From positions 1,178,001-1,242,000 of the forward strand of contig NW_004457723.1 of NCBI RefSeq assembly GCF_000203815.1: a stretch of 64,000 nt of DNA, given 5' to 3'. Both the position numbers and the translations under genes were made by a program. Numbering within the stretch: the first letter of the stretch is position 1; the number at the start of each line of letters is the position of its first letter. Under the pieces are notes generated by a model. It worked only from the letters and a program-made list of their open reading frames with translations, searched no databases and was not told the origin of the DNA. Shown here in pieces: positions 1 to 64,000 of the stretch. The DNA is from Cavenderia fasciculata (lineage: Eukaryota; Evosea; Eumycetozoa; Acytosteliales; Cavenderiaceae).

Positions 1-787
1 TATAAATAATATTTTAAAATTTACAATAACAAATATTTGAAGAGGAGGTTGAAAATGTATGTAAGAGAGAGAGAGAGAGAGAGAGAATAATTAAAAAGTT
101 TAATATTAATAATATTATTGATTGACGTTGTACATTAAAAATTGTGTCACACAAACAAACCAATCTAATTTAAATTTAGAGTATCCAAGGTTGAAAATTT
201 CAACAGCCAATCAATGTATGATGATCAGATTAAGCAGGAGTAAAGGTAGAACAGGTGTATAGGTAGAGCAGGTGGTGGTGGTGGTGATGGTCAGTTGAGT
301 AGGTGGGTGGTTTGATTGGTTTTCGTTTGTTCTCTACGATCGATCAACCACATGGACACACAAAACTCATTCATTATTATAAATACCCCACCCCCTCTAA
401 ACACCACACACCAGACACACCACTCAACTTGTCATTTGGTTGCAATGATTGCACCTCTTGAATTGATTCTCCCCAAACCACCATATTTTGTTGTGGTTCC
501 GACTCATCAACAACGAAAATTCGATGATGATCGATATTCCGACAACATCATTTGGAACTCTTTCTCCCCACTCACTCACCCCCACATCCCCCTTCCTTCA
601 CTTTTTGCAATATCTTTTATAGATAGATACTAAGATTGTATATATATATATATATATTAAAAGATAAAGAAGACTAGTTAGTGAACTTGAACAAAAGACT
701 TGAAAAGTTGAACTTTTCAAATCATCATTCATACTTTCCAAGTTTATATATATATATATAATAACAGCACAATCAATCCCCGCTTGA
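1..787. other. 5' intergenic region upstream of glycerol kinase
   Basis: This stretch has no convincing gene. It holds a short GA repeat near 68-87, a GGT-rich stretch near 270-305 and AT runs near 639-657 and 746-760. An open frame at 316-633 is low-complexity and reads like translated non-coding DNA. The last few hundred bases probably carry the promoter of the downstream glycerol kinase gene, but no specific element was recognised. Confidence 0.5.
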
Positions 788-2858
788 ATGTTAGTGAACA
801 ACACCTTAAGACAACATACCACCACCACCACCACTAGATATTTATTAAAGTCATTGTTGCTGCATCAATCAACTGCAGTAGTATATTACTACTCCTCATC
901 TTCTTTTATCTTTGAAAAGAACAATCAATCAACTACTTCAACAACAACAAGTATAATAGACAAGAAGAACGAAAGTTCTACAATTCGATTGAACCAACCA
1001 CAACAACAACAATATCGTTATTTTAGTAGTAGCAGTCTTCTTGGTACAAAGAATAAGAAGAATCAATCAAAAGAAAAGATGGTATTTGTAAAACCTTATG
1101 TAGGTGCAATCGATCAAGGTACCTCAAGTACAAGATTCATGTTGTTTGATAGTAATGGTCAAACCGTATTATCTCATCAAATCCTATTACCTCAACACCA
1201 TCCAAATCCTGGGTATGTAAATTATAAAAGTAGAAGTAGAAGTAGAAGTAGAATTACTTTCCAGATTGATGATTAACTCTTTTCTTTCATTCTTTCCTTG
1301 ATTCTTTTTTAGATGGGTAGAACATGATGGTAAAGAGATTATAAAATTTACAAATGAATGCATTGAAAATGTCATGCAAGAGTATTATAGATTGGGATTA
1401 GGTGAAAAGAGTGATATCAAGGCTATTGGTATCACCAATCAACGTGAAACCACCATTGCTTGGAATAAAAACAATGGACAACCATACCATCATGCTGTGG
1501 TTTGGTGTGACACTCGTACCAGTAGTCTAGTATCTAGATTCACTGAAAAGGCTGCTAAACTTGCCAAATACAAGGATCTATCAGACGAAGAAAGAGACAA
1601 TCAATCAAAGAATCATCTACGTCAATTATGTGGTCTACCCATCAATAATTACTTTAGTGCTCTTAAAATGAGATGGTTAATTGAAAATGTAAAAGAATTA
1701 AATCATCTCTCTCAACCAAAAGATCAAAAAGAAGAGGAGGATGTAATAATGGGAACTATAGATTCATGGTTGGTTTGGAATTTGACAGGTGGTGGAGTAC
1801 ATATTACTGATGTAACCAATGCATCTCGTACAATGTTGATGAATTTAAAAACTTTACAATGGGATAAAGATATTTGTGAGTATGTATCAACAAAATGAAA
1901 TCAAAATCAATCAAAAGAAACTATTCATTATCCATTATTATTACGTTTATTAATTTGATTTGTTTTTTCTTTTTCTAGATTTTTAGAAGTACCAATGAAT
2001 ATATTACCAAAGATTAAAAGTTCATCAGAGATTTATGGATATATAAAAGAGGGACCATTGGAGGGGATACCAATTGGTAGTGTATTGGGTGACCAACAAA
2101 GTGCAATGGTTGGACAAATGTGCTTTAAAAAGGGACAAGCTAAAAACACATATGGAACAGGTTGCTTTTTGTTGTACAATACTGGCAATGAGATTGTACA
2201 GTCGACACATGGTCTGTTGACAACTGTATGCTATCAATTGGGCAAGGACGCCGAACCATGCTATGCATTGGAGGGGTCGGTGGCGGTAGCTGGTGCCGGT
2301 GTCAAATGGTTGGTTGATAACTTGGGTATTGCATCATCGGCCGATGAAGTTGAAGAGCTTGCCGGCAAGGTAGAGAATAATGCCGGTGTTTACATTGTCC
2401 CTGCATTTTCGGGACTATTTGCACCGTATTGGAGAGACGATGCTCGTGGTGTCATTGTTGGTATGACACATCAAACTAATCGTTGTCACATTGCACGAGC
2501 AATGTTGGAGAGTACTTGTTTCCAAACACACGAAGTACTGTCGTCTATGGAAAAAGATGCTAATACCAAACTAACTGAACTTCGTGTAGATGGAGGTATG
2601 ACCAAGAATGAACTACTCATGCAGATGCAGTCCAATATCTTGGGATTGCCAGTTGTCAAGCCATACAACTCTGAAACCACCTGTTTTGGTGCCGCCTTTG
2701 CTGCCGGTCTCACCGTCGGCGTTTGGAAACAATCCATGGAATTCAAAGTATCCCAAACTTTCACACCCTTCACCACTCCTGAATCCAATGCTATCAGAAT
2801 TAAAGAATGGCATAAAGCAGTATCCAAATCAATTAATTGGGTTGAAAAGAGTTATTAA
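788..2858 (+). CDS. gk: glycerol kinase with N-terminal extension (3 exons)
   Basis: Phosphorylates glycerol with ATP to glycerol 3-phosphate (FGGY sugar-kinase family). Exons 788-1212, 1313-1879 and 1979-2858 join in frame to 623 residues. The core begins near Met98 (base 1079) with [12 protein letters not shown]. It continues through TNQRETT, CDTR, the join [30 protein letters not shown], the FGGY-type segment [10 protein letters not shown] and [10 protein letters not shown]. From Met98 the length is 526 residues, usual for the family. The first 97 residues are rich in Ser, Thr, Tyr and Arg, include RYFSSSSLL, and look like a mitochondrial presequence. Met98 could also be the start in part of the transcripts. 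The function is secure; the start and location are inferred. Confidence 0.93.
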
Positions 2859-2965
2859 AAAAATCAAATCAAATAAATAATAATAATAATAAATAATTGT
2901 TGTATTTTGTATAATAATATATATTACTTTGTTTATGTTGTTTGATTGATTGTGTTGTTTTTGAT

Positions 2966-4009
2966 TTATTTTGAAAGATCATTTAAAATTTCTTTTGCAC
3001 CTTTTTCAATGAGTTGTTGAGCAAGTTCACGACCAACTTGGTGACATGATGCAAGTGGACCGGTATGAGAGAGACGAATGGCTCTACTACCATCCAAATT
3101 TAAAACGATACCTTCAAGTGTGATTAATTGGCGTTCAACGTCGATAGATGAGATGACACCGATTGGAACGTGACATCCACCTTCCAATTCACTCAACATG
3201 GCACGTTCAGCGATACAACAACTGGCGGTATCCTTGTCGTTGAGTGGTTCCAACAATGACATGATCAATGGATCATTTGAACGACACTCTATACCCAATG
3301 CACCTTGACCGACTGCATAGAGTGATACGGTTGGTTGAATAATCTCTGTGATTCTATCGGTCCATCCCAAACGTTCCAAACCGGCAACCGCCAGAATCAT
3401 TCCATCATACTCTCCACTCTTTTCCAACTTTTCAAATCTTGTATTTAAATTGCCTCTAATGTCTTTGAATTGCAAGTGTGGATAGGCACGTTTCAATTGA
3501 CTCACTCTTCTTAGTGATGATGATCCAATAATTGCACCCTCTGGTAATTCAGCCAATGTACATGTTGGTCTATGTTTACTTGCATTTACTATAAATGCAT
3601 CCAAACAATTTTCTCTTTTTGTTATTGCTCCTAATCCTAATCCTTCTGGGAATCTAAAAAAAAAAAGAAACAAACAAATAAATAAGTTAATCATTAAACA
3701 TATATATTATATATATATATATCTTTATTTATATACATACTTTGTTGGTATATCTTTTAATGAATGTACAGCTATATCGATATCACCAGATATCATTAAA
3801 TCTTCTAGTTCCTTTGTAAATAGACCTTTGTCACCAATCTTTGATAGAGCAACATTGAGTACACGATCACCTACAGTATCCAAAGTCTTTAATTCAAAGT
3901 TGTATTTTGATCCATGTAATTCTTTCAATCTATCAATCACATGATGTGTTTGAACCAATGCTAATTGTGATTTACGTGATCCTATATAAACTGTTTTCTT
4001 ATCAGACAT
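2966..4009 (-). CDS. hemC: porphobilinogen deaminase (hydroxymethylbilane synthase)
   Basis: Joins four porphobilinogen molecules into hydroxymethylbilane in heme synthesis. Exons 4009-3741 and 3653-2966 (minus strand) give 318 residues, the usual size. Visible family features are the N-terminal [42 protein letters not shown] continuing across the intron into FPEGL, the segment [11 protein letters not shown], and the cofactor loop [12 protein letters not shown], whose Cys carries the dipyrromethane cofactor. I prefer the start MSDKK at 4009. An in-frame Met eight codons upstream is possible but adds an unlikely segment. The gene is convergent with glycerol kinase; their stop codons lie about 107 bases apart. 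Confidence 0.95.
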
Positions 4010-4834
4010 TCTTTTATATATATTATTAAACAAATATATTTGTATGTTTATTATAATTATTTGATCAACTGATAATGAACAGCACTGATTGTGAAGTTAA
4101 ATTAATGGGGTACAATTTAATATGATTCACACGACCCCCTCTGAATTTTGGTTTAAAAAATCTGTAAGACGAAAGAGGATCATGTATCAAACCATTCTTG
4201 GTTATAATTTGAAACAAGTGTTTGGATACTTTTAATTCAACTAGTAGATTGTATATATATATATATCATTCTTTTTAAAAAGAAGAGAGTATAGTATGTA
4301 AGATGAACAGTAATAGCCAAGCTAGATAGATAGATATAAAACATATAATATATCACTGGTTCCTTCTTGTCTGAAAGTAATCATTCTAAACTAGTGCCAA
4401 CAGGTGGCTCACTCACCTAAAGATATATATAAGGTAAGGGGAGGGATTATATATTTTTAAGATTGTCTGATAGTGCAGGGTTGCGTGCAGAAGAGGACAG
4501 TATTGACCAATACTTTTTTTAGACCATTTGTCCTCAAACCTCCCAATTATAAGAAAAAAGTATTTTTTTGGATCGAAAAGTCTGACGATGAAAGTAATGA
4601 AAAAAGGTTCGATCAATATTCTGCATCACTTAGCATTGTTGAGCATTGTTATACTACTACTATTATTACCTACCGTTTATTTATTTATTTATATTTATAT
4701 ATTTATTTATTTGTATCATTACATCAAGATCAAATCTTTTGTTCTTGTAATCAATTTCTCTAGTTTAAGGAACAGCAGCTGCATCATTCAGTGTCAGTCA
4801 ATAATACATTTGAGGGAAAAGAGAGAGAAAAACC
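4010..4834. other. divergent intergenic region, hemC / RhoGAP
   Basis: About 820 bases between two divergent starts. Overlapping open frames near 4413-4851 on both strands are AT-rich low-complexity shadows. T-rich runs and TATATA stretches near 4254-4266 and 4422-4432 are the only structure seen. The region probably contains both promoters. Confidence 0.4.
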
Positions 4835-6754
4835 ATGGATACATATGTTGAAGATTTTACAATGCAGGTGATCAGTATTCGTGATACACTAAGATCAAGA
4901 AAACTAGGAGCCAAAAGTAAAAAGGTGTTTGATCTAATGGTCACTACCAATGGCAAATCATTCACTCTAGAAATCACTCAAAAAAAGTTGAACAAGTTAA
5001 TGTCAGAGGTAAACAAGAGAATAAATCAATAGAATAGAATTATACCATTCGATATACTTAACTTTATTTATTTCTATATTTTTTTTAGATAAAAAAAGAA
5101 TTATATAATGTACAATTACCAAATATAACTATAAATTCTGGAGCAACCGATGAATTGATAGCATTGTTTCATATGATATCAAATAATCCAAAGATGGCAA
5201 GATCAAATGCATTGTTAAAGTTTGTAGAGAAACATGGTAACAAGGCGTTGAGTAAGGCCTTTGTGACGGAAGAGTTTTTAAAGGACTCTAATTTTAGTGG
5301 AGTGTTGTTAAAGTTTAAAAACAAACACAAGGTCACTAAAAAGGAACGTCTTTGCTTTATCAAATACAATAGAATGCTGTACTATTACACAATGTCAAAA
5401 GAGGTAAAGGGTTCGATTTGTTTGGATGATTGTGTCGTTCAAAAAGAGTCTACCCCTGGATCATTCCTCTTGCAAACACCTACCAGTGGTAAATATCTTT
5501 TTGTTGCACAATCTGCTGCAAATGCTGATCAATGGATGGCAGCTCTCAAAGATGCAATCAGTTTCTGTGCAAAATCAAAGCTTTGTGTATCTGGTCAACT
5601 TTCATGTACCATTGTCAAAGGTAGAAGTCTAACTGCCAAAGATCTAACCGGTACATCTGATCCATTTGCAATTGCAAAGATCGAAGGTCAACAATCAAAA
5701 ACTCAAACTATTTATAAAACTTTAAATCCATCTTGGAATGAAAGTTTTGTTTTGTATGTAAAAAGAGAAAAGAAACATTTATTTATTTATTTATTCATCT
5801 ATTTATTCATCTATTTATTCTTTTATTTTTATTTATATTTAGTTATATATCAAAGAATCAAGGATATTTTTATATATTGGTATGGGATGAAGATAAATAT
5901 AGTGCATCTGATTTTATTGGAAAGGCAGTGATTCCATTGTCAGCACTACCACAAGGACAAGATTCATTGTTGTATTTGCCAATGACACCAAAGACCTCTA
6001 AAAACAGTGTAAAGGGTGATATTTGTGTGCGATTAAAATACTCTTATTCAATGGACAATCCACCTCAAGGTGCACAATCACCAATATTTGGACAAGCACT
6101 TACCACTTTTGAGAACCGTCCAGACATTAGCAAAGATAGTGTACCAACATTTATCTATGAATGTGTAACATTTTTTGAAAAACATGGAGCTCGTGAAGAA
6201 GGTATTTTTAGAATTTGTGGATCTTCTCTGGAAATTAAAAGTTTAAAACAACAAATTGATATGGGTCAAACTATATCCTATACCCCAGATGCTGTTCATT
6301 CAATAGCAGGTGTTTTTAAATTATATTTTAGAGAATTACCTGAACCTATTTTAACTTTTGGTAAAGAAAGAATAAGAAAAAATAAGAAGAAGAGGAAAAA
6401 AAAATAGACAAAGTAGTTGGATACTAACTAAAATATATTTAATTTATATTTTTAGATAAATATGAATCATTTATGACATTGGGATCATCAATGAATATTA
6501 AACAAGCAACAACATTGGTTAAATCATTACCAAAAGGAAATCAAACATTACTTTTTATATTATTACCTTTTCTCAATTTTATGGGTAAAGCTGAAAATGG
6601 AAATATGATGAATTATGCCAACTTGGCCATCGTTTTTGGTCCAGCTTTTTTAAGACCTCTAGTAGAAACCAATGACTCTATTCTCAAAATCAACATTGTC
6701 AACGAGATTACAAGAAAATTAATTGAATTATCACCTCAACTTTTTGTTGTTTAA
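4835..6754 (+). CDS. PH-C2-RhoGAP domain protein (4 exons)
   Basis: Predicted GTPase-activating protein for Rho/Rac proteins. Exons 4835-5008, 5089-5753, 5843-6360 and 6456-6754 give 551 residues. An N-terminal helical part (1-120) is followed by a PH domain (about 127-218, with the closing Trp in NADQWMAALKDAI). Next comes a C2 domain (about 228-340, LTAKDLTGTSDPFAIA, NPSWNESF, VWDEDKYSASDFIG), then a RhoGAP domain (about 362-551). The arginine finger is in EEGIFRICGS, near Arg403. The join TFDKYESF over the last intron is clean. PH and C2 domains suggest membrane-lipid and calcium-dependent recruitment. The target GTPase cannot be told from sequence. The alternating low-complexity intron 5754-5842 is read through by naive ORF calling. 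Confidence 0.9.
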
Positions 6755-7188
6755 AAAGAAGAATCTTCCTTATTACCCTATATAACCCAAACCTGTCATA
6801 TATACAAATATATATTATTTATTCCAAACCACCCACCACCCTTACACTTATATATTAATATTTCTTTTTAATAGTTAAAGAAAATAAATATACATTTTTT
6901 TTTAGAATTGTTGTATTATTAAATTAAAGGTTGTCTATTTATTTATTTTTGTACAATGGGGAAAAAAGCAAAAAAGTCTTTTGGTTAGTTTGAGATAAAT
7001 TATTAATATTGCTATTATTTGTTACTATTTGTTATTATTTAAAAACAAGTGACGAGAAAACTGGTGATTGATTATTATTGGTGATTGTTATTATTAGTAG
7101 GAAGGAGTTATTATTATTATTATTATTATTAGTTCTATACATTTAGTTGGATTATAAATAAGATTGGGATTTGTTTTTTTTTGTTTGT
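6755..7188. other. convergent 3' region, RhoGAP / Wee1
   Basis: The 3' ends of two convergent genes face each other here. The stretch is AT-rich, with a TTA repeat near 7108-7132 and likely polyadenylation regions. No gene was seen. Confidence 0.4.
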
Positions 7189-8695
7189 TTAAAATAGTTT
7201 TCTTTGTAATCTTCTTGGTTGCTCTATTTTCTTTTTTGCTTCAACAATTTCTTTGACCTTGTCCAATTCCAATATTTGTTTGATGGTTATTCGACTGGCT
7301 GGATTAGTTTCCATCATGGAGACGATTAAATTCCTAAGTGTTGGAGAGACCTCGCAGTCATCTGGGAAGGGCACTTGCCCCTCACGAAGATTACGCCACC
7401 ATTGTCCTCCCTGAGGCAAATCATAATTGGTGGCAGCTTCCAAAATGGTAATACCAAAACTAAATACATCTGCAGCCGTACTAACTTGATCATCCAATAA
7501 TTCCAATGCCATATAAACTTTATCTCCTTCTGTATCACCATTTGTTGTTGATACTCCAAAATCTATATAGAAACAAAGGTAAATAATTAATTAAATATTT
7601 CTTTTTTCTTTTTCTTTTTCTTTTTTTGTTTTCTTATAGTTTACCACAAATTTTTAAATTACCATCATTTGAAAATAATAAGTTTTCTGGTTTAATATCA
7701 AGATGAATGATATTATGATTATGTATGTGTTCTAGTCCACGAGCAATATCTGCAATATAACGCCATAGTGTTTCTTCGTCGATGGCCTTGTCAACACGAC
7801 GATTTAGTTCATCTTTGAGACTACCCTTTTCGCACAATTCTTGTTGGATGTATAAATGTGCGCCTTCTTCCCATGCAGCTTTTATAATGGAAATGTTTGG
7901 ATGGTGTCCCAACACCATCCCCTTTTCAATCTCTTGTAGTTGTTCGTTACGTGTCTTGGTCTCCCATATTGGACGTTTGCTCTTTTTAATGGCATACATG
8001 CAATCGTCAATGAGTGACTTTGCTTTCCAAACCTCGCCAAAACATCCTTCTCCCAACTTTTGGATATATACAAAATGCGAAGACGAAGACTTTGTTCGTT
8101 TTCGTTGTGTCAAAAAGTGTACAGGGTTGACAGTATCACCATTCGAGTTGATGGTAAAGTCGTATTTTTCAGCCTTGTTGGCTGGAGATCGTAGCGGTGT
8201 CTTGGTCGGCGCTTTAGGACATTGCATCGATTTTGATGGAGTGATTGATATTTGTTGAGTGTATTGATGTTGTAGTCCTGCAGGTGGAACATTCTCATCA
8301 TTATTGTTTTTGTTTTGTTGTGAATCTTCTAATGGTTGAGTTCCAGTTCCTTCATCATCTGTATCATCTCCATTATTATTATTATTATCCAATTGATTTA
8401 AACTATTTTGATTTTGACCAAATGTACCAATTGGTTTCATTGGTATTGTCATCATCATAGTATTCATATTACCATTACTAATATGATCATAGTTGTTGAT
8501 GTTGTTGTTGTTGTTATTCACTGCAGAAGATAGATGATGCATTTCACCTAGCACACCACCATCGTGATTAAACTTGTCGCGATCAGTACCAATTGTTTTT
8601 GTAGCGACGTTTGATAGTGGTGTATCTTTCTTTTTTTTTAAAACCATCACCGGTTCATCAAACGCGGTTTGATCGGGGAGTATTCTACCAATCAT
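7189..8695 (-). CDS. wee1: Wee1/Myt1-type protein kinase
   Basis: Predicted cell-cycle kinase of the Wee1 group, which inhibits Cdk1 by phosphorylating it. Exons 8695-7645 and 7562-7189 give 474 residues. The first 200 residues are a disordered N/Q-rich regulatory region with SP/TP sites (SPANK, TPLRS). The kinase domain runs from about 208: Gly loop LGEGCFGEV, lysine in YAIKKSK, and the catalytic loop HLDIKPENLL with the Leu that marks Wee1-group kinases (Asp333). The DFG motif is split by the intron (C350-DFG). The usual APE triplet reads ALE (MALELL), a looseness seen in this group. The function is inferred from the catalytic loop and overall layout; Wee1 and Myt1 are not separated here. 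Confidence 0.88.
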
Positions 8696-9065
8696 CTCGT
8701 TCTTTAATGTTGTTGATTATTGTACTACTTTATTAACTATGTGTTTGTGTTGTAATATATATATAAACTTGTTAAATTAAACTTTGATTCTTTACTTTAT
8801 CTCTGAAACGAAAATATATGCTTGAATCTATCTCTCTCTCTCTCTCTCTTGAAATAAATAAATAAATATGAAAAGAAAATAAATAAATGAATAAGAATTA
8901 AAAAAGCAAAAGTAATTAAAGAATCGTAATTTCCACCAAAAACAAAAAAAAGGCGCCAAAAAAAAAAAAAAAAGAAGCTGTTCATGGAACCACTCCCCCG
9001 AATTCGTTAGTTTACATTCTATTATTATGATTATTTACAATACGGTTTTTATTAATAAGTAGTCT
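8696..9065. other. intergenic, Wee1 promoter side
   Basis: About 370 bases between two minus-strand genes: the 3' end of the dioxygenase and the start of the Wee1-type kinase. It holds a CT repeat near 8829-8849 and A runs near 8958-8974. No gene was seen. Confidence 0.35.
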
Positions 9066-9692
9066 TTAATTCTTTTTAGAGGATGATGTAATATTTGTAA
9101 AAGAAGGAGCAGAATACATGATATCGGAACGCATTACAAATTTGATACCTCCAACCACTTCACTACCTTGATGTAATATATTGTGTTGGAAGATGAGAAC
9201 CATACCAGGTTTGGGTACTACATGATACTCTTTTCGATTGAGAAAGAATGTAGTCTCTCCACCTTTACATGCGTCATTTAGGTAAAGTTGAATGGTGAGA
9301 TATGATTGCTCGCCCTTTTTAGGACCTGTCTCACGAACATAGGAACCATCATGATGTGGTTCAAATTTTTGTCCAGGTGTATAACGGAGGAATCTTAGTC
9401 TTTCGTTTAGTGATATTTTGTGACGTCCATTGATTTCATCGGGGATGAGATGTTCGATTCGTTTGTATATCTTGTTGGCCATATCATCACTATCGATGAT
9501 ACAACGATCATTATTTCTAACATCGGTCATCAATACTTGTCTGCCATTTCCAACATTAACCATTGCCTGTTCATATCCAGTTTTCTCGGTCAATGCAATC
9601 CATTCATCACACTCTTCTTTTGTGAATACATCATCCACTGTAAATGCCAACAACTTTGATTCCTTTGGTAAAACTTCAACTGGTTGTACCAT
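9066..9692 (-). CDS. 2-oxoglutarate/Fe(II) dioxygenase, prolyl 4-hydroxylase-like
   Basis: Single exon, 208 residues. The fold is the P4Hc type of 2OG-Fe(II) oxygenase. The iron ligands are visible as HHDG (His113 and Asp115) and the distal His174 in ILHQGSEV, with Lys184 in GGIKFVMRSD at the usual 2-oxoglutarate position ten residues later. FLRYTPGQKFEPHHDG and LYLNDACKGGETTFF are typical of the family. The protein is short, with no signal peptide and no extra domain, so it is probably cytosolic or nuclear. The substrate is unknown. It lacks the extension expected of the Skp1 hydroxylase PhyA, so I do not call it that. Confidence 0.88.
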   Translation of the reverse strand: MVQPVEVLPKESKLLAFTVDDVFTKEECDEWIALTEKTGYEQAMVNVGNGRQVLMTDVRNNDRCIIDSDDMANKIYKRIEHLIPDEINGRHKISLNERLRFLRYTPGQKFEPHHDGSYVRETGPKKGEQSYLTIQLYLNDACKGGETTFFLNRKEYHVVPKPGMVLIFQHNILHQGSEVVGGIKFVMRSDIMYSAPSFTNITSSSKKN

Positions 9693-10053
9693 CTCTCTCT
9701 ACTTCTACTTTATGTATATAAATTAATTATGAATTATGTAATTCCTTTAGATTTGTGTACATATTTATAAATAACATTCATTAAAATCTGGAGTGCATAG
9801 TAAGAGTGATTCACCTACCCTTCTAAAATTTTTCTTTGTTTTTGGTTCGGTGATCAGCTGAAATTCGTTGAAGTCTGACCGAAAAAAATAAATTGGAAAC
9901 AATTATAATATATATTGTTTAATATTATTTTTATTTATTATTTTATACTTTAATTATTACATGTATGATGATATGTTTGATATATTATAATAATAAATCG
10001 GTAAAGGTGTGAGTAAAGAAGCCACAATTTATAAATATATATTGTGAGTGTTG
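9693..10053. other. intergenic, dioxygenase promoter side
   Basis: About 360 AT-rich bases between two minus-strand genes. Nothing specific was seen beyond TATA-like runs near 9906-9917 and 10031-10041. Confidence 0.35.
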
Positions 10054-11007
10054 TTATGATATTAGTTTGTCCAAAGCCATGGGAGAAGAGGTTGTTGTTG
10101 TTGTTGATATGGTACTAGTGTTGGTGGATGGTGGCGAAGTAGAGAGATTTGGATTTGGTTGATTTGAGTTTGAAAGATGGTAGTACCCCAATAGATTCTT
10201 TCTGTTGGTTGGAGACAACGTCGATGATGGGTTGGTGTGTTGGTGTTGATGGTTTGGTACACCACTTGCCAAACACCAACACTTTGATTCTTCGGGAATC
10301 ATTGGAATTGAATTTGGTAAAGGTGGTTTCCTAGACAATGATGATGATGTTGATGGATTATTATTATTATTATTATTTTTTTGTTGTTGTTGTTGCTGTT
10401 GTTGTAATTGTTGAAGATTAGATGTAGATGAAGCAGACCTAGCACGAGCTAAATAATTTGATGGAGAATTTAGATTTGGATTGGATACACTAAGAAATGA
10501 TGGTGTTGGTAAATGATGGTTGTTGTTGTGGCGCTGATTCAATTTTGATTTTAATATTTCATTTTCAGTCAAAAGGGATGATAATTCCTTCTCAAGAAAC
10601 TGTATATCGCTTAGAGTTTCTTGATTGCAACGTGTCAAAAAGGAAATACTCTTTTTAAGTGTCAATGTAGATAATTGAAGTTCTTGGCCCTTCTCCTCCA
10701 AATTTACAATATATTCCTTCTTTCTTGTTCTTGATAGTGCTGCTGATTGTCTATTTTTGAGTAATCTAACCTGTCGTTTTTTAACCTTATCATCTCCACC
10801 ATGTTCTTTTGATCCGACCTAAAAATAAAAAAGATTAAAGAGTTAATATATATATATTATTGGATAGGATGAATTATTATTATTATTATTATTATAGTTA
10901 CATACACTAAATATCATTGAGTCCATAGACGGAGATGAGGGAATATTATGGTGTCCATAACCACCATAATGGTGGGAAGGGGATGAAGATCCTGAACTGC
11001 TATACAT
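10054..11007 (-). CDS. bZIP transcription factor
   Basis: Exons 11007-10906 and 10818-10054 give 288 residues. The basic region lies just after the join and shows the N-x7-R signature (LLKNRQSAALSRTRKK, Asn56 to Arg64). It is followed by a leucine-zipper-like helix (EYIVNLEEKGQEL onward) to about residue 130. The basic region recalls the CREB/ATF6 group, but there is no transmembrane segment. The C-terminal half is polyQ/polyN, Ser and Pro-rich, a likely activation region. The first exon is short and Gly/His/Ser-rich. Predicted nuclear DNA-binding dimer; targets unknown. Its start faces a very long divergent upstream region, as expected for a regulated gene. Confidence 0.85.
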
Positions 11008-11013
11008 GTATTT

Positions 11014-11055
<42 letters not shown>

Positions 11056-12676
11056 TTTTAGATTGATAGATAGATATTTTATATTTATATTTGGAGATTT
11101 TTTTTTTAAAAGTAGAGTCTATGGTGAAGAAACAACAACAATTCAAATGTATGATGATATATGATATCTATCATAGATTCTGATTGATTAGAAAAAATAA
11201 TAATAATAATAATAATAAACAATAATTTAATAACAATGACTGCTAGTTTGTGTGTGTGTGTGTGATAAAGTGGATGATGGAATCAATCAAACCAAAACCA
11301 AACCATGTATTGTTATTGTTGTTTGTTGTTGTTTTTGTTGTTGTTGTAGTTGGTTGTAGTTGGAGCTTTTTTGATGATGTTATTACCCTATTTATCTCCA
11401 CGTCAGTTTGGTTTGGAATTTAATATATTGTTTCCATCATTAGCCAGCCAGTCAGATGGGTAGGTAGGTAGGTAGATAAAACAAACAACCAACATTAACA
11501 ATAGGAAGATGAAGGAAAGCAGGAGTAGGTAATAGGACCACCACCACCACCACCACCACTATTGCAATTTCATCATCATCATCATCATCATCACCCCTTT
11601 GCCGTTGTTTCATCATCATCAGCAACATCATCATCATCATAAAAAACAGCAGGCAGCAGCAGCAGCAATAGCAGCATTAACCACTACCATTACCACCCCC
11701 ATGATGATCAACCTGTGTGTAATATTATTCCTATTATATCCAAACACTAAATTTTAAATTTAGCTCTGGTGTTGAATTCTATTAGGGCAAAAAAGATGTG
11801 CTGTGTGAGTGTTTGATGGAGAGATAGTATGTGGGTGGGAGAGAGAATGAAAGTGTTTACATACTATGTTCTTCTTCTGTTTAGTTCTGTTAGTGCCTGA
11901 CCATTAACGTATTAAAAGAAATAATAATAGGAAGCGGGCTGGGAGTTTGTTTGTTTGTTTGGGTGTTACGTGTGTTTGATGCTGCTGTATGTTCAAACAA
12001 AGATGAATCTCACTAGTAAATCCAATCCCAAGCATATCGATATACCTGTACTGTACCTACCTTCATTAAGTGGATGAATGAATGTGTTATGTGTTATGTG
12101 TTATGTGGGTGATCTAGATCGCAATGATGTTATGTTATGTTATGATCCCACCACCTATCATTCTACAACTTTACTGTACGTCTATATTGCAGTGTTGTGT
12201 TACACACAAACACACCTACCCAAATTTGATTATTGATGATCATTAAAAGAATCAATAACAGATCAAAGAATCTTTCATTCATTTGAAAAGGCACATGTTA
12301 ATTAATTAATATTGGTATTGTTGCCTTGTTTGTTTGTTGAATTGATTGATTGATTGAGTTGTACAGAGTTGAGTGTTCATTATTAATAATAATGATGATG
12401 GTGACTTGGTACAAAAAAGGTAAAAGTAATGAAATTTCCTTTTTAAAAAAAAGCTCAGATATGATAAGTATCGAGTGAGCCCGATCAAACTCTCTATGAT
12501 GATGACAACACCCCATTCATTCTTTCTTTCGTTCATGATTAACTAACAAACGTTAACCTTTTTAACAACAACAACGTAAGGTAACTTTCAATTCTTTGTA
12601 CCTTTGTACTTCTTCTTCTTCTTCTTCTTCTTTGATCATCCTCTTACTCACTCTTGACCCCCTTTTAGATATAGAT
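11008..12676. promoter_or_regulatory. long divergent upstream region, bZIP / dienelactone hydrolase
   Basis: At 1.67 kb this is the longest gene-free stretch in the window. Simple repeats dominate: TA near 11027-11045, TTG/GTT near 11310-11350, GTAG near 11459-11474, CCA near 11540-11558, CAT near 11569-11592 and 11632-11640, CAG near 11650-11669. Direct repeats of TGTTATG occur near 12084-12104 and of TTATG near 12130-12145. No conserved reading frame is convincing. It probably holds the extended promoter of the bZIP gene and the leader of the hydrolase, including a plausible leader intron at 12581-12668 (GTAACT...TTTTAG). Confidence 0.45.
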
Positions 12677-13465
12677 ATGCCATACATTGATTATGTTGAT
12701 ATTCAAATGGGAGATGGGTTGGTTTGTGATGCCTATGTATCACTGCCAAAGGGAGTAGAGCCAGGTGTCAAAGTACCGGCCATATTGTTTTTGATGGATG
12801 GTATTGGATTGAGACCACGTCTTGAAGAGATGGCAGATACGATTGCTCAACAAGGTTATTATGTAATTGCACCAAACCTATTTTACAGAGCTGCTCGTGC
12901 ACCCGTTGTACCTGATATTCAAGAACTGTTGGCGCAAGGACCAGAAGGACGTGAAAAGTTGATCACAGCCATCTTTAAACACATAGTAACTCTTACACCC
13001 GATCTATTCTTGCCAGATGTCACCAAATACATTGACTATATAGACCAACAAACCGATTATGTTGTCTCGGGTGCACCAATTGGTGTTGTTGGGTATTGTA
13101 TGGGTGGTACCAACGCTGTACGTGTTGCATGCGCCCATCCAACCCGTGTGGCTGCCTTGGGATGTTTCCATGCTGCCAATTTGGTGACAGATCAACCAGA
13201 CTCTCCACATCTCCAACTTGGAGCCATCAAAGGTTGTCGATTCCACTTTGGACATGCCGACCACGACGACTTTAACACACCACAACAAATCGCTACACTT
13301 GAAAAGACATTATCCGACTTGCACATTGATGCCTCATCCGAAGTCTACAAAGATGCTCCACATGCCTACACAATGAAAGATAGTGCAATGTATCAAAAAG
13401 AAGGTGAAGAAAAACATTGGGTTGAACTTGAATCATTATTAACTAAAACTTTTAAATCTAAATAA
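12677..13465 (+). CDS. dienelactone hydrolase family protein
   Basis: Single coding exon, 262 residues, alpha/beta hydrolase of the dienelactone hydrolase family. I chose the Met at 12677 (MPYIDYVDIQMGDG). Upstream in-frame sequence is low-complexity, lacks an ATG and looks like a leader intron ending at 12668. The nucleophile Cys sits in GVVGYCMGG, the acid in FHFGHADHDDF and the His in KDAPHAYTM, which together form the Cys-Asp-His triad of the family. FLMDGIGLRP and PNLFYRA are also typical. The cellular substrate is not known. No signal peptide, so probably cytosolic. Confidence 0.9.
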   Translation: MPYIDYVDIQMGDGLVCDAYVSLPKGVEPGVKVPAILFLMDGIGLRPRLEEMADTIAQQGYYVIAPNLFYRAARAPVVPDIQELLAQGPEGREKLITAIFKHIVTLTPDLFLPDVTKYIDYIDQQTDYVVSGAPIGVVGYCMGGTNAVRVACAHPTRVAALGCFHAANLVTDQPDSPHLQLGAIKGCRFHFGHADHDDFNTPQQIATLEKTLSDLHIDASSEVYKDAPHAYTMKDSAMYQKEGEEKHWVELESLLTKTFKSK

Positions 13466-13798
13466 ACAATCAAATAAATGTAATCTATATTTATATATAT
13501 ATATATAAAATTATAATAATTTATTTATTTTCTTTTCCAAAAGATAATAATAATAAATAAAATTGAAATTGAAACAATAAATAATAAATTGAATGAAGAT
13601 GTGCTTGATGATATTAATACTTTAGAGGAAAGAGAACTTTGCAAGTTAAAGTTTTTTTTTATTTTAATTTTTTTTTTTGCATCGATCATTAGAAAGTGAA
13701 GATACTTAATACCGACATCTTGTTTATATTTATAATTAAATTAGATAATAATAATAATAATAATAGATAATAATAATAATCAATCATCAATAATCATA
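13466..13798. other. intergenic, upstream of CELF-like gene
   Basis: About 330 AT-rich bases with TA repeats near 13493-13507, A/T runs and TAA repeats near 13746-13764. Likely 3' end of the hydrolase and promoter of the RNA-binding protein gene. No gene was seen. Confidence 0.35.
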
Positions 13799-15744
13799 AT
13801 GAGTGGAGGAGTAAAGATATTTATAGGTCAAATACCTAAATCATTTACAGAAGATGACCTTAGAGAGATGTTTGCAGACTTTGTAGATAGCATCGAAGAG
13901 ATTAAAGTCATCAGAAACAAAGCAACACAAGAACCTCAAGGATGTGCATTCATCACAATGACAAACCCAGATGTTGCTGAAAAGTCTATTCAACAATTAC
14001 ACAACAGCAAGAAGTTTCCTGGTGTATCAAACTTTCTTCAAGTTAAATATGCTGATAGTGAACAAGAAAAACTTTGTATGTACAAATTAAATATCTTCTT
14101 TATCATATGATATGATACATTTATTATCATGATACATTCAAAGAGTTTCAAATCATATTAATATTAACATAAACATTCTATATCATATGATATGTATCGT
14201 ATATTTTATATAGCAACAAAATTATTTGTTGGTATGTTACCAAAAGAATATAATGAAGATGATGTTAGAAAGTTGTTTTCAGATTATGGTGATGTCGATG
14301 AAATATGTATATTAAGAGGTCCAAACAATCAAAGCAAGAGTTGTGGTTTTATTAAATTTCAATCAAGAGAAAGTTGTCTCAATGCAATTTCTTCTTTAAA
14401 TGGTATTCGAATTCCAGTATGTAGAAACAATAGAACAAATCTTTGATGATGATTGAGATTTATTAATCATATGATTATTTTATTTATTTATTTTTAGCCA
14501 AGTCCACATAATCTTGTAGTTAAATTTGCAGATACTGAAAAAGATAGAAAGAATAAGCAAAAGATGCAACAACAACAACACCAACAGTATTCACAACAAT
14601 TGGCAGTGGCAGCATCAGTCAGTCTTCCAAAGATCAATCCTAGCAAGGGACAGAAGATGGATTTGTCCAGTCACTACAACATGGGAGGCTTTGGAATGAA
14701 CTCACCCCCACCCTCGTTACTTGGTAACCATCCATCGTCGGGTGGTGTCGGTGGCGGCTTGTTGGGTGACGGCTCATCTTCTCACCTCTTTTCCACCATG
14801 CCCCAGTTTGATCCAATGGGAGGTATGGGTATGGGCATGATGGGAGGCATGAACGGAGGTATGGGCATGGGTATGGGAAGCATGGGAGGCATGGGAGGCA
14901 TGGGCATGGGCATGATGGGAGGTATGGGTGGAATGGGTATGATGGGAGGTGGCAGTCCCATGGGAGGTATGGGAGGCATGGGCATGGGTGGAATGGGCAT
15001 GGGTGGTCCAGGAATGGGCAACGGTTCAAGCCCAGGTAACATGTCAATGGGTGGTCCAGGATCCATGGGAATGGGTGGCCCAGGCAATGGCCCAAACATG
15101 GGAGGTATGGGTATGGGTATGGGCATGGGCATGGGCGGAATGGGTGGAATGGGTGGCCCAGGACCCATGGGAAATGGTGGCGGTGGTCCAGGACCAATGG
15201 GAAATGGTGGCGGAGGCCCAAGTGGTAAATTCAACGGAAGAGGAGGAAACAATGGCAACAATGGCAACAATAACAATAACAACTATTATGGAGGTAATGG
15301 TGGTGGTGGCGGTAACAATGGCAACAATGGCAACAATAATAACAACTATAACAATGGACCACAAGGTGGAGGTGGTGGTGGAAACCAAAAAAAGAATCAA
15401 TCTGTTGGTCCTTCTGGATCCAATCTTTTTGTCTACAATATTCCAAACTTTTATACTGATGTCGAACTAAGTGTTTTATTTGATCCATTTGGTGCTGTCA
15501 TCAGTTCAAAGGTTTTCATTGATAAGAATACTGGAACAAGTAAAGGTTTTGGTATGTTAAACAAACAAAAAACAAAAACAAACAAAAAACAAAATAATTT
15601 TATTAATTTTTAAATTTCTTAGGTTTTGTAAGCTTTGATAATCCAAATTCAGCAACAACAGCCATTACAAATTTAAATGGCATGATGCTTAATGGTAAAA
15701 AGTTAAAAGTTACTGTCAAAAATTCAAATTCAAATCCATATTAA
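13799..15744 (+). CDS. CELF/Bruno-like RNA-binding protein (3 RRMs)
   Basis: Exons 13799-14075, 14214-14416, 14498-15551 and 15623-15744 give 551 residues. RRM1 (about 5-90; KIFIGQIPKSF, GCAFITM) and RRM2 (about 94-176; TKLFVGMLPKEYNEDDV, CGFIKF, VVKFADTEKDR) are adjacent. A ~280-residue linker rich in Q, then Met/Gly repeats (MGGMG), then Asn/Gly, leads to RRM3 (about 467-545; NLFVYNIP, KGFGFVSFDNP). The protein ends NSNPY, like the ...KPY end of animal CELF proteins. This 2+1 RRM layout and the RRM3 text identify the CELF family of splicing, translation and mRNA-decay regulators. Part of exon 3 is duplicated, reversed, at about 26535-26690. Intron 1 (14076-14213) carries two copies of ATATCATATGATAT-type palindromes. 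Confidence 0.9.
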
Positions 15745-16261
15745 TGATTATAGTAAGTGAAGAGTAGTAGTAGTAAAAGTAGTATAGTCATGTCAGTAGT
15801 AATATCAACAACACCACCAATAATTGTAATTTTGTAATCACGACGACAATGGTAGGGGGGAGAAAAGTAAAAGGACTCAAAGCTCAAGATGACAGTTCGT
15901 AATACGTAATATTTGGTTATTTATTATGGTCCATTTTTTCATCAAATCGCTTGTAAACCAAAAACACTGTCGATTATTTTTTCGTCTCTCTCTTTGTCCT
16001 TTTCCATGTCCCTTTGCTTCTCCTCCCTCCATTATATTCTTTGGCAAACCAGTGGTGTTTTGTGGTATATTTTAATCATAGAGAAAAAAAAAACAAAACA
16101 AACAAAAACAGGAGTAAACATATTCCTCTACCCTACCTACCTTCCTAATTTATTGTAAATCTTTCCGAACCAACCATAATCATAATTATAATTTTATAAA
16201 TATTGTATTTGTTATATTTTATATATTTGCAACACTTTTTTTTTTTTTTGTAATAATAATA
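15745..16261. other. convergent 3' region
   Basis: About 520 bases between the convergent CELF-like and coiled-coil genes. It has a TAG-repeat leader (15760-15790) and T/A runs. An open frame near 15913-16158 has no recognisable protein character. No gene is supported. Confidence 0.4.
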
Positions 16262-17717
16262 TTATTTATTTTGGTTATTATTTGATAAATTGTTATTCTT
16301 TTCATTTGATTTGTTATTTAGTCCACCACCTAAATTTGGATTGTAAAAAGTAACCTGTTTTGTAGTAGTATTATTAGTACCCAATCCTCTATTGTTTAAA
16401 CTTGGAATTCTTAGACTTTGATTTTTTGAATTATTATTTGGATTATTATTATTATTATTTGTGATTGGTGGATTGTGATTTGATTGATTATTATTTTTTG
16501 TGAGTGATAATGTCAATGGTTTTGTTGTATTCTTTGGCTGTTGTTGTTGCTGTTGTTTCTTTTGTTGATTCTTTTTATCTTCTATTTGTTGTTTAATTCT
16601 ATAGAAAAAGAATATATATATAGATTAATACATTTTAATTTAATTTATAAATAAATCTTACAAATCAATATCTTTGACTAACATTTCTTTGTTATTTTCC
16701 AAATGATTTAATTCTTCAGTCATTGGATCAATATCAATATCATACTTGATTCTTTCCTTTTCATCAACATCTTGAACCATTTCTCTTAATCTTTCAATTT
16801 CCTTCATCTTTTCCTTTTTCTTTTCTTCAAACACCTTTTTTCTTTCCAGAGATTGTTGAATTTTGGTTTCCATCTGTAAGTTTGACATTTTAATTGATTC
16901 TAGAGACACTAGTTCACGATTTCTCTTGTCTAAAAGTGCATCCAAATTCGAATTACAATCTTGCCATTGATTAAAATCATTTACTCTTTTGAAATATTCT
17001 TGACGATAATTTTCTCTTTCCGATTGAACCCTTTCAATTGACTGTACAAGCATATCTCTGTAACATTGGAACGATTTATATGTACTATTTGATTTATTTA
17101 ATTGTCCAGTCATATAATCAATTTCTAAATTTATTTTAAATGTTTCCCTTAATATAAAAAGTAATTAATAAAAAAGATTCTCTTTCATTAACTTTACTTT
17201 ACTTTGTATTAATTACTACATACTTTATCAATAAATTATTTTTTAGATTTAAAGATTCCATTGCCAATAGAATGTTTTCAGTTTCCAATTGAATTGGTGT
17301 AATCTTATTATTGATATCCACCAACCTTTGATTTAATCTATGAAATTGTCTATCAAAAGATTGAACTTGGTTTTTTAAATCTTTAATTTGTTCATTCTCT
17401 TGTTGTTGTTGTTTCTGTTGATTGTCTACTTTATCATTATCAAAAATTGATTTTAAAGTTTTAAAATCCTTTTCACCTTGATATAATAATGATTCTATTC
17501 TCTTTGATTTATCTGGTGATTCTATCTCTTCTGTTATGGTATCTTCTAATTCATCCAATTCCATCCTATTATTGTTTTCTATATGATTCTTGTAATATTG
17601 ATTATTGTCAACATGATTAATCGAGCTTTCATTCTCAAAAGAACTATTATTACTATTATTATTTAATTGATTTAATCTATTTAATTCTTGATCAATATCA
17701 AATAAAATATCATCCAT
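16262..17717 (-). CDS. coiled-coil protein, unknown function (3 exons)
   Basis: Exons 17717-17224, 17147-16662 and 16598-16262 give 438 residues. Both joins keep the frame (LIKETFKINLE and KDIDLIKQQIED). Residues about 75-320 are strongly charged and heptad-like, with breaks, so the protein is mainly alpha-helical coiled coil. The last ~110 residues are Asn/Gln-rich and probably disordered, with SLRIPSLNNRG and TKQVTFYNPNLGG as the only ordered-looking patches. No domain was recognised; a structural, centrosomal, kinetochore or transport role is possible but not supported. A distant homologue search with the coiled-coil part would be needed to name it. Confidence 0.75.
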
Positions 17718-17903
17718 CTTTTTCTATCTCTATCTCTATCTATCTCTCTATCTTTATCTCTACAACTTCAATCTAAAAAAAAAGGGATTAAATAAAATTT
17801 TGAAATATTTACCAATGTATTATAAAGTTTACCAAATACTAATAAAATAAAGTACTTGGTGTGGTCTCACCCCCTTTTTTATTTTGATGGATAAAAAAAA
17901 GGT

Positions 17904-20446
17904 TTAGAAATCTTTTAAATTTTTACAAATGGTACAACCAAGAGGAACTTCTTCAAGATGAGGATGATCAATTTTAAGAGGACAATGTTCTTTACCTGGA
18001 CACTTTGGAATCTCCTCAATTGGTTTTTTGGTTAGATAATCTCCACCTTGTTGTTTTTTGTGACAATCATCACAGAATCTAATTTTACTCCAACATACCC
18101 AACTTGCCTAAAACAAAAATAAATAATGGATTAATATTAATATTTCTTCTTTGTTTCTTTTTGTTTCTTTTTTTTTGTTTTTTTTACTTTACTTTTGAAC
18201 AACAATAATGACATTTAAATTCCATATATTCAACACCATGAACAGTACATGTTGAACCAGTTGTAGTAGGTCTACAATTTTCACATAATAATTCGTCTAG
18301 TTTGTAGGTATCTATACCTTGATCACAACGAACCATACCTGCGAAATAGGGTGATTTACATTTGTAACAAGGATAATATTGGTATCTATCCATTGCAAAG
18401 CCTTCGGGGTTCTTGTACCATTTGGATGTTTTGATCTCTAGTTCTTTGCTACGTTGGAGTCCTTCATAGACGAGTCGCTGTGTGGCCTTGGCTTTGACGA
18501 GATCCAGCAATTGTAAATGTGGTTTCATTAAAAGTTCGAGTGCAGGGTGTTTCATTTGTTTGTTGCAGAGGGGACAATCGAGGTGTTGGAATGTGAGACG
18601 TGGTTGAGCCGTTCTTTGAAGGTCGGGTGCATTCAACCTGCTCTCAACACACGTATAATGAAATACATGCCCACATCCTGTGAGCATGATACAAGGTGCC
18701 GCCGACAATGTCTCTGACCAACAGATATTACAAAAGTCGCTGGCCGATGCCATTGGAATTGGTAGTGGTGGCGATGATAAAGAGTTTCGTTTGGTTGAAA
18801 TAAGGTCTGCCTTGCTCTTGTCTATACACTTTTGCTTGAGACATGGCAAACATCTTTCTTCACCAGCGACACCCATGCAACGATGACCACATGGATGCAC
18901 CTGTTTGAAACATGCCAATCGACTCTTTTGCTGACACTCTTCCTCTAGACACACATCTTTGGTGTGAGTTTCGCTCACGTTGCTGTTTGGTATCACCTCT
19001 TTACAATATCTACATTTCTTGGACACCAAATACAATCGATGTGATTGGCATGTAAACCCATAATGATAGGGTGTTGATTTACAATCTGAACAAAACTCTG
19101 TCGAACATTTTGTACAACGAAATCTAAATTCATCTCTATGTAATGCTGCTTCTTCTTTCATCTTTTTTCCATCTGGTGACATTAAATTTAATTTTCTATT
19201 CATAGGTTGCTGCTGTTGTGGTTGTTGTGGTTGCATTCTTTCAAAAACTATATTACATGATGCATTTGGACATTTAAAATACCCAGGGTTTGATTCAAAT
19301 ACCAATTCTAATGTTTTGTTTAAATAAGTTTCATATTCATTTTTTGGTAATATTTCCTAAAAAATAAATAAATGTTAATGAATAGATCATATATATATAT
19401 TATATTTTATATTATTTACCTTTAAAACTAAATGAGATAATGATTGTGTACAATTTTTAACGGGACAAGTAATATTTAGTATACCATGTTGAATTTGATT
19501 TTTAAATCCAATTGTTAGACAATTGGTACAACAATTATGTAGACAATCATCCATTAGGTATAGACCCTGTCCAGAATTTGATCTTTTTCTACAAATGATA
19601 CAAATAAATAACATATCATTTTCATCAACCATCTGGTGATTGTTGTTATTGTTGCTATTATCATTATTGATTTGATTTGATGATGATTGATGTAAAACAT
19701 TTAATTGATCAATACCAACATCTTGAAATACTATTTGATCATTATCTCCATTCCTATTGTTATTGTTACTAAAACGGTCCAAAGTTTTTGATAATTCATG
19801 AAAAGTAACCTCTCGATAGTTACAATTTTGATCAAATATGACCCAATTGTCTAATGGTAGATCGTCGATTGGTTTCTTTTGTTTGATAGAGAGATGTAAC
19901 TCTCCTCCTCCCTTTGTTGTATCCTTTCCATCTTTGGTTACTAGAGGCAACCATGTATCGTATACCAGTGTTGATGATGTAGGTACACCAATCTTGTTTA
20001 CATCCAACACTATCGATCCAATGAAATTGTCTGTTAAAAAGAATACCTCTTTATCCCATACTGTAAATGTTAATGAATGTTCTTGGCTATTATTATCTAA
20101 TTTTCTAAAAGTGACAGAGAGAAAGAAAATGAGTTTAAACATATTTAAAGTTGATAATTATCTATCTATCTATCTATCTATCAATCTTACATATCAAAAC
20201 GATCATCCCAAAATGGAGTAGTTGTATTCTTTACAACCTTTGTTGAATGAGAAAGTTTGTTACTATTATTGTATCTAACCTCTACATAGGGATCATATTT
20301 TCCTGATTCTTTCTTTTTTAATCCTTTTGCTTCAATAACTATAGTATTGTATATGATTTAAATGTTAATATTATCTACATACATATATTTATATAATGAT
20401 GAAGAAGAAGAAACATACTTGAAACGGATATGGTGAGGTCAACCAT
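17904..20446 (-). CDS. C2 / RING1-IBR / RING-Cys-relay composite E3 ubiquitin ligase
   Basis: Exons 20446-20419, 20338-20191, 20104-19420, 19356-18193 and 18107-17904 join in frame to 742 residues. Order: a C2 domain (about 2-140; DPYVEVRYN, TPFWDDRF, VWDKEVFF); an RBR-type RING1 (about 227-277; CIICRK, DDCLHNCCTNC, CPVKNC); an IBR (about 316-390; CPNASC, FRCTKCSTEFCSDC, HYGFTC); a Cys/His region with HPCGHRC (about 402-464); then a RING-H2 (496-551; CNICWSETLSAAPC). The last ~190 residues (YEGLQRSKE, YYPCYKCKSPYFAG, FKCHYCCS, FCDDCH, CPLKIDHPH, LGCTICKN) match, by recall, the tandem-cysteine end of MYCBP2/PHR, the RING-Cys-relay ligase that esterifies Thr/Ser. An RBR RING2 is absent. The E3 activity and membrane recruitment by C2 are inferred. 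Confidence 0.82.
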
Positions 20447-21504
20447 TTTCTTTCTTTAAATCATACTACTACTGACTGTAACACTCTACTCTCTCTCTAC
20501 TATCTCTCTCTCTCTCACTACTTTGTCTAATAAAGTAATATAATATAATGGGTATGATGATATATATGTACACATAAAGTAAAGTATATCCGATGGTGTA
20601 TGTGTGGTTGGTGAATAGTAGCTTTAAAGCAGAAACATGTTGACTTTGGTTCACCAAAGCAATACAGGCTTCCACAGATTTAATTTTAAAAAAAGAATGT
20701 TTTTTTCCCGAAAACCTAGTACCACAGTTGTGGTATTATTGGTTGGTCATTCCATCTATATCTTGAAACAAAGATCTTCCTCCTCCTCCTTGCCTGGTTG
20801 ATCAATTCAATCAATAATTCAAATACCTTCCAAACTTTTTCATACAACAAGAATACATACTATCACAATGACCTGAAATTATATATTTCGGTCCCAAATA
20901 TTTAAAACAATCCAGGCACTGCATGACCACCGATACCTCTGCTCATCGACGAATTTCCCTCCCATTTTATAGTGGGCTACACCCATTTTTTTGGTTGAAC
21001 TCTCAAATCCCTTTTTTTTAGCACACATCCTCTTGGCAGCATAAACAATCATTCACCTTTCTTTTTGATACTCTTAAACGTTATATGACCAACTCATATA
21101 AATATGAATATATAGAAATATAATTACGGCATATATTACCAGACCCGTATTTATACAAAATAAATACTCCTTCAAGAAATATAAATATAAATACGGGAAG
21201 TCTCAAATCCCTGCCCTCTCCCTTTTTTTCTGCATGCCCTTTTTTCCCTTTTTTCTGCCCTGTCCCTTTTTTATCCATCGTCCCATTACTTTGTATAGAT
21301 ACATGATAAGCACATATTTATATAAAATCAATTATCTTTATTTCTTGGCCCCTTTTTTCTGCTCTTCATTATTTTCTAGATCCCTTTTTTCTGCCCTCTC
21401 CCTTTTTTCAGCACGAGTGCTCCCACTCAAAATGAGTCTTTGGATTCTATTTTTTTTTCTAGTAAACATATACATATATATACATGTAGATATATTATCT
21501 ATAG
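20447..21504. promoter_or_regulatory. divergent upstream region with clustered CCCTTTTTT motifs
   Basis: About 1.06 kb between the E3 ligase (-) and an ankyrin-like gene (+). From about 21000 to 21415 the motif CCCTTTTTT, often followed by CTGC or CTGCCCT, recurs at least six times (near 21010, 21220, 21247, 21264, 21351, 21381 and 21399). The two flanks share TCTCAAATCCC (near 21001 and 21201). No coding potential was found; the open frame on the minus strand at 21081-21278 is a by-product of the repeats. It may be a promoter array or decayed repeats. Confidence 0.4.
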
Positions 21505-23409
21505 ATGGATGACAAATATTTTTGGAATGTATATAGAAATATCTTTTTGAATCACTGTATTCGTCGATACATTAGACATGAAGATGCTATGTTTAATCTT
21601 GTGGTATCACCTATGAAAGAAAGGGATTCGTTTACATTGGCTAAACATGGACACTATTCTATTCTAGCAGATAGAATAAAGAACAATGATGAATCACTTA
21701 TTATTCATAAAGTTGTATTGGTTGGTTTGATCGTCTCATCAATCAATGATGACTACAATCTGGTTGTAAAACTGTTATCACTAAAGTTTTCAGAGTCTAT
21801 AGTTCAAACTGTTATTCAACAACAACAACAACAACATATAGATAATCAACAACAAAATATAAATAATCAACAACAACAACAACAAGAAGATAAATCATTA
21901 AATCTTCTAAATGGTATATTGGTACAGACCAAATCAGTATTATCACATAAAATCAATTTAGAAGACATTACAACTGAATGTGTTAAGTTGGATAGATTGT
22001 TTGTACTAGACTACCTAATTGACAATGGACAGCATGCTATATCACCAAATATAGTGATAGAGACTGCTCTCAAACAAAGGGGTAGTAGTACTCGAGTTGA
22101 CTATAGAACCAAAGTATTACATTGGGTTTTGAAAAGGTTCCCAACCAATGTAGAACAATTCAAGATGAAAACACATCCATTGTGTTTTAGAGTTGGTAGA
22201 ATATTAGAGACTGGTGACGTGTCACTCATCAAAGCTTATACTCGTGCTACAACCAACGCCACGGTACCACCAGTCTACAACAAACGCTTTTTGGTTGTCT
22301 TACCAAACACCATTCGTCGACAATACGAACTGGCAAATGGAAATATTGGATCAACATTTGAACCTACCAAGATTGCAGTTTTAAAAAGACATCCATGGTT
22401 GTTGAATAATGATGATGATCAAGATGTATTGGATACACTGGTATTGAATCAATTAGAGTTGGAATATGGAGAGATGAAAGATGTCAAAAGATTACAAGAT
22501 ATTATAAGGTTGGAATTGGATACTGCAGTGTCTCGAGGTGGTGGTGTTGGTCGGGTGGAAGATATTATTCGTCAAATCATACATATCAAGACACAAACAT
22601 CCGATCGTAACAAGAGAGCACTACCATCGTCGGTAGGGTTGTTGGATGCTGTTCCTCGACGAAACCAATACAACACTAAACTGACGGGACAGTCCTTTAC
22701 ACCGACCATCTATCATGCCATCATATCAATGTGTACACTTGACCAAGTCAAATTTGCCACCTCTTTGATGGACCCAACCACCATCAAACAACCAGTCTAC
22801 CAAAAACACACCTTTATCATGATACTTGGAAGAAAGGATAGCCAAGCAACAGACGTGTTCAAATACCTAGACGACAATGATTTGTTAAACACTGAATTTT
22901 TGTTTTCAACTATGATGTCGTCTAGATTCTCTTATTTAAGAGTGTATACGCCCGATATGCTCAAATTGGCACTTACCAAAAGTAAACTCTTTTCAAGTTG
23001 GAGTATGTTTCTACCTCCGTCTTGGTCGGTTGGTCAATCTGGTAGATCCTCTATCATGACACGTGAATTGTTGGACTTTTTAATTGACAATCATGCCATC
23101 ACACATGTCTCTTCTAAATTGATACTTGGACTCTCACAATTACGTGACCGTGGTCTATTAGAATACCTCTTTTCAAGATTCCCCAAACAACAACGATGCT
23201 TTGTCCCTATTCATCAACCTGGAGCAACCACATTTATCCGATTGATTTGTCAACGATTTAAATACATTCAGATTGGTATCCGAGGTATAAATGCAATCAT
23301 TGCAATGAATTCAGATGAAATGTTTAAATTGGTTATACCTCAACTTCACAAACAAGATGAAATTAAACTATTGAATGATGGTATGTCTGAAAGACAAACA
23401 AATAAATAA
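21505..23409 (+). CDS. ankyrin-like dictyostelid family protein
   Basis: Single exon, 634 residues. It starts MDDKYFWNVYRNIFLNHCIR, an F-box-like or short helical opening. The rest is made of weak repeats of the type VxxLDYLIDNG and LEYLFSRFPK, with a polyQ/N insert near residues 109-130. Dictyostelid genomes carry large expanded families of this kind, usually annotated as ankyrin-repeat proteins. A damaged relative lies at 39779-41915 in this window. The reading frame is intact. The molecular role is unknown; substrate recognition for ubiquitin ligases would fit but is a guess. Confidence 0.75.
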   Translation: MDDKYFWNVYRNIFLNHCIRRYIRHEDAMFNLVVSPMKERDSFTLAKHGHYSILADRIKNNDESLIIHKVVLVGLIVSSINDDYNLVVKLLSLKFSESIVQTVIQQQQQQHIDNQQQNINNQQQQQQEDKSLNLLNGILVQTKSVLSHKINLEDITTECVKLDRLFVLDYLIDNGQHAISPNIVIETALKQRGSSTRVDYRTKVLHWVLKRFPTNVEQFKMKTHPLCFRVGRILETGDVSLIKAYTRATTNATVPPVYNKRFLVVLPNTIRRQYELANGNIGSTFEPTKIAVLKRHPWLLNNDDDQDVLDTLVLNQLELEYGEMKDVKRLQDIIRLELDTAVSRGGGVGRVEDIIRQIIHIKTQTSDRNKRALPSSVGLLDAVPRRNQYNTKLTGQSFTPTIYHAIISMCTLDQVKFATSLMDPTTIKQPVYQKHTFIMILGRKDSQATDVFKYLDDNDLLNTEFLFSTMMSSRFSYLRVYTPDMLKLALTKSKLFSSWSMFLPPSWSVGQSGRSSIMTRELLDFLIDNHAITHVSSKLILGLSQLRDRGLLEYLFSRFPKQQRCFVPIHQPGATTFIRLICQRFKYIQIGIRGINAIIAMNSDEMFKLVIPQLHKQDEIKLLNDGMSERQTNK

Positions 23410-24319
23410 ATAAATTGTAAATAAATTAATTAACTATCAATCAAAGTGTCATGTCTTTTCAACTACAATAAATTCAGATTGTTGAATGTTTTGATACCTA
23501 ATATGTCAACAATTTATTTATTTACTCTTGTCATACTAAACTTGGAAATCACCAATCAACTTGAGTGTGATTGAAAAAAAAAAAACAAAAAAGGTAGAAA
23601 AGGGTAGGTGGTAACCTATCATGTGTTTTCACGTGACAGCGACCTGTATAAAGATGTAAAAGTAGAAATGCACACATATCGACCAACAGCAATCAGTAAT
23701 CAGTTAGAGATGGGTTAATAGATCAATATGTGTGAGTGTGAAAAACAGCATCTATCCATCCATCCTATCCAATTGCAGTGAGACAGAGATGTGGTTGAAA
23801 CAAACATAAAATTGGAGAGTGTGTTGATATCACTTTTAATAACCACCTCTAAATTCTTTTTTACATGTTGTGATGATGGATAGCCGCCATCATAGATTAG
23901 ATATAAAACAATCAACTCAAACACATCAGTGCTCCTCCTCTTTCATCTGATTGCATGTGGTTGTTGCAATATTGTTTCATCAACCATGGTCACCAGAGAG
24001 AGTATAGAGTCATATTACAACTCTATCTCAAGGTGGTGGTGGTGGGTATGAATGGATGGAATGGAATATATTATATTATAATATATTATAAACAATTAAA
24101 ATATTTTAATTTAATTTAAACCATGGTTGGTTTGGTGAGGAATATCATCCAAATCAAATCACACAAACAAGCAAGTGGAAAAGCCAGAGTGTACAATAAT
24201 AATAATAATTATAATATTTATTCTATTACAACTATAGTAGTTTTATTTATTTATTCACTCAATCACTCTCTCTCTTTCTATTTGTTTAAAATTTTATCTC
24301 TATTTTAAAACAAATAATA
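23410..24319. other. intergenic region
   Basis: About 910 bases. No reading frame has protein character. Features seen are an A run near 23575-23590, TATATTATAATATATTA near 24067-24090, CT-rich sequence near 24265-24280, and the palindromic CACGTG near 23630. Likely holds the promoter of the downstream membrane protein gene. Confidence 0.4.
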
Positions 24320-26354
24320 ATGGAGATTACATTTTTTAAAATCATTTTAACAATACTATTGTTAAATAATATCAATAGATTCTATCAAAACCATGTTATG
24401 GCATCGATGATTTGGCACCAATATTATTCTAGTGGTGGTCATTCATCGATGGGTGGTCATCCAATAGTCAATGATTTTGTCCAATCTCAAAGACTTGCAT
24501 TGAATATCACTGTTGATTGTAATCCCATCTTTATTGGTGACGACTATATCATTCCAGTACGTGTTAGTGACGGTATCATCTTTGAAAAGTATGACTTTAA
24601 CGATATCAAGATCTGGTCATCCAACTTTAAATTCCCAATTGAAGTGACCACAGTCACCACTGTCGTCGGAGGTGATGTTATCAATGGAACTGGTGGTCCA
24701 AACAATACAGTTACCACTCAACAATTACAAGCTTCATTTAAATTCTCTTTGGCCACTAAAAATGGTAGAATCTTTATTCTCTATCATGATATCTATAGAT
24801 TAATTGCTATTTCGTATGTAAAAAAAAACCAAACAAAAAACTAAACAAAAGATAAATAATAATCCTAACTTTTTAAATCTTTTTTATTTAATTCTCTTTG
24901 TTTACTAGATCTGAAACTGGAGATTATTTATGGCAAACACCAAATATTTCATTTAATGATTGTAGTTATCCACAAATCATAAAAGAGAAATTATTTGTAA
25001 ATTGTTATCAAAGTGGTAAATCCATCATCTATCATCTCAAAGAGGACGATGGTAGTCTGATTAACCAGATGGATTTAGCTGCCAATTCCAATAGAACCAT
25101 TGTTACTGCTTTCAACAAGAGAATGATTCATTTCAATCTAGATACTGGTGATGCCATGGCCATTGGTTCATTGTTTTTCGAGGATTCCTCATTGCCATCG
25201 GAAAGCAAAAACATCAACGATGTCAATACCACCAACAAAGTCTATGTTTTTGGTGGATCTGACACTTTTACTCCATGTATGACCGATGATTGTTTCTCCT
25301 TCTTTTCATGTTCCCACAATGATTCCACTATGATCAATACAGTCAACTTTAATGAAAACGAGAGACAAGATGTTAGATTGGATAATGGTGGTTGTTCAAA
25401 GATTACTGAAGCCCGTGTTGCCAGAAATGAACATGACCAAGTATTCTTTTTCTTTAACAAACTTCAAGATAATATCCCTTCATTCTCTCTTGGTATGGTT
25501 CATGCTGGTAAAGCTCTTCATATTTATAGTGCTTCAAATGTAAGTAGAAATTGAAAAACAAAATATATTCTATAAATATTTATTTATTTTTTCTTTATTT
25601 TCTTTATTTATAAACTTTTAGGAAAGAATATTAGATATTGCATTATCATATAGAGATGAATCAAGATCATTTTTATATGTTTGTACACCAAGAAGATTAT
25701 TGATGGTTTCATTATCAGAGACTAGAGAAGATACAACCAAAGAATATGGATTTGGAAATGATTTCTATCTCAGTCAATGTCATATTGCAGCCGGTTCCAA
25801 TCAACTCTTGGTCTACACTACCAATGCTACCGATGGTCAAACTGTAGTAATGAGACTACGTGACTCTGTTTGTATCGAACCATGTTCTGTCAATTCTACC
25901 GGTTCGTTCAAATGTACCGATCATGGATGTGATTGTATGACCAATTATTATCCAAAGGGTCAATGTGGTACCTATTGTCAAATCGGATTCACTTGTGTCA
26001 ATGGTGAATGTGATGATCAAGGAAGATGTTCTTGTCATTCACAATGGGCTGGTTCCAAATGTGATATTTGTTCAAAGTATTATGTTGGTGAAAAGTGTAA
26101 TATTCGTAAGTATCATCTGAAAAAAATATAAATAAGCTTGCTTATTAATTATTTTCTCTCTTTGCTATTATTATTATTTAGATGCTGCATGGGTTGCAAC
26201 AATTACTCTAGTTGGAGTTGTGATTCTAATTGCTACAGTTATATTGATGGCCAAGTTTATCAAGGACAAGGAAGAAGAGATTGAAGAAAAGTTGAAATAC
26301 ACTGAAGAGTACCAAGGCAAGATTCTCAACATGGGCGAACAAGATGAGGATTGA
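24320..26354 (+). CDS. type I membrane protein with EGF-like region (4 exons)
   Basis: Exons 24320-24813, 24909-25539, 25622-26105 and 26182-26354 give 593 residues. An N-terminal hydrophobic signal (ITFFKIILTILLLNNI) precedes a ~430-residue extracellular part with many N-glycosylation sites, whose pattern suggests a beta-propeller (unproven). Next comes a Cys-rich EGF-like region (SVCIEPCSVNSTG, GQCGTYCQIGFTC, GRCSCHSQWAGSKCD). A single transmembrane helix follows (VATITLVGVVILIATVILMA), then a charged tail of ~30 residues ending GEQDED. Likely a surface or endosomal receptor or adhesion-type protein; the ligand is unknown. Donor and acceptor sites at all three introns are canonical and in frame. 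Confidence 0.83.
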
Positions 26355-26826
26355 CTCTGCTATGATGACTTTGTTGTAGTTAATGGTCCTGTAAAGTAAC
26401 AACTCAATACATACACCCAACCATATTAATATACTACATAATAATAATAATAATAATGTTTCCACAAATAAATTACTTTACCTATTTTTTTTTTAGTTTA
26501 TCCATGGTCATGTGTTATGATTGTTCCAACAAACTGCCTCCCATGTTGTAGTGACTGGACAAATCTATCATCTGTGCCTTGCTGGGATTGATCTTTGGAA
26601 GACTGACTGATGCTACCACTGCCAATTGTTGTGAATACTGTTGGTGTTGTTGTTGTTGTTGCATCTTTTGCTTATTCTCACTCTCTCTCTTTCTATTTCC
26701 CTAACTCAAGATAATAATAATAATAATAAATAAACCTAGATTTGTTTTTGTTTTGATTTTAATTTGATTTTGTTTTGTGTATATAACCCTAACCTATTTA
26801 TTTCAAGAGTACATGACAAGAGATCT
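26355..26826. other. convergent 3' region carrying a reversed CELF-gene fragment
   Basis: About 470 bases between the EGF-type gene (+) and eL13 (-). It has TAA repeats near 26440-26455 and 26710-26727. The rest is largely the partial duplication listed next. No intact gene apart from that fragment. Confidence 0.5.
26535..26690 (-). pseudogene. partial duplicate of CELF-like gene exon 3
   Basis: Read on the minus strand, this stretch repeats bases about 14545-14688 of the CELF-like gene. The match runs from AATAAGCAAAAGATGCAAC through the CAA repeat, the segment coding YSQQLAV and LPKINPSK, to the segment coding SSHYNMGG. I count about two mismatches in the central 60 bases and several more in the next 40, plus one extra CAA. 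The frame stays open and stops about eight codons after the match (GSLLEQS then TAA). No RRM sequence is present, so it is a gene fragment. Being reversed, a transcript from its plus strand would be antisense to CELF mRNA. Confidence 0.85.
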
Positions 26827-27567
26827 TTAATCCTTCTTTTCAGCCTTCTTTGCCTTGGCCTTGAGTCTGATACCGCAGTACTTAGCCTTAGCCCAGGTGG
26901 CTCTGAGGGTGGTGTAGGCCTTGAACTTCTTCTCTTCTTCAGTAACCTTACGTGGGGCTTCAGTGACAACTGGAGCAGTGTATGGGAGGACGTTGAGGTT
27001 TTGGACGGCAGCTTCTTGTTGTTCCTTGGTGGCTTCAGTCTTGGTTGGCTTACGGCCATTGACTGGGAAGACAACGAGCTTGCTCATGTACTCCTTGAGA
27101 CGTTGGGAGTTTAATTCCAAAGATTGCTTGGAGAGGTTGGTACGACGGAGATCGACAGAGATACCAACGGAACGAGCATAGTTGACGGAGATCTTAGCAG
27201 CCTATTGTGTGTGTTGACATTTAATCTAGTATTAGTCATTTGGTCGTTTTTTTCATTATCATCGACCTGTCCCCCTTTTTTATCGTATCTACTCTTCTCT
27301 CATTCTCTTCTTATTATCTCTTACCTTGATTTCCTCGAGGGTGAAGCCCTTACCTTCTCTGGACTTAATGTTGTAACGGACGGTTGGACAACGAACGATT
27401 GGCTTGAGGGTGGTAATTGGTCTTGGGAAGACCTTGGCGGCCTTGGCGACACGGGTGTTGTGACGTCTTTCGGCACGGGCTGGTTGGTTGAACCAGGTGC
27501 GGACACGCATCTGCCAGTGCTTACGGAGATGGATGTGTTGGATTACCTTATTGTGACGCATAGGCAT
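26827..27567 (-). CDS. rpl13: 60S ribosomal protein eL13
   Basis: Exons 27567-27325 and 27201-26827 give 205 residues, the usual size. The start MPMRHNKVIQHIHLRKHW, then RTWFNQPARAERR, the join TLEEIKAAKISVNYAR, SVGISVDLRRTN and NSQRLKEYMSKLVVFP are characteristic. The lysine-rich end (RLKAKAKKAEKKD) is normal for this protein. Base composition is GC-richer than its neighbours and codon choice is that of a highly expressed gene. Component of the large ribosomal subunit. Confidence 0.97.
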
Positions 27568-28333
27568 GATGGGCGGCTATATCTGTCTGTGTGAGTGGGT
27601 GATGTAAGTAGTAGGTATAGGTAGGGATGAGAGTACGTAAGGAAGAAAATGTTAGAGTTTCGGGTCAAAATATTTCAGCCTAAAAGATAGAGATACACAC
27701 CTCTTGGAGCTAATTACTAAGGGGCTATAGAATTACACGACGCTTTCATGTGACAATAGCGAGTCGTCAGCTGCTCACCCAATTGTCCATTTTTTGATTT
27801 TTTTTCGTTTTTTGAAAATGAAAATTATTGCCTCTCACTATAGCAGTGCACAATGATTGAATGTCGTTGTGTCAGTCGGTACTTCTTTGGAATGATCATT
27901 ACGCAAAGTAATATTATTATTATTATTATTATATAATATATGTTTATATATTTATTTAAAGGGAGGGTTTTCGTTTTATGTATTTGTGTGAGTGAGAGAG
28001 AGAAGAAGAGGTTATATGATTATTTGTTGTTGAATGGATTGGGTAGAGATAAGATGATAGATTTTAATGGAAACCAAACTGGAATATTGAATTTAAATAT
28101 ATCATATGATTGTTTCCCAAATACTCTATCTATCTATTTATCTATTTATCGTTTGGGTTGTTTTGGTTGAATAATGAAAAGAGGTTAAATCTACAATGAT
28201 AATGGTTTGGTTGTTGTTGTTGGGAAAAGGCTGTAATTTTCGTGTGATTGGTTGGTTGGTTATATTTTGAATTGCATTTCGATCCGATTGATTAATTGAA
28301 TAAATAATAATATCAAATGTATATAATCTTTAT
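27568..28333. promoter_or_regulatory. upstream region of eL13
   Basis: About 770 bases between RPB10 (3' end) and eL13 (start), both minus strand. TTA repeats near 27910-27933 and TCTATCTATTTA-type repeats near 28123-28150 are visible. The open frame at 27940-28170 is not protein-like. Presumed eL13 promoter; no element recognised. Confidence 0.4.
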
Positions 28334-28761
28334 CTATCTTCTTCTTGCTTGATTATTTTCAGAGGTTGGAGTATAGTTGAGTCTAAATATGAGGTCAATC
28401 GGTCAGGTCACTTGTTAGTGTTTTCTATATATTTGGGTTGTTGTTGTTATCCTATGATGATACGTACAATTTTTCGATAAGGTCGACATGAGTAAGCAAC
28501 ATACGTCTACAACAGTATCTACTCAAATTTAAAGCATCCAAAGCATCACTATATATTAGATTTGATGTGATCGATGATGATGATGATGATGATTATGAAT
28601 GTTAGTTCTCTCTGTACACGTGATCTATTGTCTACCACTACTATATAGACTACTACTACTACATACCCTTCAGTATATTCACTATTCAACAAATTCAAGT
28701 AGGTCTCCCATTTATTACCAATAACCTTTCCACAAGTGAAACAACGAACTGGGATAATCAT
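28334..28761 (-). CDS. rpb10: RNA polymerase subunit RPB10 (RPABC5), 3 exons
   Basis: Small shared subunit of RNA polymerases I, II and III. Exons 28761-28667, 28548-28468 and 28382-28334 give 74 residues. The protein starts [19 protein letters not shown], and the zinc site CFTCG pairs with RYCCRRML in exon 2. [18 protein letters not shown] runs across the first intron, and VDLIEKLLNYTP across the second. Each matches the near-invariant RPB10 family text. All splice sites are canonical. The last residues (SENNQARRR) are variable in the family. The gene is broken into exons too short for routine ORF finding and is easy to miss. Confidence 0.95.
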
Positions 28762-29076
28762 TCTTCTTCTTCTTCTAACCTACTACGACTACTACTACTA
28801 CTATGCTACGAGTTCTAATTGTATCGAACTTGTTGATTCTAAATGGTTATAAAAGGAGTGAAGACGACAATGATATCGATACTCTGAGCAAGAGATAGTG
28901 ATAGTCCGCTTATTCGTTAATTTTGAATTTTTTCGATTTTTTAATAAATTACAAAATGGAGAAGACGAGACAATTGAAAGAAAGTAGTCGAAACAAAACA
29001 ATATTATTAATTATAGCAATCATATACTACTATAGTATATACTACTTATAATATTTATATATATATATATATAGTC
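28762..29076. promoter_or_regulatory. divergent upstream region, RPB10 / nucleolar-type protein
   Basis: About 315 bases between two divergent starts. Both neighbours look like ribosome or polymerase-related genes, so a shared growth-linked promoter is plausible. ACT repeats near 28785-28800 and TA runs near 29059-29073 were seen. Confidence 0.4.
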
Positions 29077-29589
29077 ATGCCAAAACCAAAAAAGAAAGGA
29101 GGACAACAAAAAGTTGTAACAAGAGCAGCCAAGTTTAGAAGTGGACATATAAAGATTAGTAAAAAGGTGAATCTCACCGAAGAAGAGACACGTTTTAGAA
29201 AGCAAAAGTTGGGTGGCAACAAGATTGAAGAGGATCAGAGAAAGTATTTCCTCAATGCCATGCAAGAGGTAAAGGATCTTGCAAAGTCATCGCTCACTAG
29301 AAAGGTCCGAAGAAACATGGACACTGAAAAGTTGATCGATCAAGGTAGAAAGGTGCCCACTCAACAGACACCATTGGCAACACTTCAACTTCAACGTTCA
29401 AAGGAACGTACCACCTATAGTCTTAGAATGCAAGATGCCATCGTTCATGGAAAACCAATGCCCGCCAAACCAGAGTTTATGAAAACAAAAGAAAAAAGAG
29501 ATACTCGTGCATTGGATGTTCATGGTGGAAAATATACCAAAGGTACTTTACATTTGGGTAAAAGAGATATTAAATCTGCTTTCAAATAA
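29077..29589 (+). CDS. basic nucleolar-type protein, possibly ribosome biogenesis
   Basis: Single exon, 170 residues, strongly basic and mainly helical (MPKPKKKGGQQK, LTRKVRRNMDTEK, KTKEKRDTRAL). The C-terminal motif GGKYTKGTLHLGKRDIKSA resembles the G-x-F-x-x-G-x-L-x-L-S-K-x-D-I end seen in small-subunit assembly factors of the Faf1/C1orf131 and SLX9 type, by recall only. This would fit a nucleolar role, and it sits head to head with RPB10. Family assignment is tentative, but the gene itself looks real. Confidence 0.7.
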   Translation: MPKPKKKGGQQKVVTRAAKFRSGHIKISKKVNLTEEETRFRKQKLGGNKIEEDQRKYFLNAMQEVKDLAKSSLTRKVRRNMDTEKLIDQGRKVPTQQTPLATLQLQRSKERTTYSLRMQDAIVHGKPMPAKPEFMKTKEKRDTRALDVHGGKYTKGTLHLGKRDIKSAFK

Positions 29590-29814
29590 TAATATATTAA
29601 AAATAATAATAATTAATAATAATAATGTAAATAATAATAATAATAATAATAATAATAATTCCAACCATCCATCAATCGAGATTATCTTTTCTTTTTCCCC
29701 ATCTTTCTATAATATATTTAAATAAATTATTTGTCATGTTTAGTTTATATATATTAATGTTTTATTTTAAAAATGGAAAAAGGATTTGTTGTTATTATTT
29801 AATTGATTTGATTT

Positions 29815-30898
29815 TTAATTTAATTTATCACTATCAAGGTTTTCAAATTGTTGAATAAGTTGATCCTTATTCTTTTCACGTAATAACTTGGCATATTCCA
29901 AAACATTCTTTTGTCTTTCAATTTCTTGTAATTCCATAGACTAGAGAGAGAGAGAGATGTAATTGTTAGTTTATATACATTCTATTATTATTATTTTGAT
30001 AGTTTACATTAATTTCTTCAAGTTTAAGTTTAGCAAAATCAAAGAGTGGAGAATTTTCACCGGGTTGATAAAAGAATCTAGAGGTACGAGTCTTTTTGAG
30101 ACGTGGATCGACATCTTGAGCAGAGAGGAGGTATTCACGTTGTTTGTATAATCTGTATTTGACTTCTTCGAGATCTTCGAGGTCTTGAGTAGAGATGTAG
30201 TCGCTGGTTTCTTGGTCGTCTTCACGTTCCTCTTGTTCCTCTTGTTGACGGATTTCAGCAATCTTGTTGCGGACTTGGATGATTTTTTGGGTGACTGTTT
30301 GGAGATCGACAATGTTTTCTGGAAGGTCGTCGGTGTACTTGGCGAGCAACTCGTTCTTTGGGGTGGATAGTTGTTCGTCGACCATTTGATCGAGTGACAA
30401 TTTACCACGGCCTGGTGCACGATTGAGCATCTTTCTAGCGATGGCACGTGCCGACAAGGTGCCAGTCTTGAGGAGACCTTGACGCATCATCTTTGTCTTT
30501 TCCTCGGCCTCTTCCTTTTCCTTTTGTTTCAACATCTTTTCTTCGTGTGCGTCATACTTTACACGATTGATCATATCCATCAAATCAGAGCTGGCTGCTT
30601 CAAATGCCTCCTCTTGATCCATCGAGTCGATGGGACGATCTGTGTTGGGTGATGTCAAAACGCCAATGTCATCGACCAATGTCTTGATCTCTGGACGGAT
30701 ATCACCGTGCAAATTGATTTGTGGAGCATGTGTAAGACGTTCCAATATCTCTGAACTACGAATAGTCTCCCAATCTACCTTTTCTCTCTTTAATTCGTTA
30801 TACACTCTTTTTGATACCAATCTTTTAACATAATATCTCTTTGATATCGATATTCCCATATCAACTGTATGATTTAATTTTAATACTGATCTAATCAT
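29815..30898 (-). CDS. predicted mitochondrial protein, unknown
   Basis: Exons 30898-30008 and 29940-29815 give 338 residues. The start MIRSVLKLNHTVDMGISISK and RYYVKRLVSKRVYN form an Arg-rich, acid-free amphipathic-looking leader, so mitochondrial import is likely. The rest is charged and helical (EAEEKTKMMRQG, ARAIARKMLNRAPGRGKL, EEVKYRLYKQREYLL), and ends with a coiled segment (SMELQEIERQK). The layout suggests a mitochondrial ribosome or assembly protein, but no family was recognised. The ORF can be extended upstream to 31006, but that part looks like leader sequence. Confidence 0.72.
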
Positions 30899-31175
30899 CT
30901 TTTGAGTTAAACTAATTTTATATATATATAGAAAAGAGAAGGAGATGAAGAAGGTAGGTATAGTATAGTACACACAAATTTGATCTTTAGTGCTCTTCTT
31001 CTGCAAGCGAAAGCTGAATGATCATTGAATGCAAAAAAAAAAAAAGAAAAAAAAAAATTAAAAAATTCCCCTCTCCTCTCGTTTTTTTTTTTTCCACTTT
31101 TACTTTATCTAACTTTATTTTCTCTCTAGTTATTTATTTATCCTTTCTTATTATTATGATTTTTGTTTTTTTTTT

Positions 31176-31781
31176 TTAGATCAATTTCTTATTATTTTCA
31201 TCATTATATTTTCTCCAAAAAACAAAACCAAAGATAAAGATTGCTTGAACAAACAAGAAATAAGCCCAGAAACCAAAAGAAGTTTGTTTTTCAATGGTGT
31301 AGGTGAGTTCGTTGGCGTTCATTTCAAGGTTGGAAGCAATCTTTTGGGTATCACGTTGAGTGCTATCGAGGATACGACGGAGTCCGTTTAGGTTTTGGGT
31401 GAGTGATTCGAGTTGTTTGTTGGTGTCTTGATCTTGATTGTTGAGACGTTTGTTGACAATGGCCTTCATATCATTGATCGATCCCTTTAATTCGTTAAAG
31501 TCCTTTAAAAAGTTGTTTTGCTTTTGATCATAAGAGTTTTTAAAGTCGTTAAACTCCTTTTTGGTCATGGCAGTGCCGGCCAACGATACCAAAGCTTGTC
31601 CAATGTTGTTGACTTGATCACGGAGACCATCTACTGATTTTTTGGTTTCATCTTCATCCAATTGTGAGTGTAGGTGGTTAAGTGATTCCTTTAATGATTC
31701 AACCTTTGTAATAAGGTATGGTAATTGTTCATCTCTTGGAATATCTTTGGCTGAAACTGTTGATTGTTGTTGTTGATTCAT

Positions 31782-31825
<44 letters not shown>

Positions 31826-32915
31826 GAGTAGCTTGTTGTTGTTGTTGTTGATAATAATTATTACTTTCTTGTTGTTGAGCTTGTTGAAGTTTTAAAGCCA
31901 AATCATTGATTTGTTGTTGTAATTCATCTTGAGTTTGAGTTGGTTTTTCTCCATTATTATTACCACCCCAACTATCCTTTTGCTGTTGTTGTTGTTGTTG
32001 AGCTTCTTCTTCATCTTTAATTCTTTGTTGATGTTGTTGGAGTTGTTGTTTTTGATGTTGTTGTTGTTGTTCGTAAAAGTTGGCGGGTGGATCGAGCGAG
32101 TAGGTTTCGAGAGAGTAGACATCGTGGTTGTCGTGGAGACCACCGGTGGCGGCAGAGAGACCGAGGGTGAAGCCGGTGGGGATGGAGAGACGGAGGTCAG
32201 AGACACAGGCGTCAAACGAGCCAGACGAGTTGGGGTCGATTTGCACCGAGAGCACACCGTTAAAGTATCTGATCTTGGCCTTGGCATTCTTGGTGGCACT
32301 TCTAAACTTGCTGGTGCAGCTGCCCAACTTCATGTTGAGACCGTCCTTGGTAGTGTCAAAGAATTGGTTGCCGTCGTTGTAGACAACGTTGACGAGTGGG
32401 TTGTCGCCGTTGGCATTGTTGTCAAACGTGTCAAACATGATGGCCAAACCCTTCCAGAGGTTACGTGCGCCGTACACCTCCTTTTCCTTTTCGGGGGTGA
32501 GTGGCTCGTTGTTGTGGCGACGGTCAATCAACCAAAAGGCAATACCGTCGGCACCCAAACGCGAGGGTCCGCCAATACGCATGTCGAGGACAACCTCCCA
32601 GTTGACAAACTCGAGGTTCTCAGTGTTCCAAATGCTGCCATGAATACCCTTCATGTCAGACGTCAAACGAATATAGTCTTCGGCAATGATGGCATCACCG
32701 TAAATGTCCCAATACAAAATACCAGACGACGTGGGCATGAATGGTGACTTGAACGAATGACGATCCTCTCGACGGATAACCATCGGCTGTCCACCATTGT
32801 TATATTGTTGTTGGTTGTTGTAGTTGTTGTTGTTGCCAAAGTATGCATTGGCCGATGATTGCATAAATGCCACCAATGTGATTGAAACAATCAAAAGTGA
32901 ATAAATGAATCTCAT
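31176..32915 (-). CDS. ERGIC-53/LMAN1-like L-type lectin
   Basis: Single exon, 579 residues. A signal peptide (1-24, ending SSANA) precedes an L-type lectin domain of about 230 residues (HSFKSPFMP, WEVVLDMRIGG, GADGIAFWL, GLAIMFDTFDNN, GFTLGLSAATGG). Then come a Q-rich stretch, a long coiled coil and one transmembrane helix (FWAYFLFVQAIFIFGFVFW). The cytosolic tail ends KKLI, a dilysine KKxx ER-retrieval signal. This is the layout of ERGIC-53, the cargo receptor cycling between ER and Golgi. LI replaces the FF of the animal protein at the last two positions. The polyQ insert (CAG/CAA run near 31755-31850) is a dictyostelid feature. Confidence 0.93.
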
Positions 32916-33345
32916 CTAAAAAGAACCATAGATAGATAGATAAGTGTATATAGGTTAATAAAAGTGTCAATCAAACAAACAAACAAACAAATCAACAACT
33001 GTCGATCTAAATTCTATTTTGTCTCTCCTCTCAACAATCAATCATAACTAAACATACCTTTTAGGATTGAATATTAATCTTTTCCTACTCTTTCTAGATA
33101 GATAGATAGATAGATATTGTTATTTTGATGTATACTATATATTGAAGAAATAAACTGGTTTTGATGATGATGTGTGAAGTTGGTCAAACTCTTTAAAAAA
33201 AAAAATTTAAAAAAAGAAAAAGGTCAAACAAGGAAGATGAGGATTAGTGTTTTGAGTGTGTACAGAGAGGAGTGACTCAGCATCACCTTGAAGGAATGTA
33301 ATATTGTTGTTGTTGTTGGATATATGTATATATATTTTAAACAAT
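32916..33345. promoter_or_regulatory. divergent upstream region, lectin / M50 protease
   Basis: About 430 bases between divergent starts, with ATAG repeats near 32928-32942 and 33098-33116 and A runs near 33194-33220. Presumed shared promoter region. No gene. Confidence 0.4.
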
Positions 33346-34477
33346 ATGTTATTACAACTAGATCAAGAATGTAAAGATATAGATATAGATGAAATGGATA
33401 CCATGATCCAACAAGAACGTATAGACAATAAAAGAGATATTTTATCTATCAATACTTCTCTTGTACAAGATGAACAAGAACAAGAGGAAGAAGAAGAAGA
33501 AGAACAAAATATGATGATTCAATCAACAACAACAACAACAACAACAATGATATCAAGAGTATCAAATCAAAGATGGTTTCAATTTATATATGGACATCAT
33601 TATGGACCATTTATAACACTTTTAGTTGTATTTCTATTCTCTGCCATCATGAATACCATTACAAAGTCAAAGACATTCTTTTTCATTCAAGTATTGTCAT
33701 TGTGGGCTATTGGTGTATCGGTACATGAATTTGGTCATGCTATCGTTGCTGTTATCGGAGGTGACACCACAATAAAAGAAAAAGGTTATCTATCATTAAA
33801 CCCTTTTGCTACTATTAATAGGTTTGTAATATTACAAAAAGAAAAAAGAGATATTTAAAACTATTTATTTATTAATCTTTCTTTTTCTTTTTCTTTTTCT
33901 TTTCTTTCATTTTAGATACTTTACAATTATAATACCAATACTATTAATTTCATTTGGAGGAGTTTCAATGGGATTACCATCAGGATCAATTGATTTTGAT
34001 GAAACCAAGTTATATATTAGATCACCGTATTGGGTGAGTGCAGTTGGTATGGGTGGTATGGCCATGTCATTCTTTTTTAGTTTACTACTAAGTAGTCCTT
34101 TTTGGAGTGGTTACTATGCCATTGTTGTTGGATTACAGGAAAGTTATTTCTTATTTGCATTGGCTTGTTCAGTCTATTTAGAAGTACAATCCATTCTATT
34201 CAACTGTATTCCATTACCACCTCTTGACACTTATATTGCCTTGTCTCCATTCCTACCTCAAATAGTTCGTAATTTCTATCGTACACATGCACAAAAGTTA
34301 GATGTTGGGTGTTTACTAGTATGCTCAGTGGTTCTCTATCAATGGGGTGATTTCCTATGGGACTTTACACCAGCCATCACTTCAGATCTATTTGAAATTC
34401 CAAATCACTATATTCATCAAGCTCTCAATATATTCTATATACCTACTTTATTTGGTTCTGTTCCTCCTCCTAATTAA
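33346..34477 (+). CDS. M50 (site-2 protease-type) membrane metalloprotease
   Basis: Exons 33346-33821 and 33916-34477 give 345 residues (join ATINRYFTIIIP). The zinc site HEFGHA lies in a transmembrane segment (WAIGVSVHEFGHAIVAVIGG), and the second motif NCIPLPPLD corresponds to the family's NxxPxxxLDG, here without the final Gly. Around six hydrophobic segments follow the acidic N-terminal part (poly-E, QNMMIQS). Likely an intramembrane protease of the S2P/rhomboid-unrelated M50 group; the substrate is unknown. The start at 33346 is an ATG just after an AT-rich leader; a TTG-start extension upstream is unlikely. Confidence 0.85.
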
Positions 34478-34874
34478 AATGGAATAATAAATAATAAATG
34501 ATCATTTTAAACCACCGAATATCTCCCCATTAATTTAAATTTGGCAGAGAGGGAAGGCCAACTCTCATCATCGGATCGCCATTTTTGTTTTCTACTTTTA
34601 TTTTTTTTAATTTAATTTTATATACATCTTCTTCTCCACTCCGTTTTCAAACTAACTAGTATTCCATATTTATTCAACAAAGAAGAGAGAGAATAAATAA
34701 TAATTATTAAAATTTAAATCTCATCTTATCTCTTCCAACACCCTTCATACACACACCACTCATTGTAACTTTTAAAAAAAGTCATCATCAAATATATATA
34801 TAGGGTTGGTTAAAGTAATTCTAATCATTCACCATTTTTATTATTATTATTATTATTAATATTCTATTTGAACT
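34478..34874. other. intergenic region
   Basis: About 400 bases with TTA repeats near 34838-34857 and a TA run near 34792-34801. The presumed promoter of the secreted protein gene is here. No gene. Confidence 0.35.
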
Positions 34875-37148
34875 ATGAAAAATAATTACAAGTGTCTAGT
34901 TTTCATTTTCATCGCTCATTTTGTTTTAGTTTCGAGTAGTAATAGTAATAATGATATAAAGATAAATATAAAAGATAATAATAATAATCAATATAGTGTT
35001 GATCAATTTAGTTCTTCGGGAACATTAACACCACCAGAATATGATATAAATTATCAAATACATTCATGGAATGATTTAGATGAATGGCATCAAATGTATA
35101 GAAAGGGTGTGGTGTGGAACAAGGTGGATTTACATTACATGTCACCAGAGTATTGTATCGATAGTAGTGGTCGTGGTAACCCATTGGGTTGTTTTATCTT
35201 GTCGCATGACATCCCTTCACCACTGACTGTACAGTACAATACATCGATTGATCTATTGGCATGGATCACTGGAGAAGGGTCCAATTACTATGGTACCGAT
35301 TCCTCGACGATTAAACATATGGCACTATGTTTTAAATTGGACAAGTTGGGTGCTTGTGACTTGGGATCAAGTGCATTCCGTTCATTGTTGATCGAACTCA
35401 TGTCCAACATTACATCGTTGCAAGAGAATGGTGTTGCACCCAACCTACGATTCCTACTCGACGGTAATGGTGTACCTTTAAACTGTCTGTCTCAGTCTCT
35501 CCAACCATACAATGCAACGTGGGTTGGTAAACCATGGGATGCACGTAATGACAACAATGCATCGCTTGGATATGATCGGTTGGTCGTTGCTGACTTGCCA
35601 ATCGACTCTTTGGTGCCTGACTTTTGGCCAGATGTAATGTGTTCACGAGATACACCCTATTTCAAGTTTCTCAACGGTCAATACCCCGTTCTAGTGTGGG
35701 AGCCGTCCGATCAACGTACCATCCAATCGGTAGCATCAACCTATGTCGGATGCATGTCTCTACACAACACACTTCAATTCCCACAACTATTGTTTGCATC
35801 AAATATCGATCCCGCCCAATTCCAAAGTTACCTAGCAACCACCTCTTCCAACCATTCTTGGAATATTCATTTAAACGAACAAAATAGTTATGGTGTTACT
35901 ATCAAATCAAAGATTGTCGTCTATACACTGACTGATGGTATGCAATACCATATTGTCTTGTCTTCCAACTCTACTACATCAAATTACTCGTACGGACTAC
36001 TCATCTCCAAAGGTATCCACGGTCAAGTTGAACAAGTTGGTTCATACACACTGGAAATGCTCGATGGCAAGATAGACACGATCGTATCTTCTTCTATTAT
36101 CTATAATGTAGATGGACAAGACTACCTCTATATCTATGATAATCTTGGAGGTTATATAATCTACTCGATTGATACTACCACTCAATATCTTGGTTTCACA
36201 CCCATTGTATTTGGAGTTTTACAGGCAGATACACAAGACTTGTTTGTTTCTAGTTCGTTGGAATACCTGTCACACGACGCCTCCACCAACACTCTACAAA
36301 TGCTTCAATACTTTAGTACTGATAGTTGTGCTCTTGGATCGACCGTATGGAACATCAGTCTCACTCCAGGTCAATACTACCTCCAACTATCACCAGTCAC
36401 TTGTCTAGTATCAAATATCAACATTGATTCAAAATCCTTTATTATCACTCCCTCTACAACTATTTCATCAGTTACCACAAGCAATAGTCATACTAGTGAC
36501 AATACTACTTTTACAAATTGTTTATATGATTCAATTGTAGTATTTAGTAGTAAACATTCAATACTATCAAATGTAATTATGGGTGGTCATGTTTGTATTT
36601 TACATAATACAAGTTACTCGCATGGATCACAATACTATAATATTTCGCTACAATCCAATTTAGTTGTACTTGATACTGGTGTTACTCCATCAATGTCGAT
36701 TGCCTATAATCCAACCGATTCTAAACCACATTTTATGATGGTACATGGTGGAGGGTATTGCTACAACACCGAAATACACAACAAACGTTCATCGCCACGT
36801 GTATGCGAGTCTACTCCAACACCTTCTATCGACTCGCAAGTATTAAACTATATCTATGGTAGATTTGATGATTTGTTGGCACATATTTACAACGACACTG
36901 GGAATCAAATCAACTATATATCATCTTGTGATCGACATCTTGTACGAGGTGTCTATAACCATGGATCTAATCCATCGACCACTTTGTTTGTCACTACCGA
37001 CCAAGACCAACAACCAACTCTGGGAGTCATTGCATTACACCAAGGTGTTTCTCCAACCTATCTTGACATGTCAATTTGTGGCTCCCCGATTCCATTCAAT
37101 GGTTTAATTTTAAATAGTTGGAGTATATTCCCAAATCTTTTAGATTAA
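34875..37148 (+). CDS. large secreted protein, unknown
   Basis: Single exon, 757 residues. A hydrophobic signal peptide (1-22, FIFIAHFVLVSSSN) is followed by a ~100-residue spacer and then a conserved-looking region (HSWNDLDEWHQMYRKG, WNKVDLHYMSPEYC). This opening recalls the PLC-like phosphodiesterase (TIM-barrel) superfamily, but I cannot identify the metal or catalytic residues. Cysteines are spread through and N-x-S/T sites are many, consistent with secretion or lysosomal targeting. The second half is Ser/Thr-rich, beta-like and without a membrane anchor. Function unknown; the frame is intact. Codon use is GC-richer than in the neighbouring intergenic DNA. Confidence 0.75.
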   Translation: MKNNYKCLVFIFIAHFVLVSSSNSNNDIKINIKDNNNNQYSVDQFSSSGTLTPPEYDINYQIHSWNDLDEWHQMYRKGVVWNKVDLHYMSPEYCIDSSGRGNPLGCFILSHDIPSPLTVQYNTSIDLLAWITGEGSNYYGTDSSTIKHMALCFKLDKLGACDLGSSAFRSLLIELMSNITSLQENGVAPNLRFLLDGNGVPLNCLSQSLQPYNATWVGKPWDARNDNNASLGYDRLVVADLPIDSLVPDFWPDVMCSRDTPYFKFLNGQYPVLVWEPSDQRTIQSVASTYVGCMSLHNTLQFPQLLFASNIDPAQFQSYLATTSSNHSWNIHLNEQNSYGVTIKSKIVVYTLTDGMQYHIVLSSNSTTSNYSYGLLISKGIHGQVEQVGSYTLEMLDGKIDTIVSSSIIYNVDGQDYLYIYDNLGGYIIYSIDTTTQYLGFTPIVFGVLQADTQDLFVSSSLEYLSHDASTNTLQMLQYFSTDSCALGSTVWNISLTPGQYYLQLSPVTCLVSNINIDSKSFIITPSTTISSVTTSNSHTSDNTTFTNCLYDSIVVFSSKHSILSNVIMGGHVCILHNTSYSHGSQYYNISLQSNLVVLDTGVTPSMSIAYNPTDSKPHFMMVHGGGYCYNTEIHNKRSSPRVCESTPTPSIDSQVLNYIYGRFDDLLAHIYNDTGNQINYISSCDRHLVRGVYNHGSNPSTTLFVTTDQDQQPTLGVIALHQGVSPTYLDMSICGSPIPFNGLILNSWSIFPNLLD

Positions 37149-37190
37149 AAAAAAAAAAACCAACACATAACTAAATAATATTAATATTAC

Positions 37191-37274
<84 letters not shown>

Positions 37275-37855
37275 TTAATAATAATATTAATATTAATATA
37301 ATATCAGATCGATAAGTAATAGAATAAACAATAATAATAATAATAATAATAACATTATTAATTTTTTTTATAAACCATTGTAATATTACACCACCACGAA
37401 TACGATAAGTTATACAACATCTTGAGAACGAATGAAATTCAATTCAATTTGTCCATGTGGATAGACAATTGTTTGAACCAAAACCTAAGTTTATAAACAC
37501 AAACAAATTAATTTCAAATAATAAATTTATAGTAATTGACTCTATTAGAGTTCTTTATACATATACATATATATATTTCTAGAATCAATTAAAGAACTTG
37601 AATCATGTCAAAAAAAGAACCAAGTATGTTTTTTTCAAGGTTCCCGAATGGGACCATTTCGAACATCAAACAAACAATTTAATTTAAATAAAGGGTTTTC
37701 ATGAGGTGGGGTTAAAACGGGAAAAATATCACAGCACTCATTGATTGTGTAGAGAGTGTTGTTTGTTGTCCCTTAGTGTTAACATCACTTTACTTTTATT
37801 TCAAAATCATTTATTTATTTATCTAAATCTAATCTTCTTTATCTTTATATATACA
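37149..37855. other. intergenic region with trinucleotide repeat
   Basis: About 700 bases. It holds the long AAT repeat listed next, and a palindrome-rich AT stretch to about 37305. On the minus strand 37484-37410 reads as a possible terminal exon of 24 codons after a good acceptor, but no upstream partner was found. Presumed G6PD promoter at the right end. Confidence 0.4.
37190..37274. repeat. AAT trinucleotide repeat (about 27 units)
   Basis: An almost uninterrupted ATA/AAT/TAA repeat of about 80 bases lies downstream of the secreted protein gene, then degenerates into AATATTAAT units. It is non-coding in this position. Such runs are frequent in dictyostelid genomes and expand readily. Confidence 0.85.
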
Positions 37856-39572
37856 ATGTCATTAGATTTACAAGCATCAGAAGGAATATCAAAAACAGAT
37901 CTAGAGAACCCATTGACTGTTGTCATTGTTGGTGCCTCTGGTGATCTGGCAAAGAAAAAGACATACCCTGCTCTCTTTGGTCTATACTGTCGTAATTTGT
38001 TACCAACTCACACTGTCATTCTAGGTTATGCTAGATCTCACATTGAAATTGGTGAATTTAGACAACATCTTCGCAAATAGTATGTTTTTATATATAGTTA
38101 TAGTTATAGTTAGTAATAGTCTTATATATTAATATATATTTGTTTAGTTTAAAAGGAGATGAAAATCAAAAGGAACAATTCTTGAATATGTGTTACTATC
38201 ATAGTGGATCGTATGATAAAAAGGAGAGTTATGATCAATTTAATTTGGATATTCTTGAACAAGAGAAAAAGCTTGGTCAAGAAACAAACAATCGTCTCTT
38301 TTATATGGCCATTCCACCATCTATCTTTGTTCAAGTTGCCAAAGGAATTAAACATTCTTTAATCTCTCCTGTAAATATTAACAAACAAAACTTGACAATC
38401 AAACTTGAATACTTATACTTTTTTCTTTTTCTTTTAATTTTTTGTAGAATGGATGGTCAAGAGTAATTATTGAAAAACCATTTGGTAAAGATTTACAATC
38501 ATCACGTGAATTGATTGGAGAATTGAAAAAGTTGTTTGTTGAACGTGATCTTTTCCGTATCGATCATTATCTTGGTAAAGAGATGGTACAGAATCTGATG
38601 GTACTCCGTTTTGCCAACGCCGTCTTTGAACCATTGTGGAGCAAGTCTCACATTTCATCGGTGATGATTACCTTTAAGGAGGATATTGGTACCGAGGGTC
38701 GTGGTGGTTACTTTGACCAATTTGGTATTATTCGTGATGTCATGCAAAACCATCTTCTTCAAGTCTTGTCGTTGGTTGCCATGGAGCCACCTCTTACACT
38801 CTCTGCCGAAGACATTACCAACGAAAAGGTTAGACTCTTGAAATGCATCACTCCCATCCAGTTGAATGAAGTCGTTCTCGGTCAATACACTGCTAGTCCA
38901 GATGGAAAACAACCAGGTTATCTCGATGATGCCGGTGTTCCAAAGGACAGTCTTTGTCCAACCTATGCTGCCGCCGTCTTCCACGTCAACAATCCACGTT
39001 GGAGAGGTATTCCATTCATCCTAAAGTGTGGCAAGTCTTTGGATCAAAGAAAGACTGAAATCCGTATCCAATTCAAGAGACCTGACAACTTTTTATTCAA
39101 AGATGAAGATATCTCAAGAAATGAATTGGTCATGAGAATTCAACCAGGTGAAGCTGTCTATCTTAAATTATTAAATAAGAAACCAGGTTTGAATAATGTA
39201 AGAAGAATAATATCAATAATTATTATTATAAGTATTTTTCTAATACTTTTTTTTTTGTTTTAGAAAATTGAACAAACTGAATTAGATTTATCATATCGTA
39301 GTAGATTTGAAAATTTGGATTTACCAGATGCTTATGAACGTTTAATTTTGGATTCAATTAAGGGAGATCATAGTCTTTTCGTAAGAGACGATGAATTGGA
39401 TGTTGCATGGCAAATATTTACTCCACTTCTTCAAGAGATTGATAGATTGAAAATTGTTCCAGAAAAGTATGAATTTGGAAGCAGAGGTCCAAAATCATCT
39501 GATGAATTGGCTAAAAGAGTCGGTTTCCTAAGATCAACTGGATACAGTTGGCCAGGTCATAGTAAGAAATGA
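37856..39572 (+). CDS. g6pd: glucose-6-phosphate 1-dehydrogenase (4 exons)
   Basis: First enzyme of the oxidative pentose phosphate pathway. Exons 37856-38079, 38148-38370, 38448-39197 and 39264-39572 give 501 residues, the usual size. The NADP site reads [16 protein letters not shown], and the active-site helix RIDHYLGKE, with the catalytic His, follows [38 protein letters not shown] and [16 protein letters not shown] are diagnostic. All three joins are phase-consistent (for example HLRKYLKGD). No organelle presequence, so cytosolic. Source of NADPH and pentose. Confidence 0.97.
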
Positions 39573-39778
39573 ACCACAAATAACAACAATATTCAATCTA
39601 AATTATAAACAATAATAATAATTAATTAATAATAATAATACACAAATCCACAAAACAACAACAACCAACAGGTTAAAATTTAAATCAAATAAAAACATGT
39701 AATTCTTCTTTATCCAAAACAAATTATATTTATATATTTATATATATGCCTCTATTTTTATTTGTTTATTTATTTTTT

Positions 39779-41915
39779 TTAGACACCTAAAACCATTTTA
39801 AGACCATAAAAAAAATCTTTTTGATCAATATTATTAATATTTAGATTTAATTCATTTGTAATGTATTGTAGAAATGGTTGATTGGATTCTTGAATGGCTT
39901 GTTCTACGAGATTTGTCAATGCAAAGGTAAGGATTGATATTTAAAAATGATTTTACCAAGGAACCAAGTTCTACCATACCGTAGACAAAACTTTGGTGAT
40001 ACGGCCGTACTATAGAGGTTATCATTGATATGGTTGATGAAAACACCAAAACGGTCAAAATCATTAACACCAATAATACTTTGAAGAGCCTTATCAACTC
40101 CACTTGTCATTGGATATTGCGTGTTTTGTTCATTTTCACTTGAAAGAGCTGCTATTTGATCAAACAATCTATAGTTGGCTGCTCTAATAGCTGCGCCCAA
40201 TGCATACAAAACACAACATTTTTTGGATTCAACCAAATACAAGACTAGTTGATTGTTGTAATGGTTGTTGGATCGACATAAATCTGTTAGGTTTGAATGT
40301 TGATATGATTGGTGATATGATGGATGACCTCCTGCTTGAATGAGTGTCATTGCAAGTATACCAAATCTAGGATTTTTAAAATCTTTTGATGTTAGTGTAG
40401 TACTCTACCTATAGAATATATATTATTATTTTTTTATAATAATATATATTCTATATATCCAACTATGTTGAATTGTTTCTGGATGATTTTTGACCAAATA
40501 CCTTATCGATGGCAAGTCACCAATTGAAATCGATGTCTTCCATTGTCCAATAACTACTTCCTCTGTCAGAATACCAATCTCTAATAGATATAAAAATACA
40601 TCTTCCTCGAAACATTCTGGTTTTGTTATTCTAAAAGACGTGGCAATAGATGGATCAAGTTGAAGGAGTAGTTTGAGTTGATCCAATGTAATATGTTGAT
40701 GTATAAAACTAGCAATTTGTTCCAATTTTGATATACTTTGACCTCCACCAAGAAGATACATGAAAACCAACCGACTAACAACTCCAAGTCTAACAACCGA
40801 TTTAATTAATTGATTATGTACTAATCCAATAGTTTCCAAGGAATGATTATTTTGAAGAAGTGATTCATAACCAAATATCATATTGTAAATAGGTTGATAT
40901 ATATGACGATTATTACAATCAATTTCTTTCATAATAGTTCTAACTTGAGTATCCAATATATTGATATTATCTTGTTGTTGAAAAATCCAAGGTAGAGCTT
41001 GACAAACTTTTAAAAAGTATGATTCATTATTTTTTAACTCTTTGTGCATATTTTCTATTGACCAATTGTAACTGTTATTATTGGGTATAGCCAATAAAGG
41101 ATATCCTTGAATGATATGAGATGGTTCAGTATTGAGAAACAATACTGGTATTATAAAGTTGTTGATAAATTTGGTTGGTTCAATTGTACTCTGTCTGAAA
41201 TAATTTTTGATTAAATATGTGTCCAATGTACATATAATAGTCATTCCATCGATATAATCTGCTATTGAACCAACTCTAGAGCAAAAGTATGATATGACTT
41301 GAGGATTCTCTGATTTACATTTGTATTGCTCGTCGTGCCACGATAGACTTGAAATATGTCAATAAACTTGTCCAAATATTGAACCAATTCAAGTGATCCT
41401 GAATAGAACGCATTTTCAAGTGCATCTCTTGTGATTGGATTGCTGTTGTTACTCGTGGACAGTGATACCAATAACTTGACCACATCCAGACTACCACTAA
41501 AACATGCCAAATCGATACAATTATCTACTTGAAGGAATTCAGTCTTGAATCGATTGAACAATTTGACACTGAGTGCAATATCTTTTGTTTTAAATATATC
41601 TTGAATGAGTTGTCTTAATTCAATGATACGATTATCTGAAGACTCGTCCAATACCGAACCCATCCTTAGTGTATCATCTCTATCCAACTTGTAATGTAAT
41701 AGAGTAGTATAACCATTTGATAACATCCATTGCACCTCGATTGCATTCTCGTATTTATAAATGATTGGAATATGTATCAGTGCAAGTGTACCTATACGCT
41801 CTACCGACACTTGATGAATAAAATATTGTATCCTCGTCAACAAGTATTTACTATGAATGACTCTTTTAAATGTCATCATCTTTAATTTATCATCTTCATT
41901 ATTATAGTTTGACAT
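39779..41915 (-). pseudogene. ankyrin-like dictyostelid family gene, apparently broken
   Basis: A relative of the 21505-23409 gene. The first frame runs from MSNYNNEDDK (41915) to a stop near 41262. The protein continues in another frame (text SENPQVISYF, then SIADYIDG) that is open from about 41360, so there is a frameshift in that overlap. The second frame stops inside a perfect hairpin (40410-40455) with no GT donor nearby. It then resumes with TSKDFKNPRFGILAMTL. A canonical intron at 39956-39904 leads to the end EQAIQESNQPFLQY...MVLGV at 39779. Unless there is an assembly error or unusual splicing, this is a pseudogene. Gene content outside the damage is well preserved, so the loss is recent. 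Confidence 0.6.
40410..40455. repeat. perfect 20-bp inverted repeat with T6 loop
   Basis: The arm TATAGAATATATATTATTAT (40410-40429) is followed by six T and the exact reverse complement (40436-40455). It lies inside the ankyrin-like gene and brings stop codons into the frame. A 45-base excision (40449-40405) would leave an open frame (WIYR then STTLTSKDF), but its ends would be AT-AG, not GT-AG. Confidence 0.9.
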
Positions 41916-42121
41916 TAAATAATATATAATATATATAGTTGATGAAGATAGATTATATAATATGTATGAAGAGATATAAATAACTACTACTTGAAAAAAA
42001 TAAATTAAAATTAAATTGCTTTCTGTGAAGTGTCAAAACACGAACTATCTTTCTTTTTCTTTTTCATTATTGTCAAGTCGATTTAATGTTTAGATAGATA
42101 GACAAAGATAAAGATAAAGAT

Positions 42122-43275
42122 ATGCCAGTTTGTGGAAACAATAGTTGTGACAAGGAATATGATGAGACAACTTTAGATCAATGTTGTTATCATCCAGGTA
42201 GCGCTATCTTTCATGACGGTATGAAAGGTTGGAGGTAGGTCAGAGATATTGAAAACAAATATGAAAGAGGAAGATGAAAGAAGAAGAAAGGAAGAAGAGT
42301 GAGATAATATACAGTATATATAATCTACTTTTATGATATATATAACTAATACATTTCATTTCTATTATTATCTTCTATAGTTGTTGTTCAAAAAGAGTTA
42401 TAGAGTTTGAAGACTTTTTACAAATATCAGGGTGTGCATCTGGGAGACATAAAGAAAAGCAAAAGAAAGAACCAACTACTATAGTTCAACACAATCCATC
42501 AACATCTTTATCTGCATCGACAGTTGAAACCTATGGCACAAGCAACCCAAAAAACGATAAGTTTGCACCAAAACCAATCTCACAAGCTGAAGCCAGCAAG
42601 AAAATTGTACTCCCACCAAAGGAATACGTTGAAGTCAATGACCCAGAAAATGCAGTCATTGCTGTCAATGGTCCTTGTCTCAGACAAGGTTGTAAGTCAG
42701 TCTATGTCGATGAATCTTCACGTCAACAAGAATGTATCTATCATTCAGGTGAACCAGTTTTTCATGATGGTTCAAAAGGTTATTCTTGTTGTAAACCTGT
42801 AAGATAAGAAAAGAAAAGAAAAGAAAATTAATATTTATTTGTTAATTAATTAATTTATTTTTCTTTCTATTTTTAGAAAGCAGCAATATTTGAAGAATTT
42901 TTAAAGATTAAAGGATGTAAAACTGGAAAACATAGATTTGTTGGAGAGAAAAAGGTTCAAGAAAATAGTATAGTATGTAAATATGATTGGTATCAATCGT
43001 ATGATGCTGTTCATCTTACAATCTATGCTAAACAAGCCAACACACAATTGTCAAAGATCGAATTCACTGACAATCAAACTATCGACATTCACATTGTCTT
43101 GAGAGACAATAAGGAATTCAACAAGGTATTGCATTTGGCTGGAACTATTGATACCCAAAAATCAACCATTACCTTTTTATCTACAAAGATTGAATTAAAA
43201 TTGATTAAAGATCCACAAGTTTCTTTTTCAAAATTGGAACAAGATGAATTGGATTTATTTAGATATCAAGTTTAA
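42122..43275 (+). CDS. CHORD-CS domain co-chaperone (CHORDC1/RAR1-like)
   Basis: Exons 42122-42234, 42381-42798 and 42877-43275 give 309 residues. Two CHORD zinc domains are visible: CGNNSCDKEYD through [20 protein letters not shown] and ISGCASGRHKEK (about 4-65), then CLRQGCKSVY through CIYHSGEPVFHDGSKGYSCC and IKGCKTGKH (about 128-195). A CS domain of the p23/Sgt1 fold follows (KYDWYQSYDAVHLTIYAK through LIKDPQVSF). This is the layout of animal CHORDC1/melusin, which works with Hsp90. All Cys/His zinc ligands appear present. Predicted cytosolic Hsp90 co-chaperone. Confidence 0.94.
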
Positions 43276-43758
43276 AAAAAAAAGAAAAAGAAATAGAAAG
43301 AAAAGGAAAATAAATGCACACTGATTAATATTTGTTATTATTATTATTTTTGGAAATAATTATTTATTAAATAATTTAAAGTGTGTAGAGAGTGAGTGGA
43401 GTATGTATGTATGTATGTTTATGTGTAGTGATTGATTAAATTAGAGTTTCATTCTCACATCTAATTATTATTATTGATTTATAGTATTATTTACAACAGA
43501 TTACAAAGTAATTATTATTATTAATTATTATTATTATTTGATTTTTAAAAAAAAGGAAAAAGGATCATATCATATGATATCCTTTACTTCCATTGTTGGG
43601 TTCATGTTTTGTTTGTTTCAAGATTATTTTTCTTTTTTCTTCATTATATATTTACAAGAGGGAGGTGGTGGTGGTGGTGGTGGTGGAGGAGGAGGAGGAT
43701 CAAGTTGTACTATTCTCTCTTTTCTTTTCTTTTCTTTTTTTTTTCTTTTCTATTTTTG
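43276..43758. other. convergent 3' region, CHORD / ATG8
   Basis: About 480 bases between convergent genes. A GTG/GGA-rich repeat at about 43664-43700 and TCTTTT runs near 43720-43750 were seen. Open frames across the repeat (GGGGG, EVVVVV, WWWWW in three frames) are artefacts. Confidence 0.5.
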
Positions 43759-44232
43759 TTACAATCCACCAAAAGTATTCTCTCCACTATAAGTGATATA
43801 GAGGAAACCATCTTCGTTTTTGTATAATTCATAAATGGTTGATATCTGATTGCTTGATGGCGGAAGGACATTATTATTTACAAAGAGAAAGATGGCGGTC
43901 TTGTCATTCATCTGGCCACCAGTCTCTGCAAGATGTTTACGAATCTCCATCAAGAATTTAGAGACTACCATATCGCATGGTGCCAAGAACTTCTTCTTTG
44001 GTATTTCGGGTATATTAGAATTTGGTGCTCTTTCAACAATAATCTAAAGGAATAGAAAATGATAGGATAGTAGTGTTAATTATCGAATTTATCATACTAC
44101 CAACTACAAACACTAACTACTATTATCACTTACTGGTAATCTATCTTTGTATCTATTTCTGATCTTTGCACTAATATGCTTTCTCTTTTCTAGAGAGTAT
44201 TCATTTTGAAATGATTTAGAAACTAGTGTCAT
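43759..44232 (-). CDS. atg8: autophagy protein ATG8
   Basis: Ubiquitin-like protein conjugated to phosphatidylethanolamine on autophagosomes. Exons 44232-44134 and 44043-43759 give 127 residues. Family text: SFQNEYSLEKRKHISAKIR, NRYKDRLPIIVERAPNS (across the intron), DMVVSKFLMEIRKHL, FLFVNNNVLP, YELYKNEDGFLYITYSGENTFGGL. It ends FGGL, so ATG4 would remove the residues after the conserved Phe-Gly. The region between about residues 78 and 88 (AETGGQMNDK) departs from the usual LSPEKAI text, so this may be the more diverged of the dictyostelid ATG8 copies. Role assignment is firm; which copy is uncertain. Confidence 0.95.
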
Positions 44233-45221
44233 GATGACGATGATGTATGTCTAGTCTAGTATTTATACAATGATAATAGAGTCTATCTATCTATCTTTCT
44301 ATCTTTCTAACTTATTGAATGTTGGTTGTATGAATATATTATTTTAATATTAAATAATATCTCTTTCTTTCTTTCTTATTCTTATTCTCTTTGTGTAAAT
44401 AAACCTTTACTAGCAACCTTAGTTGTTGTTGTTGTTGTTTGTTGAATGTATTAAAAAAAAAACAAAATCGTTGTTGACGTATAAATAATTATATATATTT
44501 GATATAAAAGAATGAAAAGGAATGCTCTAAAATCCTCTCTTTGTGTTGGTGTGTTGTTTTCTCTCTCCACCACAAATTTAATAATAATATTTTTTTCTAT
44601 CGCCTCAGGATTTTGCTTCCGTCAGACACGGGAAAGAAAGAAGCAAAGGAAACTTAGACTCAGACCACACAATAATAATAATAATAACAATAATGTGTGA
44701 TGATGATTATGATGATGATAGGAGATATTTATTATTATCAATTTAAAAATTATTATTATTTATTTTTGAATCTTGTTTGTTCTCGTTCCTCCTATCCTAT
44801 CACAGTTCACTTTTTAAAACAAAGAGTACTCATTAGCTTGTGTATTTTATATTATAAATTTATAATATTATAATGAAGAGAGAGAGAAGAGAGAGTTGGA
44901 TCGAGTTTGTTGTTTGCTGTTAAGAGATCTCTCATATTAATTAAAAAATAAATTAAAATTAATTATTATTTCAACGATTCAGCGTATCGATTTTCATTGA
45001 ACATACCTCATACAATATTCAACAACACATACTCTGTATTTATTTATATCTTTTTTTACCCAAGTACTATATATATCCTCCTCTTGCCTATCTTTTGTAA
45101 AGAACTAAAACAACTATATAAGAAATAAGAAGATCGTCCTCTCCTCTTATTTGATTGATAAATAGATCTATTGAAATAAACAATAATAATAATAATAACA
45201 ACAAACAAAGATTGAACAACC
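44233..45221. promoter_or_regulatory. divergent upstream region, ATG8 / coiled-coil protein
   Basis: Nearly 1 kb. An ATG-started frame at 44512-44700 (62 codons, hydrophobic start then basic and polyN) is not convincing. AT palindromes near 44850-44872, GA repeats near 44878-44896 and TAA runs near 45182-45198 were seen. Presumed promoters of both genes. Confidence 0.4.
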
Positions 45222-47078
45222 ATGAGTACACATTCATCATCGTCCTCATCTTCCTCGTCGTCATCGAGTCATAGTAGAAAGGAGAGTGGTGGTGGTAGTA
45301 GTAGTGGTAGTGGAATAGGCAGTAGTGGAGTATCAAGAACTACTACTGGTACATCATCAACATCAACGGGGTCAGGTGTATTCAAGAGACCGACCAGTAC
45401 GCTATCAAAAGGTTCAACACTCAAACCTACAACTAGTAGTAGTAGTGGTAGTTTAACAAAGGATGCATCTTCTTCAACTCCATCCAAGAATCCATTGTTG
45501 GCAGCTGCCTCTTCATCATCGTCACTATCTAAAACATTCCCGGGACCTAAAAAGACATCTACTACCGGTGTGACTGGTACTAGCTCTACATCAAAGGATA
45601 CATCTGATGGTACAACATCAACAACATCAATCAAACCAACTGATTCTTCTTCTTCTACATCTTCATCATCTTTGACAAGACCTACTGCATCTACATCTAC
45701 ATCTAAAACACCAATTTCATCATTGACAAGGAACAAATCAACCATTACCAAACCAACAACATCTACAACATCAACATCATCAAAATCGACGGATACGACA
45801 CCAGTTTCATCGTTAACCAAATCAAAGTCTGATTTATCAGGTGTAATGGCAGGAAAGTCTTCATCGACATCATCAACTATTGGAGGACGTACATTACCTT
45901 CATCTTCAATAACTACACCATCAAAGTTGACAACATCCAAATCTTCATTGTCATCGACAGCAACCAAACCATTGTCATTGTCATCTGGATCTATTCCTCC
46001 TCCAATATCCAACAAACCACCCATAACAACAACACAACACAGTGCAAGTGCATCAAATACACCTAAAACAGAATCTCCTGCATCTGCATCACCTGTATTA
46101 TCATCTGTACAATCCAACTCTACATCTACAACTTCTACAACATCAACCTCTTCATCTAATCCATCAACTACTTCAACTATATCATCATTATCTAAACCAG
46201 CACCAAGTCCAATAAAGAGACCTGCTGGATCATCATTATACTCTTCAGGAGGAAGATCAACATCTATTAGTAGTCCACTCAGACCGTCATTGGGAAGTGG
46301 TAGAACACCAACTTCAACATCGGCATCGACTAGTTCGTCATCTAGAGTAACCGACTCTTCTATTCGTGGAGACCCAGCTCAACTACGAGAGAGTATTCGT
46401 GCACTCCAAAGAGAACGTGAAGAATTGATGAACAAGTTGACAGATCTAACCAACAAGTCCAACGAAAGAGACACCTTTATCAAAAATCTCAATGGTCAAT
46501 TGGAAAAACTCAAACTTGATCTCAAGACTGTCACTCATGAACGTGATACTCACAAATCAAGAGCAACAAAATTGGAACAAGAAAAGAGATCATTGGAAGA
46601 GGAAGAGACTGACAAGTTGAAACAACGTGTTGAAGAGAGTGAAGCCAAGGCAGAGTTTATGAATGAAAGATTTGCACACTTGCTCACTCGTTATCAAGGT
46701 ACATTGACAGGTGTCGAACAAAAGATACAATCATACAAATCAGTTTTGGAACAATCCAAACAAGAATATGAAGAAGCAGATAAACTAAGAATCCTATTTG
46801 AAGATAACCTCAAACTAAAAGAAAAGGAAAATACATTATTAAAAGTTGAAATGGAATCTATAAAAAATCATAATCAACAATTATTAAGTGATAAATTAAT
46901 GAATGCATCAAATATTAGTAAAACTTCAAATGGACTAGACCAACAAGCACCTATTCCAATCATTACAACAACAACATCAAAACCAATACCTACACCAAAT
47001 CAATCATCAACATCACCAAATTTATCAACAGCAAGTAATGCACCTCCATCACCAAAAAAGATATTTGGTATTTTCTAA
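45222..47078 (+). CDS. Ser/Thr-rich protein with C-terminal coiled coil
   Basis: Single exon, 618 residues. Residues 1-380 are almost pure Ser, Thr, Lys, Pro and Gly with SP/TP sites, basic, and certainly disordered. Residues about 385-570 are a long coiled coil (QLRESIRALQREREELMNKL onward, ALL... heptads through KLKEKENTLLKVEMESIKN). The end is again disordered and closes with PSPKKIFGIF. A basic S/T/P-rich part next to a coiled coil is typical of microtubule-associated proteins, but no CAP-Gly or other named domain is present. Role unknown. Confidence 0.75.
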   Translation: MSTHSSSSSSSSSSSSHSRKESGGGSSSGSGIGSSGVSRTTTGTSSTSTGSGVFKRPTSTLSKGSTLKPTTSSSSGSLTKDASSSTPSKNPLLAAASSSSSLSKTFPGPKKTSTTGVTGTSSTSKDTSDGTTSTTSIKPTDSSSSTSSSSLTRPTASTSTSKTPISSLTRNKSTITKPTTSTTSTSSKSTDTTPVSSLTKSKSDLSGVMAGKSSSTSSTIGGRTLPSSSITTPSKLTTSKSSLSSTATKPLSLSSGSIPPPISNKPPITTTQHSASASNTPKTESPASASPVLSSVQSNSTSTTSTTSTSSSNPSTTSTISSLSKPAPSPIKRPAGSSLYSSGGRSTSISSPLRPSLGSGRTPTSTSASTSSSSRVTDSSIRGDPAQLRESIRALQREREELMNKLTDLTNKSNERDTFIKNLNGQLEKLKLDLKTVTHERDTHKSRATKLEQEKRSLEEEETDKLKQRVEESEAKAEFMNERFAHLLTRYQGTLTGVEQKIQSYKSVLEQSKQEYEEADKLRILFEDNLKLKEKENTLLKVEMESIKNHNQQLLSDKLMNASNISKTSNGLDQQAPIPIITTTTSKPIPTPNQSSTSPNLSTASNAPPSPKKIFGIF

Positions 47079-47287
47079 GACTATACTATAGGCAAACAAC
47101 AACGTTTAGAAAAGAAAAAAAGAAAAGAAAACAAAAAAAATATGTAAAATAAATCATTTTTAAAAAGATATTAAAAAAAATCAGATATTTGTTGGAACGA
47201 TGTTTAAACGAATAAAGACAACCCTTCCTTTCATCTTTTGTATCTCTTTCTCTAGTTCTTCTTTCTCTTTGTTTAGATATAGGAAAA

Positions 47288-49351
47288 ATGTCAATATTAG
47301 ATATACAAAGTATAATATTATATCAAATTATCAATAATGTAGAGAATGATATTGATATTATATGTTTATCATTGACTTGTAAAAAGTTATTCAATTTTGT
47401 GACGAATAGTGATCTTGGATCAAAGATTAGATTCACACAAATTAGAAGATTCACAATTGCTGAAAGATTTGCAAGTGTAAACATTCTAGTTGAAAGATTA
47501 GAGAGTTATCGTAACTTTAAATCATATACTAAACTTGTAAAGAATGGTCTATCTCATCAAAAGATTATTGATTTGGGTCAAGGTGACATGGACAAAGTAG
47601 AGGAAGAGCAACTTGACAACAACAACAACATTACAGAAGTATTAATCCTTGATAATGTATTTTCAAAGGTTATACCAACAACTTCAAGAATCATTTATAA
47701 TAGTAGAGGATGGATGGGTGATCAATACCCTAGACATTATGGATTGGAAGAATTGACATTTAGTCATGCTGGTAATCTCAAACCCGGACAATTACCAGAA
47801 ACTCTAAAGAAGCTGTCAATTGGAAACGAGACTACATTGTTACCTGGATGTTTACCACAATCAATTGAATCATTTAGATTTGATTATGGTATAACTTATT
47901 CTTTTAATTCTGTGGCATTGGATATTACAACCCTTGCATTTGATACTTACCAAAGTCTCACTCGAATTAATATAGTCGGTGCAATTGCAAATATTGGTCT
48001 TAATAATCAACAACCCGTCTTTCCAAACAGTCTCAAATACCTCAACATTCAATTGGATAGTGGCAAGTTTGACGGCACTGCATTCCCTTCGAGTCTAGAG
48101 TCACTCACACTCTACTACAATATTGATGAGACGTCACCTGCTGTCACGGTCGATCTCAGACCACTCGTCCATTTAGATCGTCTAGATTTACAAATAGAGT
48201 ATACTCGTGACGAGCGGGAATTAGAGTGTTTCAAACTACCAGACAATATTACCAAACTTGTATTGTCGGTTGATTGCGATCTCCCACTCGGATTCATTCC
48301 ACCAAAAACACAAAAGTTACACGTTGAATTGGATTCTTCGGAGCGTCTTTTGACAAATGGACCACTCCCCCAATCACTTGTCAAGTGTTATATACCAGCT
48401 AGTCTAGATGTCATTTCATCATTACCATCGACTGTCACCAAATTAAGAATTACAGGTTCTGATATTCCCGTATTTGACTTGGGAATCATTCCATCAACTG
48501 TCAAAACACTAGAACTCAATGTAGAGGATATTACAGGTACACTGACAGACAGCGTAGAGACACTTTTTATCGGTCGATCTGATGGACGAGTAGAACCCTT
48601 TGACTATGAACTACCTAGACAATTAAAATCGCTCACCATCGATCCAGTCTCTAGCAAGCAATATGGTATACTACTCAAAAAGTTACCACCCACACTTGAA
48701 CAACTAAACTACTTTGCCACTCTCCAACCATCATCTATTGAATTACCATCAAATTCAAACTTGACAAAGCTCTCTATACTATTGTCAAACAATCAATCTC
48801 TATCATCCATCTTCCATGACCAAATCATTCCAAAATCAATTCAACAATTAAAAATTGAAACTGTTATAAATACTCTTTCAATTCAAGTTCCTGATGATGA
48901 AAATGATGAAGAAGAAGAAGAAGAGGAAATTGAACAAGAAGAAGAAATTGAAAAGGAAATTAAAGAATTGGAAATTAAAGAAAAAGAATTAGAAAAAGAA
49001 ATTAAAGAATTGGAAAAAGAAGAAGAAGAAGAAGAAGATAAAAAAGAAGAAGAAGAAGATGTTATAGAAGAAGAAGTAAATGAAAATGAAGAATTTGAAT
49101 ATAGTTACAAAATGCCAACATTCAAAATTCCATTAAATGATATTCTATTTGATTCGAATATTCAATTAATTACGATTTCTCATGATTCATTCCAATTTAA
49201 TTTTAGTATTAGAAGATTGGATGATCATACTGCTCTCGTAACTGAAATTCACTCATTGTATGGTGGTATTATTACCAATGATAATGTAACCTCATTATCT
49301 TTAATATTAAATAATGAAAATTTTTGTTATCCAACTTTATCAAAACAATAA
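47288..49351 (+). CDS. FNIP-repeat / F-box-like protein (copy 1)
   Basis: Single exon, 687 residues. The N-terminus (LDIQSIILYQIINNVENDID, then CLSLTCKKLF) is F-box-like, a family feature of dictyostelid FNIP proteins. The middle is weak FNIP-type LRR-like repeats with units such as IPSTVKTLELN, LPSTVTKLRI, FPSSLESLTL and LPETLKKLSI. Residues about 535-610 are an acidic, coiled, Glu/Lys-rich insert (EEEEEIEQEEEIEKEIKELE). Likely an SCF-type substrate receptor or scaffold, inferred only. This is the first of two related genes (the other at 50286); each is followed by a small secreted gene or its relic. Confidence 0.8.
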   Translation: MSILDIQSIILYQIINNVENDIDIICLSLTCKKLFNFVTNSDLGSKIRFTQIRRFTIAERFASVNILVERLESYRNFKSYTKLVKNGLSHQKIIDLGQGDMDKVEEEQLDNNNNITEVLILDNVFSKVIPTTSRIIYNSRGWMGDQYPRHYGLEELTFSHAGNLKPGQLPETLKKLSIGNETTLLPGCLPQSIESFRFDYGITYSFNSVALDITTLAFDTYQSLTRINIVGAIANIGLNNQQPVFPNSLKYLNIQLDSGKFDGTAFPSSLESLTLYYNIDETSPAVTVDLRPLVHLDRLDLQIEYTRDERELECFKLPDNITKLVLSVDCDLPLGFIPPKTQKLHVELDSSERLLTNGPLPQSLVKCYIPASLDVISSLPSTVTKLRITGSDIPVFDLGIIPSTVKTLELNVEDITGTLTDSVETLFIGRSDGRVEPFDYELPRQLKSLTIDPVSSKQYGILLKKLPPTLEQLNYFATLQPSSIELPSNSNLTKLSILLSNNQSLSSIFHDQIIPKSIQQLKIETVINTLSIQVPDDENDEEEEEEEIEQEEEIEKEIKELEIKEKELEKEIKELEKEEEEEEDKKEEEEDVIEEEVNENEEFEYSYKMPTFKIPLNDILFDSNIQLITISHDSFQFNFSIRRLDDHTALVTEIHSLYGGIITNDNVTSLSLILNNENFCYPTLSKQ

Positions 49352-49702
49352 TTAAATAAATACAAATAAATAATATATATATATATATATTAAACAAGCA
49401 ATCAATAATTATTATTATAGACGAATAGTTGACATTATTCACAAAGTTTCTCTCGGAAGTATGATATTAGGATAACTCCCTTTTTTAGGGTCGGTGTGGG
49501 TTTGCTGAGATCGAAATCTCGAAGGTAGGTCAAGTGTTCATTTTGAACCCAAGACATGTGTTTCGATATATGTACTAGGTACGATATCAATTACATATAT
49601 AGAATACATTTTCTATATAAACCATCAATTTACCAAATATCAAATCATCAATCAAATCATCAATCAATTAAATTAACCAAAACTCCAACTTTTAATTCTA
49701 AA
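49352..49702. other. intergenic, structured GC-richer patch
   Basis: About 350 bases. Bases 49485-49545 are GC-richer and contain GAGAT-CGAA-ATCTC (a perfect 5-bp stem) and GTTCATTTTGAAC (another 5-bp stem), both enclosed by GGGTT/AACCC. It could be a small structured RNA or a promoter patch. No coding sequence was seen. Confidence 0.35.
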
Positions 49703-50108
49703 ATGTTCAAATCTTCTACCATTATTTTCACATTTGCCATTATTCTTTGTGCTGCTGTATTTACCAACGCTGCAAGTATGTCAATACAAAATGATCCAAA
49801 CCTTTGAATACCTTCATTAAAATAATTATTATTTTCTATAAATAGTTACAAGTGTAATCCAAGATGGAAAGAAATTAACAATTAATTATTCACCAATGAC
49901 AATGATTTGGTTCCAAAATGAGCTCTACAACAATGGATTATCAACTGATATTGCACCATATTGTATTGCCAAGTATGGATGGGCTCCATTGGTTTGCAAC
50001 TTGCCAACTGTCCCAGCTTGTGATACTATCAGTCTCTATGGTGCTACTGGTGTTGGTGGTTCAAACATTGAAATGCAATATGCCTTTAATTGTACTGTCG
50101 TTGCTTAA
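49703..50108 (+). CDS. small secreted protein (2 exons)
   Basis: Exons 49703-49775 and 49846-50108 give 111 residues. The first exon is a signal peptide (MFKSSTIIFTFAIILCAAVF). The mature part of about 88 residues has several Cys (APYCIAKYG, PLVCNLPTVPACDTI, FNCTVV). It reads like a secreted lectin-like or hydrophobin-unrelated dictyostelid protein. No family recognised. A ~44-bp relic of its 3' part (coding CDTISLYG and following) lies at 52492-52535, also after an FNIP gene. Confidence 0.82.
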
Positions 50109-50285
50109 ACAAACTAAATATTATTCCTATCAGAAAAAAGTAAATAAAAATGATTAATTAATTTCTTTACAAAAATATCATCATGATCTTTAGGATCATT
50201 TGTTTTTGTTGTTCTTCTCTTTTTTTGCAAAAATAATAATAATAATAATGCAACCAACACAAACAAATATAATATAGTAATAATA

Positions 50286-52364
50286 ATGAATAGTAGATCA
50301 ATAATAGAATTACCGCAATTAATAATAGATCAAATCATTGAATTAATAAAAGATGATATAGATTTAATATGTTTGTTGTTAACTTGCAAGAGATTACTAT
50401 CATTTAAGAAAAGATATAGTTTTAAAGAATTATGTAAAACTATACGACTTGACGAGAGTGACGTTGTTTCAAAGAGAACATTGTCAACAAGAACTTATCG
50501 ATGGGATGGAGAATACTTTGATGGTAACAAGATTGAAATTGAAAGAATAGCTAGATTCTATTCAACCATCATACATAGAATACACCAACAATTTAGTATG
50601 CCTTTATTTCAAGATTTGTTATTAAATGCATTGGACAAGTATTTGTTGATCAATGATCTCAATTCAATTGGAATGTCAGAGATGGGAGACGATCAACTTG
50701 GACTTCAACTACAATACATTGTCCATTTCAACAATCCCTTTTTAAAGAGAATATCAATTGATTTGTTTGGAAAGGTATTGGTTGAACGAATACACACTCT
50801 ATTCCTACCATCAAACTATCAATATTCATTGGATGGTTTGGATAAACTAGTTAATCTAAATACTTTGGTTATGACTAGTTTCAATAACAACAAACAAATT
50901 GAAAAAGATCAATTACCAAAATCACTCAAGAGGTTGTTCATTCGTAATCAAATGATAGATGGGTCATTTCAAGATGGAGCTCTTTATAAAGGATTAGAAG
51001 TATTTTCTTTTATTGGAGATACTATTTATTCTGATTTTAGATTTGGTCATCCTATTACTATACATACATTCCCAATGACACTACGTGTACTTTGTCTACC
51101 GTTATCGTTCAAGTATCCAACTGACCCTTTACAACCTGGGTTTGTACCACTACCAACTAGTCTAGAGGACTTGTGGTTAAGTACCATTCAACCAATTGCA
51201 ACTGAAACATTCCCATGTCCACATTTGAAACGACTATCAATTGTCTCTGGATCGATCGTCTTTTCAAATACCAGTGTCATATTGCCATCCGATATCGAGT
51301 ATCTCAGTTTAGAGTTTAATAGATGTCAAGATGTTTTACCTGGATTGATTCCACCTCGAGTCTGTCGGCTACATCTTAGACTGTTCAAAGTACCAATCTC
51401 TTCATTGACCATCCCATCATCAGTCACTCATTTATTCTTGCAAAATCAACAATCGAGAATACCCACCAACTACTTTATCTTTGGTCATCCAAACTGTCAA
51501 ATTAAATATCTAAAGATACAAGACTATAGCTTTGAAATCAATTCAAGTACATTGGCAGGATACAACAATAGGTCATTGGAAAAGTTGGATATTGGTAACG
51601 GTACTATAGATGAGTACAAAGCAATACAAGTTGGTTCAATACCTTGTAATGTAAAGACACTCATTCTAAGAAGATATCCAATAGAGATTGTGAGTGGGTT
51701 GATTCCACAGTCTGTACGTGACCTAAGATTACACAGTTACAACTTTAGTCTTGGCAAGATTGAATTCCCAAAACTATTGGAATCATTCTTTTCAACAACT
51801 GAACGGTCTAGACCATTTGATACGACAGGTCTCTTGGCGACCTCTGCCACTTCCCTACGTCGTCTCGAATTGGATAGGGAATTTCCAATGGATGTTAAAC
51901 CCGCCACATCAGGTATCATCATTAAAGATTTTAAGAATCTTGAACAATTACATTGTTGTGATATTACAACAGGGTTTAATAGTGATAATCTATCATCAAC
52001 TATTATAGATTATCAAATACCATATAATACTACGGTGACTGAATTATTCAAATCACACTCACAATACAATAATAATAATAATAATGGTAGAATACCAAAA
52101 CATATTAAACATATCACGTTAAAGAAATCAGTAGAGCAACTAACCGTTGGTGATATTGCCAATCTACACAGTTTCTCTATCTTGCACCATCCAGAGTTGT
52201 CGTCAATAGACATACGTATTCTGGATGATCATCACATACTGGTGTTTTCACAAACCACCAAAGAAGGAGGAGTACTTAGGTACACTGATCCCTCGGTATC
52301 AAATGTACCCATAGTCAACTATTTACCAAATCAAATCACCAAATTTATCTATTCTTTAGATTAA
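50286..52364 (+). CDS. FNIP-repeat / F-box-like protein (copy 2)
   Basis: Single exon, 692 residues, with the same plan as the gene at 47288. The F-box-like start reads IELPQLIIDQIIELIKDDID, then CLLLTCKRLL. LRR/FNIP-like repeats follow (FPMTLRVLCLPLSF, LPTSLEDLWLS, IPPRVCRLHLRLF, IPSSVTHLFLQ, IPCNVKTLILRRY). The frame is intact and lacks the acidic insert of copy 1. Expanded dictyostelid family; function unknown, likely ubiquitin ligase-linked. Confidence 0.8.
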   Translation: MNSRSIIELPQLIIDQIIELIKDDIDLICLLLTCKRLLSFKKRYSFKELCKTIRLDESDVVSKRTLSTRTYRWDGEYFDGNKIEIERIARFYSTIIHRIHQQFSMPLFQDLLLNALDKYLLINDLNSIGMSEMGDDQLGLQLQYIVHFNNPFLKRISIDLFGKVLVERIHTLFLPSNYQYSLDGLDKLVNLNTLVMTSFNNNKQIEKDQLPKSLKRLFIRNQMIDGSFQDGALYKGLEVFSFIGDTIYSDFRFGHPITIHTFPMTLRVLCLPLSFKYPTDPLQPGFVPLPTSLEDLWLSTIQPIATETFPCPHLKRLSIVSGSIVFSNTSVILPSDIEYLSLEFNRCQDVLPGLIPPRVCRLHLRLFKVPISSLTIPSSVTHLFLQNQQSRIPTNYFIFGHPNCQIKYLKIQDYSFEINSSTLAGYNNRSLEKLDIGNGTIDEYKAIQVGSIPCNVKTLILRRYPIEIVSGLIPQSVRDLRLHSYNFSLGKIEFPKLLESFFSTTERSRPFDTTGLLATSATSLRRLELDREFPMDVKPATSGIIIKDFKNLEQLHCCDITTGFNSDNLSSTIIDYQIPYNTTVTELFKSHSQYNNNNNNGRIPKHIKHITLKKSVEQLTVGDIANLHSFSILHHPELSSIDIRILDDHHILVFSQTTKEGGVLRYTDPSVSNVPIVNYLPNQITKFIYSLD

Positions 52365-52491
52365 TCAAAATAAATATATTGATATTGGCGGTTAGCTGAG
52401 AGTCTGGGTATGTGTGATAGATATAAACAATACTCTCCTATTCATTGAAAGGTTGAGAAAACAATAAATTCATATGATTTTATTGATCCAT

Positions 52492-52535
52492 CTTGTGATA
52501 CTATCCGTCTCTATGGTGTTTCTGGTATTGGTGGT
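52492..52535 (+). pseudogene. relic of the small secreted-protein gene
   Basis: This 44-bp stretch matches 50017-50060, the part coding CDTISLYG and the Gly-rich run after it, with about four mismatches. The frame reads PSCDTIRLYGVSGIGG, then LI and a stop. Neither the signal peptide exon nor the rest of the gene was found upstream. It sits about 130 bases after the second FNIP gene, matching the gene order of the first. Confidence 0.8.
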
Positions 52536-52592
52536 CTCATCTAATAAAATTGATTTGATCCTCTATTCTTTTCGTTAAAAAATCGCTTGGGA

Positions 52593-52662
52593 TGCCGCTA
52601 ACCAGTCTCGAACTAGTCGCGCAATGTAAACGTTTCTCTGTCACCTGGGGAAAACTCGCGGC
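52593..52662 (-). ncRNA. tRNA-like relic
   Basis: Read on the minus strand, ends GCCGCGA and TAGCGGC pair with one mismatch. A 4-bp D-stem (TTTC/GAGA) has a GG-containing loop. A T-arm with TTCGAGA loop (B-box AGTTCGAGACT) has four of five pairs, and a T6 run follows about 10 bases after the end. Only 17 bases lie between the D and T arms, too few for anticodon stem plus variable loop. It is therefore probably a degraded tRNA or a Pol III-transcribed relic, not a working tRNA. Confidence 0.35.
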
Positions 52663-53178
52663 TCCCTACCCTATCCCTTCATTCTTGCTAGTAGAGGAAA
52701 CTTGTATTTTAAACTCTTATTAATAATAAAACAAAAAAGTATATCACGGATGTGAATGGTGGTAGTCATAGATGTTAAAAAAAAAAAAAAGACCGATCCC
52801 TGCTCGTACATGCCCTGGACTTTACCAAACAGAGGGCACATCCACTCCGCTACATTAATGCTGTCGCTATTCTCTTCCATCGCTCATGGCGCCACCATGC
52901 GCATGTCTTTCTACACCAACAATGCCAACAACCAATATTCGATCGATACAAATGAAGTCGCAATCGTCACCAGTCGTTTCAATCTGTAATATACCTAGAG
53001 TACTAGGGTTTGCGCAAGTCTAAATGCCAACCTAATCATTGGCCGCTAACCGGTCAAGACCCGTGAAATTTAAAAAAACATCACGCCTTGTTATTGTTTT
53101 AATCACGTCTTGTTTGGACTTATTTGTCGTTGACGAAGACTCATTTTTATTAGTTACTTTTTGGAAGCGTTACATCAC

Positions 53179-53251
53179 GCCTTGTTAGCTCAGTCGGTAG
53201 AGCGCAAGACTTTTAATTTTGTGGTCGGGGGTTCGAGCCCCCCATAGGGCT
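53179..53251 (+). tRNA. tRNA-Lys (anticodon TTT)
   Basis: A 73-base cloverleaf with acceptor GCCTTGT/ATAGGGC (two G-U pairs), D-stem GCTC/GAGC with AGTCGGTA, anticodon stem CAAGA/TTTTG with loop CTTTTAA, five-base variable region TGGTC, T-stem GGGGG/CCCCC with TTCGAGC, and discriminator T. A- and B-box sequences are intact. A T6 terminator follows within 10 bases. No intron. The anticodon stem has one G-U pair. It is likely functional. Confidence 0.93.
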
Positions 53252-53773
53252 ATCTTTTTTTCTTGTCGCTTTCATTTTTTTTTTTTTTTAACGCGTTATA
53301 TAGCTATATTCTTGTTCCCTACAACATTTGTTACATTTCTAGCTTTGATTCATTTCTGTTGAATCCTCATCGAAAAAAACAATTAAATATTAAAAAAAAA
53401 AAAAAATCATGGTAGTCGTTTTAAAGATGATCAAAAAAAAAACAACCATGGTAGTCCCTCTAAAGATTTTAGATGGTTCCTTTATCTCCATTAAATATTC
53501 AATTATTTCTAGAACAATTTTATTGATTTTCATATTGATTTATTATATTTGGAAAAACACGGTTTGGAAATGGAACAATTAAAAAATTCATATCAATACT
53601 TTTGCCATCTATTAGTAATGAATGTCCTTTTTTTTAATTAAAATATATCTATTCCTTGGGACCTTTTTAAAAAAAACAATACAAAAAATAAATTAAAACC
53701 CATCTTCATTTTTGCTTCATTTCTTTTTTGATCAATTGCAGATAATCAATATATATTATCTCTATCTACAAAC

Positions 53774-54591
53774 ATGGAATCAATGCATATTTGCTTTTTA
53801 GGAGATGATGGTGTTGGGTATGTTGTCCAAATACAAGAATAACAAAACACAATCATCAATTAACTGTATCAACAACAATAACAATGAAGCAAATCAACAG
53901 TGATGATTCAATTGATAAATGTTCATTTTGTCGAAGAATGGGACCCAACTATTGAAGATGATTATCGACTACAAACCCAAGTAGATGATAAAGTTAGGCT
54001 TGTTTCAATGTTGGATTCTGTAGATAATGGTCCAATGTCTGTTTTAAAAAAAGATGTATGTAAACAATAATAATGATCATCAGATACATGTCATCGATAA
54101 TTAATTCTTTCTTTTTATTTCTTTAGTATATTACAAAATCGATTGGATATATTATATTTTATGATATTACCAATAGAGCATCATTTGAGAGTATTGGTAG
54201 ACACCTTGAAAGTATAGTTGATGCAAGAACGGATATTGCAAGTATTGGACAATTGATATCGACCAAATCTGTTGTATTGGTTGGTAATAAATGTGATAGA
54301 GAATGTGATAGAGTAGTAACACATGAAGAAGGTTTGCTCTATGCCACTCATCATGGATTCCAATTCTTTGAGATATCAGCTCGGACAAGACAAGGTTTCC
54401 CATCAAGTAATTCAAATATTGTAAATCAAAAATCATCATCACCAACAATATTCTTTTTTAATGAATTATTAAAGTTAATGGAATCAAAAATAACAGACAA
54501 CCCTAGTCAACAACAACAACAACAATCAAATAGAACAAAAAACAAAACCTTTTCAAAATTTAAATCTTTCTTTTCAAATAATAATAGATAA
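53774..54591 (+). CDS. atypical Ras-like small GTPase
   Basis: Exons 53774-53817, 53890-54055 and 54127-54591 give 224 residues. The acceptor before exon 2 is AATGAAG, giving GDDGVGKSTVMIQ. Numbering aligns with human Ras: Gly10-Asp11-Asp12-Gly13-Val14-Gly15-Lys16-Ser17. The effector loop is DPTIEDDY with Thr35. The DTAGQ switch II reads DSVDN at 57-61, so Gly60 is Asp and Gln61 is Asn. G4 is GNKCD and G5 is ISAR. The C-terminus is polyQ then basic (SKFKSFFSNNNR), with no CAAX box. Predicted GTPase-poor Ras relative, probably binding GTP constitutively or acting as a scaffold; membrane binding, if any, must be non-prenyl. Confidence 0.88.
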
Positions 54592-54907
54592 TAATAATAG
54601 ATAATAATAATAGATAATAATAATTATCTATTATCATAAAACAATTGTACAGTAGTACCCCACCCAAATCAATTTAAAAAATAATCTATTTATAAATTAT
54701 ATTATTAATGATTATTATTTTGTAGCAAGTTCGCAGTTTTGTCTGAAAAAAAAAAAAAAAGAAATAATGTTTTTTTGAATTTTTCGCGAATATGCGGAAG
54801 GACTCTTGTATTAGCCCGAGAAAAGCATTCATTCCTCCTTTTGTATTACTGTTCTTCTTCTTCTTTTTTTTTTTATATATATATATAAATAGAATTTAGA
54901 GAGAGAA
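54592..54907. other. intergenic, upstream of STAT-like gene
   Basis: About 315 bases with an ATAATAATAG repeat (54580-54630), A runs near 54743-54758 and TA near 54873-54886. Presumed promoter. No gene. Confidence 0.35.
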
Positions 54908-56823
54908 ATGTCACAACTATTACAACCAGTAATGATGTTGGAGGAATTAAAACAACATTATAGAACGTCAGAACAACAACAAAGGTATTTGCAACAGTTG
55001 GACGAAGAGTTGGATGAGCCATGTAGTTGGAGTGACAGCGAGACTGCCACGACACTTTCATCGACAAATACAGAGTCGTCATCATCGATATACAACCTAG
55101 CATCGTGGGACGACTTTCTCAAACAAGAGAATGACTATTATACGAAAAAGTGCAAGGAGCTCAAGTTTGTGTGCTCGTCATTTGTGCAGAAACAACGTGC
55201 ATTTGTGTCGCAGATTGACTTTAATCCCGATTTTGACAGAGAGGAAGCGTCGCAACTGGCGCAAGAGATGCACCAAGCCATCACGATTGTGCACACCATA
55301 CAGGCATCAGTATCGCAGCTAATCAGACAGGCACAGTTTGTCGTGACACACAGTCTGACAAGCAAGTTGGCCGATCTAGAAAACATGGCTTCTCACATGG
55401 GTATCCTGGGTGTAGAGTTGCAGGCCATGGTACAGACTGGCACTGGGTGTCCGTCGGCAGTACTCGTGTTTGCACGTCAACCCTTCCCAGGCATCCTCAA
55501 ACGTTACAAACAAATTGGAAGTGACGAGTTTGTGGTCGAGCTATTGACCACTGCCCAATTCCCATTCACCTATGGCAAGCTGAGACTAGTGCACTGCGAC
55601 GAAGTTCAGTCACTCTGTCTTACCGACAAGCGAACCAACAACAAAGAGAAAACCTCTGCACCACTCACAACCCCCGTCAACTCGACGGCTGCACCTCCCA
55701 ACATGATCGAACAACAATGGTTTGACATTCAAGTTGAAAATGGTAGATTCCTCGCAAAGATTCCTATAAAGTTGATGCAAGGTACCACTCGATTCACTTC
55801 TTTTAAATGTTCACTTGCCCTCATTCATAAATCAACAAAACATCAAGTAGCCATTGAAACTTCATTGTCTGATCGTTTCATCTCTTTTGTAAATGATCAA
55901 CAATGGATTGAACATTTTGCTTTACTTGTTAAAGAAGAAATTTTTCTTGTAAGAAAAAAAAAGTAGAAACAAATAATATTTATTATTATACTAACATGTT
56001 TTATTTATTTATGTTTTAGTTGGAAAATGGACAATATTTATATGAACAAGTTAGTCATTCAAGAATTTTAGATATTCTTTTAAAATATTTCCATCTTTGT
56101 TTAAAGATTTATAAAAGAACAAATTCAAGTCATAGATCATTACCAATTGAACCTTTAAAATTATTATTAAATAGAATTTCAAGTATGTAAAATCAAAACT
56201 AAAATCAATCATTAAAATATTAATATTAATAATTCTTTTTTTATTTATTTATTTTTGTAGAAACCAAATTAAATATTTTACAATTTGATCAATTCTTTTC
56301 AATTTTGACACCAGTATTCAAGGTTATTAAATATCAAAGACATGCATTGGATTTATGGGGTCAAGGACTCTTATATTTATTTATTGATCAAGATGAAGTT
56401 AGGCAATTATTATTAACTTCAACCAAATTATCAAATACTATAGGTAATAGTATCATTGATAATAATAATAACACACAAAATAATCAACCAACAGAATGTA
56501 TAAATAATAACGATAATAATGATAAAAAAGGAAAATGTAGATTTTTAATTCAATTTAGTGTTGAACATCCATATAGTTGGGTAATCAAATATGTTGAACA
56601 AGAAATCATCTCTTCATTGTCGAGCGAACCACCACAAATCAAAGAATTAATCATTGATATGAAAAAAGATCTCACTGGTGATAGATCCAACAAATCAATT
56701 GTTACCTATCTAGAAAACAATCTACCAAACTTTTCAGAGATTTGTCAATACGATTATAAACAAAATAATTATTCTATCATTCTTCGTGATGAAATATTTG
56801 CTCAAATTAAAATTAATAATTAA
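54908..56823 (+). CDS. dstB: STAT-like transcription factor with altered SH2 (STATb-like)
   Basis: Exons 54908-55948, 56020-56182 and 56261-56823 give 588 residues. An N-terminal helical region (about 90-190) is followed by a STAT DNA-binding-type section (SAVLVFARQPFPGILKRY, QFPFTYGKLRLVH, RFTSFKCSLALIHKSTKH, FISFVNDQQWIEHF, LVKEEIF). An SH2-like region follows (WGQGLLYLFIDQDEVRQLL, GKCRFLIQFSVE, SWVIKYVEQ). The SH2 core position usually Arg (FLLRFS) is Gln499 (FLIQFS), and a ~25-residue polyN insert precedes it. D. discoideum STATb is reported to have an aberrant SH2 with this Arg replaced and an insertion, so an orthologue is likely. Assignment to STATb rests on this; no tail phosphotyrosine was seen. 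Confidence 0.72.
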
Positions 56824-56980
56824 TAAAAATAATATAATAATAATAATTATACCAACAAATATTATTATATATAATAATAGTTGAAAGTCCAAATCAAACC
56901 ATACAATATATATATATGCATTAAAATTTTTAAGTTACTTTTATATTATTATTATTCTATCATTCTATTTCTTTTATATA

Positions 56981-57571
56981 TTAAATCATTTGCTTTTTGT
57001 TTAAATCTTGTTGAATTTTGTGTGCAAGGAATAAATCGGTTCTCTTTTCAGTATTTAATCTGTTGTGGTATGCTTCAGTACCCTTATCTATTTGACTAGT
57101 AACCAATTTATAACAATATGCAATTGGAAGGAATCCAAAAAATGCACATGATGTTATTCTCCAATTTTGTGCTAAAAGTAACAATACAAGTTAGTCAAGA
57201 GTGTACTCTTAGAATTGTTTATCTCTCTTTTCTCTCTTTTCTCTTTTTAACATACTATGAATACCAACAGCAACAGTAGCAGCCATTGAACCAGCAATGA
57301 TATTATAAGCGTCATCAGTTTCTCTGTAGTGTTCAGCAACACGCTTACCAGAAGCGTATGAAAGACCAATCAATGAACCAGCAATGATCTGACGACCATA
57401 GATACGATAAGTCTTTGTCAAGAATGCCTCTGTATTGTCGTTGGTGATGAATGGTGTCTTTGGGTAGGTTTGATTGGTTGCAATCAATGCACCAACGAAA
57501 CCACCAAGTACTGTAGTCTTTACAATCTTTCCGTATGGATGATCGGTTGGGATTTCTTTGAGATCGCACAT
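56981..57571 (-). CDS. Tim17/22/23-family protein, complex I B14.7 (NDUFA11)-like
   Basis: Exons 57571-57256 and 57171-56981 give 168 residues. Small Gly-rich membrane segments (TTVLGGFVGALIATNQ, IIAGSLIGLSYASGKR, IIAGSMAATVAVGIHT) fit the Tim17/22/23 fold. The short N-terminus (MCDLKEIPTDHPYG) and size match the complex I accessory subunit B14.7. The second exon provides the last segment (NWRITSCAFFGFLPIAYC) and a charged tail. A Tim-type import channel is the alternative; I rate complex I higher. Location: inner mitochondrial membrane. Confidence 0.7.
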
Positions 57572-57826
57572 TCTAAAAGATCTATCTATTATAAACTATA
57601 CTACAACAAACTTGAATTGTGAATGAATATGACACTACACTACAGACTCTACTACTACTACTCTCTTTACTCGAAAACTCTATCAATCATGTTTGCAACG
57701 AAGAAATTAATGATCACATTCAAATTTGAATTTTTTTTAATTTTTTTTTAATTTTTTTTTTTTATCTTCAAAAAGATCCAACAAACAAAGTACTACTTTA
57801 AACTTTGAAGGATCAAATTCTATTTA

Positions 57827-59179
57827 TTATTCATTTACAGTTGAAGGTGGAGGAGGAGGAGGAGGGGAAGGTTGATGTTGAGAAAATGGTAAAAATCTTT
57901 TTGATGAAGAAATGATGGTATTACATTTTGGACAAATAAAAGATGAATCTATCATACAACTCGTCTTTATACAATAATAACAAAACAAATGTCCACAATC
58001 TGAAATGTATGGAATATTAATTGGATCTTGTAAACAAATAGGACATCTTTGAAGAACTTGTGGTGCCATTTGTTCTGGTGTTAATTGATTTGAAACAGCA
58101 TTAACATTTCCACCATTATTACCATTATTTCCACGTTGTAAAATATTTGATGGTTTTTGAATAAATGTTCTATAAATAAAATTTTTAATTTTGTCTATAT
58201 TTATCAATGGCATAATAAATAAAAAGAATTCCTAAAAATAAAATATAATCATAAAAAAGAGGTAAATATAAATGTACATTTTGTTGTTTTTAATTTCCCT
58301 TTCTTTCTTACAGTAAAACCATGCCAAACTAATTGTCTATTCATATATTCAAAAGAAATTCTTCTACTCAGAGATGGATGAGCATAAACTAGACGCATAC
58401 CAAGTAGACGATTGGCAAGTGTTACATATTTGCCATCATAGAGAAATGTAAGGAAATTGAGAACCGACAATATTTTATAGAGTGATTCCAAACGATTGAG
58501 CAAGTTCCAAATCTTTTTTTTAATATCACTGTCTGGACGTTCACCCCAAGCTTCATTGATTGATATTCTATTGATTCTAGCCCATGCCCATTCTCCACCG
58601 ATATTGATCAATCCAGATGCCCATTTTTGTCGCAATGTCAACTTTGTCAACGTATCTGACCCCTTTGATCGATCAAATGCAAATTCATTACGATAGGTAA
58701 GATTCTGTAATTGATTACCATATGTATTACCAAGATTGAATATAGAAAGTTTAAATATCGCTGCTTTTAATATTAAATTGATTTCAGGTTGAAATGTTTG
58801 TATAAATGTTGGCTAAATATAGAGATCATTAGTAAATTTGACGGTACTGTCTGTATAGATGTATCTATATGTATGTTTTACATACTTTAAAGAATGAAAA
58901 TATTTTCATAAACTGTGTCTTTAATAAATCGAGTATCTCTTCATCAAGTTTAACAGAGTCTAATTGACTGACACGAACTATACTAGTTGATGGTTTCCTA
59001 GATGCTGTAATAGTCTTTTGTAATTCTTTTAATTTATCAACTTCTGATTCATATTCTTTACTCCATGGTGCATCAATTCGACTATTAAATGTTGTTGTAG
59101 TTGTATTTGTAGTAGTAGCAGCAGCAGCAGTAGTAGTATTTAGTTTTGGTTGTTGTGTTGGTGGTTGTTGATTATTCAT
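57827..59179 (-). CDS. pex2: peroxisome biogenesis factor 2 (PEX2)
   Basis: Exons 59179-58886, 58812-58312 and 58231-57827 give 399 residues. It shows the Pex2/Pex10/Pex12 N-terminal domain (ISINEAWGE, LYDGKYVTLANRLLGMRLVY, SRRISFEYMNRQLVWHGFTEFFLFI, split by intron 2). The C-terminal RING is at about 328-368 (CPICLQDPINIPYISDCGHLFCYYC, first part, then CPKC). The VWHGFTEF join is diagnostic for PEX2. It acts in the peroxisomal membrane as part of the ubiquitin ligase that recycles the PEX5 receptor. The Thr-rich first 35 residues and the poly-Pro end are variable. Confidence 0.95.
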
Positions 59180-59284
59180 ACTGTGCTATTGGGTTGTCTA
59201 TCCGATCTACTCTATAGCAACAATATATATATAAGTATTACTCTTTCGTATTGTGTTTGTGTTTATTGTTGTCTTTTACAAAAC

Positions 59285-59500
59285 TTAAACAAACAGTAGT
59301 GGTTGTTCAGTCTTTAGATTGCTCATTTTTATTAATTTATTTTTAAAAATGAACCCAACACATACAGGTAATGTTTGATCTTCATCATCTTCTTCAATAG
59401 TATAGTACTCATAATTAGTAATGAATCTATCTAAAACTAGAATGACTCCTATATATGATGTTATAGAAGAAATACATTGACAATATTGTGTTGTGATCAT
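59285..59500 (-). CDS. small protein, possibly Sm-like
   Basis: Single exon, 71 residues (MITTQYCQCISSITSYIGVI...). The pattern IGVILVLDRFITNYEYYTIEE followed by LPVCVGFIFKNKLIKM resembles the Sm fold (strand with VLD-x-F-x-N, then a second motif with G-x-x-x-x-x-x-x-I) as in LSM and NAA38 proteins. It is short and the match is by eye, so it may be a chance frame. It is divergent from the FAD enzyme at 59601 and is preceded by typical A-rich leader sequence. Confidence 0.4.
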   Translation of the reverse strand: MITTQYCQCISSITSYIGVILVLDRFITNYEYYTIEEDDEDQTLPVCVGFIFKNKLIKMSNLKTEQPLLFV

Positions 59501-59600
59501 TTCATTGGTATATATACATAAAAGTTAAAAAGTTGAACATTACACTTTATTAATATTTACTATATATTTATGCTACTCTATTATTTCTTTTATATAAAAG

Positions 59601-60872
59601 ATGGAAAATGTTAAACAATGTATAATCATAGGATGTGGTTTAACAGGTCCTGTAATGGGAATGTTATTGGTTAAATATAAAGTATTCGAAGCAAAGGATA
59701 TTATTATATTTGAAAGAGCAAGGGAGGAACAACTATCAAGTAGTCTTGGTGCGAGTATGTGTATTGCTTCCACTGGAATGTCGGTTTTAGAGGAAATTGG
59801 TGTAGCTGAACAAGTTGCCAATGCCGGTGTGGCCATTTCAAGATATTGTTATCAAAAATGTGATGGACAACAGCTGGGAGAGTATGACATTGGTTATTTC
59901 AAAGATAGATATGGTTCTATGATGTATGGTGTTGAAAGACATACTCTTAGACAGTTATTACTCGAATCTGCTCGGTCACTTGGGATAAAAGTCTTGTTTA
60001 ACAAATCATTGGAAAGAGTCGAGCAAGAAAATGACAGTCATGTCACTGCGACATTTAGTGATGGTACTAAATACCAATCCCAAATACTTATTGGTGCCGA
60101 TGGTATTCATTCAAATGTTAGAAAAAGTTTGTTTAAACAACAAGGTGGTGAACAAGCTTGTTTAGACTATTCTGGGTATAGTTTGATTTATGGTGTAGCA
60201 GAAAGGAAAAATGAAATGGACAGTACATTTCACTCTAGTATAGCATTGGGTAAATATATGATTACATATCCGTGTTCACCAACACATCAATGTTGGGTCA
60301 TCAACAAGTCAGAAAAAGAGGAAAAAGAACAATGGAAAATGATGCACCAATCAGATGTTGAACGTGTCTTTAAAGAGAATCAAGAGTTTCAAAACACCTA
60401 TTTCAAAGACACAATTACAAACACCAAGAGATTATTCAAGGTTGGAATCTATCATCATCCACAAGACCTACTCTCTCAACCATGGAGTTTGGGTAGAGTC
60501 GTTCTCATTGGCGATTCAGCTCATTCTATTAGTCCTCACCTTGGTCAAGGTTTAAATCTTGGTTTACAAGATACCAAACAATTAACTATTGTTCTTAAAC
60601 AACAACAACAACAACAAGTAGGAGTAAGGGATTGTTCATGGACAATAGAATCACTCGGTAAGGCATTTAAATTGTACGAGATAAAGAGATCATTTCCAAC
60701 TAAAATGATAATCAACAAATCCAATCAACAAATTAAAGATAAAATATCTTGTACAACGGATGACTTTGAAAAAGAGTGTCTTCAAACTATCAAATATTGG
60801 TCAAATCAAAATATTGAAACCATTCAAAATGATTTCGATCGTAGATTTGGTTATTCCCAACAACAAAAATAA
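59601..60872 (+). CDS. FAD-dependent monooxygenase
   Basis: Single exon, 423 residues, PHBH-type flavoprotein monooxygenase. The dinucleotide-binding start IIIGCGLTGPVMGMLL (GxGxxG), the second FAD/NADPH motif ILIGADGIHSNVRK, and the FAD ribityl motif VVLIGDSAHSISPHLGQGLN are all in place at the usual spacing. The size fits this family. The substrate (aromatic, polyketide or terpenoid) cannot be read. The last ~80 residues are helical and variable. No signal or membrane anchor. Could be part of secondary metabolism, but no neighbouring biosynthetic gene supports that. Confidence 0.9.
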   Translation: MENVKQCIIIGCGLTGPVMGMLLVKYKVFEAKDIIIFERAREEQLSSSLGASMCIASTGMSVLEEIGVAEQVANAGVAISRYCYQKCDGQQLGEYDIGYFKDRYGSMMYGVERHTLRQLLLESARSLGIKVLFNKSLERVEQENDSHVTATFSDGTKYQSQILIGADGIHSNVRKSLFKQQGGEQACLDYSGYSLIYGVAERKNEMDSTFHSSIALGKYMITYPCSPTHQCWVINKSEKEEKEQWKMMHQSDVERVFKENQEFQNTYFKDTITNTKRLFKVGIYHHPQDLLSQPWSLGRVVLIGDSAHSISPHLGQGLNLGLQDTKQLTIVLKQQQQQQVGVRDCSWTIESLGKAFKLYEIKRSFPTKMIINKSNQQIKDKISCTTDDFEKECLQTIKYWSNQNIETIQNDFDRRFGYSQQQK

Positions 60873-61275
60873 ATTAAATATACAATTATATATTATATTA
60901 TATTATTACCCTGGTACAAAAAAAAGAGTAGTGATCAAGTGATTTACCTTGATCCTTGACGACCATTTCTCTCGGTTTTCTAAAAAAATCAAAAAATATC
61001 TCCTACACTTTGATTTCAAAGGTCATAAGAATGATTCTTTTTGTGCACCGAAACTCTGTTGGGTATAAAACACTGCCTCCATCATCATTGTTGTGGTGTT
61101 ACATATATACGCACAATTACACGAGTACAGATTTCTTTTTCATCTTCTTTTTCTTCTTAATCTTCTTCTTCTTCTTCTGATAACAGTCTTTTTATTATAC
61201 AGTGTTTCAATCAGACATTAGATTAGTTGAGAGATATATTGTAGAGTCAAGACTCTATATATAACTTAATAAAGA
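60873..61275. other. intergenic region
   Basis: About 400 bases with TATATTATATTATATTATT near 60885-60906 and CTTCTT repeats near 61140-61178. Presumed promoter for the membrane protein gene. No gene. Confidence 0.35.
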
Positions 61276-62434
61276 ATGGCACCACCTAAAAATAATACAA
61301 ATCCTCCAACAACCACAAATACAACGAAAAAGCAACCTACTACACTTACTACAAAGAAAACAGTATCATTTGTAACTCCTACACCACAATCTCCACCTCC
61401 CCCACCTCCCACTTCTACAACAACAACAAAAGATAATGATATGCATGAATCATTTTTAGATTTTAAAGAATCAATTTTTAATGATTGGAGAAAGGCTGGT
61501 ATAGGATTAACTATAGTCTATATTATTGGTGTATTATTACTTTTACCATTCTTTGTGTCACCGGCAGTTGTAGTCATTTGTATGATTCCATTCATTCCAT
61601 TGGCATATGTGTATGGATGGATCGAACATAAATTGCCCTATTTCTGGTTTGTCATCTTTTCATTTGTCATTATTGGTGGTCTTGGAGACAGTGTGTCCGA
61701 TGTGATGCTCCTAGTTGAAGGGATCAAGGTATTATATTTTGGAGGTGGTGGAACAACTTTTGACAATGACCAAGATAGTTCATTGTTTTTTGTTAGATTG
61801 GCCATCACTTTTATTGGTCCCGTTTTAGCATTCATCGTTGACGTTAAAATATTTACCTATGGTACTAAACAAAAAGATCAATCATCTATGATGGGTGCTG
61901 GATCCCTTGCTGTCATTTTATATGCTATATTTTGGAAGGTAAGAAAAAAATATATAAATAATCAAAGATTGATTGTTAATTAAGCTTTTTTGTTTATTTT
62001 TATTTAATTTTTAGGCATTTGTGATTGTAGCAAGAGTATTTTATTTTGGTAGAGTTGTTTATTTGGCAATCAAAGAAAAGACTATGCATTTCTCAAAATC
62101 AGATGTTTATAAAAATCATTTGATCGAGACTCAATTATTATTGGATTTCATCTTTGTGTCATTCCCATTGGGTATATTGACACTTTTAGAGATCACAATG
62201 TTTGGCAAGGAATTGGATTTTGGATCTGAAACTTTTTGGGAATTGTTCAAGTTGACCATGTTGGTCATTGATATGTTTGGCCTAACCTACTTTGTATATT
62301 TCATTATTTTGGGTTACTCTAGACGATTCTTCCATCATCATGGACATCATAATCATGATGAAGAGCATCATTCTCACCATGGTCACGTTCAAAAGGAATC
62401 TCAACCATTATTAAAAGATGATCATATAGTCTAA
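61276..62434 (+). CDS. multipass membrane protein with His-rich tail
   Basis: Exons 61276-61938 and 62015-62434 give 360 residues (join IFWKAFVIVARV). A Pro/Thr-rich N-terminus of about 60 residues is followed by around seven hydrophobic segments (LTIVYIIGVLLLLPFFV, FVIFSFVIIGGLGD, FIGPVLAFIVDV, FIFVSFPLGILTLLEI, MFGLTYFVYFIILGY) and a cytosolic tail with HHHGHHNHDEEHHSHHGH. The His cluster suggests metal binding, or a metal-transport or pH role. Overall topology and charge do not match a family I know. It is not recognisable as ZIP or CDF from motifs alone. Function unknown. Confidence 0.78.
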
Positions 62435-62645
62435 AAAGAGACACATATTTAAAAAACACAAAGGGTTGAAAAAGAAAAGAAAAAAAGAATTAGATAAATT
62501 TGCAATTTAATCATTTCAACCCTTTTTTAAAAAAAATAAATTAATATTAATAAATAAATAAATATTTCCTACTTGAATTGGATTTTGTATAAAAAAAAAA
62601 AAGTAATAATAGTTATCATTTATATTTAATTTTTAAAAAAACACT

Positions 62646-63723
62646 TTAAAGTACACTTTCTTCAGCTTCCTTTCCACCACTTACACCTCCAAGTGATAAA
62701 TTCTTTGCAATTTTGGCAACCTAAATGAAAAAAAAAATATTAATAAACTAATACTACCATTTCTTTTTGTTTTTTTGACTTACTTGATTATCAAGGAAAT
62801 TAAATAAATATTGTTGTGATAATTTCTTTACAGCCTCAGCATCATTGGCATCAAATGCTTGAATTAATTGACCAGCAACCTTTCCTTCATTGCTATGAGC
62901 CCATTGAACATATTGTAAAAAGTCTTCATATCTCTTTTTAGCCATGACATTATCATCCATATCCAAATGTAAAACAATGACCGATAGACATGATTTGTTG
63001 AGTTCGTTGGTTTGATCCAATTTCGAAAATACTCTGTTTTGTATAATCAACAAATCAATACATTCAAATATCTTTTTGTGTCTCAACAGCATTGAGATGG
63101 TCATCTTGAATGCATCTCCAGAGAAATGTTCTTTATCATCCAATTCAAATAATTCACATGCATCATGTAATAATTGTAATGCTTGATCAACATCTTTTTC
63201 TTCAATCATTCTAGAAATAATAAATAATAATAGTTAATATATATAAACTCGTACAATATAATATGTTATATATTTACTTTGCAGCTCTAGTCATAGCATC
63301 GGCAGCAGCAAAACTGTTACCATTGGTTCTATATAATTTACTTGATTCAACCAACAACTCTACAGCTTCTTTGAGATGATTTTGTTCCTTTTCCATCATG
63401 GCAGCTGATTCTATACTCTTTGCAGCCAAATAATATACATCTTGGTTGGTTTGACACAGAGACAATCTCTTGAAACAATAAATAGCTTGATCGAATTGCT
63501 TTGCTGTTCTAAATCCCTTTGCTGCCTTTTCGTATAATATAGCTCCATTATCCCAATCACATTTCCATCTTGTAAATGATTTAGTTGTTCTAAATAATAA
63601 AACAAGTAAGTTAAACTCTATCTATCTATCTAAACAACAAACACTACTACTGTACATTTTATCAGCTTCTTTTAAAGCAGCTTCTGCTTCCTTTTTCTTT
63701 GAGTCGGCCATTTTTTCTGACAT
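62646..63723 (-). CDS. gamma-SNAP (NSF attachment protein), 4 exons
   Basis: Exons 63723-63656, 63589-63278, 63210-62784 and 62720-62646 give 293 residues, slightly shorter than animal gamma-SNAP. Tetratricopeptide-like helices are visible: ADKITTKSFTRWKCDWD, AILYEKAAKGFRTAKQFD, YLAAKSIESAAMMEKEQ, ALQLLHDACELFELDDKE, MTISMLLRHKKIFECIDLLI. All introns are phase-consistent. The WKCDWDNGAILYEKAAKGFR block separates it from alpha-SNAP. It recruits NSF to SNARE complexes. MADSKKK (from 63711) is an alternative start. The end EESVL is short. Confidence 0.9.
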
Positions 63724-64000
63724 TCTATCTATCTATCTATCTATCTTTTGTCTATTTAATATTAATATTAATATTATCTTTATATATATTATTTGTTTTG
63801 AAGAATGAAAAAGGGAATTTCACTTTGAGGATAGTCGGTTTTAGGGGATGAGAGAATTAATTTAATTAAAAAAGATTTTTCAAAGAGAGGATATGAGGGG
63901 GTGAGATTCAGGCTTGCAACCTTCAGTTTATTATTTTTATTTTTCAATATTTATTCATTGTTATCTTCTTTTGTAGTAGTTATAATAGTTGAAATACAAT
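63724..64000. other. right edge, upstream of gamma-SNAP
   Basis: About 280 bases with ATCT repeats near 63725-63747 and AATATT repeats near 63758-63776. Presumed gamma-SNAP promoter. No gene seen within the window. Confidence 0.35.

Follow-up and report, generated by a model that had tools for sequence, protein, structure and literature searches.

A compact Cavenderia fasciculata protein that joins a C2 domain and an RBR-type RING1-IBR to a predicted MYCBP2-like RING-Cys-relay ubiquitin ligase module

The window analysed here is a stretch of 64,000 nucleotides from Cavenderia fasciculata, and its minus strand carries a gene whose product reads, from the N to the C terminus, as a C2 domain, a RING1, an IBR, a Cys/His module, a RING-H2 of the RING-Cys-relay (RCR) type and the tandem-cysteine part of the relay (Table 1). 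Translation starts at an ATG at 20446 and ends at a stop codon at 17904-17906, and the five exons (20446-20419, 20338-20191, 20104-19420, 19356-18193 and 18107-17904) are separated by four short, AT-rich introns of 80, 86, 63 and 85 bases, all of them GT-AG. The spliced minus-strand model yields the same coordinates, the same 742 residues and the same four introns as the original prediction, and all five motifs quoted there are present in the translation; the Cys/His module, a second hybrid gene and a giant PHR-like gene are additions to that prediction. Elsewhere in the window lie a legume-like lectin family protein (31179-32915, minus strand, E 5.9e-55) and two adjoining FNIP-repeat proteins (47219-49348 and 50190-52361, plus strand), a kind of protein that is common in dictyostelids, and phrases like CCCTTTTTTCTGCC recur several times, as judged by eye, in the intergenic stretch 21190-21420. 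Together with a GC content of about 30-34% and the short, AT-rich introns, the FNIP-repeat proteins agree with a dictyostelid origin. A 619-residue frame (45219-47075, plus strand) gave a WXG100 match below the cut-off that is probably due to chance (E 6.7e-4), and a RING-H2-like stretch at 57920-58048 on the minus strand (E 2.5e-4) falls just below the Pfam cut-off, with 26.8 bits against 27.3.

Table 1. Positions of the hybrid gene, its domains and its relatives in the same genome
Feature	Residues	Position (in the window unless a locus is named)	Strand	Basis or content
Whole hybrid gene	742 aa	17904..20446	-	all introns GT-AG; reading frame intact up to a single stop at the end
C2 domain	5-113	19942..20434	-	Pfam PF00168, E 2.3e-21; spans introns 1 and 2
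RBR-type RING1	227-277	19450..19602	-	own-genome RBR profile, pairwise hhalign
IBR domain	297-390	19048..19329	-	Pfam PF01485, E 1.5e-9, 38.3 bits, cut-off 24.3
Cys/His (zinc-like) module	402-464	18826..19014	-	hhalign to giant PHR-like protein
RCR RING-H2	496-551	18565..18732	-	part of MYCBP2 match, E 8.2e-56
Tandem-cysteine part of RCR	617-742	17907..18369	-	6t7f/5o6c alignment; crosses intron 4
First relay cysteine (MYCBP2 C4520)	C631	18325..18327	-	alignment
Second relay cysteine (MYCBP2 C4572)	C680	18093..18095	-	alignment
Second RBR-fronted relay gene	830 aa	L009 2537-5383 (G000:C5)	-	splice model
Giant PHR-like gene		L008 (G000:C8:506500-515500), continuing into L030		PHR, APC10, Cys/His module, RCR

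The exon structure bears directly on whether the two halves of this protein belong together. Exon 3 encodes the second half of the C2 domain and RING1, and everything from the IBR through the Cys/His module and the RCR RING up to the first relay cysteine is encoded by exon 4, so that only intron 3 (19419-19357) need be real for the halves to share one polypeptide, and the RBR/relay join is not an artefact of the gene model because one exon contains the IBR together with most of the relay module. Two separate genes, or a mis-joined gene model, is therefore an extremely improbable reading, and the exons of a paralogue on contig C5 also tell against it, since one of them runs from the end of RING1 into the first half of the IBR region and a second one links the remaining half with the Cys/His module. 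A two-gene artefact was ruled out on the ground that exon 4 by itself spans the IBR to the first relay cysteine.

At the back end, residues 491-741 match the human MYCBP2 RCR structures 6t7f (E 8.2e-56) and 5o6c (E 1.8e-55) and keep the relay cysteines; the identity is 43.2% across 243 positions of the alignment. The MYCBP2 cysteines are retained at 22 of 23 positions, C4417 being replaced by Val, and its histidines at 6 of 11, and the five histidines lost also differ in the giant PHR-like protein; Pfam RING models matched the RCR RING below their cut-offs only. Intron 4 separates K675 from A676; once it is removed, the distance to C680 is the same as in MYCBP2. We take the second relay cysteine of MYCBP2 to be C4572, a numbering that fits because this cysteine follows the first by 52 residues in the PDB sequence, and we likewise assume that E4534 and H4583 are members of the MYCBP2 triad, for which the alignment gives E642 and H691. 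The hydrophobic Thr pocket of MYCBP2 is presumably formed by F4573 and F4578, of which the latter is kept as F686 and the former is replaced by W681, and the loop from the first relay cysteine to the triad Glu is three residues shorter (11 residues in both hybrids versus 14). Thus, the sequence features by which we recognize the RCR class, namely homology to the RING and to the tandem-cysteine part, two relay cysteines and the triad His and Glu, are all present in the window protein.

In the excerpts of the MYCBP2 literature considered here, ubiquitin passes from the RING-bound E2 to the first cysteine, from there to the second and finally into an ester with Thr or Ser, a Cys-His-Glu triad and a Thr pocket being described as well (PMC9527308), and C4520S MYCBP2 is termed catalytically inactive (PMC12664034). 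With both cysteines and the triad in place and one pocket residue changed, we infer that a MYCBP2-like path is the best reading of the window protein. The preference for Thr may not carry over, since the equivalent of F4573 is Trp, and W681 and the shorter loop, both common to the two hybrids, may have altered the choice of acceptor. The same two differences could be taken to indicate a plain RING ligase whose relay survives as a structural relic while the E2 transfers ubiquitin directly to lysine, but the retention of both relay cysteines, of the triad Glu and His and of nearly all cysteines (22 of 23) at 43% identity argues against this, and we consider it decidedly unlikely.

At the front end, the original prediction had recognized an RBR-type RING1-IBR in residues 227-390, and this assignment was borne out by an RBR profile built from six own-genome RBR genes and by the Pfam IBR model. 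RING1, with the ligand set C227, C230, C246, H248, C250/C251, C254, C272 and C277, is not itself matched by any Pfam RING model. When the RBR profile was searched against 1503 targets, including 1500 shuffled sequences, residues 227-330 of the window protein, from RING1 to the first IBR knuckle, scored 40.1 bits (E 2.6e-11) and the C5 paralogue was matched at E 1.2e-10; nothing else was found at E <= 1, neither in the giant PHR-like protein, of which 2207 residues were included, nor among the shuffles (0/1500), which rules out a chance zinc-finger similarity of the front end. Against the assignment, the second half of the window IBR scored -5.7 bits in this search; in a genome-wide scan with the IBR model, the IBR was recovered at the same place. 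In pairwise hhalign comparisons, the RBR profile and a profile of the two hybrids could be aligned over 152 columns (Prob 97.9, E 4.6e-13), profiles of the single sequences matched the RBR profile at E 7e-10 for the window protein and E 1e-9 for the paralogue, and the window RCR module gave Prob 4.6 and E 0.0088 in the same comparison. A single-sequence PDB search with RING1-IBR returned four matches (best E 0.25), none of them an RBR structure, which likewise tells against the assignment. In a genome search with the front half, the top places went to the window gene, the C5 paralogue and the giant PHR gene, followed by the RBR loci L014 (E 2.5e-4) and L018 (E 0.002) and then by another place at E 0.166.

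The RBR tests applied to the window protein were positive for RING1 and IBR and negative for RING2. A RING2 pattern and a RING2 profile, both made from the six own-genome RBR genes, recovered all six of the genes that made them and none of the three relay proteins (the window protein, its paralogue and the portion of the giant protein that was examined), and the profile background amounted to two of 600 shuffles, at E 1.4 and 2.2; with no RING2 match, no RING2 catalytic cysteine was found in the window protein. The number of IBR-model matches per gene was dropped as a test for RING2: the genome IBR scan gave 14 places, with two matches at nine and one match at five, and three of the five one-match places (L010, L016 and L024) carry the RING2 pattern.

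The original prediction had the RCR module taking the place of the RING2 expected after the IBR; the lack of a RING2 match and the presence of the RCR module agree with this, but a further module intervenes at residues 402-464. Its cysteine motifs are CRYC-CLEEEC-CGHRC-CLPCL, and it matches the segment of the giant protein just upstream of the RCR RING, with Prob 97.0 and E 1.2e-10 in pairwise hhalign and with 41% identity and E 2.0e-7 in the genome search. Neither this module nor the tandem-cysteine part was matched by a Pfam or NCBIfam model (NCBIfam gave nothing at E <= 0.1), and a PDB search with the stretch 364-486 gave one match, at E 1.5, which we took as chance. If the protein were an RBR ligase and the 402-464 module its RING2, changed past recognition, this would account for the meeting of CRYC (402-405) with the first RING2 knuckle in hhalign, but we regard this reading as very improbable, as neither the RING2 pattern nor the profile matches the module and as the giant PHR-like protein also has it, with no RING2 pattern, RING2 profile or RBR match in the part of that protein that was searched; on these grounds the module was ruled out as a RING2. 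Judged by sequence, the protein is of the RBR kind up to C390 and of the PHR kind from C402 onward. The claim that one protein unites an RBR front with an RCR back is upheld by these independent searches, and a second gene with this arrangement supports it as well.

We searched the genome (31.0 Mb, 21 contigs) with the RCR modules of the window protein and the giant protein as queries, and relay genes were found at three places, in the window (C7) and on C5 and C8, two of the three being RBR-fronted. The C5 protein has a RING1, an IBR-like region, the Cys/His module and the RCR, and at its N terminus, in place of the C2 domain, it has a C2HC-like finger, seen by eye and matching no zinc-finger family, and a long low-complexity stretch. 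Its RING1 matches Pfam zf-RING_5 (29.7 bits, cut-off 27.9). The IBR region has no Pfam IBR match at E <= 5 and is absent from the genome IBR scan, so its assignment is based on hhalign and on the alignment with the window protein; what Pfam shows at that place is an ANCHR-like B-box match below the threshold (E 0.016). The intron positions of the C5 gene differ from those of the window gene. The C5 hybrid retains the two relay cysteines as well as the Glu and His of the triad, is without an equivalent of C4614, and shares with the window protein the Trp at the F4573 position, where MYCBP2 and the giant PHR protein have Phe.

The giant C8 protein, with an open frame of 2969 residues, has a PHR domain (E 3.1e-31), which is the single match in a genome scan for that domain, and an APC10 domain (E 2.9e-5, above the cut-off), and this combination with the RCR module makes it a PHR/MYCBP2-type protein. 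Its triad Glu position is Asp, and a B-box-like stretch was seen by eye upstream. A quartet tree of the four RCR modules placed the two hybrids together as the best topology (RELL 0.776), with AU values of 0.217 and 0.164 for the alternatives, neither of which is rejected, and by this preference of the tree a single origin of the RBR-RCR fusion is favoured. Pattern scans found no relative among 8 and 84 matches in viral_contigs or among 215 matches in genome_contigs, this being viral and prokaryote sequence that says nothing on other eukaryotes, and orthologues may well lie unremarked in protein databases. In the open-access literature, the titles and abstract beginnings among the matches listed contained no RBR-RCR fusion and no amoebozoan RCR ligase.

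The PDB matches of the C2 region are synaptotagmin and PKC C2 domains and include SMURF1, SMURF2 and a NEDD4-like C2 domain. If the five Asp calcium-ligand positions are assigned from synaptotagmin, as we assume here, three of the five are Asp (D25, D76 and D84) and two are Glu (E20 and E78). The original prediction of a calcium/lipid-recruited enzyme loses strength here, because two of the five usual Asp ligands are Glu. The C2 domain suggests that the ligase is recruited to membranes.

Compared with known systems, the window protein has in common with MYCBP2, Highwire and RPM-1 (PHR) the RCR module as a whole, with its two relay cysteines and with the Glu and His of the triad; unlike MYCBP2, it has only 742 residues, no Pfam PHR (PF08005) or APC10 match and a C2 and RBR front instead, as well as Trp for one pocket Phe and the three-residue shorter loop. 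With RBR E3s of the Parkin and HHARI type it shares RING1 and IBR, but no RING2 was matched in it. An N-terminal C2 domain on a transthiolating ligase is also found in the C2-domain HECT ligases SMURF and NEDD4, whose catalytic domain is another one, and the window protein has no HECT or WW Pfam match. The module of the 402-464 type and the RCR are common to it and to the giant C8 protein, which differs in its PHR and APC10 domains, its length and its lack of an RBR match. These comparisons would place the window protein in the RCR class, and outside both the RBR class, for want of RING2, and the PHR proteins, for want of the PHR domain.

The gene probably encodes a 742-residue RCR-type transthiolating ubiquitin ligase whose relay is active and whose RING1-IBR is regulatory, and this ligase most likely esterifies hydroxyls. 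In the mechanism that we propose, the C2 domain would bring the enzyme to the membrane, the RCR RING would bind E2~ubiquitin, and ubiquitin would be passed to C631 and then to C680, from which it would be esterified to a hydroxyl (of Thr, Ser or similar), H691 and E642 serving as the base partners. In RBR ligases, RING1 is the binding site for E2~ubiquitin and the IBR region that for ubiquitin; given these binding roles and no RING2 for RBR catalysis, a feeding or gating role for RING1-IBR is likely. It would be non-catalytic, most likely binding ubiquitin or E2~ubiquitin and thereby regulating or feeding the relay. Alternatively, RING1-IBR might itself be the working E2 platform, taking up E2~ubiquitin in the manner of an RBR and handing ubiquitin to C631, the RCR RING being structural, as the kept RING1 ligand set, the RBR-type sequence that extends to the IBR and the retention of RING1-IBR in two hybrid genes would allow; however, the complete RCR RING aligns with the MYCBP2 RING, which works with an E2 according to an excerpt of PMC12664034, and the giant PHR-like protein has no detectable RING1-IBR in the 2207-residue part used in the profile search, so that we think this arrangement unlikely. 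Alongside the relay-active ligase with a regulatory RING1-IBR, we tentatively raise the possibility of an 'RBR-RCR' ligase subclass, in which RING1-IBR feeds or gates the relay and the N-terminal targeting domains (C2 in one hybrid, a C2HC-like finger in the other) are exchangeable.

The relay mechanism is best known from MYCBP2, a giant nerve-cell protein, and the parts of the literature covered here discuss it through MYCBP2. A compact natural relay ligase should be far easier than MYCBP2 to express and study, and a relay that shares its polypeptide with half of a second kind of transthiolating ligase, beside a PHR-type gene in one amoeba genome, would make it testable how the relay originated and whether or not ester ubiquitylation is a general eukaryotic signal. 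If the RBR-RCR subclass is true, the relay chemistry would be far older than neurons, two transthiolating classes would be linked, and membranes may be where the C2 form esterifies hydroxyls, perhaps not those of proteins alone.
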